From a virus, in IMG/VR virus record IMGVR_UViG_3300036945_000482, positions 1 to 47,892 of that record: a stretch of 47,892 nt of DNA; one strand, 5' to 3'. The translations under genes were made by a program, and so were the position numbers. Below are positions 1 through 47,892 of the stretch, piece after piece. The notes beneath the pieces are model-generated. The model was given only the letters and a program-made list of their open reading frames with translations. It had not been told where the DNA came from and ran no database searches. Position 1 is the stretch's first letter; each line of letters starts with the position of its first letter.

Positions 1-3000
1 AAAGGCGATGATCGCTGCGCTCACGGATCTGATGGAGCAAGCCAAGGCGTACGCACAAGACAAGGGGATCACCAAGTTCGACGCAGCACTGAACGACCTC
101 GATGAGTTCGTGGCCTACGGGATGACCCGCAAGTCGTTCCAGGAATTCCTGGCTCAGGTCACTGTGACGACTCCGTCGACTGGCTTGGTCAACGGCTTCA
201 AGGAGTTTGTCGACCGGTTGGTGGGTCTGCTGTTTGCACGCATCAAGAAGACCCAGACTCAAGAAGCCCAAGCCTCGACAGCCCTTGCAGGGCTGATCGA
301 GAACGTGACTGGCTTGCTTGAGTCAGCAACCGTGGAGCAGGCTGGTGTCCGAGACAGTACAGGTCTTCCAGCCAAGTCGATGACACGGGACACGCGCGTC
401 CTGACCATCTCTGAAGACAGGGAAGGCTTTAAGCTCGTAGACACTACTACAGGGGAGTGGATTGAGGTCGGGCACCCACTAGAAGACGAGATTACCGGTC
501 TGATCCGCACCAGGAAAGACGCAGAAGTCGTGTTGCGGGCTTGGGATTCGCGCACGATCCGAAGCCTGTCGATGGCCATGCCTGCTAACCCCGTGGGAGC
601 CGTCAACAACTTCACCACGCTCGACATCCACAACGCCTTGAACGCTGGCTCTGTGACGCCGGAGTTCGATGCCAAGCTGAGGAACGTCCTGGGCGGTATC
701 GTCGAGAAGCTCTACGGTCCCTTCCAAGTGCTCAAGCCTGGGTGGATGAAGAACCAGGCACTGACGGCAGTGGATGTGTGGCACAAGGCCCTGGCTACCG
801 GGAATGCTCCGTTCGCTGGTTCGGCTATCGCAGCTCCGTTCATCATGAGTGAGCGTGAGGCTCATGCCATGGAGCAAGTAGAAGCCACGGTACGGATTGC
901 TCTGGAGCGCGATGAAACCACGGCCACCAGTGCACGGCATGAACTGAACACACTGTTCACGGAAGCCATGAGCATCATCAAGCCCACCGACTTTGCGTCA
1001 GTGGACCAGTACAACTTCCTCTTCAAGGTGGAGACAGGTGCCAACGGTCGATCGGATCACTTGGCTCGGTTTGCTGCTTTTGGTCTGGCCAACGAACAGG
1101 TCAACAAGCTCCTGCGGGTAAACACCCAGGGTACTGCTAAGAAGCAGGGCAAGACCATCATGGAGAAGCTGGGCATCTTCTGGGAAGGTGTGCTCGAGTT
1201 CTTCCATGAGAAGGTGACGAGCACCTACGCTGGTCAGAAGGCTGATGCCAAGCTGTTGCGTCTGGTGGATCAACTGATCGACATCGAAGCCAAGAAGAGA
1301 TCTTCACTGGCTCGTCGTGCAGGAGCCTTCAACCTGACAGCACCGATCGAAGCCGGAGCCAAGAAGCTGGTGGAAGCGGGTATCCGCAAGGTCAGTGACA
1401 TCGCTGGCTCCCAGTTGGTTCGCAACAATTCCAGCAGCGTTGTGAAGGCAGTCGGTAGTGTGGTTCGCATCGTGGCCAACAACCAGGTCGACGCCTTCAT
1501 GGAGGAGGTCAAGCAGTTCCGTGCACAGCAGTGGAAGGATCGTCTGGGCTTCGTGGCCGGTACCCTGAACTACGCTATGGGTGGTGACAAGGTCCAGGAA
1601 GCTCTGCTGCGTGAACGCAAGGTTCTGGAAGGTGAGCGCAAAGACCTGATCACCCGCATCTCCAAGATGACCCGTCAAGCCTTCGTCAACGGTGGCAAGG
1701 ACATGTCGAAAGCTGCCAAGAACAGCATCACTCAGGTGTTCATGCGGACGGGAGCCTTTGTGCTGAAGGGTCCGTACAACATGACCCAGCTGGAGAACCT
1801 GGTGGGTGACAAGGCAGCACGGAATGCCGAGATCGCTTCCCTAGAAGCTCAGCTCACTGGCTTGGGCAACATGAGGAACTCGGTGATCAACCAGGCCAAG
1901 GCGCTGGGGTACTTCAAGGTGACCGGTCGGAACAAGGCCAAGGTCTTGATGATGAACGCTCACAACATCGCCCGTCTGTACGGAACTCCGTACCGCAACC
2001 GGGTGACGGAAGCCCAGGCTCAGCAACGGGAGCCAGTGGTTGAGAAGCTGGTGGCTCTCTACGCACTGAGCTACGTTCCCCCTGCGGAGCTGAACATCGC
2101 CAAGCGAGTGCTGCAGACCGAGAACGCTCGACCGGCCAGTGAAGGGAACGGTGTGGAGTTCGTGCTTGAGATGCACCGTCGCATGGACAAGGAATCCAGG
2201 GACCGGTTGTTCCAAGGCCAGGAAGCCCTGATGACTCACGGCTACACCCAGGAGATCTACAGCCCTCACATCGAGATCCAGACGGCTGACGATGTCACGG
2301 GTCAGGAGCTCATCAACAAAGGCTACAAGAAGGGTGCTGCTGTCGAGATCGATCCCGCTCATCCGGATCAGACCCGCAAGCACCTCTACGTGCTGGATGG
2401 TGGTGGCTTGATGCCTCACCTGACTGGCAACCTGGCCTATGACGGGAAGCGCTCCAAGGGAGCTCGTCAGCACAGCGGGTACATGAACATCAACACTGCC
2501 GATGGTCTGGCCAACGCTTCGCTGCAGGCCGACATCATGCACGGCAAGCAGAACGCCATGAACAACGCTTCGAACTGGGATCCTTCCCAGGAGAAGCACA
2601 CGTATATGGCTCCGATCGTGAACCCCCAGGGGGAGATCGTGAACTGGCGGTACCTGATGCACGACAGCACCAAGGACACCATTCTTCAACGTGAGAACCA
2701 GTTCGACCTGGTACTCGGTACCTTGGCTGGTTCGATCTTCGGCAAGGACACGGTGACGGATACCAACACCCGAGTGTTCCAAGCCATGAAGGATCAGTAC
2801 GACGCGGAGAAGGCTCGCAAGTCTGCTGCCTATGTTCTGGTGGGTCCGAAGAGCCCGGATCCCGAGCTCCGTGAGATGTGGGCCAAGCTGCCGGATGATT
2901 CCAAGGCAGCAGCTCGTGCCATCTGGGGTCGGGATGGGATGTTCGTTCGGAACGATCAACGGGACATCATCTTCGGGTACCGCAAGCTGAGCCTCGCCAA

Positions 3001-4159
3001 CGCCATCAGATCGACGCAGGATCGACGCAAGGATGATGCCGACCGGATTGCCAGGGGTATGGCTCCGATCGGCTCTCAAGGCCTTGTGGATGACTTCGAG
3101 AATGCCATGGCCAAGTTCTTCACCGTGGCGGTGGAACATGCCCTGGTGCTGCATGCCCGAACCAAAGGTCACCCAGATCCGGAGAAGTACGGTGAGCGGG
3201 CTGCGGTGGTGATCTCCCGTGGGGAAAGAGCCTGGCAGGAAATCGTCGGAGAGACCAAAGATCTGTTGGTGATCAAGACGGTGACCGTGATGATGGGTAA
3301 CCTGAAGAGCAACATGTCGCTGCTGATCCTGTCGGGTGTTCCGATCAAGGACATCGTCAACAGTCACCTGGTGGCTTGGCGTGGTGCTACGTCCTACCAG
3401 CGTGACAGTGATGAGTTGGATCGTCTGAAAACGCTCATCGACATCGGTCAGACGAACGGCAAGGATGCACAGATCAAGATCCAGATCGCTCGACTGGAGG
3501 ATGCTCTGGCTCGCAACCCAGTGCGGGAGCTGATCGAAGCAGGCCTGATGCCGACCATCGTGGAAGATGCTGCGGAAGATGTGGACCCGTACTCGTACAA
3601 GAGCGCCTTGACTGAGAAGGTCGACACCCTGACGAGCAAGCTGCATCCTGGTGTGAAGACGACACTGAAGAACGTCTACATGACCAAGGACACGGCTCCG
3701 TACCAGGCACTGCGTCGGGTGACCCAGCTCTCTGACTTCATGGCTCGGTACACGCAGTATCAACACCTGACGACCCGTCAGGTGGATCCGTTGAGCAAGG
3801 AAGACGCGATCCAGCAGTCCAGTGAAGACTTCATCAACTACGACGTTCCGATGCACCGCAGCATGCAGTACCTCGATGACATGGGGATCTTCCCGTTCAT
3901 GAAGTACTTCCTGCGGGTGCAGAAGGTTCTGATGCGGCTGACCAAGGATCACCCTGCTCGAGTGTTCAGTGCAGTGTTGCTGGGTCAGTTCCTGGACTTC
4001 GGCCCCATCGTTCTGGATAGCTCATGGGTCGCCAAGATCGGGAACAACCCGATCCACTGGGGAGCCTTGCAGTACCCTGGAGCACTGGATGAGCTGGCGA
4101 CAGTGAACAGTGCACTGTCGTTGGTGGGAGCTGGAGGGAGTGACTGGGCTCCTCAGTGA
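1..4159 (+). CDS. Virion RNA polymerase (N4 gp50-like), C-terminal part, partial
   Basis: The reading frame is open to the left edge, so the ATG at 8 is probably internal and only the last ~1385 codons are present. In N4 the ~3500-residue virion RNA polymerase is packaged, injected with the DNA and transcribes early genes; its catalytic domain lies in the middle and a long C-terminal domain is needed for packaging. This piece has no T7-type catalytic motifs, as expected for that C-terminal domain. The identification rests on size, position converging on the gp49/SSB operon exactly as N4 gp50 does, and the tail end of the protein (YFLRVQKVLMR, then GNNPIHWGALQYPG and ALDELATVNSALS), which resembles my memory of N4-like vRNAP C-termini. 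A hairpin follows the stop. A large internal virion protein of another kind is the alternative. Confidence 0.75.
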   Translation, partial: KAMIAALTDLMEQAKAYAQDKGITKFDAALNDLDEFVAYGMTRKSFQEFLAQVTVTTPSTGLVNGFKEFVDRLVGLLFARIKKTQTQEAQASTALAGLIENVTGLLESATVEQAGVRDSTGLPAKSMTRDTRVLTISEDREGFKLVDTTTGEWIEVGHPLEDEITGLIRTRKDAEVVLRAWDSRTIRSLSMAMPANPVGAVNNFTTLDIHNALNAGSVTPEFDAKLRNVLGGIVEKLYGPFQVLKPGWMKNQALTAVDVWHKALATGNAPFAGSAIAAPFIMSEREAHAMEQVEATVRIALERDETTATSARHELNTLFTEAMSIIKPTDFASVDQYNFLFKVETGANGRSDHLARFAAFGLANEQVNKLLRVNTQGTAKKQGKTIMEKLGIFWEGVLEFFHEKVTSTYAGQKADAKLLRLVDQLIDIEAKKRSSLARRAGAFNLTAPIEAGAKKLVEAGIRKVSDIAGSQLVRNNSSSVVKAVGSVVRIVANNQVDAFMEEVKQFRAQQWKDRLGFVAGTLNYAMGGDKVQEALLRERKVLEGERKDLITRISKMTRQAFVNGGKDMSKAAKNSITQVFMRTGAFVLKGPYNMTQLENLVGDKAARNAEIASLEAQLTGLGNMRNSVINQAKALGYFKVTGRNKAKVLMMNAHNIARLYGTPYRNRVTEAQAQQREPVVEKLVALYALSYVPPAELNIAKRVLQTENARPASEGNGVEFVLEMHRRMDKESRDRLFQGQEALMTHGYTQEIYSPHIEIQTADDVTGQELINKGYKKGAAVEIDPAHPDQTRKHLYVLDGGGLMPHLTGNLAYDGKRSKGARQHSGYMNINTADGLANASLQADIMHGKQNAMNNASNWDPSQEKHTYMAPIVNPQGEIVNWRYLMHDSTKDTILQRENQFDLVLGTLAGSIFGKDTVTDTNTRVFQAMKDQYDAEKARKSAAYVLVGPKSPDPELREMWAKLPDDSKAAARAIWGRDGMFVRNDQRDIIFGYRKLSLANAIRSTQDRRKDDADRIARGMAPIGSQGLVDDFENAMAKFFTVAVEHALVLHARTKGHPDPEKYGERAAVVISRGERAWQEIVGETKDLLVIKTVTVMMGNLKSNMSLLILSGVPIKDIVNSHLVAWRGATSYQRDSDELDRLKTLIDIGQTNGKDAQIKIQIARLEDALARNPVRELIEAGLMPTIVEDAAEDVDPYSYKSALTEKVDTLTSKLHPGVKTTLKNVYMTKDTAPYQALRRVTQLSDFMARYTQYQHLTTRQVDPLSKEDAIQQSSEDFINYDVPMHRSMQYLDDMGIFPFMKYFLRVQKVLMRLTKDHPARVFSAVLLGQFLDFGPIVLDSSWVAKIGNNPIHWGALQYPGALDELATVNSALSLVGAGGSDWAPQ

Positions 4160-4164
4160 TGAAT

Positions 4165-4190
4165 AGGCCCCGTCTCTCCGGGGTGTCACT
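4165..4190 (+). terminator. Terminator-like hairpin after the virion RNAP gene
   Basis: A five-base-pair GC stem (CCCCG/CGGGG, 4168-4183) with a six-base loop lies just after the stop codon. No clear U-tract follows, so it may be a weak terminator or a 3' end stabiliser. Confidence 0.45.
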
Positions 4191-4340
4191 GCTCACACGC
4201 ACATTCGCTGCAGTTGCTGAAGTCACGATCGTGTGTATCGCTGGTACCTCACCCCTTCATAGGTACCAGGGTCTCTGACGTTCGGCTGTGGATCACTGCC
4301 AGGCATTTCGCCATCAGGGGGAGAGGATTGGTTGTTTGTT

Positions 4341-4440
4341 TTGAGCATTGAAGGTAGGGGTCGAACCTACATGGGGCCTCGCGGCGGTCCCAAGCTCCCA
4401 TTATGGAGCTCACGTCTACCGATTTCGTCACTTCGCTCAA
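4341..4440 (-). ncRNA. tRNA-like RNA with long variable arm, atypical anticodon loop
   Basis: On the minus strand the T arm is textbook (GTAGG-TTCGACC-CCTAC) and the D arm contains ATCGGTAGACG, as in bacterial tRNA-Leu. A variable arm of about 20 bases (TGGG...CCCCA) fits a class II tRNA. Two features are odd. The anticodon stem AGCTCC/GGAGCT closes on a loop of six bases (or eight with a shorter stem), so no anticodon can be assigned safely. The acceptor ends pair as TTGAGC/GCTCAA plus GAAG/CTTC with a three-base AAT bulge, longer than a normal seven-pair stem. It is tRNA-derived, but it may be degenerate or serve as a tRNA mimic. Confidence 0.55.
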
Positions 4441-4655
4441 GGTAGGGATCAGCTACCTATCCATCTGCAGTGTGCCCACTGCAGACAAAGTCTGCTTACT
4501 AGGTTGTTTGGTTCCCCGATTTGCTCAGCCCTTTCCTTTTGAGACGCTTGACACTGTCGGGGACAGCAGTGGTGAGGTAGTTGCTCATACTCGCCCCCAT
4601 GTGAGCACATGGTTACCAGGGCAACGCAGGTATCGTCCTGCAAGTAATAGCTACC
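4441..4655 (-). ncRNA. Structured RNA block between tRNA-like element and 21-bp stem element
   Basis: No credible gene lies here. Stem-loops follow one another: GGTAG/CTACC with a seven-base loop (4441-4457), CTGCAGTG/CACTGCAG with a four-base loop (4465-4484), GCAGAC/GTCTGC, CTGTC/GACAG, and a three-way junction closed by GGTA/TACC (4576-4655) that holds the hairpins GCAGG/CCTGC and CCATGT/ACATGG. Transcripts of the replication operon would read into this block from the right, so it could be a long structured 3' UTR, processed small RNAs, or degenerate tRNA genes. Confidence 0.45.
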
Positions 4656-4740
4656 AACATTGAAGCACCCAGTCTTACCCAGTGGCATCAGAGGCCACCT
4701 GTGCCTGAGTTCGGGCTCAACTGGGCGCTTCAATGTTGGT
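4653..4740 (-). ncRNA. 88-nt RNA element closed by a 21-bp stem
   Basis: The ends (ACCAACATTGAAGC and its exact complement) form 14 pairs. The pairing continues on the minus strand as GCCCAGT/ACTGGGT to about 21 pairs, including one G-U that would be an A-C mismatch on the plus strand, which argues for a minus-strand RNA. The apical part contains GTGGC/GCCAC with a seven-base loop CTCTGAT (shaped like an anticodon loop) and TGAG/CTCA. No T arm is present, so it is not a standard tRNA. Two more hairpins (CCCAG/CTGGG and GGTGGA/TCCACC) lie just upstream up to 4780. Confidence 0.5.
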
Positions 4741-4782
4741 CCCAGTCTTTCCTGGGTGTCGGGTGGATTCTCTCCACCAGAG

Positions 4783-4947
4783 TTATCGGCCTCTGAGGAA
4801 TCCTGCGACTAGCAGGATCAGGCCGACTGAGAAGACCAGTGCTGCTCCGAAGAGCACTACGACCCCGATGATGGCACCGAGGCCAAGGGCTACGGAGAGC
4901 ACTGCGATGGCAGCTACGATGTAGCCAATCCACTTCAGTACTTCCAC
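4783..4947 (-). CDS. Small two-helix membrane protein (54 aa)
   Basis: This short frame has a GTG start eight bases after the stop of the preceding gene. It encodes an almost wholly hydrophobic protein: residues about 5-27 and 30-50 are two Ala/Gly/Val/Leu-rich segments suited to membrane spans, and it ends in Arg-Gly-Arg. Codon use is GC-rich at third positions like its neighbours. It is the last gene of the replication operon before the structured RNA block. No family is recognised; small phage membrane proteins of this kind can affect lysis or superinfection, but nothing here shows that. Confidence 0.55.
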   Translation of the reverse strand: MEVLKWIGYIVAAIAVLSVALGLGAIIGVVVLFGAALVFSVGLILLVAGFLRGR

Positions 4948-4955
4948 AGCCCCGG

Positions 4956-5234
4956 TCAGCCGAACAGGCTCTTGGCCACGGGTGCTTCGTCAGCTTGGGT
5001 CTCGTTGGCTGCGGGTGCAACCTGGACCGGAACGATGGTCGGAAGCGGAGGTGCTTCCACATCGAGCGTCGACTTCAGCTCGTCGATGGTGATCTCGACG
5101 GAGATGCCGGTTTCCTTGCGGCCTGCAGTGAAGGCCATGGAGATGGCCTTGTCCGACAGGTCGATGCCTTGCTTGGCGATGTACTGCTGAATCGCCTGGG
5201 CGATCTCGGGTTGCTTCAGTTGGATCTGGATGAT
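4956..5234 (-). CDS. Small conserved phage protein, possible AUC start (about 92 aa)
   Basis: The only in-frame ATG is at 5138, but the homology-like N-terminus (IQIQLKQPEIAQAIQQYI) starts upstream, next to a perfect AAAGGAG at 5238-5244. No ATG, GTG or TTG is available between that ribosome site and the coding sequence; the codons after it are ATC ATC CAG. Translation therefore appears to begin at one of the two ATC codons (5234 or 5231). The protein resembles small phage proteins that pair an amphipathic N-terminal helix with a FTAGRK...SVEITI strand. Its C-terminus ends in SLFG, close to the SLFS end of the SSB. Function is unknown. Confidence 0.6.
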   Translation of the reverse strand: MIQIQLKQPEIAQAIQQYIAKQGIDLSDKAISMAFTAGRKETGISVEITIDELKSTLDVEAPPLPTIVPVQVAPAANETQADEAPVAKSLFG

Positions 5235-5277
5235 ATTTCTCCTTTGGTCTATTGACCGTGGTTTGGGTGGGATTGGA

Positions 5278-5733
5278 TCAGTCGCCGTAGCGACCGATCA
5301 GGGCAGCGTCTGCAAGAGCGCCACCCTTGCCTTTCGAATCAAGCTCTCGCCAGTGAGGCCAGAGCAGGATGGCTGTGCTTCGTGCACGGTCTTTCTCAGT
5401 ACCGATCAGGCCTGCAGCCTTCTTCCACTTCTGGGGTGTGACCATGGTCAAGGGATGTCCCAGACCTTGAGCCAGTCCTTGTACGACTCCCGCTGAGTGT
5501 CCAAAGGTGAAGGCCGAACTGGCACCTTGCTTGGGCATGATGTGCACCAGCTCAAGAAAGACTGGCACACCGGGGAAAGACTTCAGGAAGGCAGCAACCT
5601 GGGCACCGTTCACTCTCGTGTTGGTGCCCACCTTGATGAGAGGCATGTTGAGCCACGATTCGGGGTTACCGTTTCGCAGCAGCACAATGGCTCCGCTTCC
5701 TCCTGGGTCGATCCCGATGCGACAGTCTTTCAT
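5278..5733 (-). CDS. RuvC-like Holliday junction resolvase
   Basis: A 151-residue RNase H-fold protein. It opens with the first acidic motif GIDPGGSGA, has a second acidic position in VFLELVHIMP and ends with ADAALIGRYG, which carries the last conserved Asp residues. These match phage and bacterial RuvC-type junction resolvases, which cut four-way DNA junctions in a metal-dependent way, here probably to debranch replicated DNA before packaging. The QGASSAFTFG and TPQKWKK segments are typical of the phage branch. Its ATG overlaps the stop of the preceding gene (TGATG), so it is translationally coupled in the replication operon. Confidence 0.85.
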   Translation of the reverse strand: MKDCRIGIDPGGSGAIVLLRNGNPESWLNMPLIKVGTNTRVNGAQVAAFLKSFPGVPVFLELVHIMPKQGASSAFTFGHSAGVVQGLAQGLGHPLTMVTPQKWKKAAGLIGTEKDRARSTAILLWPHWRELDSKGKGGALADAALIGRYGD

Positions 5734-6035
5734 CAGCTGGGAACAACAGGCGTTGCTTCCGGCTCGTCGTCCATCTCTGCAACGAAGGGCAGGGTACCCA
5801 GTTGCATCATGGTCATCTCGATACCGAGCTTGAAGGCAACCAGTACATCACCGGTCAGGGTGACAGACTGCTTGGCTTCGTCTTCTCCGATTTCGAACTG
5901 CGAACCTTCAGGGATGGTCAGCATGTGCTGGACTGCAGCACACTGGTTTGCATGCCAGGCCGTGAGGGTTTGAACGAACTTGTCCAGGTCGTACACCGGA
6001 ATGATGTCCGGAGGAAGTTCTTGGGTTCCGTTCAT
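5733..6035 (-). CDS. Hypothetical protein (100 aa)
   Basis: It starts after a good AAGGAGAACCC-ATG arrangement and overlaps both neighbours by a few bases. The protein is acidic with a helical middle (LDKFVQTLTAWHANQCAAVQ), a short strand-rich part (SQFEIGEDEAKQSVTLTG) and a Pro/Glu-rich tail. The FEIGE...LTG...AFKLGIE pattern is shared by many small phage proteins of unknown role in replication operons. No catalytic motif is visible. Confidence 0.6.
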   Translation of the reverse strand: MNGTQELPPDIIPVYDLDKFVQTLTAWHANQCAAVQHMLTIPEGSQFEIGEDEAKQSVTLTGDVLVAFKLGIEMTMMQLGTLPFVAEMDDEPEATPVVPS

Positions 6036-6490
6036 GGGTTCTCCTTGTGGTTGAGCTCGAACTCGTCTGCAGGCATCCAGCTGATGTAGCTTGCAAACTC
6101 CGGATGGTTGGGTTCGCTCCCATCCAGGCTCTCGACCAGGTAGCCTGACTGGAGCGGGCTCTCCCCTTCGGGAAGATCCCAGCCCATGAGCCGGTAGAAG
6201 GTTCCCCGGTGCATGGTCCTTGCCATCACCTGCTTGTTGCAGGTGTACTGCTTGGATCCCGTGATGTCAGCCACCCGGATGTTCAGTACCTGGAGGTACA
6301 GAGCCATGTACTCCAGTTGCTGAGACATCAGCTCCTGCTCACGTTCTGGGAGAGTCTGGAACGTCTCTCCGAGAATGAACGCTTCCAGTGCGTTGGTCTT
6401 GCGAGCAAGATCCCTGCGTTCGTTGAGTACCCTGTCTTGATGCGGAAGCATCTCGGCAGGCAGCTCGCCAAATGCGATGACAAAACTCAT
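6032..6490 (-). CDS. Two-domain conserved phage protein with crAss001_48-like domain (152 aa)
   Basis: I place the start at 6490, where GAAGGAG lies seven bases ahead and the ATG overlaps the upstream stop (ATGA); the frame runs further upstream but without a ribosome site. Residues about 10-70 (LPHQDRVLNERRDLARK through LYLQVLNIRV) form the helical domain that Pfam names crAss001_48-related, common in tailed phages. Residues about 85-150 hold a second common module (YRLMGWDLPEGE, GYLVE, ISWMPADEF). Both are widespread and functionally uncharacterised. Confidence 0.7.
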   Translation of the reverse strand: MSFVIAFGELPAEMLPHQDRVLNERRDLARKTNALEAFILGETFQTLPEREQELMSQQLEYMALYLQVLNIRVADITGSKQYTCNKQVMARTMHRGTFYRLMGWDLPEGESPLQSGYLVESLDGSEPNHPEFASYISWMPADEFELNHKENP

Positions 6491-6858
6491 GCCAGCTTCT
6501 CCTTCAGTGCGTAGCCCATGAGAGGCCACATCTTGCTCACTGCGTTGGTTCGAGCGACCTTGCGGCCGATCTCTGCATCGAAGTTTTCGGGTGATGCACA
6601 TGCCGACTCGCCCGTCACGGTGAATCCGTTTCGAAGGACGAGGACGCAGAACGTCAGGAGCTCCATAGCATGCAAAGAGGCGTCACTAGGATCCTCATCC
6701 ACGTTGCCAACGCAGCCTTGAGCAGCAGTAAAGTAGTGCTCACTGCTGATGTTGGCTTCGATGTCAGCCGGAGTGACCCGAGGGGCAGTCAGCCCCTTGG
6801 CCAGGATCTCTTCCTCGATGGAAGCGTCACAGGTTCTTGGGGATTGGATGTGATTCAT
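6487..6858 (-). CDS. N4 gp49 / Sf6 gp66 family protein
   Basis: The 123-residue protein carries the hallmarks of this family: RVTPADIEANI, then HYFTAAQG, then LTFCVLVLRNGFTVTGESAC followed by NFDAEIGRKVA and MGYALKEKL. The family is named for N4 gene 49 and Sf6 gene 66 and is found in many phages; its role is unknown. In N4 gene 49 also lies next to the convergent virion RNAP gene, so the location supports the N4-like assignment. AAAGGATCC precedes the ATG. Confidence 0.85.
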   Translation of the reverse strand: MNHIQSPRTCDASIEEEILAKGLTAPRVTPADIEANISSEHYFTAAQGCVGNVDEDPSDASLHAMELLTFCVLVLRNGFTVTGESACASPENFDAEIGRKVARTNAVSKMWPLMGYALKEKLA

Positions 6859-6905
6859 GGATCCTTTCAGAGTTGAGAGGTAGCCCCATTGCTGGGGCTT
6901 GAGGT

Positions 6906-7649
6906 TCAGCTGAACAAGCTGGTCGTCGGCTTCTTGGTGCCAGCGGCTGCAGCAGCACCCTTGGGAGCACCCGCAGTCCCTGCGGCACCGTTGGCACCCT
7001 TGGACTTGTCACGGACGTTGCCCGTGTGCTTGGCTTCCCAGACGGCTGCGAAGGCGGCGTCTTCGGCCTTGGCACGGATCTCGGCAGTCGTCATGCGGTC
7101 ACGCGCACGGAACAGCTTGTCGATCTCGTTCTCTTCACGGGTCTCGCCCGTGGGGACGTACACGCCAGCGTCGTTCTTCTGGGTCTTGTCGACCACCTGC
7201 TTGATGACACCGATCAGGATGTCCTGACCCAGCAGCTCGACCAACATCTCGACCTTCGTCGGGACTTCGGCCTTGGCTTCGGGCGAGTAGGCGTTGACCA
7301 CCTTGGTCTCGGTATCCAGGTCACCGATTTCCTTGCCGACCGTCAGCAGCGCCAGGCTGTTGGCGATGTTGAAACCAGGCAGGTACTGCTTGGCTCCATC
7401 CTTGTCGGTGTAGTAGTTCGTACCACCCTTGGCGGTACCAGAGGTCATCCACAGGGTCTGACGCAGCTCACGACCGGCTTGGGTCTTGGCGTTCAGCACC
7501 AGGCCGACTGCACCACCTGCCGACTTGGTCAGGTAGGCCAGCTTGATGGTGGCCATGTGCAGGCCAGAGTCGAGGACGCCGCCGTTGCCGACGCTGTCAC
7601 GTTCACCGGCGATCGAGGCGTCGGACTTCAGGTTTGCGAGGAGAGACAT
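6906..7649 (-). CDS. Single-stranded DNA-binding protein (N4 gp45-like)
   Basis: A 247-residue protein in the size range of N4 SSB. The N-terminal two thirds are strand-rich with the motif MATIKLAYLTKSAGGA and conserved SGTAKGGTNYYTDKDG and PGFNIANSLALL segments; the last ~35 residues are Ala/Gly/Lys-rich and disordered, ending in TTSLFS. N4 SSB coats single strands for replication and recombination and also activates host RNA polymerase at late promoters through its C-terminus. Its place next to the gp44, gp43 and gp42 homologues mirrors N4. A clear AAGGA ribosome site precedes the ATG. Confidence 0.85.
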   Translation of the reverse strand: MSLLANLKSDASIAGERDSVGNGGVLDSGLHMATIKLAYLTKSAGGAVGLVLNAKTQAGRELRQTLWMTSGTAKGGTNYYTDKDGAKQYLPGFNIANSLALLTVGKEIGDLDTETKVVNAYSPEAKAEVPTKVEMLVELLGQDILIGVIKQVVDKTQKNDAGVYVPTGETREENEIDKLFRARDRMTTAEIRAKAEDAAFAAVWEAKHTGNVRDKSKGANGAAGTAGAPKGAAAAAGTKKPTTSLFS

Positions 7650-7678
7650 GTTGTTTTCCTTGGTTCAGTTGGGTAGGG

Positions 7679-7786
7679 TTACTTCTTTTTGAAAAAGAAG
7701 TAGAAGGCAGTGCCCCCGAGGGCCATGCCAGTGATCGTTCCGAAGAGGAACGTGTTGATGAAGTTGCCCAGAGTGCAGATCAGCAT
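7679..7786 (-). CDS. Tiny membrane protein (35 aa)
   Basis: The ATG shares a base with the stop of the lipoprotein gene (TGATG). The product has one hydrophobic helix (FINTFLFGTITGMALGGTAFYFFF) and ends in three Lys, which predicts an inside-positive C-terminus. It lies between the SSB and the lipoprotein genes. Its coupling to the lipoprotein suggests the two act together at the cell envelope, but function is unknown. Confidence 0.55.
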   Translation of the reverse strand: MLICTLGNFINTFLFGTITGMALGGTAFYFFFKKK

Positions 7787-8196
7787 CACTGCTCGATCTT
7801 CTTCAGGCTCTTGGGGATCTCGGAGTTGCAGCGGTTCTCCTGGCTGCTGAGGACGGCTCGAGCTTTGAAGTCGCTGGCCTTGTAGCAACCGACCGCTCCA
7901 CTGACCGTGCTGCACTTGAGCTGCAGCTGGACAGCCTTGGACGTAGCATCGATCAGATCGACACTGGCCCAGCCATCGCCTTGAGGGCAGTTGGCTTGTT
8001 GGGTACTGTCACCACGAGTCAGGATGTTCATGGTTTCGAACCCGTTCTCGGCTCGCCACTTCTGAGCGTTGAAACGGCTGTTGTCGTTGGCCACGGAACG
8101 CTGGAGTTCCAGGGTGTCGAAGCTGACCTTGTCACCGCAAGCGGTGAGGATCAGTGCGGCTGCAACAGCGAGAAAGAGAGAGGTGAACTTCTTCAT
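7786..8196 (-). CDS. Predicted lipoprotein (136 aa)
   Basis: The N-terminus is a classic lipoprotein signal: MKK, a hydrophobic core, then LILTAC with the acylated Cys near residue 20 and Gly-Asp after it. An Asp at +2 normally keeps a lipoprotein in the inner membrane. The mature part has paired cysteines in two places (LKCSTVSGAVGCYKASD and ENRCNSE) that could form disulfides in the periplasm. Its location among replication genes, away from the lysis cassette, argues against a spanin; host-envelope modification or superinfection exclusion is a guess. Confidence 0.7.
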   Translation of the reverse strand: MKKFTSLFLAVAAALILTACGDKVSFDTLELQRSVANDNSRFNAQKWRAENGFETMNILTRGDSTQQANCPQGDGWASVDLIDATSKAVQLQLKCSTVSGAVGCYKASDFKARAVLSSQENRCNSEIPKSLKKIEQ

Positions 8197-8210
8197 GTGA
8201 TGTCACGCGG

Positions 8211-8939
8211 TTAGGCGTAGTACTCCTTGAGGCGGTCGAGGACCAGTTGCATGTTGTTGTCCGTGAAGGTTTCCTTCGTTTCGAACAACCCGAGGGGACC
8301 ACGAAGACGCTCGTTGACCGAGTCCTTGGTGATCTTGGTTTGGAAGACGTACTTGAAGCCAAGTGCCTGCTCTTCCGGAGTGATCGTCAGCAGTTCGGAC
8401 GAGTAGTCCTTGAGTGCCTTGAGTGCCACCTTCTTGCTGCCGATCACGATGCTGAAGTACGACTCGATGCCGTTGTGCTTCAAGCTGCCTTTGACGGGCA
8501 CCTTGGTTTCCATCAGCATCTCGGACTCGTTGAGAGAGTCCGCTGTGTGAGCCAGGAAGATCACGTTCTTCGTCGACTTGGCCACGTAGTGCTGCATCAG
8601 CGTCTTGAAGTACTGGGAGAACTGTCCCCAGGCTTGCATCCCGTTGGTGGACGGGATGACGTAGATGCTCTCGTACATGTCCATCAGGTACGTGAGGGTG
8701 TCCACCACGATGGTGTGGATCTCCGGCTTGGATTCCGCAGCCTCGAAGGCTTCGTTCACCTGCAGTGGATCCGTGATGGTGTACTGCTTGAACTTGGCTC
8801 GGAAGGGAAGTTTCTTCCCCGACTCGCAGTTCAGGTACATGACTCCCTCAGGATCTTTGAGGCCGATGAGGGAGGCTGACTTGCCGGTGGCAGACTTGCC
8901 CACCAGCAAGACCAGGTGGTCGTTGTAGCTTTGGGTCAT
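8211..8939 (-). CDS. RecA-like P-loop ATPase (N4 gp44-like)
   Basis: I start at 8939, giving 242 residues; the frame continues upstream but overlaps a promoter-like hairpin at 8967. Walker A is GKSATGKS (residues ~13-20), Walker B is HTIVVDTLTYLMD (~75-87), and FLAHTAD (~127) looks like a sensor. Such single-domain RecA-fold ATPases sit beside SSB in N4-like phages, where gp44 is a core replication or recombination protein of undefined mechanism. Neighbours SSB and primase fit that role. Confidence 0.75.
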   Translation of the reverse strand: MTQSYNDHLVLLVGKSATGKSASLIGLKDPEGVMYLNCESGKKLPFRAKFKQYTITDPLQVNEAFEAAESKPEIHTIVVDTLTYLMDMYESIYVIPSTNGMQAWGQFSQYFKTLMQHYVAKSTKNVIFLAHTADSLNESEMLMETKVPVKGSLKHNGIESYFSIVIGSKKVALKALKDYSSELLTITPEEQALGFKYVFQTKITKDSVNERLRGPLGLFETKETFTDNNMQLVLDRLKEYYA

Positions 8940-8966
8940 TGGTTCTTTCTTGAAAGATTCGGTGAA

Positions 8967-8979
8967 GCGGCGGAGCCGC
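8967..8979 (-). promoter_or_regulatory. GGA-loop hairpin promoter candidate upstream of gp44-like gene
   Basis: A five-pair GC stem (GCGGC/GCCGC) closes a GGA loop on the plus strand, which is the template strand for the leftward gene starting at 8939. N4 virion RNAP promoters are template-strand hairpins of 5-7 pairs with a three-base loop. The left flank TTCGGTGAA is nearly identical to that of the hairpin at 12399 (TTCGGAGAA). Confidence 0.6.
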
Positions 8980-8985
8980 CTCCAT

Positions 8986-9204
8986 TCACTCTTCGCAGCT
9001 GTAGTAGCCGCTGGCGAGCTTGTCCAAAATCGGGCTGAGGTCATCCCATAGAGAGTCAGGGTTGACCGCAGTGAACACCTTCAGCAGGTGCTCATCACTG
9101 TGCTCTTCCCGTTCTCTCAAGACTTGGATCAAGGCTGCAACTACACAGCCGTTCTCTGGATGGTCTTGAATTGGGGAGATGCAGTTGGGACAGAGTTCTT
9201 TCAT
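8986..9204 (-). CDS. Small conserved phage protein with CxxC (72 aa)
   Basis: It begins MKELCPNCISP, with a CxxC that could hold zinc together with a later Cys (GCVVAALIQVLRER), and ends YYSCEE. The pattern matches a small phage protein often found after primase or helicase genes, whose role is unknown. The ATG overlaps the primase stop (ATGA), so it is coupled to the primase. Confidence 0.65.
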   Translation of the reverse strand: MKELCPNCISPIQDHPENGCVVAALIQVLREREEHSDEHLLKVFTAVNPDSLWDDLSPILDKLASGYYSCEE

Positions 9205-11357
9205 GGCCGTTTGCTCAGGTTCTTGGCCACGGAAATCATGATCGTGCTCATGATCTCGGCTTCATCCAGCTTGTCAGCGATCTTGTTGTTCAACGCGATC
9301 ACCTTCGTGCGGATGCCTTCGAAGTCGAAGCCACCATCCATCAGAACCATGGCGTAGCGCAGCAGCATGTTGTTGCGGTTGCCGTCACCGATGTGGTTGA
9401 TGACCCAGCGCTCGAGGTTGTCCATCGACTGCTGAGAGTTGAGGAGCGACTTGCGTTCTTCGTTCTTGCTGGTCTTCGGGATGAAGGGCAGGGCGTCAAA
9501 CAGCTCACCGTCCACGTACTCGTGGTGATGGTTGTGGCTGAGCCACTTCTTCGAACGATGGCTGCATTGCTCGTCCGTGTCGAACGGCAACCAGGCACGC
9601 ACGTTGTTGTAGAACTCCTTGAACTCCTTGGCGTCCATCTTGAGTTCGAAGTTCAGCGGCAAGATCATCCGGAAACGATTCACATCGTCCGTGTGACGCT
9701 TGGTCGTGTAGTACAGCGCCTTGTACTTCTTCATCAACAGCTTGGCTGTGCTGAGTTGCACCGTACCGTCAATGTCGATCACCACGTAGCTGAAGCCAGG
9801 GATGGCGTTCTCTTCGTTGCGATAGCCACCGTTGAGGTGATGGTTCGCCCAGTGCATGCCCGAGGCTTGCGTCAGCTTGTAGAGCTGGTCGAACGCTGCA
9901 CGCTCGTTGCGGTAGTTCTCCGTCATGTTGTCGCTGTAGGCAACGATCATGGACGAGAGGTCCGTCTCTTTCAGCGTCTCACCACGGATGAACTCCACAC
10001 CATCAGAGAATGACTTCTTGATGATGATGTTGTTCTTGTAGCCCCAGGCTGTAGCCAGGGTCAGCATTTCCTGCTTGGCACCAGTACCACCCCGGTAGAA
10101 GGGGAGGTCTTCCGCCAAGTCGGACTGCAATACATCAGTACCCACGTTAGCGATGTACTTCGCCAGCTTGATGTGCTTCTGGTCACGGGTCAGCATCAGC
10201 GTGAAGGCCTCTCCCGAGTCTTCAGCCAGCTTGATGGCGTTCTCGATGTGTGTCGGAGTGACATCGGTCGAGTCGTCGATGAAAGCGTAGGCACCTGCCA
10301 GCTTGAGCACCTTGAAGTTGCGCTCCGACAGCTCACGCTTTCGGATCTCCTGGTGCTCGGGAAGCTGCTCAGCTCGGGCTTCGCACTGCAGCTGATACTC
10401 GTTGAGCATCACGCAGGTTTCCTTCGAGATCTGCAGCTTCTTGTTGGAGTTGACCATGTCGGCCAGGCCTTCCAGTCGATCGGCCAGGTCAGCGATCACC
10501 ACGCTGTTGTTGTTGTTGGTTCGATCCGTGTACATCTGCTCAGCCGTACGGTGAGCTTTGCGCTTGGACGAACGAACGTAGCCGAAGAAGCATCGACGCG
10601 AGTAGCCAGTGCCGAGCATGGCCATGAGCTCGTCTTCGACCTTGGCCCCGTCGAACAGGCTGTTGGGAACCCCGAACATCAGGAGGTTCGTGGGAGTCTT
10701 GCCCACGATCTCTTTGCCTCGGACACTGTCCGTGGTGTTCTTGATGAGCTTGGTTTTGGACAAGCCCTTGTCGTACAGCTCGATGAAGGTGTCGAAGACT
10801 TCCTTGTTGGGCACCAGGTTGCTGCCCACTTCATCCATGATGAGGTTCATGGAGCCAGCGTTGGCCAGCAGGAGCTTGTGACGGAGCTGCTTGACTGCCG
10901 GTGAGGTACCGGAGTCAAAGGAGAACAGCATCTCGCCAGCACGCTCGAACTCCTTGGCGACGAGCTTGAGCTCATCGTCAGGATCGGTTCCCTTTTGGGC
11001 TGCACGCTTGCAGGCAATCGTGGCCAGGTTCTTCTCTGCCAGGAGCAGAAAAGTCTCGTCGAGGAACCGATGACGGAAGAGGTGCAGGACTTCCTCTTCC
11101 ATCAGGTTGGTGGACAACGTCTTGCCGTAGCCCGAGGGAGCCAGGTTTAAGGCGTACATGTTCACCGGGATCTCACCCCGATCAGGGGTGTTGATCATGC
11201 AGCGCATCTGGGCTGCAGCAAGACTGAAGTAGTAGGCCACCACGACTCGGAAGAACAGTGAGTCATCTCGCTGGGTCCGGTCCCGAAGGACATCCACCAG
11301 CAGTTCAGCGGTGGGGTGGTAGGCCATCTGATCGATGGGCTTGAGAAGAGATGTCAT
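9201..11357 (-). CDS. DNA primase with N-terminal ATPase domain (N4 gp43-like)
   Basis: A 718-residue protein with two parts. Residues ~60-260 form a P-loop ATPase: LNLAPSGYGKT as Walker A and MNLIMDEVGSN as Walker B, in the style of DUF3987-type primase-helicases. The C-terminal third has VVIDIDG and, after a gap, NRFRMILPLNF, which resemble the catalytic strands of archaeo-eukaryotic-type primases, followed by a His-rich stretch (LSHNHHHEY). N4-like phages have one such large protein annotated as primase, located between gp42 and gp44 as here. It should make primers and may unwind the fork. AAGGAATCCC precedes the ATG. Confidence 0.75.
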   Translation of the reverse strand: MTSLLKPIDQMAYHPTAELLVDVLRDRTQRDDSLFFRVVVAYYFSLAAAQMRCMINTPDRGEIPVNMYALNLAPSGYGKTLSTNLMEEEVLHLFRHRFLDETFLLLAEKNLATIACKRAAQKGTDPDDELKLVAKEFERAGEMLFSFDSGTSPAVKQLRHKLLLANAGSMNLIMDEVGSNLVPNKEVFDTFIELYDKGLSKTKLIKNTTDSVRGKEIVGKTPTNLLMFGVPNSLFDGAKVEDELMAMLGTGYSRRCFFGYVRSSKRKAHRTAEQMYTDRTNNNNSVVIADLADRLEGLADMVNSNKKLQISKETCVMLNEYQLQCEARAEQLPEHQEIRKRELSERNFKVLKLAGAYAFIDDSTDVTPTHIENAIKLAEDSGEAFTLMLTRDQKHIKLAKYIANVGTDVLQSDLAEDLPFYRGGTGAKQEMLTLATAWGYKNNIIIKKSFSDGVEFIRGETLKETDLSSMIVAYSDNMTENYRNERAAFDQLYKLTQASGMHWANHHLNGGYRNEENAIPGFSYVVIDIDGTVQLSTAKLLMKKYKALYYTTKRHTDDVNRFRMILPLNFELKMDAKEFKEFYNNVRAWLPFDTDEQCSHRSKKWLSHNHHHEYVDGELFDALPFIPKTSKNEERKSLLNSQQSMDNLERWVINHIGDGNRNNMLLRYAMVLMDGGFDFEGIRTKVIALNNKIADKLDEAEIMSTIMISVAKNLSKRP

Positions 11358-11371
11358 GGGATTCCTTGGAG

Positions 11372-12373
11372 TTACATCACCAGTTCGCCAGCTGCAATGA
11401 GCTGGTCTTTCTGGGTACAGATGGCGAAGGCTGGGCAGTACTTGCAGGCAGTGACCTGACCAGGAACTTCCTTGATGAGCCCGACGCTGCCGTCTTCGAT
11501 GAATCGAATCCGTGCGTCGTGCATGGAATCAAAGTTCTTGGTGCTGCGCTTGGCGCTGGCAGGGTTCTTGTAGTACTTGAACACTGGCTCGCTGCGCCAC
11601 AGGTCGGTGTCCTCGCAGAGCGGCATCTCGGGCTCTGGGGTATCCCAGTGCTTGTCGATCAGATTCACTTTGCGCTCGATGAACTGAGAGGTCTCAGCCA
11701 CCGACAGCAAAGGGAACGTCTGCTTCTTGAAGCGCTGAGGTGGGTAGGCAGGGTCGGTCTTGACCATGCCTGCTTTCCAGTCCATGAAGATGTGATGGAT
11801 GTCCATCTCATCCTGGGTGATCAGCTTGGGATCGAGCCAGCGGTAGATGCTGCCTTGCAGGGTCTGCTTGTCCGCATTCACCTGGTTCATGTACGACCAG
11901 ACCGAGGCGGTCTTGAAGTCCTGAACACGACCCTCACCGACGAAGTCGAACTTGCCGGTGATGGTCCACTTACCCAGTTGACGCTTGAGACGTTGTTCCA
12001 GGTAGATGGGGATGAGGTCGATCCCAGCCTCCTTGGCCACCAACAGTTCACCGTTCATCGGGTTGACGATGACTCGATCGATGACACGCTGGGGATAGCC
12101 CAGTGCCTTCATGGCAACCTTGTGGTTGGTCAACCAAGCACGCTCGATGCCGTCATGGACTGCAGCACCGAGACGGTTGCTCATCATGTCGGCCAGGTTC
12201 ACCATCCCTTCACCCGGAGGCATGCGCGTGGGGAGGATGATCTGGCGCAGAGGCTTCAGCAGTGTGGTGGTGCTGATGGTGTTGGGGGTGTCGTTGTAGT
12301 CGTAGTAGTCACTGGCGAGAAAGACTGCCAGTGCCAATGGGACTTCTGACACGTTGGTAAAACGCTGTGTCAT
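11372..12373 (-). CDS. PD-(D/E)XK nuclease, RecB/Cas4-like (N4 gp42-like)
   Basis: The 333-residue protein shows the nuclease core GKFDFVG then RVQDFKTASV, with Asp and the D-x-K pair of the PD-(D/E)XK fold. An early His (LGAAVHDGIE) is the usual RecB-family first motif, and a C-terminal CKYCPAFAICTQ looks like part of the iron-sulfur cluster ligands of Cas4 and AddB-like nucleases. It probably resects or processes DNA ends in replication-recombination. It lies 14 bases from the primase gene and is preceded by a candidate hairpin promoter at 12399. Confidence 0.8.
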   Translation of the reverse strand: MTQRFTNVSEVPLALAVFLASDYYDYNDTPNTISTTTLLKPLRQIILPTRMPPGEGMVNLADMMSNRLGAAVHDGIERAWLTNHKVAMKALGYPQRVIDRVIVNPMNGELLVAKEAGIDLIPIYLEQRLKRQLGKWTITGKFDFVGEGRVQDFKTASVWSYMNQVNADKQTLQGSIYRWLDPKLITQDEMDIHHIFMDWKAGMVKTDPAYPPQRFKKQTFPLLSVAETSQFIERKVNLIDKHWDTPEPEMPLCEDTDLWRSEPVFKYYKNPASAKRSTKNFDSMHDARIRFIEDGSVGLIKEVPGQVTACKYCPAFAICTQKDQLIAAGELVM

Positions 12374-12398
12374 GGGATTCCTTGTTATGTTCGGAGAA

Positions 12399-12411
12399 GC
12401 GCCGGAGGCGC
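12399..12411 (-). promoter_or_regulatory. GGA-loop hairpin promoter candidate upstream of nuclease gene
   Basis: Stem GCGCC/GGCGC with a GGA loop on the plus (template) strand, 26 bases from the start codon at 12373. The sequence from TTCGG to CGCCT matches the hairpin at 8967 except for compensating stem changes and one flank base. That covariation supports a conserved DNA structure. Confidence 0.6.
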
Positions 12412-12418
12412 CTATTGG

Positions 12419-12556
12419 TCAGTCTTTGGTGATGTATGCAACCTTGACTGCACACAAGGCACCAATGACCCACACCCACCAAGGTGAGTCGTAATACACC
12501 GCCATCCCGAGCCCGAAGAAGCAAAGACGGTAGTACCCGTTGTAGGCATGCCTCAT
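12419..12556 (-). CDS. Small membrane protein (45 aa)
   Basis: It starts at an ATG overlapping the stop of the DUF4406 gene (ATGA). It has two short hydrophobic segments, YYRLCFFGLGMAVYY and WWVWVIGALCAVKVAYI, separated by DSP. It is the last gene before the hairpin at 12399. Similar Trp-rich small membrane proteins are frequent in phages, without known function. Confidence 0.5.
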   Translation of the reverse strand: MRHAYNGYYRLCFFGLGMAVYYDSPWWVWVIGALCAVKVAYITKD

Positions 12557-12849
12557 ACGAGGGTCTCGATGAAGTGGACTGACATGGCCAGACGGTGAGC
12601 AACGTGGAGCTCGAGCTGAGCACCCTTGCTCTTCTCCCAACCAGGAAGAAGCACGATCCCGTCACAGTCACACAGAGCCTTGAGATCTGCACGAAGGCAG
12701 ATTTCCCAAGGAGTGGTGTGGTCTGGGTTGATGTCGACTGGGTTGACTGCGTCATGACCCAGTGCACGAACCTTCTCGGCAGCTTGGTTGAACGCTGGGA
12801 AGTTCCAGTCGGGAAGACCACTCATCGGCCCTGAGATGTAGAGCTTCAT
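12553..12849 (-). CDS. DUF4406 family protein, nucleoside deoxyribosyltransferase-like
   Basis: The protein opens MKLYISGPMSGLPDWNFP, the signature of DUF4406, and continues with AAEKVRALGHDAVNP, then CDGIVLLPGWEKSKGAQLE. The fold is related to nucleoside 2-deoxyribosyltransferases and other Rossmann-like nucleotide-binding proteins. At 98 residues it is normal length. It sits in a run of nucleotide-metabolism genes, so a role in nucleotide salvage or modification is likely, though the family's reaction is not established. Confidence 0.8.
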   Translation of the reverse strand: MKLYISGPMSGLPDWNFPAFNQAAEKVRALGHDAVNPVDINPDHTTPWEICLRADLKALCDCDGIVLLPGWEKSKGAQLELHVAHRLAMSVHFIETLV

Positions 12850-13331
12850 GCGGCTTCCTTGGCTTCGTTCTCCAGCTCGGTCTGCAGGAGAGCCAGAGCT
12901 CTCCAGACCAGCTTGGCTGAATGACGCATGCCGTCAGAGTCCCGTGAGCCACGATCGATCAGGTGACGCGAGATGCAGTCAGCGTGATCCAGGCTCTTGG
13001 TCTTGTCCCAGTGCAGGGGCTGACCAGGGTTGTGCTGGTCGTTGCCAGCCTTGGAGACCTTGGCGACTTCGGCGATGGCCAGAGGAAAGTAGTCGAGGAC
13101 TCCCGTGGTCATGGGGATACCTTTGCGTTCGACCGGGTCAGCGGTCAGCAGCATGGCCTTCTGCTTGGGTCGAGAGGCTGGCAGTGGTGGCATCAGATGG
13201 GCGAAGTCACGAAGGCGGTTGGTCGTTCTTTCGGCTTCCTTTTCAGCTTCGATCTGACGGAAGTACTTGTCTCGGATCGCTTCAGAGGATTCGAAATCCG
13301 GACCGGGCCGATGAGGAGAACTGCTGCTCAT
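12846..13331 (-). CDS. dATP/dGTP diphosphohydrolase N-terminal domain protein (DUF5664)
   Basis: I start at 13331, where AAGGAAC lies eight bases upstream; the open frame before it has no ribosome site. Residues ~65-160 carry the DUF5664 pattern: GVLDYFPLAIAEVAKVSKAG, PLHWDKTKS, then DHADCISRHLIDRG and HSAKLVWRALALLQTE. The family is MazG-like and acts on deoxynucleoside triphosphates. Beside reductase and ThyX it would adjust the dNTP pool. The first ~60 residues are charged and probably flexible. Confidence 0.75.
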   Translation of the reverse strand: MSSSSPHRPGPDFESSEAIRDKYFRQIEAEKEAERTTNRLRDFAHLMPPLPASRPKQKAMLLTADPVERKGIPMTTGVLDYFPLAIAEVAKVSKAGNDQHNPGQPLHWDKTKSLDHADCISRHLIDRGSRDSDGMRHSAKLVWRALALLQTELENEAKEAA

Positions 13332-13645
13332 GTATTTGTTCCTTGGTTGAGTTGAAGCCAGCGAGTCAGGGTGTCTCTGGCTTCTCGGATGTCTTTGTAG
13401 GCAGGTGTGCCGGACATGAGGAGCTTTCGACTGGCGTGTTGCAGACACCCTGAGGGGTCTTGCAGTTGGAAGAGTTGGTGGACAGCGAAGGCGTCGATCT
13501 CAGTGATGTCGCCTACGTCTTTGTATTGATCGGGGTACTTCTGGGAGAGAGAGAGAGTTGTTCCCTCACCCTCTTCACACGGCTCACAAAAGTCACGTCC
13601 AGGTAACGTGCGCGTACAGCAGCCGATTGCTTTGCAAATTGACAT
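13328..13645 (-). CDS. DUF3310 protein with Cys-rich N-terminus (105 aa)
   Basis: The C-terminal half (GCLQHASRKLLMSG, then DIREARDTLTRWLQL) is the DUF3310 motif seen in phage nucleotide-metabolism proteins. The N-terminus has CKAIGCCTRTLPGRDFCEPC, a likely zinc-binding cluster not always present in the family. AGGAG lies five bases before the ATG. It overlaps the next gene by four bases and follows the reductase. Confidence 0.7.
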   Translation of the reverse strand: MSICKAIGCCTRTLPGRDFCEPCEEGEGTTLSLSQKYPDQYKDVGDITEIDAFAVHQLFQLQDPSGCLQHASRKLLMSGTPAYKDIREARDTLTRWLQLNQGTNT

Positions 13646-13670
13646 GGGGCTCCTGGCTTGTCGTTGGGGT

Positions 13671-13690
13671 GGGCTCCCCGAAGGGAGCCC
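13671..13690 (-). terminator. UUCG-tetraloop hairpin after the reductase gene
   Basis: On the minus strand GGGCTCCC-TTCG-GGGAGCCC forms an eight-pair stem with a stable UUCG loop six bases after the reductase stop. There is no U-tract, so it may act as a 3' end stabiliser or attenuator rather than a full terminator. Confidence 0.5.
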
Positions 13691-13695
13691 TGAAG

Positions 13696-15423
13696 TCACA
13701 GAATCTCGCAGGAACCGCCAGCGGTACAGGCAAGTTCCTTGGTGTTCACCGTGGCATCGTCCTTTTCGAAATCAGCAAGCTGATCCCAGTCGAACGTAGG
13801 CATGCGGTTTTGCAGTGCCTGGTACTCCGCCTGCGTGCACTCTTGGTAGGGTGCTTGCTGGTAGGAGTGGTCGCTGTGGGGAAGGAAGCTGACGCCTCCG
13901 ACTTGATCCCAGTTGCGATAGACCCAGTCACCGACTCCGAGCCACTCGTGATCCTTCACGTAGACCGTGATGGACACGTTGTGCTCACACCAGTTGCTCT
14001 GCACCATGAGGTAGTGCTCGAGCTGCTCGATGGCCGATCGATCGTTGCGGAAGACCGCATCAGTCGGGCCTTGCACCGGGAAGCTGAAGATGTCCGTGGT
14101 GGCCGGCTTCATCGCACAGTCTTCGACCGGGAATCCTTGCTGACGCATGAGCTGCGCCAGAGGATCCTTCTTGTCGGCTCGGACAGTGCGGATGTAGTGC
14201 TCCGAGTACCGGGGATGGATACCCGAAGCACTGTCCACCAGTTGGCTCACGGTGCCAGAAGGTTTGACGGTGGTGATGGCAGTCGCTGGCTTGATGCCCA
14301 GCATGGCAGCCCATTCCCGGTTGATGGTGATGGCGTGCTGCTTCATGGACACAAGCCACATTGCAGCTTGACTGTTGGTCTGGCTCAGGACCGGGTGGTC
14401 CATGATCCCAGTGAGGGACACACCCAGCAGACGCTCGTCTTCCTGGTTCTCCTTCCAGATCGGACGGATGTACCGGAAGTTGGTCAGCATCGACTGGTAG
14501 GTACCGATGATCGTGGCGATCTCGACCTTCTCCAGCAGAGTCTCAAAGGTGTCGTCATTGCGGACGACCACTTCGGAGAGGTTGCACAGCCCTGCAGAAC
14601 GCAGCGTGATCTCGGCACAGGGGTTGGTGCCAGCGATCTTGGTGTGATCCCTGCGGCCCGATGCCAGGGCCTTCTTGACCGCTGCTTCACGGTTGAAGAT
14701 GCCTCGCTCACCTGACTTGGATTCGACCAGGCTCAACCACTCCTTCATGAACAGCTCCATGTCGGGGCGTTCGGTGTAGGCCGCTGAGTTGTTGGCCAGT
14801 GCACGGTGGGGGTTGTTGATCCACCACTGACCGTTCTTGGCTCCACGCATCCTGTCGTCACTGAGGTTGGACAGGCTGATCAGGGCAGAGCGGCGGACGC
14901 CGCCTACCACCACGATGTCAGCGATCTTGCAGACGAGGTCATGGCATTCGATCGAGGTGAGCTTGCGGCCCACGGCACCTCGGAAGGTTTCGACTGCGAA
15001 CTTGAACAAGTCCACCAGGGGTTGAGGGCCGGAGGCCCGTCCACCGAATACCTTCAGCTTGGCTCCGGCAGGACGCACACGGCTGACATCCCACTTGGGA
15101 ACCTTGCCTGCGTACAGGTGGGAGAGGAGCTCCTTGAAAGCTCCAGCCCAGCCACCCTTGCTGTCACGAACCATGATGGTGTGATCGATCGGCTCCAGGG
15201 CTTCGACAGTCTCGATGCCCAGCTGACCGGTTTCACTCACCGTCACCTTGGCTCCAATGACAGGGAGCTTGGCGATGTACTGACGCTCGACACTGAAGCC
15301 GACACCGGTCCCGCAGTTGTGGACGATGCTGCCGTCTGCGAGGAGGAAATTGTGGGTGTCTTCGACAGTGATGTCGAAGTAGTCCTGCTCGTCGATGATG
15401 GGGGTAACGCTAGTGACCCTCAT
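13696..15423 (-). CDS. nrdJ: Class II ribonucleotide reductase, C-terminal part with C-terminal split-intein half
   Basis: Residues 1-36 are the C-terminal half of an intein: block F (YFDITVEDTHNF) and block G ending SIVHN before Cys37. The extein, residues 37-575, starts CGTGVGFSVE, the first active-site cysteine region of adenosylcobalamin-dependent reductase. NPCAEI at 267-272 holds the radical Cys269 and Glu271, and LCNLSEV has Cys280, the redox partner in the Lactobacillus enzyme family. The C-terminal cysteine pair (CTAGGSC) would be the reducing shuttle. The start is supported by AAGGAG seven bases upstream, inside the end of the preceding ORF. Joined to the N part, the reductase would be 646 residues, near the monomeric NrdJ/RTPR type. 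It supplies deoxynucleotides and is non-functional without trans-splicing. Confidence 0.9.
   Translation of the reverse strand: MRVTSVTPIIDEQDYFDITVEDTHNFLLADGSIVHNCGTGVGFSVERQYIAKLPVIGAKVTVSETGQLGIETVEALEPIDHTIMVRDSKGGWAGAFKELLSHLYAGKVPKWDVSRVRPAGAKLKVFGGRASGPQPLVDLFKFAVETFRGAVGRKLTSIECHDLVCKIADIVVVGGVRRSALISLSNLSDDRMRGAKNGQWWINNPHRALANNSAAYTERPDMELFMKEWLSLVESKSGERGIFNREAAVKKALASGRRDHTKIAGTNPCAEITLRSAGLCNLSEVVVRNDDTFETLLEKVEIATIIGTYQSMLTNFRYIRPIWKENQEDERLLGVSLTGIMDHPVLSQTNSQAAMWLVSMKQHAITINREWAAMLGIKPATAITTVKPSGTVSQLVDSASGIHPRYSEHYIRTVRADKKDPLAQLMRQQGFPVEDCAMKPATTDIFSFPVQGPTDAVFRNDRSAIEQLEHYLMVQSNWCEHNVSITVYVKDHEWLGVGDWVYRNWDQVGGVSFLPHSDHSYQQAPYQECTQAEYQALQNRMPTFDWDQLADFEKDDATVNTKELACTAGGSCEIL
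15316..15423 (-). other. C-terminal half of a split intein (36 aa)
   Basis: It begins with its own Met and contains the block F His (EDTHNF), the penultimate His and terminal Asn (VHN), followed by Cys as +1 residue. All residues needed for Asn cyclisation and extein ligation are present. Its length, ~36 residues, matches natural C-intein halves such as those of DnaE and NrdJ-1. Confidence 0.88.
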
Positions 15424-16664
15424 GCGAAGGCTCCTTGGTTCATTTGATTGCGGGCCTTGGTGTCCCGAATCTTTTGCTTGGTTTCTTCGGTGTGCTTGCG
15501 ACCGAAGAACGGGTTGGAGCTACCGGTCGTCTGCTCACGAATCTGTGCCTTACGTTCGTCCGAATGCTTTCGACCAAACATGGGGTTTTTCTCACCGAGA
15601 TTGCGTTCACGTTGGGCTGCTTGGTACTCAAGCGTCTGCCGGGTTTGAACGATCTTTTCTTGGGCTTTGGCCAGCACAGTGCGCTGTGCATCGCGGTGTT
15701 CATCAGAACGCTCGTAAGCGTTTTCAGAAGCGCGTTGCCGCTGCTCCGCAGTCCACTGGTAGCCGGGAGCACCTTCTCCACCGATAGTGGAGTTGTAGCC
15801 AGCCGCCACGGTGTTGTCTTGAGCAATCCAGTAGCACTCCTTTTCAGTTGCTTCCTGAGCTGAGAAGGCGAAGTCAATCACCTCTACTTGCCACACGTCG
15901 GCACCATGCTTGCGCAGTGCCTTAGCGAAGTGCCAGTCGGAGGGTTGGGTGTTGGCGACATACAGATGTTCCTTGAAGCGAGCTTCCGCTGTCTTCGAGG
16001 TCTGACCGATGTACGCCTTGCCGTTGACCTTGTTGGTGATGCGATAGATCTGGTGGCTGGGAGCCGTCAGGTCGTCATCCGCCGTCAGGTCACCTGCCAT
16101 GACCCAGCCACGGTTGATGGTGAGCCACTTGTGGTCGGCTGTGCATTTGACGGTGTGACCGTTGTCCAACGTGATCTGGACTTTTGGCTTGTGGGCCGAC
16201 TTGGTCTTGATCTGGTTAGTCACGGCCTTCCAGATGGACTTGCCAGTGGCTTCGTCAATCGAGGCAACCTCATCACCGATGGCGATGTCCGCGATCCTCT
16301 TGTTGCCAGCACGGGTCACCACCAAGGTGTCCGGGTGGAAGCACATCAGGATGTACAGGATCTCATCGAAGGCCCGAGGGTGATCCACAGCCACGAAGCT
16401 GCAGTTGAAGCCTGCCATGGGATCCCGCTCAAGTGCAGGGCCTGCGGTCATCAGCGCACGCATGGAAGGCATGGCACCCAGGCTGAGGATGGCCTGGTAG
16501 ATCCGCTCGGTGGGGTAGTGAGGGAACTTGCTGGCGAAGTACTCGACGTAGCGTCGGACGGTTTCCGGCCAGTGCTCACGACGCTGGAGATCGGGACGCC
16601 ACTTGGCATACCGGCTCTTGTGGACGTAGTCCTGCAGAGGGGTTGGGAGAGAGGGTGTCGTCAT
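15420..16664 (-). CDS. nrdJ: Class II ribonucleotide reductase N-terminal part, N-intein half and GIY-YIG endonuclease
   Basis: Residues 1-107 are the reductase N-terminus (GAMPSMRALMTAG, FNCSF, DEILYILM). Residues 108 to ~203 are an N-terminal intein half: Cys108 in block A (CFHPDTLVVT), GDEVASID, and block B GHTVKCTADHKW with the TxxH. Residues ~204-290 are a GIY-YIG nuclease (QIYRITNKVNGKAYIGQTSK, Arg in ARFKEHLY, Glu in EKECYWI, GYNSTIGGEG). Residues ~350-405 hold two NUMOD3 DNA-binding repeats (NPMFGRKH and NPFFGRKH). The ORF ends TGA, overlapping the next ATG (ATGA). In an ordinary intein the endonuclease would run on into the C-half; here translation stops and restarts. A large hairpin lies upstream at 16710. 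Confidence 0.88.
   Translation of the reverse strand: MTTPSLPTPLQDYVHKSRYAKWRPDLQRREHWPETVRRYVEYFASKFPHYPTERIYQAILSLGAMPSMRALMTAGPALERDPMAGFNCSFVAVDHPRAFDEILYILMCFHPDTLVVTRAGNKRIADIAIGDEVASIDEATGKSIWKAVTNQIKTKSAHKPKVQITLDNGHTVKCTADHKWLTINRGWVMAGDLTADDDLTAPSHQIYRITNKVNGKAYIGQTSKTAEARFKEHLYVANTQPSDWHFAKALRKHGADVWQVEVIDFAFSAQEATEKECYWIAQDNTVAAGYNSTIGGEGAPGYQWTAEQRQRASENAYERSDEHRDAQRTVLAKAQEKIVQTRQTLEYQAAQRERNLGEKNPMFGRKHSDERKAQIREQTTGSSNPFFGRKHTEETKQKIRDTKARNQMNQGAFA
15423..16055 (-). mobile_element. GIY-YIG homing endonuclease domain fused to the N-intein
   Basis: The catalytic module and the two NUMOD3 repeats are typical of free-standing or intron-encoded phage endonucleases, and GIY-YIG is rare inside inteins. 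It remains in frame with the N-intein, so after splicing it would be released attached to that half. It probably cleaves intein-less reductase genes. Confidence 0.8.
15431..15436 (-). promoter_or_regulatory. Internal ribosome binding site for the C-intein/reductase ORF
   Basis: AAGGAG on the minus strand lies seven bases before the ATG at 15423 and within the last codons of the upstream ORF. It matches the AAGGA-type sites of neighbouring genes, so the break is a designed restart rather than a sequencing slip. Confidence 0.8.
16056..16343 (-). other. N-terminal half of a split intein
   Basis: Blocks A and B are intact (Cys1, and Thr plus His of the TADH motif), followed by RGWVMAGDLTADDDL, the usual end of the N-terminal splicing domain. 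About 96 residues, like other natural N-intein halves. The insertion point is directly before the reductase's first active-site Cys, which also serves as +1 nucleophile. Confidence 0.88.
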
Positions 16665-16709
16665 AGGGGGTGGTACTTCCTGGTTTGGTATTCGGAAATA
16701 GCGAAGGCA

Positions 16710-16748
16710 ATATTCCCGTAAAAGGCCGGAGGCCTCTTACAGGAATAT
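16710..16748 (-). promoter_or_regulatory. Long hairpin with GGA loop between thyX and reductase genes
   Basis: ATATTCC/GGAATAT and GTAAAAGGCC/GGCCTCTTAC pair to about 17 base pairs around a GGA loop at 16728-16730 on the plus strand, with one G-U on the minus strand. The inner part (AGGCC-GGA-GGCCT) resembles the promoter hairpins at 8967 and 12399 and points at the reductase start at 16664. The long stem is unlike those, so it may equally be a thyX terminator or a processing site. Confidence 0.45.
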
Positions 16749-16782
16749 CGTTGGGGGGAATGGAGTGTACTGAATCTGAGAA

Positions 16783-17517
16783 TCAGTATTCCCCGCGAGT
16801 CAGTGCAGCCCAGGAAACCGGGTACAGAGGAGCGATGATTTCGTCCACCATGCGAGCCAGGTCTTGAACTTCTTTTTGAGCGTGGCTGTTGCTGCGCTGG
16901 TTGTAGAAATTCGCATAGGCGTACAGGGAACCTGTCCATACCCAGTTGACTTCACAGCCCTGGGGCAGGATGAATCTGGCTTGCTCGGGGCAGATGCCGT
17001 CAGCCAGCATCCGCTCGTAGAGAATGATTGCGCCGTCGCAGTGGTTGGCGTAGCGAGCATTCCAATCCAGTGCTCCCGGATGAACATCGCCACTGCCTTG
17101 CTTGACGTTTTCTGCCTTGCTGCGAAACGTGGGGAGGAAGTACTGCGGCCTGGTCGAGATGTAGCGCCGGCTCTCCTCGCTCTCCACAAACCCGATCTTG
17201 TGCTTGAAGCACTGCACCCGGATGGGGATGGGAGCCTGCATCCGCAGAGAGATCTGAGGGTGACCGAAGGGAACCCAGTGCTCCGGGATGTTGCGAAGGT
17301 AGACGGCCAGCTCTTCAGCTTGGGTTTTGCTGAGCTCGTCACGAAGTTTGTTGATCAAAACCAACCAATCTCCGCTGGCCATACCCCGAGCCAAGAATCG
17401 AATCAGGTTGTTGTTCTGCTCCGGGGTGAAGTTCTCAGCCAGCTTGGCGAACGACTGACGGGCGAAGTTCGCCACGTCTTGGTCGGTGAGATAGTGGTTT
17501 TCATACTGGGCTTGCAT
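16783..17517 (-). CDS. thyX: Flavin-dependent thymidylate synthase ThyX
   Basis: The 244-residue protein has the ThyX signature in slightly altered form: FKHKIGFVESEESRRY in place of RHR-x7-S-x-RY, with Glu-Ser and Arg-Arg-Tyr kept and Lys for the first Arg. Further conserved parts are HWVPFGHPQISLRMQAPI before it and ARFILPQGCEVNWVWTGSLYAY, where the substrate Arg/Gln region lies. ThyX methylates dUMP to dTMP using FAD and methylene-tetrahydrofolate. With the reductase next door it completes dTTP supply. AAAGGAAG precedes the ATG. It is the outermost gene of the leftward block and faces the + strand late cassette. Confidence 0.85.
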   Translation of the reverse strand: MQAQYENHYLTDQDVANFARQSFAKLAENFTPEQNNNLIRFLARGMASGDWLVLINKLRDELSKTQAEELAVYLRNIPEHWVPFGHPQISLRMQAPIPIRVQCFKHKIGFVESEESRRYISTRPQYFLPTFRSKAENVKQGSGDVHPGALDWNARYANHCDGAIILYERMLADGICPEQARFILPQGCEVNWVWTGSLYAYANFYNQRSNSHAQKEVQDLARMVDEIIAPLYPVSWAALTRGEY

Positions 17518-17561
17518 GGTTGTTCTTCCTTTGTTTGTGGGTGGTCTCGATACTTTGCGGC

Positions 17562-17597
17562 TTGTGAAACGAGTATGTAGTGCTGTATAGGTATACT
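17562..17597 (+). promoter_or_regulatory. Possible host-type promoter of the late cassette
   Basis: In the 117-base gap between divergent thyX and the first fibre gene there is TTGTGA, 18 bases, then TATAGG, followed by TATACT. These are partial matches to sigma70 boxes. N4 late promoters use host RNA polymerase with SSB as activator, so a poor sigma70 promoter here would make sense. Confidence 0.35.
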
Positions 17598-17634
17598 TTC
17601 ATATGGGTCTTACTTCAAAGTAGCGGAAAATCAT

Positions 17635-19515
17635 ATGCCTCAAATCAGCACATACCCTCTTCAGCTGGCGAATCAGGTTGCGGACCTGGATGTCCTGGCT
17701 ATCGTGGATGTCAGCGAAGCAGGTACCGGCCATACTGGTGGTACGACCAAAAAGGTCACCATCGCCAATCTCCGAGAATCCGGATTGCTTTCTTCGGGTG
17801 GGTTGGGCGATGTGGTGCTGTCGGGTGTACCCACGGCTGGGCAAGTTCCGATTGCTTCGGGGCCTCTTGCAGCGACCTGGGGTACTCTGGCTGGATCTAC
17901 TGGATCGTCGGACGGGCCGAGTCCATATCCGATATTTACCCGCTCTGAGTTTGATACTGCTGTCGTCACAGAACGCTCTCTGATCGCCAGTACCGGTACG
18001 GGTCGATACGCTGAAGGTCAGCTATTCCAGATCGTTGGAGAAGCTGGTCAGCGAATCTGGACGATTGGTACTGGCGGCAACAACGCTGCGATTGCTTCTG
18101 CAAGCCATGCTCGCAAAGTCAGTCTGCGACCTGGCCTTGTGCGTGTGTTGACGACAGACGCGAATACCTGCAAGGAGACATCAGGTGCTCCTTCCGGAGG
18201 TACAGAAGGTGATGTGGCCGTGGATTGGTCAGGTAACTTGGTGTACCTGCGAGGCACTCTGATCTGGTCGTCCGTGTCCCCAGCACACCCGGTGACTGCC
18301 AGCAACAGCGAGCAAGGCGGTACGGGTCGCCCTGCTCGAGAGTCCGTCATTGCTTCGCGGGCAGGAACCCCGCTGACGTACACGGCTCCTGGCTCTGGAA
18401 ACATGCAAATGATGTGCCGGAACGGTTACCGTGCAATGGACGCGATGTCATCGTTCAAGATGTTCTTTGCGAACTGGCACGGTAAGGACGAATCGTCCAC
18501 TGGCTTGGGTACGTTGACTGTTCAGGCTTCGGTCGAATACCCCATCGGTACGGTCGCTGCTGTGGCGACATTCAGTGGTGGCTTGAACGGGACGATTCTT
18601 CCTGGAGCCAGTCTCACGACCGATCCGATCTTGCTCGAGATTCCCGATGGTGAGCGTTTTGCAGTGCGTGTGTGGGTGAACTCGACTGCAGGTACCCCCA
18701 TCTACTTCGACAGTGCGTATTCCCTGGGTTCGGGTGCGGTGGACATTACCGACATCAGTACCCTCAACGGGACTCCTGGAGTTGCTGCCAACCGGGTTGG
18801 TACTGTCAATTCAGCTGCGCTCAGCATCAACAACGCGAACAACAACGCGCACTACCGTCCGGTTGCGCTAATCGGTCTTACTTCGAAGCCGGTCTTTGCA
18901 ATCCTCGGGGATTCCATCTCAGCTTATGTCGTGCCCCGTGATGCTGTGCTGGATCGCACTTGCGCCGGAGGCATTGTGGGCAAGAGCCTCAGGGAAGACT
19001 TCAGCTACATCAACGTCAGCGCTGAAGGTCAGACGCTGAATGCCGTGGCAACGAACGTGAACTTCAACAAGCGCAATTCTCTGATTGCCGCTTGGGTGAC
19101 TCATGTGATTTGTCAGCTTGGGATCAACGACATCATCACTGGACGTTCGGCGCTTCAAGTGATGGGTGATCTGCAGGCTTTGAAGAGCCTTCATGGTCGA
19201 CCTGTGTTTCAAACCACGATCACTCCCAAGAGCACCAGCAGCGATGGGTTCCTGACGGTTGCAAACCAGACGACTGACGCACTGAACTCCGTGCGAGTCG
19301 ATGTCAACACCCGCATTCGAGCTGGTCAAAGCTACGCCCACCAGGACTTCATTGAAGTTGCAGACGCTGTGGAATCGGCTCGCAACTCTGGGAAGTGGAA
19401 AGCTGACGGTGTGACGGCTGGTCTGTACACCCCGGATGGTCTGCACGGAAACGTCTTCAGTTACCTGGCAGTGGAAAGTTCTCAAGCCTTTCGGAAGATG
19501 TACTCGGTCAAGTAA
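17635..19515 (+). CDS. Tail fibre/spike with SGNH esterase domain (626 aa)
   Basis: Residues 1-90 are an adaptor domain shared with the next protein (YPLQLANQVADLDVLAIVDV, GGTTKKVTIANL, LSGVPTAGQVPIA). A middle part is strand-rich. The last third is an SGNH hydrolase: block I FAILGDSIS (~residue 424), block III QLGINDI (~495) and block V DGLH (~600), giving Ser, Gly/Asn and Asp-His. Such domains remove acetyl groups from surface polysaccharides. The adaptor should dock the fibre to the phage tail. No strong Shine-Dalgarno is visible (GCGGAAAA). Confidence 0.8.
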   Translation: MPQISTYPLQLANQVADLDVLAIVDVSEAGTGHTGGTTKKVTIANLRESGLLSSGGLGDVVLSGVPTAGQVPIASGPLAATWGTLAGSTGSSDGPSPYPIFTRSEFDTAVVTERSLIASTGTGRYAEGQLFQIVGEAGQRIWTIGTGGNNAAIASASHARKVSLRPGLVRVLTTDANTCKETSGAPSGGTEGDVAVDWSGNLVYLRGTLIWSSVSPAHPVTASNSEQGGTGRPARESVIASRAGTPLTYTAPGSGNMQMMCRNGYRAMDAMSSFKMFFANWHGKDESSTGLGTLTVQASVEYPIGTVAAVATFSGGLNGTILPGASLTTDPILLEIPDGERFAVRVWVNSTAGTPIYFDSAYSLGSGAVDITDISTLNGTPGVAANRVGTVNSAALSINNANNNAHYRPVALIGLTSKPVFAILGDSISAYVVPRDAVLDRTCAGGIVGKSLREDFSYINVSAEGQTLNAVATNVNFNKRNSLIAAWVTHVICQLGINDIITGRSALQVMGDLQALKSLHGRPVFQTTITPKSTSSDGFLTVANQTTDALNSVRVDVNTRIRAGQSYAHQDFIEVADAVESARNSGKWKADGVTAGLYTPDGLHGNVFSYLAVESSQAFRKMYSVK

Positions 19516-19555
19516 CTCTTCGGGTCCATCTTCTTAACCTCTCTGAGGAGTTTCT

Positions 19556-21370
19556 ATGTCTGAAGTCAGTAGCTACCCATCATTGCTTGCGAACCAAGCA
19601 GCTTTGTCAGACGTGCTGTTGATCGTCGATGTCAGTGAGACAGGGCCGACCAACTCTGGGGGCACCACCAAGAAGATCACGCTGGATGCGCTCAAGACTT
19701 CAGGTCTACTGGTTACTGCTGAAGGTACTGGTATCGGGGGCGTCACCGTGTCGGGTACCCCGGCAAACGGGGATGTGCTTACGGCAGTGAATTCCGGAGC
19801 AGCCATCTGGAGTGCGCCTGCACTCTCGTCGGGTCTGTCTAGCTTGCTCCCCACTGTCGTGGGTTTTAACGCAGCCATTCCTCTTGATGGTCTCAAGATG
19901 ATGAGCAGCAGCCCACGGGTACTGCTGGAAGCCACGGCCTTCACTGTGTCGGGCACCCCTCTTCCTGGAGCGCAATGCTCAGTCAAACTGGCCAGCAATG
20001 GTTCGGTTGCTCCCACGTTCACGGGAATGATCGAGTGGGGTGGTTCTTCGGGCTGGTCGTCTGCTGTGGGTGCGGTGAACAACATCACCTTCTTCAACGA
20101 TGGCTGGTCCACCTACTACAGCGTGACGGGTGATGGCGGTGCAGCTGCCACTGTTCCTGTACCCGTTTCAGCGCTCAAGTCGGGTATTTCGTCAGGCGTT
20201 GCATCGATCACCTTTAGCGCTCCTCTTGGTTCGACGCTTCCTGACGCAGCCAAGCTGACTATCACCACGACTCCCAGCGTTGGTGCGGCGATTGTTGAAA
20301 CGCCCAGCTCGTTCGCTATCGTCGGGAACACGCTGACCATGAGCACGACTCGTCCCGCTACTGTTGGGGATACGTGCCAGGTCAACTACAACCCAGCCAC
20401 AGGGTCTTTGGCAACCAGGCTTGTCAGTGCTTCAGGCCAGCCTCTGTTTGCCTGGTCGAATTTGGTTGTTCCTGTTCAAGCCTTCGTGGGTATGTTGGAC
20501 AGCTACACGGCTGGACTGTCAGCGGTGTTCTCCATGCGTCGTCGACTCACGACTTGGTCTGGCGTTGGGGGTGACAAACGTCTCTTCAAGCTGCGGCACA
20601 ACTCGACGACTGACTACCTCGTCCCTTACGACATCGATGGCAATCCGGATCTGACGGGTATCCCCACGACTGGGACGTTGGTGCCGACAGAGATCTACGA
20701 CCAGACTGGCTCAGGCCTGATGTTGGTTCCGGTTGGCTTCTCAGGTGCGACTGCGCCTCCGTTTACTCCCACATCAGGGCCTGGTGGTGTTCCTGGTTTC
20801 CGCAGTACCGTAACTGCCCAGCCAATGATGATCGTGGCAGCTGCAGGTATCGGACCAGCTGGTATCAACCTGGTGGGTGCTGTCGGTGAAAGCACTGTGT
20901 TCCAAGTGCAGCAGATCAACTCAGGTGGAGTGTTTCTCGGCGCGTTTGGTAGCTACATGACGGGTTCGTCGGTGTTGATGGACTCCCGTACAGATACCGG
21001 TGAATCACGTCTTCGTTTTACGAACAGCGCCGCCTACTCTGCAGTGGCTCAACTCACGGGTGTCCCGTTTGCATCGTGGCACCAGGTTGTTGCGACCAAG
21101 TACGGTGCGGCAGCAGTTGGTGCTCATGCTGCGAAGGCAAGCAACCTTCGAGTGTTTGCTACTTCCTCAGGTCAGCTTGCCAGCTCTGATGTCGCATCTT
21201 CCGGTGCGGACCCGATCCTGTCAGCAAACACCCAGTGGCATGTTTGCGGTACGCAAGGCCTGAACGGTTCGATCATGGGCTTTGTGGAGCACATTGTTTA
21301 TCGCACTGGTTTGTCTGATGCGACACGCGATGCAGTCGCTTCCCTGCAAGCTGCTGACTGGGATCTGTAA
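19556..21370 (+). CDS. Tail fibre/spike with lectin or arabinofuranosidase-like domain (604 aa)
   Basis: The N-terminal ~90 residues parallel the preceding fibre (YPSLLANQAALSDVLLIVDV, GGTTKKITLDAL, VSGTPANGDVLTA), so both use the same attachment point. Residues ~310-600 resemble the concanavalin-like arabinofuranosidase B catalytic fold: FSMRRRLTTW, then LVPTEIYDQTGSG, then VPGFRSTVTAQPMM, a pattern seen in many phage fibres. It probably binds or cuts a host glycan. GAGGAG lies six bases before the ATG; the gene ends in TAATG, overlapping the next start. Confidence 0.75.
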   Translation: MSEVSSYPSLLANQAALSDVLLIVDVSETGPTNSGGTTKKITLDALKTSGLLVTAEGTGIGGVTVSGTPANGDVLTAVNSGAAIWSAPALSSGLSSLLPTVVGFNAAIPLDGLKMMSSSPRVLLEATAFTVSGTPLPGAQCSVKLASNGSVAPTFTGMIEWGGSSGWSSAVGAVNNITFFNDGWSTYYSVTGDGGAAATVPVPVSALKSGISSGVASITFSAPLGSTLPDAAKLTITTTPSVGAAIVETPSSFAIVGNTLTMSTTRPATVGDTCQVNYNPATGSLATRLVSASGQPLFAWSNLVVPVQAFVGMLDSYTAGLSAVFSMRRRLTTWSGVGGDKRLFKLRHNSTTDYLVPYDIDGNPDLTGIPTTGTLVPTEIYDQTGSGLMLVPVGFSGATAPPFTPTSGPGGVPGFRSTVTAQPMMIVAAAGIGPAGINLVGAVGESTVFQVQQINSGGVFLGAFGSYMTGSSVLMDSRTDTGESRLRFTNSAAYSAVAQLTGVPFASWHQVVATKYGAAAVGAHAAKASNLRVFATSSGQLASSDVASSGADPILSANTQWHVCGTQGLNGSIMGFVEHIVYRTGLSDATRDAVASLQAADWDL

Positions 21371-23046
21371 TGCGCAGCCCTGCACTGCTCTCTGCTCCAC
21401 TGAGAGCCGCTAGGCCTTTGGCTCGAGTTCGCCGTATTCTGTCTGTCGCTCCTACGAGCATTGGGGTCATGACTACCCCACCCCAAATCGTGCAAGGGCC
21501 TCAGAACGGTACCTTGGGTGTCCTGGCAGGCGGCAACGTACAGCGTGGTTCAGCTGTGTTGCCTGGGAACCTGACTGGCTTGGTGGCCTACGCAAACGCA
21601 GGTGCAACAGGTGGTGTGAGCCCGGTGTTGCTCCCTTCCATCGTGTGGCGACATGCCGAGGAGAAGTGGGCGTCAGCCGGTACCGGCAGCATTGGTGGAG
21701 CCTCTCTTCCGTACCTGACGTTGCAGTCAGGTGCGGTCTTTGCGTTTACATCGACCAGCGATGTTGTTGGGGTACTGGGTGGTGGCGGTAATGCCACCCT
21801 GCGAGTACGACTGTTGGTCGACGAAGGACAAGGCTGGAAGCACACGCAGCAACTCAATCCGCTGCCTGACACGAATGGCTTGGGAAGTGGTCTCTACTTC
21901 CTATTCGCGTCGAGTGTGTCTCGCAAGTTCTTGATGTACTGCGATGGTCCTGGTCCTGGGGCCTTGGTACTGCGGTCTGCTGCAAGCGTGAGCCCTTTCA
22001 ATCCTCTGGATGGAACGCTCCGCTTTGCTGCGATGGGTGATTCGGTAGGTGCTTTCAAGACCGTTGCTGCAGATGCGTTTCTGTACCAAGCCATTGGTTC
22101 GCGCCTTGGAGCGTACGCCACGATCTATTCAGGCGATGGTGGTACTGGCTACGGGCACAGTGGGCTTTCGTCTCTGCTGAGCTTGAGCGGAAACCAAGGT
22201 ACCTACGAACCAGGTGATCCACTGAATGCGGACCCTTCTCGTACCGATTACCTGGCAGGCGGTGCATCAGACATCGTTGTTGTCATGTCAGGTGTAAACG
22301 AATCGATTCCGACTGGTTCCGGAACTGGTGGCGGCTGGGACACACAGTCAGCCATGAACACAACGTGGCAGCGCTTGCGGGCTGATCACCCTGATGCAGT
22401 CCTGGTGTGCATGGATCCCTGGGTTGGCAACAACGGTGGGACGAATGATGGTGGTGCAGGTTCGAAATACCCTGCTTTGCGAGACGCTCTCGACACTGCA
22501 ATGGAAAGCATTACTGGTCCGTGGCTCCGTGTGCACAACTACGCGGGTATGCCTGCGTGGCGTCTTCGACAACAAGTAGGGACTGAAGTCACTTCCTCCC
22601 TCACGTTGTCAGATGCCTGGGTAACCGGCATGAACGGTACGGAGAATGTGACTACCCATCGAGCTCCTGCCAATGCAGTGCTGGGAGACGGTGTGCACCC
22701 GCTGCAATTTGATATTGCCACGGTGAGTAGCGTGACTACCAGCTCAATCACCCTGGATAACGGTCAGCTGTTTCCGCAACCCTTATCACCGGCAGTCAGT
22801 GTGCAGCTTGCAGTTTTCCCTGCAACCGGGCCGATGAACTACAGCGGACTCGATCAAACGGCGAATACAACGTACTCCTATACGGCCAGTGGTGGTGCGA
22901 TTACCAACATACTGTCGGGCGTCACACCCAACCCCTCAGGGATTGCGATTGGGAGTCGAGTCGTTGTATTCGGTCAAGAACCTGGTACGGACTATTATGT
23001 TCGTCGTGTTGCTGAGAGTATCCGCAACTCAATGAGCTATTTCTAA
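21370..23046 (+). CDS. Second SGNH hydrolase tail protein (558 aa)
   Basis: It lacks the shared adaptor domain; its N-terminus is a basic leader followed by PQIVQGPQNGTLGVLAGGNV. An SGNH hydrolase occupies residues ~215-445: FAAMGDSVGAF (Ser), VVMSGVNES (Asn) and LGDGVHP (Asp-His). The C-terminal ~110 residues are strand-rich. Coupled by TAATG to the preceding fibre, it may sit on that fibre as a branch. It is only distantly like the SGNH domain of the first fibre. Confidence 0.75.
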   Translation: MRSPALLSAPLRAARPLARVRRILSVAPTSIGVMTTPPQIVQGPQNGTLGVLAGGNVQRGSAVLPGNLTGLVAYANAGATGGVSPVLLPSIVWRHAEEKWASAGTGSIGGASLPYLTLQSGAVFAFTSTSDVVGVLGGGGNATLRVRLLVDEGQGWKHTQQLNPLPDTNGLGSGLYFLFASSVSRKFLMYCDGPGPGALVLRSAASVSPFNPLDGTLRFAAMGDSVGAFKTVAADAFLYQAIGSRLGAYATIYSGDGGTGYGHSGLSSLLSLSGNQGTYEPGDPLNADPSRTDYLAGGASDIVVVMSGVNESIPTGSGTGGGWDTQSAMNTTWQRLRADHPDAVLVCMDPWVGNNGGTNDGGAGSKYPALRDALDTAMESITGPWLRVHNYAGMPAWRLRQQVGTEVTSSLTLSDAWVTGMNGTENVTTHRAPANAVLGDGVHPLQFDIATVSSVTTSSITLDNGQLFPQPLSPAVSVQLAVFPATGPMNYSGLDQTANTTYSYTASGGAITNILSGVTPNPSGIAIGSRVVVFGQEPGTDYYVRRVAESIRNSMSYF

Positions 23047-23068
23047 TCCAAGCGTTGTTGGAGTTACT

Positions 23069-23728
23069 GTGCAACTACTAAATGAATTTGGGCTTCCTCT
23101 GCTGAACGAGTTTGGCGGAATACTGTATGACGAGTTTGGGGGGCAGCTAACAGTGAGCACAGAAAGCCAATGGGACTTGGAAGATGAGCATGGATACGCT
23201 CTGCTGGATGAGCATGGCCTGATCTTGCTGGACGAATGGGGTGTGGTTATTGTCGTAGGGCAATACCCCCATCCCTCGACCGTTCTGCTGGGTACCGTAT
23301 ATGGTCCAGGAGGTGTCGGTTATATTGGCGAGCTTGTTGCTGGTTCTGGTTTGGTTTTGAATGACGGTATTCAAGTCTGGCTGAATCAGTCCAAGAAAGT
23401 AAACATACTCAGAAAGCGGGGTGATACTTACTCCACTGAAATGGTCATTCGCTCGAAGACGACGAATCTGCCGCTGAACATGACAGGGTATTCGTTTCTG
23501 TTGACTGTTTCGACCAAGCAGCAGCCTGGCAGTATTTCTGACCAGGTATTCCAACTTGCTGGGGTAATCGTGGATCCAGTAGCTGGTCGAGTTGAGTTTC
23601 CCATCACAAGCGAACAAGCTGATCGAGTGGGGCATTTCTACTACGACATCCAGTTGATTGACGGCTTGGGCCGTAAACGGACAGCTTGCTCAGGCTCCTA
23701 CGTATTCACCCAAGACATCACAAAGTAA
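23069..23728 (+). CDS. Small tail protein with octapeptide repeats and BppU-like domain (219 aa)
   Basis: The start is GTG with GGAG six bases upstream. The N-terminus has six eight-residue repeats of the form xLL(N/D)E(F/H/W)Gx, for example QLLNEFGL, PLLNEFGG, ALLDEHGL and ILLDEWGV. Residues ~125-215 (KRGDTYSTEMVIRSK, LNMTGYSFLLTVSTK, ADRVGHFYYDIQLID) look like the N-terminal immunoglobulin-like domain of BppU baseplate proteins. The protein is probably a fibre accessory or tip. It closes the fibre block before lysis genes. Confidence 0.65.
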   Translation: MQLLNEFGLPLLNEFGGILYDEFGGQLTVSTESQWDLEDEHGYALLDEHGLILLDEWGVVIVVGQYPHPSTVLLGTVYGPGGVGYIGELVAGSGLVLNDGIQVWLNQSKKVNILRKRGDTYSTEMVIRSKTTNLPLNMTGYSFLLTVSTKQQPGSISDQVFQLAGVIVDPVAGRVEFPITSEQADRVGHFYYDIQLIDGLGRKRTACSGSYVFTQDITK

Positions 23729-23730
23729 TC

Positions 23731-24036
23731 ATGGCTTCTACTCATTCAACTGCAATGGAAATCGCTGCCTCTGGTGCAGCCAACAAAGCTACCTGGACAG
23801 GATCCGCAGTCACCATGTTCAGTGGCATCACTTCATCTGACTTCGGTATGTGGGCTGGCATCCTCATTGGTGTCACTGGCTTGGTGATCAGTTGGTACTT
23901 CAAGCACCGGGCTGACATTCGGTATGAGGAAGCCAACGAGCGTTACGTCGAAGCTCACCAGGCCTACATGAAGAACATGGTGAACGGACAGTGGGCACTC
24001 CACCCGCCAGCTCCAAAGAAAGAGGATGAGCTGTGA
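23731..24036 (+). CDS. Holin, HP1/phage_holin_2_3-like (101 aa)
   Basis: I start at 23731, right after the preceding stop. One clear membrane segment, MWAGILIGVTGLVISWYF, lies at residues ~40-57, preceded by a weakly hydrophobic helix and followed by the charged KHRADIRYEEANERY. This is the pattern of small single-pass holins of the HP1 type, which open the inner membrane for endolysin release. Its position before the endolysin gene supports this. Confidence 0.7.
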   Translation: MASTHSTAMEIAASGAANKATWTGSAVTMFSGITSSDFGMWAGILIGVTGLVISWYFKHRADIRYEEANERYVEAHQAYMKNMVNGQWALHPPAPKKEDEL

Positions 24037-24401
24037 ACTGGTCCGAGTACCCCAACTTCTCCGAAGCTGAGCTCAAGTGCAAGCACACAGGGAAGTGCGA
24101 GATGGTTCCTCAGTTCATGGAGCGTCTCCAGAAGCTGCGGGTTGCTTACGGCAAGCCCATGGAAGTCTCGAGTGGTTACCGGGATCCTTCACACCCTGTG
24201 GAAGCCAAGAAGCGGAGTCCTGGTGAGCACTCCTTTGGTCGTGCTGTGGACATCGCGGTCCAAGGCCCTGATGCAGTCCGTCTGATTGCTCTGGCTTACC
24301 TGGCTGGCTTCACCCGTATCGGGGTGCAGCAGAAAGGTACCGGTCGATTCATTCATTTAGGTGATGACCCCAAATTTCCCTCTGGGATCTGGAGCTACTG
24401 A
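24033..24401 (+). CDS. Endolysin, peptidase M15 family (122 aa)
   Basis: The start is GTG overlapping the holin stop, with AGAGGA upstream. The zinc-peptidase motif of VanY/M15_3 enzymes is visible: VSSGYRDPSHPVE, then SPGEHSFGRAVDIAV (His and Asp ligands) and RFIHLGDD (final His). Such enzymes cut D-Ala-containing peptide cross-links of peptidoglycan. At 122 residues it is a single-domain lysin without a cell-wall-binding module or signal peptide, so it needs the holin. Confidence 0.88.
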   Translation: MNWSEYPNFSEAELKCKHTGKCEMVPQFMERLQKLRVAYGKPMEVSSGYRDPSHPVEAKKRSPGEHSFGRAVDIAVQGPDAVRLIALAYLAGFTRIGVQQKGTGRFIHLGDDPKFPSGIWSY

Positions 24402-24961
24402 TGTCAGTGAACTGGAAAGAGGTAGGCGACTGGCTCAAGGGCAACGCTGGCACAGGAGCAGCTCTCGTGGGCTCGCTGCTGGTTGGTAACGTCCCTGGAG
24501 CAGTGGCTGCAGGGATCTCCTTGGTGAGCAGTGCTACTGGCGAAGCAGAGCCAGGAAAAGTACTGAGCGCTCTTCAAGGAGATCCTTCGACGATGCTGCG
24601 TCTACGGGAGCTGGCGATCCAAGAGGAAGCCAGCATCCGTGAGCACATCCGGGGCATGGAAGCGGATCGGCTGAAGGATGTTCAGGCAGAGCATGAACAG
24701 ACTCAGACCACGATCCGTGGTGGAGATGCTGCAGAGGATCCGTATGTGAGGCACACACGTCCTCTGATGGCTCGACAGTCCTGGTACGCCACGATGGCCT
24801 ACGTGATGGTGTTCGAGGCTCTGAAGCTCCTGGGAGTCTTCAGTGGTGGGGCAGTGCTCGAGCTGGCCATGTTGCTGGTGGCTCCGGCTGCTGCCTACAT
24901 CGGCTTCAGGACTCTGGACAAGCGATCGGTGATCGCTGCAGTGACCAAGCCAGTTCGATGA
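24401..24961 (+). CDS. Second holin-like membrane protein, 3-TM holin family (186 aa)
   Basis: An N-terminal Gly/Ala-rich helix (ALVGSLLVGNVPGAVAAGISL), a long charged coil (residues ~60-110), the motif DPYVRHTRPLMARQSW, and two C-terminal membrane segments (ATMAYVMVFEALKLL and VLELAMLLVAPAAAYIGF). The RPLMARQSW-type motif and layout fit the 'holin of 3TMs' family. It may be the main holin with the shorter one as pinholin or antiholin. Coupled to the endolysin by TGATG. Confidence 0.7.
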   Translation: MSVNWKEVGDWLKGNAGTGAALVGSLLVGNVPGAVAAGISLVSSATGEAEPGKVLSALQGDPSTMLRLRELAIQEEASIREHIRGMEADRLKDVQAEHEQTQTTIRGGDAAEDPYVRHTRPLMARQSWYATMAYVMVFEALKLLGVFSGGAVLELAMLLVAPAAAYIGFRTLDKRSVIAAVTKPVR

Positions 24962-25296
24962 ACGAGGTCTCACTGAAAGACTGTGAGGCGTTCGATGAGT
25001 ACATCAAGAAGTGGCAAGGGATTCTCAGTCTGAATGACTGGAGGATCGAGAGGTCGACACGAAGACCCAAGAAGAACATGGCTGAAGTCGTTTTCAACGA
25101 TGGAGCCATGTTGGCCACGTACGCCATCGGACAGAACTTCGGTTCTGCGGAAGTCACTCCCGACTCACTGGAGCGTACTGCGCTGCATGAGGTTCTCCAC
25201 GTACGGCTTCGCAAGTTCAAGATGGATCAAAGCGAAGCCAATGAACACGAGATCGTGAACATGTTCGAAAAGCTGTTGATGGAGATGTACAAATGA
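24958..25296 (+). CDS. Small HExxH protein (112 aa)
   Basis: HEVLHVRL at residues ~80-87 is a zinc-metallopeptidase type HExxH with a Glu in ANEHEIVNMFEKLL further on that could be the third ligand. The rest is helical. Many tailed phages carry such a protein near lysis or replication genes; substrate is unknown. It overlaps both neighbours by four bases. Confidence 0.6.
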   Translation: MNEVSLKDCEAFDEYIKKWQGILSLNDWRIERSTRRPKKNMAEVVFNDGAMLATYAIGQNFGSAEVTPDSLERTALHEVLHVRLRKFKMDQSEANEHEIVNMFEKLLMEMYK

Positions 25297-26078
25297 ATGC
25301 CGCCCGTATCGTCACGCTCGACATCGAGACTTCACCCATCCTGGCTTACGTCTGGGGGCTCTTCAAGCAGTTCGTTGGACTGAACCAGATCGTGTCCGAC
25401 TGGTCGATCATCAGTTTCTCCTACAAGTGGTTGGACAAGCACAAGGTGCATCACTTCAATACTGGAGGCAAGGGAATCGGTGAGGTTCGCAACGACAGGC
25501 AGCTGCTGTTGCTGCTTTGGGAAGTACTCGACAAGGCCGACATCGTCGTGGCTCAGAACGGGGTGAAGTTTGATGTCAAGAAGATCAATGCTCGCTTTAT
25601 CGAACTGGGCCTTCCTCCTCCGACGCCGTACAAGGTGGTTGACACCATGCTTCAAGCCAAAGCTATTGCAGCGTTCACGTCGAACAAGCTGGCCTGGCTC
25701 AGTGAGATCCTGACGGATCAACCCAAGAGCAGGCATGAGAAGTTCCCTGGCTTCGAGCTGTGGACAGAGTGCCTGGCCGACAACCCGGAAGCCTGGGAAG
25801 AGATGAGGCTGTACAACGACCAGGACATCCGAGCGACCGAGAGGGTCTACCTGATGTTGCGTCCGTACATGGTGGGTCACCCGAACGTGGCTGCGTACAA
25901 CGCCAACACCGACATGCAGTGTCCGAAGTGCTCTTCGACCAACCTGCAGCGTCGTGGACTGGCTCTGACCCAAGCGGGTCAGTACCAGCGGTATCGATGC
26001 GGTGGGTGTGGTGGCTGGGCTCGTACCCGGTACACGGAGAACCCCATCGAGAAGCGTCGATCGCTTCTCATGAACTAA
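25293..26078 (+). CDS. DnaQ-like 3'-5' exonuclease with zinc ribbon (261 aa)
   Basis: The RNase H-fold DEDD motifs are present: TLDIETSP (Asp, Glu), VVAQNGVKFDVKKINARF (Asp) and YNDQDIRATERVY (last Asp with upstream Tyr, DEDDy type). Residues ~210-245 form a zinc ribbon with CPKC and CGGC. This arrangement is known in phage-encoded exonucleases that may process DNA or RNA. It is odd to find it at the end of the lysis cassette. The stop overlaps the stop of the convergent gene. Confidence 0.75.
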   Translation: MNAARIVTLDIETSPILAYVWGLFKQFVGLNQIVSDWSIISFSYKWLDKHKVHHFNTGGKGIGEVRNDRQLLLLLWEVLDKADIVVAQNGVKFDVKKINARFIELGLPPPTPYKVVDTMLQAKAIAAFTSNKLAWLSEILTDQPKSRHEKFPGFELWTECLADNPEAWEEMRLYNDQDIRATERVYLMLRPYMVGHPNVAAYNANTDMQCPKCSSTNLQRRGLALTQAGQYQRYRCGGCGGWARTRYTENPIEKRRSLLMN

Positions 26079-26320
26079 GGTTCGGTCAGCTCACCACACT
26101 GGCTACGGAAGAAGTAGGGAGTAGCTCCCTTCTTGCTGAAAAGCCAGTTGTCTGGTTCATCGAGCATGGCGCAGACTCTGCCACCGTTGTCGACGAAGAC
26201 GAGCTTGGATGGGGTGTACCCAGGGTTGCCTGGGATCCCATCACCAAACTCCTCGAAGCCGATGATGGTGGCAGCACCCAAGGGTGTCATGATCCTCTGA
26301 GAGACGCGGAGCTCACTCAT
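26075..26320 (-). CDS. Small conserved phage protein (81 aa)
   Basis: It is strand-rich: LRVSQRIMTPLGAATIIGFEEF followed by LVFVDNGGRV and an SQC near the end. The 'QRxxTPxGxATIxGFE' pattern occurs in many small phage proteins of unknown function and resembles small SH3-like barrels. It is the last gene of the leftward middle block and ends tail to tail with the exonuclease gene. Confidence 0.6.
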   Translation of the reverse strand: MSELRVSQRIMTPLGAATIIGFEEFGDGIPGNPGYTPSKLVFVDNGGRVCAMLDEPDNWLFSKKGATPYFFRSQCGELTEP

Positions 26321-26571
26321 GGTTTGTCCTTCGTGATGCCGTGGGCTCGCTCAATGGCGCGGGCGAACCTGAACGCATATAAACTGTCCGCCCCTCCGTG
26401 TATGGCTTGGGTGTCGAGTCGGTTGATCTGCTCATCCGTCAGCGGCTCACGCTGGGCCAGTGCTGCGGCTGCGTAGGAGCGCATTTGGTCGGCGGTGTAC
26501 CCGTGCAGATTGCCCTGCTCGGGATCGTATCCAAGCCATTCCTGGTGTGGCAGCGGCGGTAGTGTGTCCAT
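26317..26571 (-). CDS. Small conserved protein (84 aa)
   Basis: I start at 26571, where AAGGAAC lies six bases before the ATG. Conserved-looking parts are GYTADQMRSYAAAALAQRE and LTDEQINRLD. These phrases are common in accessory proteins of phages and prophages of Burkholderiales. No known fold or activity. Confidence 0.6.
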   Translation of the reverse strand: MDTLPPLPHQEWLGYDPEQGNLHGYTADQMRSYAAAALAQREPLTDEQINRLDTQAIHGGADSLYAFRFARAIERAHGITKDKP

Positions 26572-26584
26572 GTTGTTCCTTGCG

Positions 26585-26848
26585 TCAGGCATCGAAGCCC
26601 TCGTAGTAGTCGGCACGAAGAAGATCGTGGTGGTCTTCTGCGAGTTGGGCTTCCACCTCAGGGGTGATGTAGCGGTCGAGCCAGGCAGCAGGACGACCTC
26701 TGCGGTCGAGCAGCTCGAACTCGAACTCTTCTGAATCTCCTTCGTGGCAGTCTTCAGGAGGACCACTCACAGTGGCTGGGATACCTGGAAGGTAGTGGGT
26801 CACCTTGCACTGGCAGGGGATGCCGTTGACCTTGGTTTCGAAGATCAT
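26585..26848 (-). CDS. Small conserved phage protein (87 aa)
   Basis: It starts with MIFETKVNGIPCQCKVTHYLPG and contains ELLDRRGRPAAWLDRYITP. The pattern is typical of small beta-rich proteins seen in proteobacterial phages. GAGGAG is eight bases before the ATG, and the gene overlaps the preceding stop. Function unknown. Confidence 0.6.
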   Translation of the reverse strand: MIFETKVNGIPCQCKVTHYLPGIPATVSGPPEDCHEGDSEEFEFELLDRRGRPAAWLDRYITPEVEAQLAEDHHDLLRADYYEGFDA

Positions 26849-27270
26849 TTGAGTGCTCCTCTCAGGGCTTCCTTGGCCATGCCGTTCATACGAACTTGCA
26901 TCTCGCCCTCGGCGTATCTCTTGATGCGGGCGTCCAGATCAGCCACCAGGGGCGCCATGGCCTCGTACACGGCCTTAGACACAGCAGTCGTTGCTGCGGC
27001 CGTTGCCTGCTCCTTCAGTCGCTTCTCGGTCTCGTCGGACAGCTTGACGCCCTTCCAGACCTTCGAGGTCAGCCCTTCGGCTGCCAGCGCCTGCTCCACG
27101 ATGAGCTTGCACTGCGATTCGATGTGATTGCGAGTCACGGAGAGCTCGCGGTCAACGATCTTTCGCACTGTCTCGTTGATGACGGCCTGCTGCAGCTCCA
27201 GACGGATCTCACTGCCTTCAGGGAATAGGGCGGCCATGGCGGCGGCGTCGAGTTTCAGTTGGATGCTCAT
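26845..27270 (-). CDS. Hypothetical helical protein (141 aa)
   Basis: The protein is mostly alpha-helical and charged, with Ala-rich heptad-like stretches (ETEKRLKEQATAAATTAVSKAVYEAM, quoted in part) that suggest a coiled coil over residues ~75-130. It follows a terminator, so it likely has its own promoter or depends on read-through. No motif identifies it. Confidence 0.55.
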   Translation of the reverse strand: MSIQLKLDAAAMAALFPEGSEIRLELQQAVINETVRKIVDRELSVTRNHIESQCKLIVEQALAAEGLTSKVWKGVKLSDETEKRLKEQATAAATTAVSKAVYEAMAPLVADLDARIKRYAEGEMQVRMNGMAKEALRGALK

Positions 27271-27282
27271 GACTCTCTTTGG

Positions 27283-27310
27283 AAAGAAGAAGGCCCACCG
27301 AAGTGGGCTT
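27283..27310 (-). terminator. Rho-independent terminator after VWA gene
   Basis: Minus-strand stem GCCCAC-TTCG-GTGGGC followed by CTTCTTCTTT. UUCG loop and pyrimidine tail make this a good terminator for the gene ending at 27330. Confidence 0.8.
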
Positions 27311-27329
27311 CTCTCGTTGCGACAGCTAC

Positions 27330-28610
27330 TTACGCTGTCATGGCTTGACGTGCAGCAGGCACTGCCCAGCGCTTGCCCTTGATGGGGCTCATCTGCTTCT
27401 CGATCAGGGACTGGACGATGCCGTTGGCACCACAGTACTGACGGGCTTCTTCACGGGTCTCGAAGTACGCCCGCATCGGAGTCACCGGGATCGGGCTCTT
27501 GGTCGGACGGTTGGTCACCGGGACGGAGATCAGTTGCACCGGAGCCGGAGCAGCTGCGACCACCTTGGGTTGTAGGTAGGCCAGATCAGCTTCCGTGAAC
27601 GGAACACCGATCTCCTTCCAGTAGATGACACCCGAGCCACCGACGAGCTTGCGGTTCACCGACTCGCTCTGGATGAAGATGTCGTAGGCCTTGTGGTCAC
27701 CGGGGTGGAGACGTGCATTGCGATCGCTCGGCAGACCGATCATGCTGCGAGCCTGTGCACCAGCGAAGATCTTGCCGCTGGCTTGATCCCGCACCAGGAC
27801 TTGCTTGGTGTACGACACCTTGGATTCCGTCTTGCTGAGCTGGTAGAACGCAGCACCCTTCAGGTAGTCCATGCGGTGACGTAGGATGAACGGACGGATC
27901 TCGACACCGTTGTCCTCCATCGGAACCACGTACAGGCTGACTTTCTTGGAGATGTCCTCCAGGAGAGCCAGGTTGACCGCTGCAGCGTTGGCGTAGAACG
28001 AACTAGTGGCCTTCACACCTGCGCTGCGACCAGCGAAGTAGCTGCCCATGGCTGCGGTGGTCTGAGCCGTCGAGACGGCCATACCAGCAGCAGTGGTGTC
28101 CCACGACTGAAGGTTGCCTTCCGGGATGCCCAGCGACAGCAGGTTCTGCTGGTGGTCTCGTCCCAGGTTCTTGGGCACTCGAGCCACGAAAGTCCAGCGA
28201 CCGGTGGCCAGCAGCGGAGCCATCTTCTGACGCAGATTGTTCAGAGCCGTGACACCGTCTGTGGCTTCACCGTCCGTGGTCATCATGACCAGCACCGACA
28301 CATCATCCTTACGGATGTCCGGCAGCGACAGGAGCATGTCGATCAGCTTGGCAGTGCTGCCCCACAGCGGAGTGCGGCTTTCAGCTCGCCAGTTGGTGAC
28401 GGGCTTGAGGACGTGGGGGTTGGAAACGGTGACGCTCAGAGGGTTGCTGTGGCCGTCCACTTCGACCACCGACACCACGGTATCCAGCATCTCTTGGGAA
28501 GCTGCGTTCTTCACGGCTTCGATGTTGGTGTTGAAGTCTTTGGCAGCGGCAGTAGCCAGGTCAGCCATCGAACCCGAGTGGTCGTTGACGAAGTTGATGT
28601 AGTTCTTCAT
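27330..28610 (-). CDS. VWA-domain protein with duplicated C-terminal module (426 aa)
   Basis: The von Willebrand A metal site is visible: FVNDHSGSM at residues ~6-14 (D-x-S-x-S) and MMTTDGEATDG (~120) for the later Thr and Asp positions. VWA domains bind partner proteins through a metal ion. The last ~50 residues (YFETREEARQYCGANG...KRWAV) form a module that is repeated as a free-standing 62-residue protein at 28718. I start at 28610; the frame extends 12 codons further, but those overlap the upstream terminator. No clear ribosome site. Confidence 0.7.
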   Translation of the reverse strand: MKNYINFVNDHSGSMADLATAAAKDFNTNIEAVKNAASQEMLDTVVSVVEVDGHSNPLSVTVSNPHVLKPVTNWRAESRTPLWGSTAKLIDMLLSLPDIRKDDVSVLVMMTTDGEATDGVTALNNLRQKMAPLLATGRWTFVARVPKNLGRDHQQNLLSLGIPEGNLQSWDTTAAGMAVSTAQTTAAMGSYFAGRSAGVKATSSFYANAAAVNLALLEDISKKVSLYVVPMEDNGVEIRPFILRHRMDYLKGAAFYQLSKTESKVSYTKQVLVRDQASGKIFAGAQARSMIGLPSDRNARLHPGDHKAYDIFIQSESVNRKLVGGSGVIYWKEIGVPFTEADLAYLQPKVVAAAPAPVQLISVPVTNRPTKSPIPVTPMRAYFETREEARQYCGANGIVQSLIEKQMSPIKGKRWAVPAARQAMTA

Positions 28611-28629
28611 AGGTAGTAGCGCTTTTGGA

Positions 28630-28655
28630 AAGAAAAAAGGCTCCACATGGGAGCC
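28630..28655 (-). terminator. Rho-independent terminator between small-module gene and VWA gene
   Basis: Minus-strand stem GGCTCC/GGAGCC with a five-base loop, followed by TTTTTTCTTT. The downstream tail resembles that of the terminator at 27283. Confidence 0.85.
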
Positions 28656-28717
28656 GGTTGGGGGAACAGGGTTTGCTGGGTGCCTCTGAATTCGAGGCGA
28701 AGAGGGTTACTGCTCGA

Positions 28718-28906
28718 TCAGACGAACCAGCGCTTGCTCTTGGGTGCGAAGTAGTAGGTGTTTTTGTTGATCACCGACTGGGGGACACCGATCTCAGCGC
28801 AGTACTGACGAGCTTCTTCACGGGTAGTGAAGTAGCGCACAGGGTGGATGTTGAGCACCAGGTGTTGAGGAGATGCTTGAGTTGCGGGGCTGACTTGGTT
28901 TTGCAT
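28718..28906 (-). CDS. Free-standing copy of the VWA protein's C-terminal module (62 aa)
   Basis: Residues ~20-62 (VRYFTTREEARQYCAEIGVPQS...KSKRWFV) closely match the C-terminus of the VWA protein at 27330, with the same TREEARQYC core and KRW ending. TAAGGAAC is well placed before the ATG. It sits directly after the DNA polymerase. The shared module probably binds a common partner. Confidence 0.7.
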   Translation of the reverse strand: MQNQVSPATQASPQHLVLNIHPVRYFTTREEARQYCAEIGVPQSVINKNTYYFAPKSKRWFV

Positions 28907-28915
28907 GAAAGTTCC

Positions 28916-31552
28916 TTACGCCACAGCCAGGAGTTCTTCTTTGGTGGCTTGACAGATGTCGAAGATCTCCTCGCGGTTCGCACCGTTGGGGAGGGTGGTT
29001 GCTTTGGCCCAGTTGGGCCAAAAGATGTCGAGTGCAGCACCGAGCTTCACAGTGGGGTGCTGGATTTCAGAGAGCTCTTGCCACTGCATGGACTTGATGA
29101 GCTCACGGTTGGCGAACTCCATGACATCGGAGCGATCCCGCACCAGGACATAAATTGCGTCGTGAATAAGGGCCACTGGCTTGATGTCGAGTCGGTATGG
29201 GGAGGCCCACACCTTCTTCATGAAGTCCACTGCAGCACGGTTGTTGAGGAGACCATAGGACTGACCCATGGCATTACCGGCTGTCCGTCCTTCGGCTGAC
29301 GCCTCGTACGGCATCCGGCTACCCCAGACCACCTGGCCAAGGAGAGGCGTCCTCACCCTGAGCCCGAAGGCTACGGTGACGAATCCATCCTTGGTGGCTT
29401 GCTTGAGCCGGTCTTCTGTGTACTTGTCAGACTCTTTGTAGAGCTCATGGTAGTTGGCTTCTATGGATTTGCTGGTGTCCTCATCCCAACCCAGGTTGCT
29501 CATCATTCCGTGGTATGTCCCCCCATAGGTAAGGAGGAACGTCGGTGCTTTTGAGTCTTGCCGTAGATCGGGATGAGTTTTCTTGATTGAGTTGACTGAC
29601 TTGGGGTCAGTCACATCAATGTGTGCCAGCTTGTCTTTGAAGTAGTACGCAGCTCTTAGTGAATGTCCGTCAAAGCCTTTGGTGTAGACAGCGATCTTGT
29701 TTGAATCCTTGGTCGTCAGAGCCGAGATCATGTCCTCCAACGAGTTGAAGTCCGCACCACAGAACAACCAGCCTGGTGGTCCCACGAAGCACTCTTTGAT
29801 GAGCTTGGCGTAGACCGAGTTGGCTGGGATGTTCTGCAGGTTGGGATCACTGCTTGACAACCGGCCGGAGACGGTTCCACCCAGGTTGAAGCTGCCATGG
29901 AGCCAGACGACTCCATCACCCTTCTCGATTGCCTGTTCGAAGGCAGGAATGAACGTCGACAGGATCTTGCTGGCTTTGCCGTAGCCGATCAACGCAGCCA
30001 GGAGAGACTTGAAGGTCGGCTCTTGGGTATGGTTGATCAGCTTCTCGATCGTGTCGGCACCGGTCGCAGGTTGCTTGGTCTCGGTAAAGTCGATCTTCGG
30101 AAGCCCCATCTGGTCGTACAGCAGACGCTGCAGCTGAGGACCGGAGTTCGGGTTGAACACCTTGTCATCGAAGTGAGACAGCGGATGTTGCTTTACCTTC
30201 AGCTTGGCGTTGGCTTCCTCCATCGCAGTCTGTCGGTGGATCAGGTTGAAAGCCTGGATCAGCTTGGAGTTGATGATCACATCAAGGTGACCATCCCGAA
30301 TCCTTTCCAGCTTGGCTCTGACCTCTACCACCTTGACAGGATCCAGAGGCATGCCTGTGAGCTCCATCTGGAGGATGAGCTTCATGCTGGGCAGCATCAG
30401 GCCGTAGTACAGCTCCTCTTGCTGGTCAGCCACCATGATCGGGGTGTACTTCTCCCGCACGTAGGCGGTCGAGAGTGCATCTATCAGGTTGTACTCAAGG
30501 AGCTTGTCCAGAGGTACCTTGCGGATGTCCTTGACCTCCACAGCCCAGTTCCCAGCAAACTCATGAGCCAGAGCCTTGAGGCCCAGCACATTGCCTGCGG
30601 TGGAGTTGGTGGCCAGGTAGGCGATGATCTTCGTATCCTGGATCGATCGGGTCATCACTTCCAGGCCTTTGAGCAGCCCTTCAGTGTCAAGACCGTTCTT
30701 CATCCACAAGGTGTAGATGATGACCTTCACGTCATAGCCACCGCTGTGCCAGGTGAGCTCTCCCTTGTAGGTCTCCAGGAAGTTCTTCAGCAGAGCACGG
30801 ACAGCCTGGTTTGCATGGAAGTACCCCGCGAATGGTCCTTCCCCTGTTGTTGTGTAAACCGCCTGAGCCCCGTCTGAGTAGGGTTTGTAATCACAGGGGA
30901 AGGCGATCCCGTTGTGCTGGTCCCAGGCGAAGCTGATGGTGCCAATGCCAGCCTTGTCAAAAGCCAGCGAGAAGGCCTCAATGTCTGCGGTGAGCCTCGG
31001 ATACTGGTGCAGTGCTTCCAGAGCCTCCTGGATCGATTTGAGGCCTTTTGGGTACTGTGCCGAGTGAATGATCCCCCGACCCAGAGGCTGGTAGGTGCCT
31101 TGGACGGAATTCGCCAGGGTCTTCAGGCTCAGGTCGAGCTTGGCTTGGAGCTCCGGGTTGTAGATCAGGGCATGGAAGTTCATGCCCAGAACCACTTGCA
31201 TGTGCTCGTAGCCCTTGATCTTGCAGGGCAGCACATAGCCAAAGTGGGGTTCAGCTTTGGCTTGTCCCGTCAGTACCTTGAAGTAGGCACTGTCGGTGAC
31301 GTAGAGCCAGGTGGTACTCAGGGACTGGAGTGCTGACAGGAGCTTGGCCAGGTAGTCCTTGATGAACGTGGCAGGTGCTTTGCCCACATCGTTGTACTCG
31401 AGCGTGAAGGCGATCAGATCCTTGCGAAAAAGGCCGAGCTGATCCAGTGGGTTGATGTAGTTGTTCTCGATCTCCTGCCTGTTGAAGGAGGAGGCCTTCA
31501 CCAGCACGGCTGTGCTGTAGGTCGGATGGTCTTCCCAGAGGATGTGGCGCAT
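28916..31552 (-). CDS. Family A DNA polymerase (N4 gp39-like, 878 aa)
   Basis: The size equals N4 DNA polymerase. The 3'-5' exonuclease domain has LTADIEAF (Asp, Glu) and LLEYNLIDALS (Tyr-Asp). The polymerase domain shows GGTVSGRLSSSDPNLQNIP, motif A FCGADFNSLEDM, motif B SKAPTFLLTYGG and motif C ALIHDAIY with the catalytic His-Asp. It is the replicative polymerase with proofreading. In N4 it acts with SSB and host factors. It lies just downstream of the helicase and gp38-like genes, as in N4. Confidence 0.93.
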   Translation of the reverse strand: MRHILWEDHPTYSTAVLVKASSFNRQEIENNYINPLDQLGLFRKDLIAFTLEYNDVGKAPATFIKDYLAKLLSALQSLSTTWLYVTDSAYFKVLTGQAKAEPHFGYVLPCKIKGYEHMQVVLGMNFHALIYNPELQAKLDLSLKTLANSVQGTYQPLGRGIIHSAQYPKGLKSIQEALEALHQYPRLTADIEAFSLAFDKAGIGTISFAWDQHNGIAFPCDYKPYSDGAQAVYTTTGEGPFAGYFHANQAVRALLKNFLETYKGELTWHSGGYDVKVIIYTLWMKNGLDTEGLLKGLEVMTRSIQDTKIIAYLATNSTAGNVLGLKALAHEFAGNWAVEVKDIRKVPLDKLLEYNLIDALSTAYVREKYTPIMVADQQEELYYGLMLPSMKLILQMELTGMPLDPVKVVEVRAKLERIRDGHLDVIINSKLIQAFNLIHRQTAMEEANAKLKVKQHPLSHFDDKVFNPNSGPQLQRLLYDQMGLPKIDFTETKQPATGADTIEKLINHTQEPTFKSLLAALIGYGKASKILSTFIPAFEQAIEKGDGVVWLHGSFNLGGTVSGRLSSSDPNLQNIPANSVYAKLIKECFVGPPGWLFCGADFNSLEDMISALTTKDSNKIAVYTKGFDGHSLRAAYYFKDKLAHIDVTDPKSVNSIKKTHPDLRQDSKAPTFLLTYGGTYHGMMSNLGWDEDTSKSIEANYHELYKESDKYTEDRLKQATKDGFVTVAFGLRVRTPLLGQVVWGSRMPYEASAEGRTAGNAMGQSYGLLNNRAAVDFMKKVWASPYRLDIKPVALIHDAIYVLVRDRSDVMEFANRELIKSMQWQELSEIQHPTVKLGAALDIFWPNWAKATTLPNGANREEIFDICQATKEELLAVA

Positions 31553-31556
31553 TTGA

Positions 31557-31730
31557 TCATTCCCCGTTCTTGTTAATGCAACGGAACAGGTTGGGTTTCA
31601 AGTTGAGTTTTGCTGCGGCTTTAAGGCACGAGCTTTGCCCATTGAAATCACCTATTGGTCGCCAGTCGTAGGTATCTTGGCGCATGTATCCTGAACCAAC
31701 CAAGGTCCATATCACGAGAAGAGTTGACAT
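31557..31730 (-). CDS. Small protein with N-terminal hydrophobic segment (57 aa)
   Basis: The first ~15 residues (MSTLLVIWTLVGSGY) look like a signal anchor. The rest contains IGDFNGQSSCLKAAAKLNL and FRCINK with two cysteines, a pattern repeated in many tiny phage proteins. It may be periplasmic with a disulfide. It is packed between the 66-residue protein and DNA polymerase. Confidence 0.6.
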   Translation of the reverse strand: MSTLLVIWTLVGSGYMRQDTYDWRPIGDFNGQSSCLKAAAKLNLKPNLFRCINKNGE

Positions 31731-31737
31731 AGGTCTT

Positions 31738-31938
31738 TCAGTCGGTGTAGCTGCCGTACAGGGCACCCACAGGAACGTCACTGTCTTCGTCTTGGTAACG
31801 CTTGAGCGTTGCCTTGGCTTGATGCCGGTGAGCACGTTGTTCCAGCTTGCGCTGAACATGTCCGTTCTCACTGGCTTGGCCTCGGCGGCATTGCGTGCAG
31901 CCGCAAGACTTGAGAGTGAGCTTTGTGTTGGTGTCCAT
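31738..31938 (-). CDS. Small Cys-containing conserved phage protein (66 aa)
   Basis: It begins MDTNTKLTLKSCGCTQCRRGQ, a CxCxxC cluster that could bind a metal, followed by a very basic helix and a VGALYGSYTD end. Such proteins recur in phage replication regions. GAAGGAATCC before the ATG is a strong ribosome site. Function unknown. Confidence 0.65.
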   Translation of the reverse strand: MDTNTKLTLKSCGCTQCRRGQASENGHVQRKLEQRAHRHQAKATLKRYQDEDSDVPVGALYGSYTD

Positions 31939-31948
31939 GAGGATTCCT

Positions 31949-32464
31949 TCAGAGCAGCAGGTTCATGACAAGGCGCTGCCGCATCATGTCGATTGGTGCC
32001 TGGTTCTTCGACTGGAGATGCAGCACACGTTCATCTGGAAGGCTGGTGTTCCTGCAAGGGCAGGTGGCCATCATCTTGGTGAGCGGGTGGTGCACCGACT
32101 CAGGAAAGATCCTGAGATAGTCGGTCAGGTCGGGGGAGGAGTTGAGCACCTGGTTGATGAATCCCAGGACATAGGGCAACTCGTGGTTGTTGAGTTGCTC
32201 CACTTCCTCGAGATACTCGTCCATGGTGGCCCTCAGTGCAGGCACCAGACGATTCTTTCGAAGAGGTGGTGCAGTCACGTCGCAATTATAGGTAACCCCC
32301 TTGTAGGAGAAATGCTTGTGGCCGTAGCCACCCATTACCGTATTGCGAATCACCAGAGTCTCGAGCCGAGTCCTGAATTGCTTCTGGACTGGCTCATAGA
32401 GGAAGGAATACAGAGCATCCTTGATCTTGGACTTGGTGTAAGGGTCGTACTCGAGCTTTTCCAT
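31949..32464 (-). CDS. N4 gp38-like protein of unknown function (about 171 aa)
   Basis: Between helicase and DNA polymerase N4 has gene 38, and this protein occupies the same place. It has no catalytic motif; recognisable stretches are RLVPALRATMDEYLEEVEQL and HPLTKMMATCPCRN, the latter with a CPC. The start is uncertain: ATG at 32464 without a clear ribosome site, or GTG at 32494 overlapping the helicase stop. Confidence 0.6.
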   Translation of the reverse strand: MEKLEYDPYTKSKIKDALYSFLYEPVQKQFRTRLETLVIRNTVMGGYGHKHFSYKGVTYNCDVTAPPLRKNRLVPALRATMDEYLEEVEQLNNHELPYVLGFINQVLNSSPDLTDYLRIFPESVHHPLTKMMATCPCRNTSLPDERVLHLQSKNQAPIDMMRQRLVMNLLL

Positions 32465-32480
32465 GATGGAGACTTGGTTG

Positions 32481-33743
32481 TTAAGCCAAGTCACCCGTCA
32501 GATAGACATGGTTTTTGGCTCGGGAAACACCCACATAGAGCATGCGGGCAATCTGGTCACCGCTGTTGCAGCCACCTACGTCATCGAGATCGATGAAGAC
32601 CGATCCGAAGGTGGAACCTTGTGCCTTGTTGATGGTGCAGGCATAGGCTCCACGGAGATCGATCCAGGAAGACTCGATCACAGAAACGGTGTGGAAGTCA
32701 TCTTGTGCACGAGCCAGCTTGAGACGGTTGTTCTTCTCTTGCAGGCTTCGGGGTTGGAATACTCGCATGCCGTGATCGATCGTCATCCAGTTGCCTGGCA
32801 CATCGTAGTGATCACTGTCTTTTTCGATCCGGGTGATCTGAACCAGCTGGTCAGTCTTGATGCTGCTGCGACCTAGCGTCAGGAACGAGTTGCAGACCGC
32901 ATAGTCGCCAGCCTGGAAGTGCGGATCTCCCTTAGCCAAGTTGCGGACGTACTGGTTGTAGCCAATGACGCACTTGTTTGTCCAGGCCAGGATCTTGGAG
33001 TCTGCGTACTTCCAATCGGGACGAGTGAACTCGTCTTCGATGGCCTGGTTGAAAGCTGCCCGATCCAGTCGCCGGATGTGGTGTCCATCGGGAGTGAACC
33101 CGAAGAACTCCCCGGTGTTCACCGTGTGACGGAACTTGGTGGACAAGTCCACGATGGGATTGCCTTCAGCCTGACGCACCACAGTGGTCAGAGCAGCTCC
33201 GGTAAAGCCTGCTTCGAACACAGGTGCACTGGTGGCTTTGACGGGAGTCAGTTGAGCCGGGTCACCGATGAAGACGATCTTGCAGTTGTGGGTACGCTTG
33301 AAGATCATGTCCAGGAGCTGGCGATCGACGTAGGAGGCCTCGTCGATGAAGACCACAGTGTCTTCTGGGCAGGTGAAGTTCTGTCGAGCCACCAGTTTGC
33401 TGACGTTGGTCCGGTAGTCGGTCTCCACCCGCAGACCCAGGAACGAGTGAATGGTGCACACCTCGTGTCCGGTGATCTGGTACAGGTTTTCTGCAGCCTT
33501 GTTGGTGGTGGCTGTGAGCTGGGTGCTGAACTCTTTCTGGCTCGGGTTGATGAGCTTGGCTGTCCGGATGTAGTTGGGCATCTGATCCAGCAGGGTACGA
33601 ACCAGGGTGGACTTGCCACAGCCGGAGTACCCAGACAGAACGAACACCGTTTCCACGGGGTCGATGAGGAAGAGGAAGAGGGCGTCCAGTGCAGTGTTCT
33701 GGTCTGCAGTCAGGACGATGCTGTCGAGGGTGTCGGTGGTCAT
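32481..33743 (-). CDS. Dda/RecD-like superfamily 1 DNA helicase (N4 gp37-like)
   Basis: All SF1B motifs can be read: GYSGCGKST (motif I, residues ~38-46), TATTNKAAENL (Ia), VVFIDEASYVD (II), IVFIGDPAQLTPV (III), VRQAEGNP (IV region), and CTINKAQGSTFGSVFIDL plus YVGVSRAK (V and VI). At 420 residues it has the length of T4 Dda. It translocates 5' to 3' and probably opens replication origins or removes proteins at the fork. Coupled by ATGA to the gene upstream. Confidence 0.9.
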   Translation of the reverse strand: MTTDTLDSIVLTADQNTALDALFLFLIDPVETVFVLSGYSGCGKSTLVRTLLDQMPNYIRTAKLINPSQKEFSTQLTATTNKAAENLYQITGHEVCTIHSFLGLRVETDYRTNVSKLVARQNFTCPEDTVVFIDEASYVDRQLLDMIFKRTHNCKIVFIGDPAQLTPVKATSAPVFEAGFTGAALTTVVRQAEGNPIVDLSTKFRHTVNTGEFFGFTPDGHHIRRLDRAAFNQAIEDEFTRPDWKYADSKILAWTNKCVIGYNQYVRNLAKGDPHFQAGDYAVCNSFLTLGRSSIKTDQLVQITRIEKDSDHYDVPGNWMTIDHGMRVFQPRSLQEKNNRLKLARAQDDFHTVSVIESSWIDLRGAYACTINKAQGSTFGSVFIDLDDVGGCNSGDQIARMLYVGVSRAKNHVYLTGDLA

Positions 33744-34066
33744 GATGTGGTGGCTGGTTTGTTAGTCGCTTCCATCATTTCCAGCACCTCGTCAGGTGAG
33801 AGGCCGAGGAGAGCAGCGATTTTGATGCGTTCGTACTCGGAGTACGACATGGTTTGGACCTTGATCCTGTCCCGCTCGATCTCGGTGATCCGGGTTGTGG
33901 TTCCGTAGGATTCCTTCAGACGCTCTGCATTGAGCAGTGCAGTCAGGATGGTGGATCCGTCCTTGTGGGGCAGGATGATCTTGTGGTCGTAACTGAACTC
34001 CAGGATCATGAGGTTGTCCTTGAGCTTCTCGGTTCGGACTTTCTTGGTGGCTTCAGTGATGTCCAT
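33740..34066 (-). CDS. Hypothetical protein (108 aa)
   Basis: Preceded by GAAGGAAATT. The protein is charged; residues 1-60 look strand-rich (LMILEFSYDHKIILPHKDG), and the second half is helical with LGLSPDEVLEMMEA. The gene is coupled to the helicase by overlapping codons, so it may act with it. No family recognised. Confidence 0.6.
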   Translation of the reverse strand: MDITEATKKVRTEKLKDNLMILEFSYDHKIILPHKDGSTILTALLNAERLKESYGTTTRITEIERDRIKVQTMSYSEYERIKIAALLGLSPDEVLEMMEATNKPATTS

Positions 34067-34226
34067 GGGAATTTCCTTCTGAGACTTGAATCAACATGAA
34101 TGGGGCGAGACTGCCGTTGTCGTTGAACGTGTCGTTCAAGTGCTCTGCAGCTTCCACGCCTATGTCATAGGCTGCGGACTGGGACTCGGCTTCAATCGTC
34201 AATGTGAGCTTGACTTCGAACTTCAT
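34053..34226 (-). CDS. Small protein (57 aa)
   Basis: AGGAG lies five bases before this ATG. It starts MKFEVKLTLTIEAESQSAAYDIGVEA, a strand followed by a helix, which resembles small ferredoxin-like phage proteins. It overlaps the next gene by 14 bases. Function unknown. Confidence 0.6.
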   Translation of the reverse strand: MKFEVKLTLTIEAESQSAAYDIGVEAAEHLNDTFNDNGSLAPFMLIQVSEGNSHGHH

Positions 34227-34234
34227 CTCGACTC

Positions 34235-35395
34235 CTAGATCTTGTAGTGGATGGCCTTCCCGAAGGGAGGTACGAACTTCTGGTTGTTGTGGATGAGCCA
34301 GAGCGTGTTGCGCTTGGTATCCAGCGTCGGGAACTTGAAGTGACCGTCCGTGAAGACCATTAGGAGCTGAGGCTTGTTGACGTTGGCCCATTCGAGAACA
34401 GGCGTGATGTCAGTGCCACCTCGTCCTTTGAACTTGATGGCCATCAGATCCTTGATGGTCCCTACCGTATCCACCGACTTGAGCTCGGTATCAAACTGGA
34501 TCAGCGTGATCTTCTTGGGCTTCATCATCCGGAGAATGGAAGCCACTTCGGACACGAAGACGTGGAAGTCCTTGGTGCTGACGGAGCCGGAGATGTCCAC
34601 CGCAATGCTCAGGTCCATGAGGGACTCCGAGAACATGGAAGGCAGGTGGTACTTGGGAAAGAACCTGCGGTTGGGCTTGCGGAACGAGTAGTCGTTCTTG
34701 GCGTAGCTGTGCAGGTACTTCTGCAGGATCCGGTTCCAGGGGAGCTGGGGATTCAGCAGACCGTTCAGGAAGATCTGGATGTCCTGGGGGATGGTTCCCG
34801 GCTTGTCGTTCGACAGCTTGGACTGGACTGCTGCACGAACCAGGATCTCCTGCATCTCTTCTTCCAGCAGGGTGGCTGCTGCGTTCTTCTCGTCACCGGA
34901 GAGTCCTTCTGCAGGATCTCCCAGGTCTTGCATCTGGGGCTTGCCAGGGTTGTCAGGGAGGAGCTTGTAGACCTCTTCCCAGCACATCCCTTTGAACTGG
35001 GGATCTGCGTGGCCTGGTACCTTGGTCGGCATCTTGAAACCCCGCTCGACGAGCTGGAGGTTGATGACGTGATCCATGGCGATATTGGCTCGGTCACGAC
35101 ACATGCCAGGCTGCACTCGCACCGTGTGGAGGTAGGCGCAATGCAGTGTCTCGTGGAGCATCAGGAACACACGCTCCTCGATGTCCACAAGATCCTTCAT
35201 GAAGAACTTGGGATTCCAGGTGATGGTTCGACCATCGGTGTAGGCCGTGGGATGGCCGTCATCGAAGCGTTGCTTCAGGGAGAAGCACAGCGTGGTGAAG
35301 AAGGCGCTGTCGTCCTTCTGCATCAGACAGATCTTGGCTTTGTCCAGAGCTTGCTTCTGGGCTTGGACTTCAGAGGCGTCCTGTATGGTCTTCAT
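34235..35395 (-). CDS. VWA-like metallopeptidase-type protein (N4 gp25-like)
   Basis: This 386-residue protein has an N-terminal HETLHCAYLHTVR (HExxH zinc motif) and a C-terminal VWA domain starting LSIAVDISGSVS (metal site) with RGGTDITPVL and VFTDGHF. The combination is DUF2201, the partner of MoxR-type AAA ATPases. In N4 the gp24 ATPase and gp25 VWA protein are adjacent core genes of unknown role, and are thought to remodel protein complexes. Here they are separated by a 3 kb insertion. GAAAGGAAACC precedes the ATG. Confidence 0.85.
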   Translation of the reverse strand: MKTIQDASEVQAQKQALDKAKICLMQKDDSAFFTTLCFSLKQRFDDGHPTAYTDGRTITWNPKFFMKDLVDIEERVFLMLHETLHCAYLHTVRVQPGMCRDRANIAMDHVINLQLVERGFKMPTKVPGHADPQFKGMCWEEVYKLLPDNPGKPQMQDLGDPAEGLSGDEKNAAATLLEEEMQEILVRAAVQSKLSNDKPGTIPQDIQIFLNGLLNPQLPWNRILQKYLHSYAKNDYSFRKPNRRFFPKYHLPSMFSESLMDLSIAVDISGSVSTKDFHVFVSEVASILRMMKPKKITLIQFDTELKSVDTVGTIKDLMAIKFKGRGGTDITPVLEWANVNKPQLLMVFTDGHFKFPTLDTKRNTLWLIHNNQKFVPPFGKAIHYKI

Positions 35396-35411
35396 GGTTT
35401 CCTTTCGGGCA

Positions 35412-35438
35412 TAAAAAAAGAGACCCTCAGGTCTCTTT
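35412..35438 (-). terminator. Rho-independent terminator after integrase
   Basis: Minus-strand stem AAAGAGACC-TGAG-GGTCTCTTT followed by TTTT. It closes the integrase transcript just before the VWA gene. Confidence 0.88.
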
Positions 35439-35446
35439 GTCACGAA

Positions 35447-35460
35447 GCGCGGGGACGCGC
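35447..35460 (-). promoter_or_regulatory. Hairpin with GGGA loop, variant of promoter hairpin
   Basis: Stem GCGCG/CGCGC with a four-base GGGA loop on the plus strand. Its GAAGCG entry matches the GGA hairpins at 8967 and 12399. It points leftward to the VWA gene, but the integrase terminator lies directly in the path, so promoter activity is doubtful. Confidence 0.35.
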
Positions 35461-35465
35461 ATTAC

Positions 35466-36530
35466 TTACTCACATGTCATGGGAGTTAGCCACTTCCATC
35501 CGGCGTACTTGTCACCGGTCTGCTTAATGTGGGTGTATCGCTTGAGTGACTGCCAGGAGCGATGTCCTGATACAGAAGCCACCTGAGGGATGGTCCATCC
35601 CATCTCGAACAAGCGGCTGATGCCGTCATGTCGAAGGTCATGGAAATGGAGGTCTTCGATCCCGAGCAGGGTGCACGCTCGAGTGAACGAGGTACTGATC
35701 GATCCGGCGTTGTGAGGCCAGATGATTCCTTCGGTCTTGGGCTGAAGGTCGATGAGTTTCAGTGCCTCAGGGGTGAGGGTGGTGCGAACATCGTTGCCAA
35801 CCTTTTCGCCAGGGTTCTTCATGTCACGGACGATGATCTCCAGGTGCTCCCGATTCAGGTCTTTGCCTGTGATGCGGGTGATCTCTTCCTGGCGTCGAGT
35901 GGAGAAGATGGCGAAGGGGATGATCCGGGTCATCGGGACGGAGTCCCCTCGCTTGAGCTGCATGGTTTCGTAATGATTCATGAGGAGATCCAGCTCCTCC
36001 AAAGTAGGACGCCTATGGCGCTCCTTAGAGCGTGTAACGAGCCCTAGCTTGCGCAGCACGATGCGAGCGTCATCGATGGCTTGACTGTCCAGCGGGTACC
36101 CCCATGCGGGCCTGGCTACTGAGAAGACCGAAGCCAGGTGAGACATGTAGTTCCCACGGGTCTGAGGGCTCGCTGCGATCTTCTTTGCGAACTCAACCAG
36201 GTCAGGGCTACCGATCTGGGAGCATCGTTTCTGAGCCAGTGAGCTGGACTGGATGGTCTTTAGCACCTGGGTCTTGGTCTTGCCGTGAAGCTTGATCTTC
36301 TCCAGGTTGTACTGGTCGATGACCTCGGTCAGGAGAGGATCCTCGATCTTGGTCAGAGCTCCTGGCTTGGAGAGCTCGGTCTCTCGCTTCTTCAACCAGG
36401 CCTTGGCGGCTTGCTCCCGATCGAAGGTCTGGGTCTCCGTGTGGATGACCTTGCCTTCCTTCTTGATCCGGATGATGGCGGTGTAGCCTACGGTCCCGTC
36501 CTTGCGTTGACGGGAAAGGATGGAGCCCAT
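35466..36530 (-). CDS. Tyrosine recombinase / integrase (354 aa)
   Basis: The catalytic set is complete: IFSTRRQEEITRI (Arg I), HFHDLRHDGISRL (His-x-x-Arg) and SGHRSWQSLKRYTH (His, then Tyr nucleophile in RYTH). A core-binding domain covers residues ~60-150, and the N-terminal arm-binding domain starts MGSILSRQRKDGTVGYTA. I choose 36530 as start because homologues begin with MGS; there is no strong ribosome site. Integrases are unusual in N4-like phages, which are mostly virulent. It lies between the two halves of the gp24/gp25 pair, with its own terminator. Confidence 0.88.
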   Translation of the reverse strand: MGSILSRQRKDGTVGYTAIIRIKKEGKVIHTETQTFDREQAAKAWLKKRETELSKPGALTKIEDPLLTEVIDQYNLEKIKLHGKTKTQVLKTIQSSSLAQKRCSQIGSPDLVEFAKKIAASPQTRGNYMSHLASVFSVARPAWGYPLDSQAIDDARIVLRKLGLVTRSKERHRRPTLEELDLLMNHYETMQLKRGDSVPMTRIIPFAIFSTRRQEEITRITGKDLNREHLEIIVRDMKNPGEKVGNDVRTTLTPEALKLIDLQPKTEGIIWPHNAGSISTSFTRACTLLGIEDLHFHDLRHDGISRLFEMGWTIPQVASVSGHRSWQSLKRYTHIKQTGDKYAGWKWLTPMTCE

Positions 36531-36732
36531 GGTGGTGTAACACGGTGGTTTTGTTGCACCGGATGTTACCCCCAGGCTCCAAAACGGTACGGAAAAGGCT
36601 GGAATGATCGGGAATGAGACGGGAGTGGAAACCCTGGTTTCTCCTGGGAAGAGAGACTCTCCCAGTGAGTGGAAACTGAGCATTGCGCCCATGATGGACT
36701 GGACGGACAAGGGGTAGAAACGCCATACAGAA

Positions 36733-36749
36733 CAACACGTTAGGTGTTG
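36733..36749. repeat. Inverted repeat upstream of integrase
   Basis: CAACAC-GTTAG-GTGTTG, a six-base arm repeat about 200 bases upstream of the integrase start in a 250-base gene-free gap. It could be an operator, an integrase arm site or part of an attachment site. I cannot identify an att core from sequence alone. Confidence 0.35.
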
Positions 36750-36781
36750 CCTGCATGGTTCATGTTGCTCTTTTGTTACCC

Positions 36782-37009
36782 CTACTTCCCGTCAGCACGG
36801 ATGGCTGCGGCCAACTTGTTGAACCACTCGTGGAAGTTGCTGCCGCCCCAAGTTGCGTACTCTTCGGCCAGCTTTGCGCACCGCTCGCGCTCTGCCGCAA
36901 TCGCAGCAGTAACCTCTGTTATGTCGCAGAACGGGCAGACCTCAGGCTCCCAAGCCTCGGTTTCTGTGACGCTGCCGCAGCAGTTCCATTCCTTGCGATA
37001 GGTTCCCAT
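36782..37009 (-). CDS. Small Cys-containing protein (75 aa)
   Basis: AAAAGGAGCAGC precedes the ATG. Residues ~10-28 carry CC and CPFC, a possible zinc site; then comes ITAAIAAERERCAKLAEEY-like sequence, common in small proteins of betaproteobacterial phages. The start overlaps the upstream gene by 68 bases in another frame. Confidence 0.6.
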   Translation of the reverse strand: MGTYRKEWNCCGSVTETEAWEPEVCPFCDITEVTAAIAAERERCAKLAEEYATWGGSNFHEWFNKLAAAIRADGK

Positions 37010-37274
37010 GCTGCTCCTTTTGTGGTGGGTGGGTGTACAAGATGCGCTCCTCGTATGGGCCTCCGCCGTCTTCATGATCTGCGTAGCCGTCATACCATTC
37101 GGCGCAAAACCGCTTTCGCCACTGATGGATTGCCACCGGCTCCGGCTCCGGCTGCTCCAGGGCTGCGCGGATGGCGGTGATGGCTTTGCCGTGAACCGTG
37201 ATCGCATCGGCACCAGCGTAGGCCAACTCCAGCGCCTCCAGCGCCTGCCGCAGCAGTCCTCGGTCGGTGCTCAT
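36942..37274 (-). CDS. Small accessory protein (110 aa)
   Basis: It opens with RQALEALELAYAGADAIT, then AALEQPEPEPVAIHQW and ERILYTHPPQ, a combination I recognise from many Burkholderiales prophage proteins of unknown function. The end after THPPQ runs into the next gene and may be degenerate. Coupled to the PrtN-like gene by ATGA. Confidence 0.55.
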   Translation of the reverse strand: MSTDRGLLRQALEALELAYAGADAITVHGKAITAIRAALEQPEPEPVAIHQWRKRFCAEWYDGYADHEDGGGPYEERILYTHPPQKEQHGNLSQGMELLRQRHRNRGLGA

Positions 37275-37540
37275 GCTGTATTCCCTGCCAACTGCTTGGC
37301 TTCCTTGACCGCAGCTGCACGCCTCTCATCGAGGTACGTAGCCAGGTCGTTGATGTGGATCCCCTTGGCACTCTTCTGCGTACCCGCTTCGATGCGGATC
37401 ATGGGGATGTTGATTTCCCCAAGACCTACCTTGCGGATGAACTTGTCAGTGCTGAGGTGAGGGAAGTAGTCCTGAACCACCTTGTCGATGGGGATCATGG
37501 CTGCGTTGTACTGAGCCATGAGAAGGAAGAAGGTGTTCAC
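37271..37540 (-). CDS. PrtN-like DNA-binding activator (89 aa)
   Basis: FFLLMAQYNAAMIPIDKVVQDYF, then RKVGLGEINIPMIRIE and KSAKGIHINDLATYLDERR follow the pyocin activator PrtN family, which has a winged-helix-like fold resembling AlpA and excisionases. PrtN switches on pyocin genes in Pseudomonas. In a cassette with an integrase it may instead be the directionality factor or a cassette regulator. The start is GTG, overlapping the upstream stop. Confidence 0.7.
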   Translation of the reverse strand: MNTFFLLMAQYNAAMIPIDKVVQDYFPHLSTDKFIRKVGLGEINIPMIRIEAGTQKSAKGIHINDLATYLDERRAAAVKEAKQLAGNTA

Positions 37541-37878
37541 ACCTTGACTCCGACAAACTGCACACCATTGAACTCATCGTTGGGGATGAAGCCACGGCTA
37601 GTGAGCCATTGAATGTTGAGTGCTGCCAGGATGGCCATACGACCTGTGATGGGTCGACTTTCCATCTTCTGGATCCCGATGGAATCCAGCTGGTTGATCA
37701 TGTGACCCACGATGTTGCTGCCCAGAGCGAGGTCACTCTCATGAGCGAACTTCTTGGACACATCGCCGTTGAACATGCGCTCGAGGTCGGAGCCAGAGAA
37801 GGTGGGAGGACCGAAGGTGATCCCGATGCCACCGGGTTGGTCGTTCTTGTAGAAGAACGAGGCTTGGATGATGCTCAT
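37537..37878 (-). CDS. Hypothetical protein (113 aa)
   Basis: The sequence suggests an N-terminal beta hairpin (IIQASFFYKNDQPGGIGITFG), a helical centre and a C-terminal LNIQWLTSRGFIPNDEF. No family is recognised. It is coupled by four-base overlaps to both neighbours, so it belongs to the HD hydrolase-PrtN transcription unit. Confidence 0.55.
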   Translation of the reverse strand: MSIIQASFFYKNDQPGGIGITFGPPTFSGSDLERMFNGDVSKKFAHESDLALGSNIVGHMINQLDSIGIQKMESRPITGRMAILAALNIQWLTSRGFIPNDEFNGVQFVGVKV

Positions 37879-38294
37879 GGACTCACCAGGAAGTTGATTT
37901 GTTGGGTGTACTTCTGGATCCGCTTGGGATCGAAGCGCATCACGCTGGCTCGGAGGTTGCAGAGCGAGTCGTGGACCTTGACGATGCGAGCCATGGGATT
38001 GGCTTTGCAGCGAAGCAGGTACTGCTGTTTGTCTTCGTTCCGACCTCGAGTCATGGCTTCCACAGCAACGACTACGTTGTCTTCAAAGAGTTCTTGAAGA
38101 GTGGGTACCACGCAGGTGGTGTCTTCGAGGATGTCGTGGAGCCAGGCCACCACGATCAGACGTTCATCTGTGTGGCCCAGGGTCACGCTGTTTGCGACCT
38201 CTTCGAGGTGACAGGTGTAGTCCACAGTGCCGTACTTCTGACCGGCGTGGTACTTCGCAGCCAGGCTCTGGGCGAGTTGAATGTCGATGCTCAT
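37875..38294 (-). CDS. HD-domain hydrolase, MESH1/SpoT-like (139 aa)
   Basis: Motifs of small (p)ppGpp hydrolases are visible: KYHAGQKYGTVDYTCHLEEV (first His), VVAWLHDILEDT (HD with the following ED) and IVKVHDSLCNL (last Asp region). Family members hydrolyse the alarmone ppGpp or related nucleotides. A phage enzyme could blunt the starvation response during infection. It is the first gene of the integrase cassette after the terminator at 38313. Confidence 0.8.
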   Translation of the reverse strand: MSIDIQLAQSLAAKYHAGQKYGTVDYTCHLEEVANSVTLGHTDERLIVVAWLHDILEDTTCVVPTLQELFEDNVVVAVEAMTRGRNEDKQQYLLRCKANPMARIVKVHDSLCNLRASVMRFDPKRIQKYTQQINFLVSP

Positions 38295-38312
38295 GAGCTT
38301 CCAGAATTGGGA

Positions 38313-38343
38313 AAGCCCTGCCTCATTGCTGAGGACAGGGCTT
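38313..38343 (-). terminator. Terminator after the AAA ATPase gene
   Basis: Minus-strand stem AAGCCCTG...CAGGGCTT with an inner CCTCA-GCAA-TGAGG hairpin, followed by TCCC. A strong stem with a short U run. It separates the gp24-like gene from the integrase cassette. Confidence 0.7.
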
Positions 38344-38356
38344 AGGGTGGTTGGTA

Positions 38357-39403
38357 TCAGAACAGAGAGACTGCGCTCTTGGCGATCCAGTTCGTCACAG
38401 CAGGGTGGGTACGCAGAGGCTTGTGCTTGCGGACAACCTCACGGAGCGTGATCACCTGGAACTCCACATCCAGACGACTCACAAACTTCATGAGAGCGCT
38501 GGCGTTGGAGGCCGTCATGTTCTGGCTGATGGAGCCAGTGAGAGCCCAGGTCACGCTGAGTTCGGTGGGCACCTTGACGGTATCCGGATTGGCTTCGATC
38601 TGTTCGACTGTCAGCAAGGTCTTGTAGATCTTGCAGAAGGCCAGGAACTCACGGGCCACACCTTCGGAGATGGTGCCAGCCAGCAAGGGCAGGATGTCGG
38701 GAGAGTCCAGGCCTTCAGCAGTGATGAGCCGGTCTCCGAACTCCCAGGTCCGAGGGCATGCGTACGTGCGATCGGTGTGGTCCGGAGCGAAGGTCATCAG
38801 GCTTCCTGGCTTGAACTTGATGAAGTCAGGGATCTGGTGGTTCTTGAGATGCTCGCTGGCCCAGTCACGCCACTCGATCGGGCAGGAGATCAGCTCGAAG
38901 TGAATCATCCGACTCTGAAGTGCCGTGCTCATCTCTTCGACGATGGCACCATCCGTCTCCAGATTGCCTGCAGCGACGATGGCACAGTGCTGGTGCAGAG
39001 CCTTTTGACCCACTGCTCGATCCAGAATGATCTTGTAGGCTGCTGCTTGCACAGCCTTGGGAGCTGAGTTGGCTTCGTCCAGGAAGAGGATCCAGCCGCT
39101 GTAGCCAGGAGGAGGGGACTCACCTTCGAGAGGGAAGGTGTCCATGGGGACGTAGCCAGCCTTCTGACGAGCCAGGTCAATTTGCGGGAATCCTGCCAGG
39201 TCCGTGGGGTCACACTGGCTGAGACGGAGGTCGATGACCTTCAGGTTGTAGGTCTCTGCGATCTGGTAGACGATCTGGGACTTGCCGATGCCAGGGCTTC
39301 CATGAATCATGGGAGTGATCTTGGCTTTGATGGCGGTGGCAATCATCCGCGTTGCTTGACTGACCTTGACTTGCATAGTGTTCTGCTGAGTTGTGCTGCT
39401 CAC
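38357..39403 (-). CDS. MoxR-type AAA ATPase (N4 gp24-like, 348 aa)
   Basis: Walker A is HGSPGIGKS (residues ~34-42), Walker B is WILFLDEANSA (~104-114), and sensor 1 is AIVAAGNLE (~144); the arginine-finger region is STALQSRMIHFE. MoxR ATPases act with VWA partners as chaperones, and this is the expected partner of the VWA protein at 34235. The listed start is GTG overlapping the upstream stop (AAGTGAG). An internal ATG at 39376 (MQVKVSQATRM) is an alternative. Confidence 0.85.
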   Translation of the reverse strand: MSSTTQQNTMQVKVSQATRMIATAIKAKITPMIHGSPGIGKSQIVYQIAETYNLKVIDLRLSQCDPTDLAGFPQIDLARQKAGYVPMDTFPLEGESPPPGYSGWILFLDEANSAPKAVQAAAYKIILDRAVGQKALHQHCAIVAAGNLETDGAIVEEMSTALQSRMIHFELISCPIEWRDWASEHLKNHQIPDFIKFKPGSLMTFAPDHTDRTYACPRTWEFGDRLITAEGLDSPDILPLLAGTISEGVAREFLAFCKIYKTLLTVEQIEANPDTVKVPTELSVTWALTGSISQNMTASNASALMKFVSRLDVEFQVITLREVVRKHKPLRTHPAVTNWIAKSAVSLF

Positions 39404-39582
39404 TTCTGGTCTTCTATGACCTTGAGCAACGTGTTGTGGTACGTCATCAGCAAAGAGAACATCTCGTTGTGACTGATGACTGGGACTTTGGAGGTGGCGT
39501 AGGTCACCACTTCGTTCAAGCTGCTCATTGCGGGGAACAGCATCAGAGGTACCGCCCGGATGGGCGGCTGTGAGTTGCTCAC
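39400..39582 (-). CDS. Hypothetical protein (60 aa)
   Basis: The start is GTG seven bases after AAGGAG. The protein is short and helical in its second half (SHNEMFSLLMTYHNTLLKVIEDQ). It immediately precedes and overlaps the AAA ATPase gene, so it may be translationally coupled to it. Unknown function. Confidence 0.55.
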   Translation of the reverse strand: MSNSQPPIRAVPLMLFPAMSSLNEVVTYATSKVPVISHNEMFSLLMTYHNTLLKVIEDQK

Positions 39583-39797
39583 GGGATCTCCTTGACGGTG
39601 ATCTCGTACTTGGGTTTGCCGTTGGCAGTCACGATGAGGGGTGTGGCTTCACCAGCCAGTGCGTACTGAGCAACTGCGGCGCAAGCAAGCCCAGTTACGT
39701 CTTGCTTGCCAGCAAGAAACGCAGTACCCGCCTTATTGGTTCGCCCAACGAAGATCCGATTGGTCAGGGGTGAGGTGGCGATGTGAAGAGGACTCAC
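39579..39797 (-). CDS. Small conserved phage protein (72 aa)
   Basis: It uses a GTG start that overlaps the upstream stop (GTGA). The sequence SPLHIATSPLTNRIFVGR, then GKQDVTGLACAAV and a final KYEITVKEI match a small phage protein family with unknown role, seen in replication regions of proteobacterial phages (DUF7446 as far as I recall). Confidence 0.65.
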   Translation of the reverse strand: MSPLHIATSPLTNRIFVGRTNKAGTAFLAGKQDVTGLACAAVAQYALAGEATPLIVTANGKPKYEITVKEIP

Positions 39798-40054
39798 GTA
39801 CGCACCTCTCCGGTCATCCAGCCAGTGATGCGCTTCCACCAGGGAGTTCTGGTGGGGATCACGACAGGAACCGGCTTGGGCTTGGGCTGGCGCTTCTTGA
39901 CCACGTTCTGGTGGCCAGCTTCTTCCAGCACACGGATGATCGTGCGACGGGAGCAACTGTTGTGATAGGCCAGCTCGTTGATGGTGAAGAGGTTCAGGCC
40001 GTAGTCCAGAGAGATCTGGCTCTTCTGGACTTGGCTGAGGGAAATGACTGTCAT
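39794..40054 (-). CDS. Small helix-turn-helix protein (86 aa)
   Basis: Residues ~18-52 (LDYGLNLFTINELAYHNSCS then RRTIIRVLEEAGH) read as a helix-turn-helix, followed by a basic Lys/Pro-rich linker and WWKRITGWM. AAGGAG is well placed before the ATG. It may bind DNA as a small regulator of the middle genes. It is coupled to both neighbours. Confidence 0.6.
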   Translation of the reverse strand: MTVISLSQVQKSQISLDYGLNLFTINELAYHNSCSRRTIIRVLEEAGHQNVVKKRQPKPKPVPVVIPTRTPWWKRITGWMTGEVRT

Positions 40055-40341
40055 GCTGTGATCTCCTTGGAGACGTTGGTTTCGGTGTTGGTGGGCTGAG
40101 ACGGTGGCTCGATCTTTCGGAGCCAGTCCTGAGCGAAGTGAGCACAGCCAGGAGCCATGTCACGGGTACCTGGTTGGCCAATGACTGCGTGCTCGGCCTG
40201 ACAGATCCAGATGGGTCCGTATTGGCTGTGCTCACCTTGGGATGTGAGCACCTTGACGATGAGCCCCAGGTTGGGACTGTCTCGCCCCTGGAGACCGCCA
40301 ATGACCTCTGCGAGGTCACCGGCTTTGATGGGCTGCTTCAT
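40051..40341 (-). CDS. Small conserved phage protein (96 aa)
   Basis: IKAGDLAEVIGGLQGRDSPNLG, then GEHSQYGPIWICQ and DFAQDWLRKIEPP-like end: a small beta-barrel type protein found widely in phages of proteobacteria. Function unknown. It overlaps both neighbours by four bases within one operon from 40583 to 38357. Confidence 0.65.
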   Translation of the reverse strand: MKQPIKAGDLAEVIGGLQGRDSPNLGLIVKVLTSQGEHSQYGPIWICQAEHAVIGQPGTRDMAPGCAHFAQDWLRKIEPPSQPTNTETNVSKEITA

Positions 40342-40583
40342 TCCAGGTCCACGTAGACGAGCTTGGTGGCGGGCTTGCTGATGCTGTACAGCTTCGGGAA
40401 ATTCCTGAGGTTGTTCCAGTGGCTATGGCCGGAAGTGCTGACGTGCTCAGGACCGTCTTCTCCCTTCCACCACACCATTGCGCCTCTGGTCACCACCCCA
40501 TCGAAAACCTCGCGGGTTTCCTTGGACTTCAGTTCGTAGAGGGACTCGAGTTCTTTGAGCTGTTCTTCAGAAAAGTGGGGCAT
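40338..40583 (-). CDS. Small protein (81 aa)
   Basis: TAGGAGAACCC before the ATG is a strong ribosome site. The sequence has a charged N-terminal helix (EEQLKELESLYELKSKETRE) and a strand-rich remainder. It opens the operon that leads to the AAA ATPase, about 80 bases downstream of a perfect inverted repeat at 40665. Unknown function. Confidence 0.6.
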   Translation of the reverse strand: MPHFSEEQLKELESLYELKSKETREVFDGVVTRGAMVWWKGEDGPEHVSTSGHSHWNNLRNFPKLYSISKPATKLVYVDLE

Positions 40584-40664
40584 GGGTTCTCCTAGTCATA
40601 CCCTCGGGTTGACATAGTCAAAAATCACCGATTCCAAAAATTAGGTTATCGGTATGGGTTGGGA

Positions 40665-40686
40665 GAGAAGTTCTGGAGAACTTCTC
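40665..40686. promoter_or_regulatory. Nine-pair inverted repeat with TGGA loop upstream of operon
   Basis: GAGAAGTTC-TGGA-GAACTTCTC. It lies in the 120-base gap ahead of the gene at 40583. It could be a promoter hairpin variant (GGA within a four-base loop), an operator or a terminator of the gene ending at 40705. A second smaller palindrome, TTGACATAGTCAA, is at 40609-40621. Confidence 0.45.
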
Positions 40687-40704
40687 AGGACTTCTGTTGG
40701 GGGA

Positions 40705-40896
40705 CTAGAAGTACCCCAGGATGCTGCCCAGGGGAGCAACAAAGACGCCGATACAGCGGAGGATGAACATCCCGGTGATCGGATCGTTGACCATCTCCAC
40801 GATGTCAAAGATGTTCATGACCCATCCGAGGATGGCCAGGAACCAGACGGACAGGATGAAGATGGCTCCTGCGGAAAGGTCGGTGTGGTGGCGCAT
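40705..40896 (-). CDS. Small membrane protein (63 aa)
   Basis: Two hydrophobic helices, AIFILSVWFLAILGWVMNIF and FILRCIGVFVAPLGSILGYF, are joined by a short acidic loop. GAGGCTGAAAC precedes the ATG, and the gene starts three bases after the preceding stop. Function unknown; similar two-helix proteins are common in phage early and middle regions. Confidence 0.6.
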   Translation of the reverse strand: MRHHTDLSAGAIFILSVWFLAILGWVMNIFDIVEMVNDPITGMFILRCIGVFVAPLGSILGYF

Positions 40897-40899
40897 GTT

Positions 40900-41181
40900 T
40901 CAGCCTCGTTGGTTGCGACGGTTGGCCTTCACATTCCGCTTCTTGCGGGCCATGCGTTGAACCTGCGCTTGGGTCCAGCCAGGGCCACTGGGGTAGCTGT
41001 TGACAGGAGCCGTGTTGCGACCGGTGCGGATGCTCTGAAGCAGCGATTGACGGTTGCGCGAGGAGCTCACAGACATGGTTGGTGCACCCATGCCCAAGCC
41101 TGCGGGGCTCAGAGATGCGCCAAGGCCCATGGTTGCTGCAGCTAGGAGACTGGCCAGGCTTGAGAAACGGGATGACTTCAT
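40900..41181 (-). CDS. Basic protein with signal-like N-terminus (93 aa)
   Basis: The N-terminus (MKSSRFSSLASLLAAATMGLG) could be a weak signal peptide. The remainder is Ser-rich and then strongly basic (QVQRMARKKRNVKANRRNQRG), suited to nucleic acid binding. There is no clear ribosome site. It is the first gene after the terminator at 41203, so its promoter must lie in the ~25 bases before it or transcription must read through. Confidence 0.5.
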   Translation of the reverse strand: MKSSRFSSLASLLAAATMGLGASLSPAGLGMGAPTMSVSSSRNRQSLLQSIRTGRNTAPVNSYPSGPGWTQAQVQRMARKKRNVKANRRNQRG

Positions 41182-41202
41182 GGTGTTTGGTGTGTGGGTA
41201 AG

Positions 41203-41245
41203 GGAAAAAAGAAAAGCCCAGACACCCTGGGTAGGGTGCTGGGCT
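41203..41245 (-). terminator. Strong terminator closing the early region unit
   Basis: Minus-strand stem AGCCCAG/CTGGGCT with inner ACCCT/GGGT pairing and the tail TTTTCTTTTTT. It ends transcripts coming from the hairpin promoter at 41742. Confidence 0.88.
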
Positions 41246-41741
41246 TGTTCAGTGCTGTTCCTCAGTCGAGGGCGTGGCGGGCTTATTTAGATGCGTTCGC
41301 TGCTTCTACATCCGTTGTTTAGAGCCAATGCGGGCTATGAAAGGAGGAGCTACTCGATGTCCAGCACTCAAGCTGGTTAGGGGTACTCACATGCACGTCG
41401 ATGAGACGTACTGTTTGGCTACGGGCACTATGCAACGGTGTGTCGTGCGGCCCAGTGTTAGGTGAAGCTCAAGAACCGGGGTTATCCATAGAGATCTATT
41501 GAGCTTTGCTGCGCTACGGCAGCGTCAGTTAACGCATGGTTCTCTCCTGATGATTGTCTGACAGAGCGACTGAGCGATCAGTCGATCCAATGGAAGCGAC
41601 TGAAGGCTATGACGAGGACACTGTAGTAAGCATCCCGAATGGCATTCAGCAGCTTCTTCATTGAATTGCTCTGTGGGTTGATGGAAAGAAGAATGGAGTA
41701 GGAGATCAGCCAGTTGGCTCATCCTCTTCCCCATTCACCCA
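41246..41741 (-). other. Promoter-to-terminator unit without a recognised gene
   Basis: About 500 bases lie between a GGA promoter hairpin and a strong terminator. I see no conserved protein. Candidates are a 65-residue frame (41525-41722) that starts right after GGAAGAGG, a 27-residue frame (41578-41661), and a two-codon frame ATG CGT TAA (41529-41537) behind an excellent AGGAG. Stem-loops are CGACTGA-TCGC-TCAGTCG (41568-41585), GCTGC/GCAGC and ACGTC/GACGT. It could encode an early small RNA, tiny peptides, or both. Confidence 0.4.
41578..41661 (-). CDS. Possible tiny peptide (27 aa)
   Basis: MKKLLNAIRDAYYSVLVIAF and a short end form an amphipathic to hydrophobic helix with third-position GC use like real genes here. 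Ribosome site is weak. It overlaps a longer, less protein-like frame. Low certainty. Confidence 0.3.
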   Translation of the reverse strand: MKKLLNAIRDAYYSVLVIAFSRFHWID

Positions 41742-41756
41742 GCGCACGGAGTGCGC
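41742..41756 (-). promoter_or_regulatory. GGA-loop hairpin promoter candidate after RNAPII gene
   Basis: Six-pair stem GCGCAC/GTGCGC with a GGA loop on the plus (template) strand, 10 bases past the RNAPII stop. It would drive the unit at 41246-41741 leftward. Confidence 0.6.
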
Positions 41757-41765
41757 CTGTTCTAC

Positions 41766-44155
41766 TCAACACAGTGCGTAGTTCGACTGACGAATCAGCT
41801 CAGGCAGGTTGAAGTTCACCTTGTTGAAGGTACCAGGTGCACCCATGATCTGGCTGAGAAGGTCGTCGAGTACGTTGCTTTCTGCGATCTCAGCCATGAT
41901 CTCTCGGTACATCCAACGCACCTGGTTCAGGTTGTTGGGATGTGCCTTGAACTCATCATGGACAGTGATGAGCTCGAAGGGAAGGTGCTGCAGCATGCCG
42001 GTGAGAATCTGAGCCAGAGCCTGGAGATGCTCGGTGCTCAGGTGGGTGATCTCGTCCCTGTCTAGGTGCGGCAGGATGACGATGTCAGCCAGAGAGCTAC
42101 GCCTGTACTGCTCGATGTAGTACGCCACTTTGGGGCTGAGGGACAGCTCTTCAGGTTTCGTACCCAGGCTGCGCTCGATGAGCTCATCCTCGATGCAGTT
42201 GGCGATGTGCAGGGCAACGCCATGGTCGTAGTTCAGCCTGCGATGCATGCTCCTCAGTACCCACGCATCCATGCTGTGCGTCATGTTCATCTGTTAATGC
42301 TGGGCGTTACTCCAGCACCTTCTACTAGTCGTTTGTGCTTTCTCTCAGCAACGATGCGAGTCCATCGAGCTATGCGTGCATCTTTCATCATCTGAACCGC
42401 TTTTACTGGTTCACTGGCAGTGTCTTTGGTAAGGCACATCCAACCCGTTCTCGATGACTCAGATGGTGTGTTGTTTTTCAGCGTGCGTTGGGCTTGGCTT
42501 CGTAGCGTGTTGTACGGGATTCCGTGGGTGTCTGCTGCGACCTTGATACAGGGGTAACAATAAACAACCTCAGGGAAATCAACATGGACCAAGTAGATCT
42601 CCTTGGCCTTCGGGCTGTCACCTCCAGAGATCTTCTCCGTGATAGCCTTTCTGTGCGCCTCTGAGATTGTTTTTCCACGGTGGTAGCTACCAATGTTGTC
42701 TCGCTCTGCCTGGCTGTAGCGACCGGTTGTCCCCTTGAATTTATTGGGGAACACTTTGGTTAGCCTGGCTTTTTGAACACTTAGTCCGCGCTTTTTACGA
42801 ACCTCTGGCGAATCAACCCTGCCTGTGGTGTCAGGAGGTAGCCCTCCACCAGCAGCAAGATTCCATCCGATCCTAGGCAGTGGGCGGTAATGTTGCTCGA
42901 GCGTGTAGGCAGTCTCTGCATCTGTTGTAGTGCAGAGAATGTCTTGAATGATGGCTCCCACACCGTACTTCTTGAACGCTTGGTGAAGCACTTTGCTTCC
43001 ACCGGTACTACCGTTGATGTGGCAGCGTTTGCGCACATCATTTTGACAAGTTACGCCTACGTACCCCTGTGAAAGGGGGTCGGTGTGCTCTGCCAAGTGA
43101 TACCAGTAAACCAAGTACTCACGCATCTGAATTCCTATCTAGTGAACGCACACTATTGACGCATTAATTGTCTCACGACTAGTAAAAGTTCTCCGATTTT
43201 CATCGGAGTGTCGGACTATATCTTCACCCTATTTCTAGGGGCAGGGCACTTCGGACGGTACTTACCTGTCCTACGGGATTCATAAACTCAGTGAGTTTGT
43301 ATTCCCTAGTCTCTGAACCTTCCTAGGAATCGCTTCCTAGGCTTGGCTGCTGATTAGCATGGGCTTTCGCCGTTAGCCTCCCAGACAATTCACCCTGTAC
43401 ATGGCTCCACATTGCTGTGGGCCTAGCCAATCTCATTTAGCTACATTGCTGAGGCCAGACTTGGCACCTTCGTTCTCGTAGAACTCGTAGGTGAAGCTCG
43501 AATGATCGAGCTCGTCCACCTCGATGCGGGCAGTCTTCTTCTTCATGACCTTGACTCGTGCATCGAAGCCATCAGGCAGCTTCCACGAGTGGGACAAGGC
43601 ATAGGGGTTCCACGAGGCCAGGAGATCCTGGAGCAGTTCCCATGCACCGGGTGCCACGGTGTGAGCAGCCTCGTAGAAGGCATTCAGCTCCGGTGTGTTC
43701 TCACCGAAGATGTTCTTGGGAGACTTCTTCGAGCCGTAAAAACTGTGCATTGTTGCGTCCTTCGCATTGCTGCGAGAGATGTCGACGGCACTGCCCAGGA
43801 TGCCTTCCATGGTCTTGGTGACCTTGGTATAGGCGTCTGCACGCTCATCAGGGTTCACCATGCCAGTGGCTTCAGCACCAGACACGCAGCCTGTGAGGGC
43901 TGACATGATCTGGATGCCAGAGCAGCAGGCATCGAGTCCCACCAGGTGACCGGTAGGGATGCCTTGCTGAGCCTTGCGGATGGCCATGACAGCCTTCGCA
44001 TACAAGGGCTTGGTCTCGGCTTGATCAGCCAGTTGTTCCAGATTGTTGAGGTTGTTGGTAGCCCACTTGATGCGATCTTCGAACGTCATCTTGTCGTGAC
44101 CATACTGGTTGGCTACATCGATGAGCAGGTATTCCCAGCCTGAGTATTTCTTCAC
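41766..44155 (-). CDS. RNA polymerase II large subunit (N4 gp16-like), interrupted by a group I intron
   Basis: Exon 1 is 44155-43439 and exon 2 is 42287-41766, giving 412 residues, the size of N4 gp16. T7-type motifs are complete across the exons: motif A LVGLDACCSG with Asp75, motif B ATMHSFYGSKKSP with the upstream Arg and Lys, then across the splice junction NVA-NMTHSMDA (T7 PNFVHSQDG), and motif C ITVHDEFKAHP. The other subunit is encoded next door. RNAPII transcribes N4 middle genes. The start is GTG after AAGGAACC. Without splicing, exon 1 ends after Ala-Lys at a TGA and the enzyme lacks motif C. Confidence 0.88.
42287..43126 (-). CDS. GIY-YIG homing endonuclease in the intron (279 aa)
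   Basis: The catalytic domain has VYWYHLAEH in place of GIY, GYVGVT for YIG, Arg in DVRKRCH, Glu in TLEQHYRPL and Asn in IGWNLAAGGG. The middle carries HRGKTISEAHRKAI, similar to NUMOD3, and the C-terminus GIPYNTLRSQAQRTL, a helix-turn-helix (NUMOD1-like). It should cut intron-less copies of the polymerase gene. AGGAATTCAG precedes the ATG. Its TGA stop overlaps the 3' splice site by one base, so the ORF spans the intron to its very end. Confidence 0.85.
   Translation of the reverse strand: MREYLVYWYHLAEHTDPLSQGYVGVTCQNDVRKRCHINGSTGGSKVLHQAFKKYGVGAIIQDILCTTTDAETAYTLEQHYRPLPRIGWNLAAGGGLPPDTTGRVDSPEVRKKRGLSVQKARLTKVFPNKFKGTTGRYSQAERDNIGSYHRGKTISEAHRKAITEKISGGDSPKAKEIYLVHVDFPEVVYCYPCIKVAADTHGIPYNTLRSQAQRTLKNNTPSESSRTGWMCLTKDTASEPVKAVQMMKDARIARWTRIVAERKHKRLVEGAGVTPSINR
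42288..43438 (-). mobile_element. Group I intron (1151 nt) with homing endonuclease gene
   Basis: The core is recognisable on the minus strand: AATCAGCAGCCAAGCC, GGTTCAGAGACTAG and AAGATATAGTCC, the conserved pieces around P4-P7 as in T4 td-type introns. P1 can be drawn at the 5' site: exon TAGCT pairs with intron GGCTA, giving the required U-G pair at the splice point. I place the 3' end after G42288, so that GCT joins AAC in frame. The alternative G42291 also keeps frame but adds a Met. The endonuclease ORF sits 3' of P7. Confidence 0.88.
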
Positions 44156-44168
44156 GTTGGTTCCTTAG

Positions 44169-45080
44169 TTAGATTGTTGGTACACCTTCCACCAGCTCTT
44201 CTTTGGCCAGCTCGAGCTGTGCTTTCTTGAAGGCTGCGCCTTGAGGATTCATGTGGTATCCACAGGCGTACATCCGGCCTCGCTTGTCCACCTTGTTGGT
44301 GAAGTAGATGCGATTGCCTGAGGTAGCCATCAGCTTGTAGAAGAAGTAGCTCTGCTTCTTGAAGTGAAGCCAGTGGTCTGCCTTCTCTTGGGTGTCCACT
44401 TCGAAGGTGGGTTCCTCTTCCACTGTGGACAGGAAGTCCGTAGCGAGCTTGAGCTGCACCCTGTTCACGGTGTTGAGAACATCTAGGCAGATGTCCCCAT
44501 CGTGGTGGTTACCTGAGCCCAGGATCAACGAATCGTTGTGGGTGAGGTAGCCACTGCTGTGGTTGTGGGTGAGCTTGAGAGGCTCACACAGCATGGGAGG
44601 CAGGTACTGGCTGTGCTCGATGAAGTGGGTGAGTTCTTCATCGAGTGGGATGCGTGACACCACCATCAAGGAGCTTTGACGCTTCTCTTTGAGGATGTCG
44701 TAGGCATCGGTCTCACACAGTACTGCGATGAGCTCGCCCACTGTGGTGATGGCTTCGACCCGGTCATTGAAGCCCAGTCGATCGCTCATCTGTGCTGACA
44801 CCGAGGTGAACAGCTCAGGCCTGAGCAGGTAGGCCACACCCACGAAGATGTCCATGACCAGGGCTTCAACATCCAGGGTCTGGAGTTGGGCCAGGCGCTT
44901 CATCTTGGATGCGTAGTAGCTTCCCGTGAGGTAGGCCTTGACCAGCTCAGCACCTTGGCTCAGCCTCTGCACCATGATCGGGTTGGCTTGGATAGCCTCC
45001 CTGATCTTGGTGTCGATGTGCTTGCGGTTGTACTGGCCCTCGATGTTCTCTTGGGCCACTACGTCGAGCATGGTTTCCAT
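44169..45080 (-). CDS. RNA polymerase II small subunit (N4 gp15-like, 303 aa)
   Basis: The C-terminal part NRIYFTNKVDKRGRMYACGY then HMNPQGAAFKKAQLELA aligns with the T7 RNA polymerase segment around DWRGRVYA and NPQG, i.e. just before palm motif A. The protein ends at a point where T7 polymerase continues into the part encoded by the neighbouring gene, so the two are natural halves of one polymerase, as N4 gp15 and gp16. It lacks a T7-like promoter-recognition domain of full size. AAGGAGATCTGC precedes the ATG. Confidence 0.87.
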   Translation of the reverse strand: METMLDVVAQENIEGQYNRKHIDTKIREAIQANPIMVQRLSQGAELVKAYLTGSYYASKMKRLAQLQTLDVEALVMDIFVGVAYLLRPELFTSVSAQMSDRLGFNDRVEAITTVGELIAVLCETDAYDILKEKRQSSLMVVSRIPLDEELTHFIEHSQYLPPMLCEPLKLTHNHSSGYLTHNDSLILGSGNHHDGDICLDVLNTVNRVQLKLATDFLSTVEEEPTFEVDTQEKADHWLHFKKQSYFFYKLMATSGNRIYFTNKVDKRGRMYACGYHMNPQGAAFKKAQLELAKEELVEGVPTI

Positions 45081-45100
45081 GCAGATCTCCTTGAGGTTGG

Positions 45101-45286
45101 TTACCTGACGGTGTGGCTGCAGCCTGGAGCTTGGTGTTCCACAGCATCTTCCAGCTGCTTCTCCACTTGCTTGTCAGTCAGTGGATAGCCCATGTTTGCA
45201 GCAGCATCTGAGATCAGATCGCAAGCGAGCTTCTTCAGAGCTTTGCATCGGGCCACCAACATGGCATGACCGTCTTCTTCATTCAT
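45101..45286 (-). CDS. Small early protein (61 aa)
   Basis: AAGGAG is eight bases before the ATG. Mostly helical (LVARCKALKKLACDLISDAA) and then TDKQVEKQLEDAV. It lies between the SLOG-like protein and RNAPII in one operon. No known family. Confidence 0.6.
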   Translation of the reverse strand: MNEEDGHAMLVARCKALKKLACDLISDAAANMGYPLTDKQVEKQLEDAVEHQAPGCSHTVR

Positions 45287-45308
45287 GAGGTTCTCCTTGA
45301 GGGGTCAG

Positions 45309-45674
45309 TCAGTACTTGACGATGTGCACAGGACGATTCATGTCCTGCATGGTTTTGATCATGTGAGCAGTGCCCTTGCTCTCACCATTCCAGAAGGCCA
45401 GGAGTCCATGACTGAACTCGGCCATCTGTTTGTTGCGTATGAAGCCTGCAGCTTTTCCATAGCCATCCCAGTCCGCAGGGAACTCGTACAGCTGCACTTC
45501 ATGCCGCTTAGCGAACTGCACTGCCAGTCGATCAGCACCAGGTGCCATGCCACTGACGATGCTAACTTGGTATTGTGCGTACGTGGTCATGGCCAGCTGG
45601 GTCACTGAGTCCAGCAGCAGGAGGTAGTCCTTGAAGTCGCGCCCACCTGCAACGATCAGTCTGAATTCAATCAT
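45309..45674 (-). CDS. SLOG/YspA-like nucleotide-binding protein (121 aa)
   Basis: RLIVAGGRDFKDYLLLLDSV and VSIVSGMAPGADRLAVQFAK are the two signature loops of the cpYpsA-related SLOG fold (formerly DUF2493), with ADWDGYGKAAGFIRNKQM and LLAFWNGESKGTAHMI completing it. These bind nucleotides or derivatives. In phages they have been proposed to sense or scavenge signalling nucleotides. Driven by the hairpin promoter at 45699. Confidence 0.8.
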   Translation of the reverse strand: MIEFRLIVAGGRDFKDYLLLLDSVTQLAMTTYAQYQVSIVSGMAPGADRLAVQFAKRHEVQLYEFPADWDGYGKAAGFIRNKQMAEFSHGLLAFWNGESKGTAHMIKTMQDMNRPVHIVKY

Positions 45675-45698
45675 CTGGTTCTCCAGTTACGGCAAACG

Positions 45699-45719
45699 CC
45701 ACACCATGGACGGAGTCCA
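45699..45719 (-). promoter_or_regulatory. Virion-RNAP type early promoter for the RNAPII operon
   Basis: Flank CCACACCA (45699-45706) followed by hairpin TGGAC-GGA-GTCCA on the plus (template) strand. Same flank and layout as 46196 and 47503. By the N4 geometry, +1 would fall within the flank. It drives leftward the SLOG gene, the 61-residue gene and both RNAPII genes, which are early genes in N4 too. Confidence 0.75.
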
Positions 45720-45810
45720 GGCTGACCTCTACTGATGGGATGAACTCGACTGTCTTGGCTGGGGTTTCCTCCTCGTCTGCTGAGAGGCAGGCAAGGAGAG
45801 TTGTGTGTGT

Positions 45811-45855
45811 ACAAAACGAAGCCCCACCACCACCCGTGAGGGCAGTGATGGGGCT
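45811..45855 (-). terminator. Terminator after the 94-residue early gene
   Basis: Minus-strand stem AGCCCCA/TGGGGCT with partly paired interior, followed by TCGTTTTG. It closes the single-gene unit that starts at the promoter at 46196. Confidence 0.7.
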
Positions 45856-45869
45856 AGGTAAGCCGAGGC

Positions 45870-46154
45870 TTAGAACGGCAGGACAGGCGCAGGCGTGTTC
45901 GGATCGTCAGCCAGGCGGAAGTCCATCGTCATGACGGCCAGCATCGCCTTCAGGGCCTCGGGATCCTTGCTGAAGCGTTCGATCATCGCGGCCTCGAACT
46001 TGTTGCCAGCCTTCAGCGGGATGGCCCCGATCTTGGTCTTCCCATCGGGCGTACCAGCCTTCGGGATGTACAGGTTGATGAAAGCCTGGGCCTTCCAGTT
46101 GCTGTCCTGGGCAACGGGAACCAGAGCGGGAGCAGAGCGTTGGTTGAAAGCCAT
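45870..46154 (-). CDS. Early protein, conserved in phages (94 aa)
   Basis: WKAQAFINLYIPKAG, KIGAIPLKAGNKFEAAMIERF and MTMDFRLAD give a compact domain I recognise as recurring in proteobacterial phages, function unknown. TTGGAG precedes the ATG. It is alone between promoter 46196 and terminator 45811, i.e. a dedicated early unit, which suggests high early expression. Confidence 0.7.
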   Translation of the reverse strand: MAFNQRSAPALVPVAQDSNWKAQAFINLYIPKAGTPDGKTKIGAIPLKAGNKFEAAMIERFSKDPEALKAMLAVMTMDFRLADDPNTPAPVLPF

Positions 46155-46195
46155 GGTGAATCTCCAAGTAAGTTGAAAGAGAAAGGCAGGATTTG

Positions 46196-46216
46196 CCACA
46201 CCATGCGCGGAGCGCA
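46196..46216 (-). promoter_or_regulatory. Virion-RNAP type early promoter
   Basis: Flank CCACACCA (46196-46203) and hairpin TGCGC-GGA-GCGCA. Stem bases differ from the other two members, but pairing, loop and flank are kept. It is 42 bases before the early gene at 46154. Confidence 0.75.
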
Positions 46217-46252
46217 CAGTGGTGAGAACTAATGAAGGACGTAGTGATGCCT

Positions 46253-46691
46253 AACCGAGTGATCGGTTGGTTTCTGTATCCGTGGGGAGTGGTGGCTCGG
46301 AAGCCACTGTTTGGGGTGTATATCTACACCGCTCAAAGTGACTGTATTAAAGCAGTAGTGGGTTACATGTACGTGACCTAGTACTGCCAAACAACTAGTT
46401 GTTCTTTGCTACAGATGACATCTTATCTGTGGTGAGTTGTTTTCTGTGTTGCATGTGATACCTCAGTAGTTCGCACATACGCCAGTAGTGCATATAGGGT
46501 GAAGTAGTAATGCCCTCCTCACCCATAAGTTGGATGAGAAGAGCATTTGTGAGAGGGGTGGTCAAGACCATGCCCAGATGGCCACGACCAGTCGGCCCAG
46601 GAATGACCTTGGTTGGTCAGCCAGTACACGCAAGCGTGTGAGGGTGGATGGCTCCATCCAGACCCTGTGCAGGGCCTTGGAGGAGCTGTGA
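46253..46691 (-). ncRNA. Gene-free hairpin array in the early region
   Basis: No gene found. Successive stem-loops: AACCGA/TCGGTT (46253-46268), GTGGCT/AGCCAC with CGGA loop (46292-46307), GGTGTA/TACACC (46315-46330), GCAGTA/TACTGC around GGTTAC/GTGACC (46352-46387), palindrome AACAACTAGTTGTT (46390-46403), ACAGAT/ATCTGT (46411-46430), TGGT/ACCA, TGACC/GGTCA, ACACG/CGTGT, TGGATG/CATCCA and CCCT/AGGG up to 46672. The largest, 46509-46547, has 16 pairs on the minus strand with three G-U pairs that would be mismatches on the plus strand, so a leftward RNA is the likely product. Confidence 0.5.
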
Positions 46692-46865
46692 TCAGCGAGC
46701 CCTGAGGTCGGGTGCATCAAGCATGCCCACGTAGGCGAATGGGTTCACGCTGAGCTCGAGATCCCGACGCATCAGGTAGTTGGTGAGGTGCTCGTCAGCG
46801 GATGCGCTGAGGTCGATGTCATGGTCGACATCGTCGTACGTGGTGTCGGATTGGCGGATGTGCAT
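46692..46865 (-). CDS. Small acidic early protein (57 aa)
   Basis: AGGAGCACACC precedes the ATG. The protein is rich in Asp (DTTYDDVDHDIDLSASADEH) and ends LDAPDLRAR. Acidic small early proteins of phages often act as inhibitors or DNA mimics, but nothing specific is visible. It is the last gene before the hairpin array. Confidence 0.55.
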   Translation of the reverse strand: MHIRQSDTTYDDVDHDIDLSASADEHLTNYLMRRDLELSVNPFAYVGMLDAPDLRAR

Positions 46866-46874
46866 GGTGTGCTC

Positions 46875-47093
46875 CTAGTTGGTGCGGAGTTCGGTGGCCA
46901 ACATGGACTCGTTGATCGAGTTGTTGAGGATCTGGTTGATCAGTGCGTAGCTCGAGGCACTGAGGACAGCAGCAGGGTTCAGGCTCTTGGCGTGCAAGTC
47001 GCAGTAGTCGCTGTAAGAGAAGTCCATGGAAGCAGCAGACATCTCGACGGTTGCCCAGATTGAGGGTTTGCGGGGAATCGAATGGAAGGCCAT
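46875..47093 (-). CDS. Small early protein (72 aa)
   Basis: CTAGGAGCCTCGC precedes the ATG. The second half is helical with Asn and Ser (SYALINQILNNSINESMLATEL). It lies in the early operon behind promoter 47503. Not recognised. Confidence 0.55.
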   Translation of the reverse strand: MAFHSIPRKPSIWATVEMSAASMDFSYSDYCDLHAKSLNPAAVLSASSYALINQILNNSINESMLATELRTN

Positions 47094-47102
47094 GCGAGGC
47101 TC

Positions 47103-47342
47103 CTAGTACTTGTTGAAAACGTCGTTGGTGATGTCGCATTCCTCTTCCCCGCACTCGATGTCATCGAGAGAAGGGAAGCGGTTGAACACGTAGAGGCACC
47201 AGAACAGGCTAGCTATGCAGAAGGCTGCGATAGCGGGATGCAGGCCGTAGCCTGTGGTGAACAGGTAGGTGAAGGCCAGGTAGCCCATGAACCCGGCGAG
47301 AGCCAGGGTGATGAGGGACAGGGTGAAGGCGATGAATCGCAT
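47103..47342 (-). CDS. Small early membrane protein (79 aa)
   Basis: I start at 47342, after ATAGGAGCACTC. Two membrane helices (MRFIAFTLSLITLALAGFMG and HPAIAAFCIASLFWCLYVF) are followed by an acidic tail with two Cys (ECGEEECD). First gene after promoter 47503. Function unknown; an inner membrane early protein could affect superinfection or cell physiology. Confidence 0.6.
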   Translation of the reverse strand: MRFIAFTLSLITLALAGFMGYLAFTYLFTTGYGLHPAIAAFCIASLFWCLYVFNRFPSLDDIECGEEECDITNDVFNKY

Positions 47343-47502
47343 GAGTGCTCCTATATCGGTTGAGTATCGGAATGGATGTGAGTATGGGAATGTGGAGGAA
47401 TATGGTGGAGAGTACTTCAGGAGTACTGAGTATCTCCCCAACTCTCTCCCACTCTCCATACCCTACGCTGAGTACTACTGAGCAGAACTCAGGTAACCAC
47501 AT
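47343..47502. repeat. AGTA(C/T)-rich region left of the early promoter
   Basis: GAGTAC, GAGTAT or AGTACT occurs repeatedly through 47362-47477, including GAGTACTTCAGGAGTACT (47409-47426), and again as GAGTAGAGCTACTC near 47560. No gene is visible between 47342 and 47653 apart from the promoter and terminator listed. TG-rich repeats lie at 47593-47612. Confidence 0.4.
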
Positions 47503-47523
47503 CCACACCATGACCGGAGGTCA
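47503..47523 (-). promoter_or_regulatory. Virion-RNAP type early promoter
   Basis: Flank CCACACCA (47503-47510) and hairpin TGACC-GGA-GGTCA. Third member of the class. It is about 160 bases upstream of the early gene at 47342 and drives three small early genes. Confidence 0.75.
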
Positions 47524-47621
47524 AGATGATGGAGTACAGATACTCAGGAGGACATGAGTAGAGCTACTCTGTCTACTCCACTGACTATCTCGGTGTGTGT
47601 ATGTGTATGTGTAGGAATTAA

Positions 47622-47641
47622 GCCTACCCCGAAGGGTAGGC
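47622..47641 (-). terminator. UUCG-loop terminator after the 65-residue early gene
   Basis: Minus strand GCCTACCC-TTCG-GGGTAGGC followed by TTAATTCC. Eight-pair stem with stable loop. Confidence 0.7.
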
Positions 47642-47653
47642 GTGGTATTGGTA

Positions 47654-47851
47654 TTACTGGGTGAGCAGCTCTTGCTTGCGCTTGTTGGCTGCGACGAGTT
47701 GATCGTGGATGGCCTGGTCCTTGTAGGTCTCGGATACCGATTCGGCTACCGATACGAGGTTGTCGATGGTCTGTGCTCCCTTGCTGAAGGCAGAGAAGAG
47801 AACAGTGAGGGCTGCGAAGAACTGCGTGAACGCTGCTGCGAACTGGGACAT
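47654..47851 (-). CDS. Small early protein (65 aa)
   Basis: AGGAGTATCACC precedes the ATG. N-terminal half is hydrophobic and Phe/Ala-rich (FAAAFTQFFAALTVLFSAF), the second half a charged helix (ETYKDQAIHDQLVAANKRKQE). It could be membrane-associated. It stands alone between a terminator and the window edge, where a promoter flank begins. Confidence 0.6.
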   Translation of the reverse strand: MSQFAAAFTQFFAALTVLFSAFSKGAQTIDNLVSVAESVSETYKDQAIHDQLVAANKRKQELLTQ

Positions 47852-47886
47852 GGTGATACTCCTGATCAGGGTAGTAAGGCGAAATT

Positions 47887-47892
47887 GCCACA
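47887..47892 (-). promoter_or_regulatory. Start of a probable fourth early promoter, cut by the window edge
   Basis: The window ends in GCCACA, which equals the beginning of the flank at 46195 (GCCACACCA). Position, 36 bases from the 65-residue gene, matches the spacing of the promoter at 46196 to its gene. Confidence 0.55.

What the first reader, a model, noticed from the sequence alone, without database searches (positions are those of the whole stretch)
13696..16664. Split-intein ribonucleotide reductase with a GIY-YIG endonuclease fused to the N-intein
Seen: reductase N-part, intein blocks A and B, a GIY-YIG nuclease with two NUMOD3 repeats, then TGA overlapping ATG of a second ORF that begins with intein blocks F and G and continues into the reductase. 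AAGGAG lies seven bases before that ATG. All splicing residues are present (Cys1, TxxH, block F His, His-Asn, +1 Cys), and the +1 Cys is the enzyme's own first active-site cysteine. Known: 'fractured' genes with split inteins and endonucleases between the halves have been described from phage metagenomes (Dassa and colleagues), but with other endonuclease types and free-standing. Inference: a contiguous intein was split by stop-restart, leaving the nuclease on the N-half and making dNTP supply depend on trans-splicing.
Basis: partly seen in the sequence, partly recalled or inferred. Interest (0 to 1): 0.92.

Follow-up and report, generated by a model that had tools for sequence, protein, structure and literature searches.

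The report
Split reductase gene carrying homing nuclease
A phage gene for making DNA building blocks is cut into two overlapping genes by a self-splicing protein element whose first half carries the DNA-cutting enzyme that lets the element spread; four distant phage relatives share the layout, so it is a real, evolved arrangement and not a sequencing error.

Summary
The finding is real. On the minus strand, ORF1 (16664-15420) encodes 107 residues of a class II (B12, RTPR-type) ribonucleotide reductase, an N-intein and an I-TevI-like GIY-YIG nuclease with NUMOD3 motifs. ORF2 (15423-13696) starts at an ATGA overlap with a 36-residue C-intein and continues into the reductase. Four divergent IMG/VR phage contigs (L083, L084, L085, L104) carry the same fused layout at the same site, so it is not a read error. 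In all 11 nuclease-bearing loci found, the nuclease ORF stop overlaps the C-half start by 1-17 nt in either alternate frame, and 10 of 11 have a Shine-Dalgarno core. That supports stop-restart coupling and argues against programmed frameshifting. Host-gene and intein trees conflict (AU p=0.0001), so the element has moved horizontally. (2) GIY-YIG nucleases in fractured genes are already published (AceL NrdHF). (3) No contiguous GIY intein was found, so 'contiguous intein then split' is unsupported. Verdict: new variant of split-intein fractured genes. Trans-splicing and cleavage are untested.

The parts
15420..16664 (-). ORF1, 414 aa: N-extein + N-intein + GIY-YIG nuclease
   Evidence: same architecture in L083, L084, L085, L104
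16344..16664 (-). N-extein, reductase residues 1-107; Cys88 aligns with RTPR Cys119
   Evidence: RNR_Alpha, 1L1L alignment
16065..16343 (-). N-intein (Cys108 to about residue 200), blocks A and B
   Evidence: TIGR01445 at 16119-16343, Intein_splicing, Hint-type strands in the model
15792..16055 (-). GIY-YIG catalytic domain, I-TevI-like, catalytic residues all present
   Evidence: PF01541, 1mk0/1ln0
15450..15599 (-). two NUMOD3 DNA-binding motifs (approximate span)
   Evidence: PF07460, 2 stretches, 4.9e-15
15431..15436 (-). AAGGAG ribosome-binding core for ORF2, inside the ORF1 coding sequence
15420..15423 (-). ATGA stop-start overlap between ORF1 and ORF2
   Evidence: overlaps of 1-17 nt in all 11 nuclease-bearing relatives
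13696..15423 (-). ORF2, 575 aa: C-intein + C-extein
15316..15423 (-). C-intein, 36 aa, blocks F and G, ends in His-Asn
   Evidence: TIGR01443, alignments
13699..15315 (-). C-extein, 539 aa, starts with +1 Cys
   Evidence: TIGR02505 2.4e-80, PHROG 367 1.5e-149, 1L1L

Best explanation
A mobile, naturally split class-1 intein sits in a phage class II ribonucleotide reductase gene (nrdJ). ORF1 makes N-extein + IntN with a GIY-YIG/NUMOD3 homing endonuclease as its C-terminal tail. Ribosomes ending at TGA restart at the overlapping ATG, aided by an AAGGAG inside ORF1, and make IntC + C-extein at a linked rate. IntN and IntC associate, splice in trans, and release a 646-residue reductase plus an IntN-nuclease:IntC complex. 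The nuclease cuts nrdJ alleles lacking the element, and repair copies both intein halves and the nuclease into them. Shown here: the architecture, intact splicing and nuclease residues, conservation of layout and restart signals, and horizontal movement. Inferred: trans-splicing, cleavage, and homing as the cause of movement.
For: Domains and motifs. Same fused layout in four loci with only about 41-51% identity in the intein-nuclease part. I-TevI catalytic positions Tyr, Tyr, Gly, Arg, His, Glu, Asn are kept as Y207, Y218, G220, R229, H233, E276, N291. ORF2 starts at the usual split site with a 36-residue IntC. All 11 nuclease-bearing loci overlap nuclease stop and C-half start by 1-17 nt; Shine-Dalgarno core before 10 of 11 starts against 30 of 322 interior ATGs. 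A contiguous mini-intein relative at the same site (L109) models as a complete Hint fold, pLDDT 90.9, best PDB match NrdJ-1 with TM 0.81. The IntN-nuclease model matches the I-TevI catalytic domain, TM 0.84 of target. The window's nrdJ lies inside a clade of intein-less genes (100/100) while its intein groups with L083-L085 (100/97); AU test rejects those four as one reductase clade, p=0.0001. [quoted passage not shown]
Against: No splicing, cleavage or expression data. Nearest intein relatives are only about 50% identical, so a recent transfer into this genome cannot be shown. The AU group was named after the intein tree was seen, and some rows have long branches. The reductase could in principle be dispensable to the phage.
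Confidence: 0.82

Rival explanations
1. A single contiguous intein whose frame is broken by a sequencing or assembly error.
For: The frames differ by one base and this contig's reads cannot be checked.
Against: Four independent contigs break at the same place; the C-half start has a Shine-Dalgarno core and overlap in nearly all relatives; ORF2 begins exactly at a canonical IntC with Met.
Confidence: 0.02
2. Programmed ribosomal frameshifting joins the ORFs, giving a contiguous cis-splicing intein.
For: Overlapping ORFs in an alternate frame can look like this.
Against: Both relative frames occur (6 loci one way, 5 the other); the C-half frame upstream of the start is not conserved and is closed a few codons upstream in L083 and L104; no slippery heptamer was seen by eye at the window's junction; IntC starts carry Shine-Dalgarno cores.
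Confidence: 0.03
3. A decaying or non-functional reductase: the two fragments no longer splice, or they assemble without ligation as in phage Aeh1 NrdA pieces.
For: A split phage reductase that works as two peptides is known (described in PMC3653736).
Against: All splicing residues and both extein parts are intact in five divergent loci; the intein lies in the CGTGVGFS strand and unspliced halves would carry about 93 + 36 extra residues there plus the nuclease (inference).
Confidence: 0.1
4. The nuclease arrived in an already split intein as a free gene and later fused to IntN (split first), rather than a contiguous nuclease-bearing intein being split.
For: Free-nuclease forms with the same GIY subfamily (L130, L100) lie outside the fused clade, which is 99/98; no contiguous GIY intein in any of the searched ORFs; the break before IntC is present in all 11 nuclease-bearing loci while the break after IntN is present in 6.
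Against: Trees are unrooted and partly unresolved; intein and nuclease trees place L104 differently, so recombination blurs the order.
Confidence: 0.6

Closest known systems
Fractured genes with split inteins (Dassa et al. 2009, doi 10.1093/nar/gkp095; full text not held, known from memory and from citing papers)
   Same: Phage DNA-metabolism enzyme gene broken by a split intein with a homing endonuclease between the halves; nrdJ is among the hosts.
   Different: There the endonuclease is described as free-standing; here it is the C-terminal part of the IntN polypeptide and the two ORFs overlap.
AceL NrdHF split intein (PMC7891396)
   Different: Class 3 intein without Cys1, in the beta subunit gene; no fusion of the nuclease to IntN is described (98-aa IntN).
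NrdJ-1 split intein (PDB 8ubs)
   Same: Best structural match; split intein in a class II reductase.
   Different: Different insertion site (from memory); no nuclease on the half.
I-TevI and group I intron GIY-YIG endonucleases
   Same: Catalytic domain and NUMOD3 tail.
   Different: Carried by group I introns or free genes; here fused to an intein half.
PI-PfuI split artificially with its endonuclease (cited in PMC7090010)
   Same: A nuclease-bearing intein working in trans.
   Different: Engineered, LAGLIDADG type (from memory).
Klebsiella phage KP13-7 nrdA (L087, GenBank OP617745)
   Same: Split intein with GIY-YIG nuclease ORF between the halves.
   Different: NrdA, free-standing nuclease, annotated only as hypothetical.

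Membership tests
Naturally split class-1 intein | Cys1, block B TxxH, block F, terminal His-Asn, +1 Cys/Ser/Thr | tested here: met
Naturally split class-1 intein | Two separate ORFs split at the usual endonuclease site, IntC about 35-40 aa with own start | tested here: met
   36 aa IntC, ATG and AAGGAG
Naturally split class-1 intein | Trans-splicing activity | not testable with these tools
   needs expression
Fractured gene (Dassa type) | Conserved enzyme gene broken in two by a split intein | tested here: met
Fractured gene (Dassa type) | Free-standing endonuclease gene between the halves | tested here: not met
   nuclease fused in frame to IntN; relatives L130, L100, L132, L137, L142 do meet it
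GIY-YIG homing endonuclease | GIY-YIG fold with catalytic Tyr, Arg, His, Glu, Asn | tested here: met
GIY-YIG homing endonuclease | DNA-binding NUMOD tail | tested here: met
GIY-YIG homing endonuclease | Cleaves intein-less allele and drives homing | not testable with these tools
   only horizontal movement shown
Contiguous endonuclease-bearing intein | One ORF through both exteins | tested here: not met
Class II RTPR-type reductase | RTPR profile and conserved cysteines | tested here: met
   TIGR02505 2.4e-80, although below its full-length cut-off because split; Cys119 equivalent; NPC..E..C motif aligned

The most novel reading that the evidence does not exclude
The nuclease is held on the N-extein-IntN precursor until the C-half arrives, so trans-splicing controls both reductase assembly and release of the homing nuclease, and the overlap fixes the ratio of the two halves: a split intein in which homing is gated by splicing. 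With free-nuclease, fused-nuclease and nuclease-less contiguous forms at the same or adjacent insertion sites, it would also give a readable record of split inteins forming and healing.
Probability: 0.15. Interest if true: 0.78.

Novelty: new variant of a known kind. Interest (0 to 1): 0.6.

Why it matters
How split inteins arise, and whether they can revert, is mostly argued from scattered examples. Here one reductase strand offers empty alleles, contiguous mini-inteins, split inteins with a free nuclease and split inteins with the nuclease fused to one half, across related phages. One pair (L142, L143) shows a split intein healed by losing its nuclease gene while 98% of the intein DNA stayed the same. 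The fused form is a natural counterpart of engineered trans-splicing inteins that keep their endonuclease and may give new split inteins for protein ligation.

Tried and rejected
Sequencing error and programmed frameshifting: rejected with relatives. Scan of genomes with the C-intein profile: the best hits match only about 35-46 residues at 39-59% identity and were not followed up. Phage collection searches: no cultured phage carries this intein at this site, only intein-less nrdJ and unrelated GIY-YIG genes. The pattern VHNCGTG also hit unrelated proteins and chance frames. Sinorhizobium phage phiM6 looked like a possible carrier but has an uninterrupted nrdJ. Co-conversion or target-site inference from flanking DNA: flanks resemble intein-less relatives and give no clear tract. 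GC3 of the nuclease part is 0.63 against 0.76-0.83 for intein and exteins, a weak hint of later arrival that I do not rely on. Dassa 2009 could not be opened, so whether a fused case was already noted there is unverified. Metagenome contigs could not be scanned.

Full report
WHAT IS THERE. The window is a 47,892-base IMG/VR virus record. On its minus strand two ORFs overlap by ATGA. ORF1 (16664-15420, 414 aa) has reductase residues 1-107, an N-intein from Cys108, a GIY-YIG domain (residues 204-291) and NUMOD3 motifs, then TGA. ORF2 (15423-13696, 575 aa) starts with a 36-aa C-intein ending VHN and continues with 539 aa of reductase from Cys37. The reductase is the monomeric B12-dependent RTPR type (TIGR02505 2.4e-80; PHROG 367 1.5e-149; 1L1L). 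It is the only reductase, GIY-YIG and intein hit on the contig. Next upstream lies a thymidylate synthase gene (16783-17517).

IT IS REAL. The 80 best viral reductase relatives have this site uninterrupted. Searches with the intein-nuclease and C-intein profiles found four other contigs with the same fused layout at the same site: L083, L084, L085 and L104. They share about 41-51% identity with the window in the intein-nuclease part, so they are old relatives and not copies of one assembly. A profile scan of the ORFs of 60 codons or more in every locus fetched up to then found exactly these five distinct IntN-GIY fusions and no ORF that also contains the C-intein.

THE JUNCTION. In all 11 nuclease-bearing loci (5 fused, 6 with a free nuclease ORF; two of the latter nearly identical) the nuclease stop overlaps the C-half start by 1, 4, 14 or 17 nt. 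Six use one alternate frame and five the other. A Shine-Dalgarno core of at least 4 nt lies before 10 of 11 starts, against 30 of 322 interior ATGs. This fits termination-reinitiation coupling and does not fit a conserved frameshift signal.

FUNCTIONAL RESIDUES. Cys1, TxxH, block F, His-Asn and +1 Cys are kept. The GIY-YIG residues corresponding to I-TevI Tyr6, Tyr17, Gly19, Arg27, His31, Glu75 and Asn90 (I-TevI numbering from memory) are kept in all five. The AlphaFold model of IntN-nuclease (mean pLDDT 79.7, pTM 0.43, so domain packing is unsure) has the I-TevI catalytic fold (TM 0.84 of target) and weaker matches to inteins for the half domain. The contiguous mini-intein relative L109 models as a full Hint fold (pLDDT 90.9), with NrdJ-1 as best match.

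A CORRECTION. Alignment to 1L1L puts Cys88 (FNCSFVA) on residue 119 (NNCWFVA), the RTPR redox cysteine, 20 residues before the insertion. The +1 position is Cys in 52 and Asn in 28 of 80 relatives. Where the host has NG in place of CG, the inteins seen (L137, L142, L144) sit two residues further on and use Thr as +1: the native nucleophile seems to fix the insertion point.

MOBILITY AND HISTORY. The window reductase falls in a 100/100 clade of intein-less genes; its intein groups with L083, L084 and L085 (100/97), whose reductases are elsewhere in the tree. The AU test rejects those four reductases as one clade (log-likelihood 211 lower, p 0.0001). The group was named from the intein tree, so this is a test of congruence. 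Independent evidence comes from L142 and L143: intein DNA 284/290 identical while the reductase flank drops to roughly 80%. L143 lacks the nuclease gene and is one contiguous ORF in which the former C-half leader (RKRNS) and start Met are now translated. L109 is also contiguous and keeps the Met. So split inteins of this family have healed at least once. The opposite step, a contiguous GIY intein being split, has no example here. Fused nucleases form one clade (99/98) with free L130 and L100 outside it, which favours free nuclease first and fusion later, but the trees are unrooted and the L104 intein groups with free L100 (93/93), which implies recombination or a second fusion.

MECHANISM. Most likely: coupled synthesis of the halves, trans-splicing into a 646-aa reductase, release of an IntN-nuclease:IntC complex, and homing into empty nrdJ alleles. 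Architecture, conservation, restart signals and horizontal movement are shown; splicing, cleavage and homing are inferred.

KNOWN OR NEW. Split inteins in phage reductases with an endonuclease between the halves are the fractured genes of Dassa 2009 (not readable here). A GIY-YIG nuclease in that role is published for AceL NrdHF (PMC7891396) and present unannotated in Klebsiella phage KP13-7. A statement that phage R2 inteins are all LAGLIDADG while introns carry HNH or GIY-YIG (PMC8772380) shows how unusual GIY-YIG inteins are thought to be. What I did not find described is the nuclease fused to IntN with an overlapping restart, conserved across phages. I file it as a new variant of a known kind.

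Noticed in passing
L084:5825-8764 and L104:11967-14848: A second split intein at KPSG|C...HN|T, with an HNH-type ORF between the halves, so these nrdJ genes are in three pieces needing two trans-splices.
   Followed up: partly
L142:2360-3700 and L143:1-600: Near-identical inteins, one split with a free GIY-YIG gene, the other contiguous after loss of that gene, in reductases about 80% alike at DNA level: a healed split intein.
   Followed up: yes
L109:2765-6739: One nrdJ frame of 1324 codons with several cis inteins plus an N-intein at its end (KPSG|A/C site); the mini-intein at our site keeps an internal Met where split relatives start IntC.
   Followed up: partly
L087:960-6565 (Klebsiella phage KP13-7, OP617745): nrdA in several pieces with two split inteins, a free GIY-YIG ORF and another putative nuclease ORF; annotated only as hypothetical proteins.
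   Followed up: partly
L137, L142, L144: Reductases with Asn instead of Cys at +1 carry the intein two residues downstream with Thr as +1 nucleophile.
   Followed up: partly
L138:4127-8808 and L117:3521-6855: A different B12 reductase type has a split intein at the equivalent strand (LLQG|C...HN|CGVGF) with another kind of putative nuclease between the halves.
   Followed up: no
L130:4888-7785 and L091:3-5028: A further split intein at the NPC motif (NPC|C...HN|SEI) with a nuclease-like ORF of another family between the halves.
   Followed up: no
L113:565-2949: A Walker-A type gene (GGAG|C...HN|SGKG) broken by a split intein with ORFs between, in a phage contig.
   Followed up: no
window 15423-16064, minus strand: Nuclease part has GC3 0.63 against 0.76-0.83 for intein halves and exteins.
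   Followed up: partly

Follow-up and report, generated by a model that had tools for sequence, protein, structure and literature searches.

The 47,892-nt stretch of viral DNA analysed here (referred to below as the window) raises a simple question: what is the 1151-nt element that breaks one of its RNA polymerase genes in two, and what could it do to, or for, the phage that carries it? The gene is an N4-like (Schitoviridae) RNAP2 gene on the minus strand, split into two exons by a group I intron. Exon 1 (43439..44155, minus strand; 239 codons with a GTG start) carries catalytic motifs A and B, and matches both positions 1-239 of phrog_2051, the N4 RNAP2 family (E 2e-99), and the Pfam RNA_pol profile (E 2e-14). 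Exon 2 (41766..42287, minus strand; 173 codons plus stop) opens with the residues NMTHSMD, holds motif C (VHD) and matches positions 240-401 of the same family (E 1e-43); in the coverage of phrog_2051 the two exons abut at 239/240, with no loss and no overlap. Once joined, they encode a 412-aa protein which aligns without a break, from end to end, with the crystallised N4 RNAP2 (PDB 6dt7_B; residues 4-411, 201 bits), exon 1 being covered as well. Directly upstream lies an uninterrupted gene for RNAP1, the small subunit of N4-type RNA polymerase II (44169..45080, minus strand; phrog_2166, N4-like RNA polymerase, E 2e-95). Judged by this end-to-end homology and by the adjoining RNAP1, the interrupted gene encodes the N4-type RNAPII large subunit (RNAP2, gp16), and both the exon matches and the alignment of the joined protein agree with the initial annotation, which had named it as such. 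The further claim that no active RNAPII exists without splicing also holds at the level of the protein, since the unspliced frame of exon 1 runs into a stop two codons inside the intron (ORF 43433-44155) and yields no complete RNAP2, motif C being absent.

The intron itself (42288..43438, minus strand) starts with AAAUGAG and ends with ...CAGAUG, that is, with the terminal G, and is recognised by Rfam model RF00028, by homologues at the same site and by covariation in P1. A covariance-model search, which had been proposed as a check on this locus, found the group I core at 43448-43191 on the minus strand (71.1 bits, where the gathering score is 50; E 3.6e-16; whole model length, 1-253), and the Rfam scan of the window gave no other gathering hit, neither a riboswitch nor any other RNA family. 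This core (43191..43448, minus strand) spans P1 to P9, with P7.1/P7.2-type helices between P7 and P3'. A terminator-like site at 43208-43191 was rejected as a terminator, being the P9 hairpin. The internal guide sequence GGCUA (43424..43428, minus strand) pairs with exon UAGCU (43443-43439) and sets a U·G pair at the 5' splice site, as had been claimed for P1; pairs -1 to -5 are kept in five same-site introns, where the guide compensates for exon changes at -4 and -5. The 5' end was placed by the U·G rule and by the homologues, and the 3' end reads ...CAGATG|AAC, so that the junction is GCT|AAC and the reading frame is restored; the U·G rule, the homologues and the continuity of the protein all agree with the length and junction originally given. 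P10 has 2 bp in this intron, versus 3-5 bp in its homologues. In an alignment of 14 related cores, compensatory changes on both sides were seen for 36 of the 46 predicted pairs, and the P3, P7.1 and P7.2-type helices were recovered with covariation (P7.1/P7.2 corresponding to columns 200-235 and 239-262). Introns of subgroup IA carry helices P7.1 and P7.2 between P7 and P3', and on the strength of these two helices the intron belongs to that subgroup. With the core, the P1 U·G pair, the terminal G and the restored frame all present, it is predicted to be a self-splicing group I intron. Near its 3' end lies a further hairpin (42296..42319, minus strand; stem, GUARCG loop, stem, then UUAAC..G; RNAfold -11.5 kcal/mol), which falls inside the endonuclease reading frame and has equivalents, with other stem sequences, in eight or more related introns, namely those of pYD6-A, L138, L063, L171, AD45, L051, L060 and ZC08.

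That reading frame (42287..43126, minus strand), located between P9 and the 3'-terminal hairpin, encodes a 279-aa GIY-YIG homing endonuclease with a putative C-terminal region of NUMOD/HTH type. Its TGA stop takes the T and G from the end of the intron and the A from the start of exon 2, and hence straddles the 3' splice site, exactly the one-base overrun described before. The protein matches the homing-endonuclease family phrog_314 (E 1e-12) and TIGR01453, 'group I intron endonuclease' (E 8e-7, below the curated cut-off), and is below the cut-off of the Pfam GIY-YIG profile. Six positions in its first 100 residues (Y22, G24, R32, H36, E77 and N89) are invariant in 19 relatives, and the best PDB sequence match of the nuclease-domain profile is the I-TevI catalytic domain (1mk0, E 3e-4). 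With the catalytic Tyr, Arg, Glu and Asn (Y22, R32, E77, N89) intact, the protein is predicted to be an I-TevI-like endonuclease, and the family match, the I-TevI match and the invariant residues together uphold the earlier assignment to the GIY-YIG nucleases. A structure search returned no significant match, either for the full model (pLDDT 69) or for the N-terminal domain (pLDDT 88); the two best matches of this domain were the GIY-YIG enzymes Slx1 and HIGLE (E 0.75 and 2, not significant). In the DNA-binding region we found an HTH-like match only, below cut-off, while NUMOD1 is above cut-off in the nucleases of L138 and L063, and NUMOD3 in that of L138. Compared with the L063 and L138 homologues, the last C-terminal HTH-like repeat is absent, and because of this loss, and because the protein is fused through the 3' hairpin, the nuclease may be less active. 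No promoter was found at the nuclease gene in the window; single sigma-70-like matches at the L138 and L063 nuclease genes are close to chance. A known parallel is the T4 td intron with I-TevI, likewise a phage intron with a GIY-YIG nuclease, in that case with NUMOD and HTH modules; it differs in its host gene, and the td ORF sits in the P6 loop.

Where the intron sits is as informative as what it contains. It is inserted after residue 239 (window RNAP2 numbering, used throughout), at A|N of the block A-N-x-x-H-S-x-D, and therefore immediately before the N, rather than within the N-x-x-H-S-x-D segment as first described. The accompanying statement that all relatives share this target is right for the junction and the downstream side, where GC|AA, CA and GA are found at 98-100% in 111 intron-less RNAP2 genes, and wrong for the upstream side, which is variable (base -1 is T in just 21%). 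Three further N4-like phages carry introns at this site, sharing both the codon and the splice-site pattern: L063 and L138, with homologous endonucleases (that of L063 being 53% identical to the one in the window), and Pseudoalteromonas phage pYD6-A (JF974296), whose intron has no endonuclease and is about 286 nt long. The pYD6-A intron resembles ours in its A|N codon, its 5' and 3' splice patterns and its 3' hairpin, and differs, besides the missing endonuclease, in its RNA core (67% identical); a further intron interrupts RNAP2 of this phage at motif C. Its RNAP2 region (L005 1686-4145) thus holds two group I introns, at sites 239 and 350, and is recorded as separate hypothetical proteins. 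These independent homologues at the same codon confirm the anatomy given in the initial annotation (group I intron, nuclease, RNAPII gene and splice points). Searches for more members through relatives of the nuclease gave one new same-site locus among viral contigs (L171, discussed below) and none in bacterial genomes; scanning for the 3' junction pattern added no member, and scanning for the 5' pattern none among the matches listed. L138 contains a second, weaker group I match (7117-7282, 37.6 bits), flanked by an endonuclease-like ORF and by one similar to an ATPase-like protein of the window (39403-38357).

The distribution of such introns was mapped over RNAP2 loci gathered from viral contigs and phage genomes, a sample that favours uninterrupted genes: 145 loci (111 distinct sequences) have no intron and 15 (12 distinct) are interrupted, to which ZC08 is added from among four partial matches. 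The closest relatives found, L013 and L014 (RNAP2 73% and 71% identical), are intron-less. Interruptions occur at four sites: after 80 in motif A (YH6, L143), at about 120-138 in motif B (L128 and Vibrio phi 1, with a core that Rfam detects weakly or not at all), after 239 (window, L063, L138, pYD6-A) and at 350, in the HD of motif C (pYD6-A again, ZC08, ZQ2, Moonfish, MIF8, L051, L060). In the motif B introns (L128 2855-3695 and L011 2175-3129) an ORF within the intron precedes the recognisable core (33.5 bits or absent in Rfam). The four sites lie in or beside separate 30-nt blocks that rank first, third, fourth and seventh in nucleotide conservation, as expected for homing, group I introns being known to favour conserved codons (PMC2814812). 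Empty sites in close relatives are found together with same-site copies in distant ones, the signature of a mobile intron. Among the phages with introns at other sites, ZC08 (a Pseudomonas phage), ZQ2, Moonfish and MIF8 share with the window a group I intron in an N4-like RNAP2 (RF00028, 89-94 bits) and differ in the insertion at motif C; the Moonfish intron nuclease is annotated as HNH, against GIY-YIG here. For the ZC08 RNAP2, a homing-endonuclease element has been reported, without being named as a group I intron (PMC5418858). Pseudomonas phage YH6 likewise has an RNAP2 group I intron, inserted in motif A instead (CCSG|MQ) and with a core 57% identical to ours. Among open-licence papers we found none on introns at the A|N site of RNAP2. 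Other genes of N4-like phages are also invaded, as reported for the DNA polymerase gene of Pollock, with an intron-encoded HNH endonuclease (PMC4319500), and for the thymidylate synthase gene of pVa5, with a group I intron (PMC5746245).

The same lineage is also found in a second polymerase family. In L171, an intron of the same type, with a homologous nuclease (41% identical), interrupts a single-chain phage RNA polymerase at RGLYA|NITHSLD; in its intron-less relatives, from Alteromonas phages PT11-V19 and R22Y, RGLYANITHSLD is uninterrupted, and the joined L171 protein equals these polymerases exactly across the junction motif. The L171 polymerase is weakly related to RNAP2 (phrog_2051, E 0.01; phrog_414, E 2.5e-6), and among viral contigs no relative of it was found besides itself. 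Alteromonas phage AD45-P1 (L009 2154-4447) has an RNA-polymerase-like gene, recorded as hypothetical proteins, that is interrupted by a group I intron carrying a GIY-YIG ORF; as a same-site case this intron was rejected and counted apart, its junction lying about 4 nt downstream of the equivalent position and in a different phase. With the L171 and AD45-P1 introns residing in other polymerases, the lineage therefore tracks the conserved A-N-x-x-H-S-x-D coding sequence and not one phage family. A single origin of all site-239 RNA cores was rejected in the RNA-core trees (AU test of a single clade, p 0.0006, on a short alignment), whereas the site-239 nucleases are clearly homologous. Given the short alignment, this discrepancy hints at, but does not prove, an exchange of cores and nucleases between introns, by which the two may have come to differ in history.

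Taken together, the core, the splice points, the restored frame, the nuclease residues, the empty sites, the same-site homologues and the second polymerase family make it very probable that the element is a mobile, selfish group I intron which splices out to leave a working RNAP2. Points that weigh against this reading are the short P10, the lost HTH repeat together with the fusion through the 3' hairpin, the non-significant structure searches and the RNA-core trees. Splicing, cleavage and homing are events that we infer from sequence, and they would proceed as follows. The RNAP2 gene would be transcribed through the intron, and the RNA would fold into P1 to P9 plus the 3'-terminal hairpin; guanosine would be used for the cut after GCU, which would then be joined to AAC, the spliced mRNA giving an uninterrupted 412-aa RNAP2, partner of RNAP1. 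The GIY-YIG protein, translated from within the intron, would recognise and cut the intron-less A-N-x-x-H-S-x-D sequence of co-infecting phages, and repair of the cut would copy the intron in (homing). By sitting exactly at a conserved polymerase codon the element would be protected, since an imprecise deletion is fatal to the polymerase and the target has little freedom to change.

An additional role for the nuclease, which would complement homing without excluding it, is interference: by disabling the polymerase gene of N4-like or other podoviruses that infect the same cell, it could benefit its own phage. The model is ΦPA3 gp210 acting against ΦKZ: encoded by an intron within a phage RNA polymerase gene, this nuclease inhibits the co-infecting phage (PMC11620839). 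The two systems are alike in combining a group I intron and a homing endonuclease at conserved polymerase residues, and differ in that ΦPA3 is a jumbo phage with an HNH nuclease and with the intron in the β-subunit of a multi-subunit RNA polymerase (PMC11620839); nuclease activity and competition were demonstrated experimentally for gp210. The target motif is common to very different phage polymerases, with so little identity overall that repair templated by the intron-bearing copy would be hampered, and a role in competition is plausible by analogy. Nevertheless, that several phages carry the same intron shows that gene conversion does happen, and the pYD6-A intron dispenses with the nuclease, for which reasons we regard such a weapon as possible but rather unlikely.

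The initial annotation had suggested instead that splicing works as a timing or host-condition switch, its efficiency varying with time or host state and thereby gating RNAPII and middle transcription. N4-type RNAPII makes the middle transcripts, and the in-frame stop two codons into the intron makes a complete RNAP2 impossible from unspliced RNA; intron sensors have, moreover, been discussed in general terms (PMC11878797). The distribution speaks against it: the closest relatives found lack the intron, as do nearly all sampled RNAP2 genes; other RNAP2 introns occupy different sites (some with a different nuclease type), and no conserved regulatory device can be seen among them; and the same-site relative in pYD6-A lost, or never had, the nuclease. 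The Rfam scan of the window gave no riboswitch or other family that could be recognised as a sensor, and the sporadic occurrence is the pattern of a homing parasite; we did not retain the switch, which we consider very improbable. Equally slight is the chance that the intron has been co-opted, with splicing of the RNAP2 pre-mRNA limiting and responsive to infection stage or host state; if true, a former parasite would gate the change from early to middle transcription.

It is hardly more credible that the intron has degenerated and no longer splices, leaving a three-piece polymerase in which exon 2 is translated alone, from an ATG that the final bases of the intron supply, and the pieces come together as one enzyme. 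The ORF 42290-41766 does begin with this ATG, exon 2 is directly preceded by ATG or TTG in the same-site introns too, and N4-type RNAPII is already a two-piece enzyme. Similar ends, however, occur in introns at other sites, so that the NTG end is intrinsic to the intron; additionally, the core is intact in every element, as are P1 and the terminal G, AUUAACAG upstream of the ATG contains no ribosome-binding site, and the break adjoins a conserved polymerase motif. Finally, an assembly artefact has next to no likelihood, since, although the source is a single metagenome-derived contig, homologous introns at the same codon in one isolate genome and in two further, independent metagenome contigs refute a chimera in substance.

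Two other features of the window were observed along the way. A ribonucleotide reductase (RNR_Alpha; Ribonuc_red_lgC) appears to be split by an intein into two overlapping ORFs (16664-15420 and 15423-13696, minus strand), the first ending in an intein N-part with a GIY-YIG domain and NUMOD3 motifs, and the second starting with the intein C-part (VHN^C). An ORF at 36710-35466 (minus strand) matches Phage_integrase, a tyrosine recombinase (E 2e-13); N4-like phages are usually strictly lytic.

The intron of the window, which we regard as very probably a homing element, is well-formed and ordinary in kind; what is new is its insertion site, the fact that two polymerase families share this site, and how often RNAP2 is targeted. 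Group I introns have repeatedly entered the RNA polymerase encoded by N4-like phages, at four conserved places (in motifs A, B and C and at the A-N-x-x-H-S-x-D block), and one intron/GIY-YIG lineage occupies the same codon of two very different phage polymerases. Since several public records list such genes as separate pieces or hypothetical proteins, polymerase genes may be mis-called as split.
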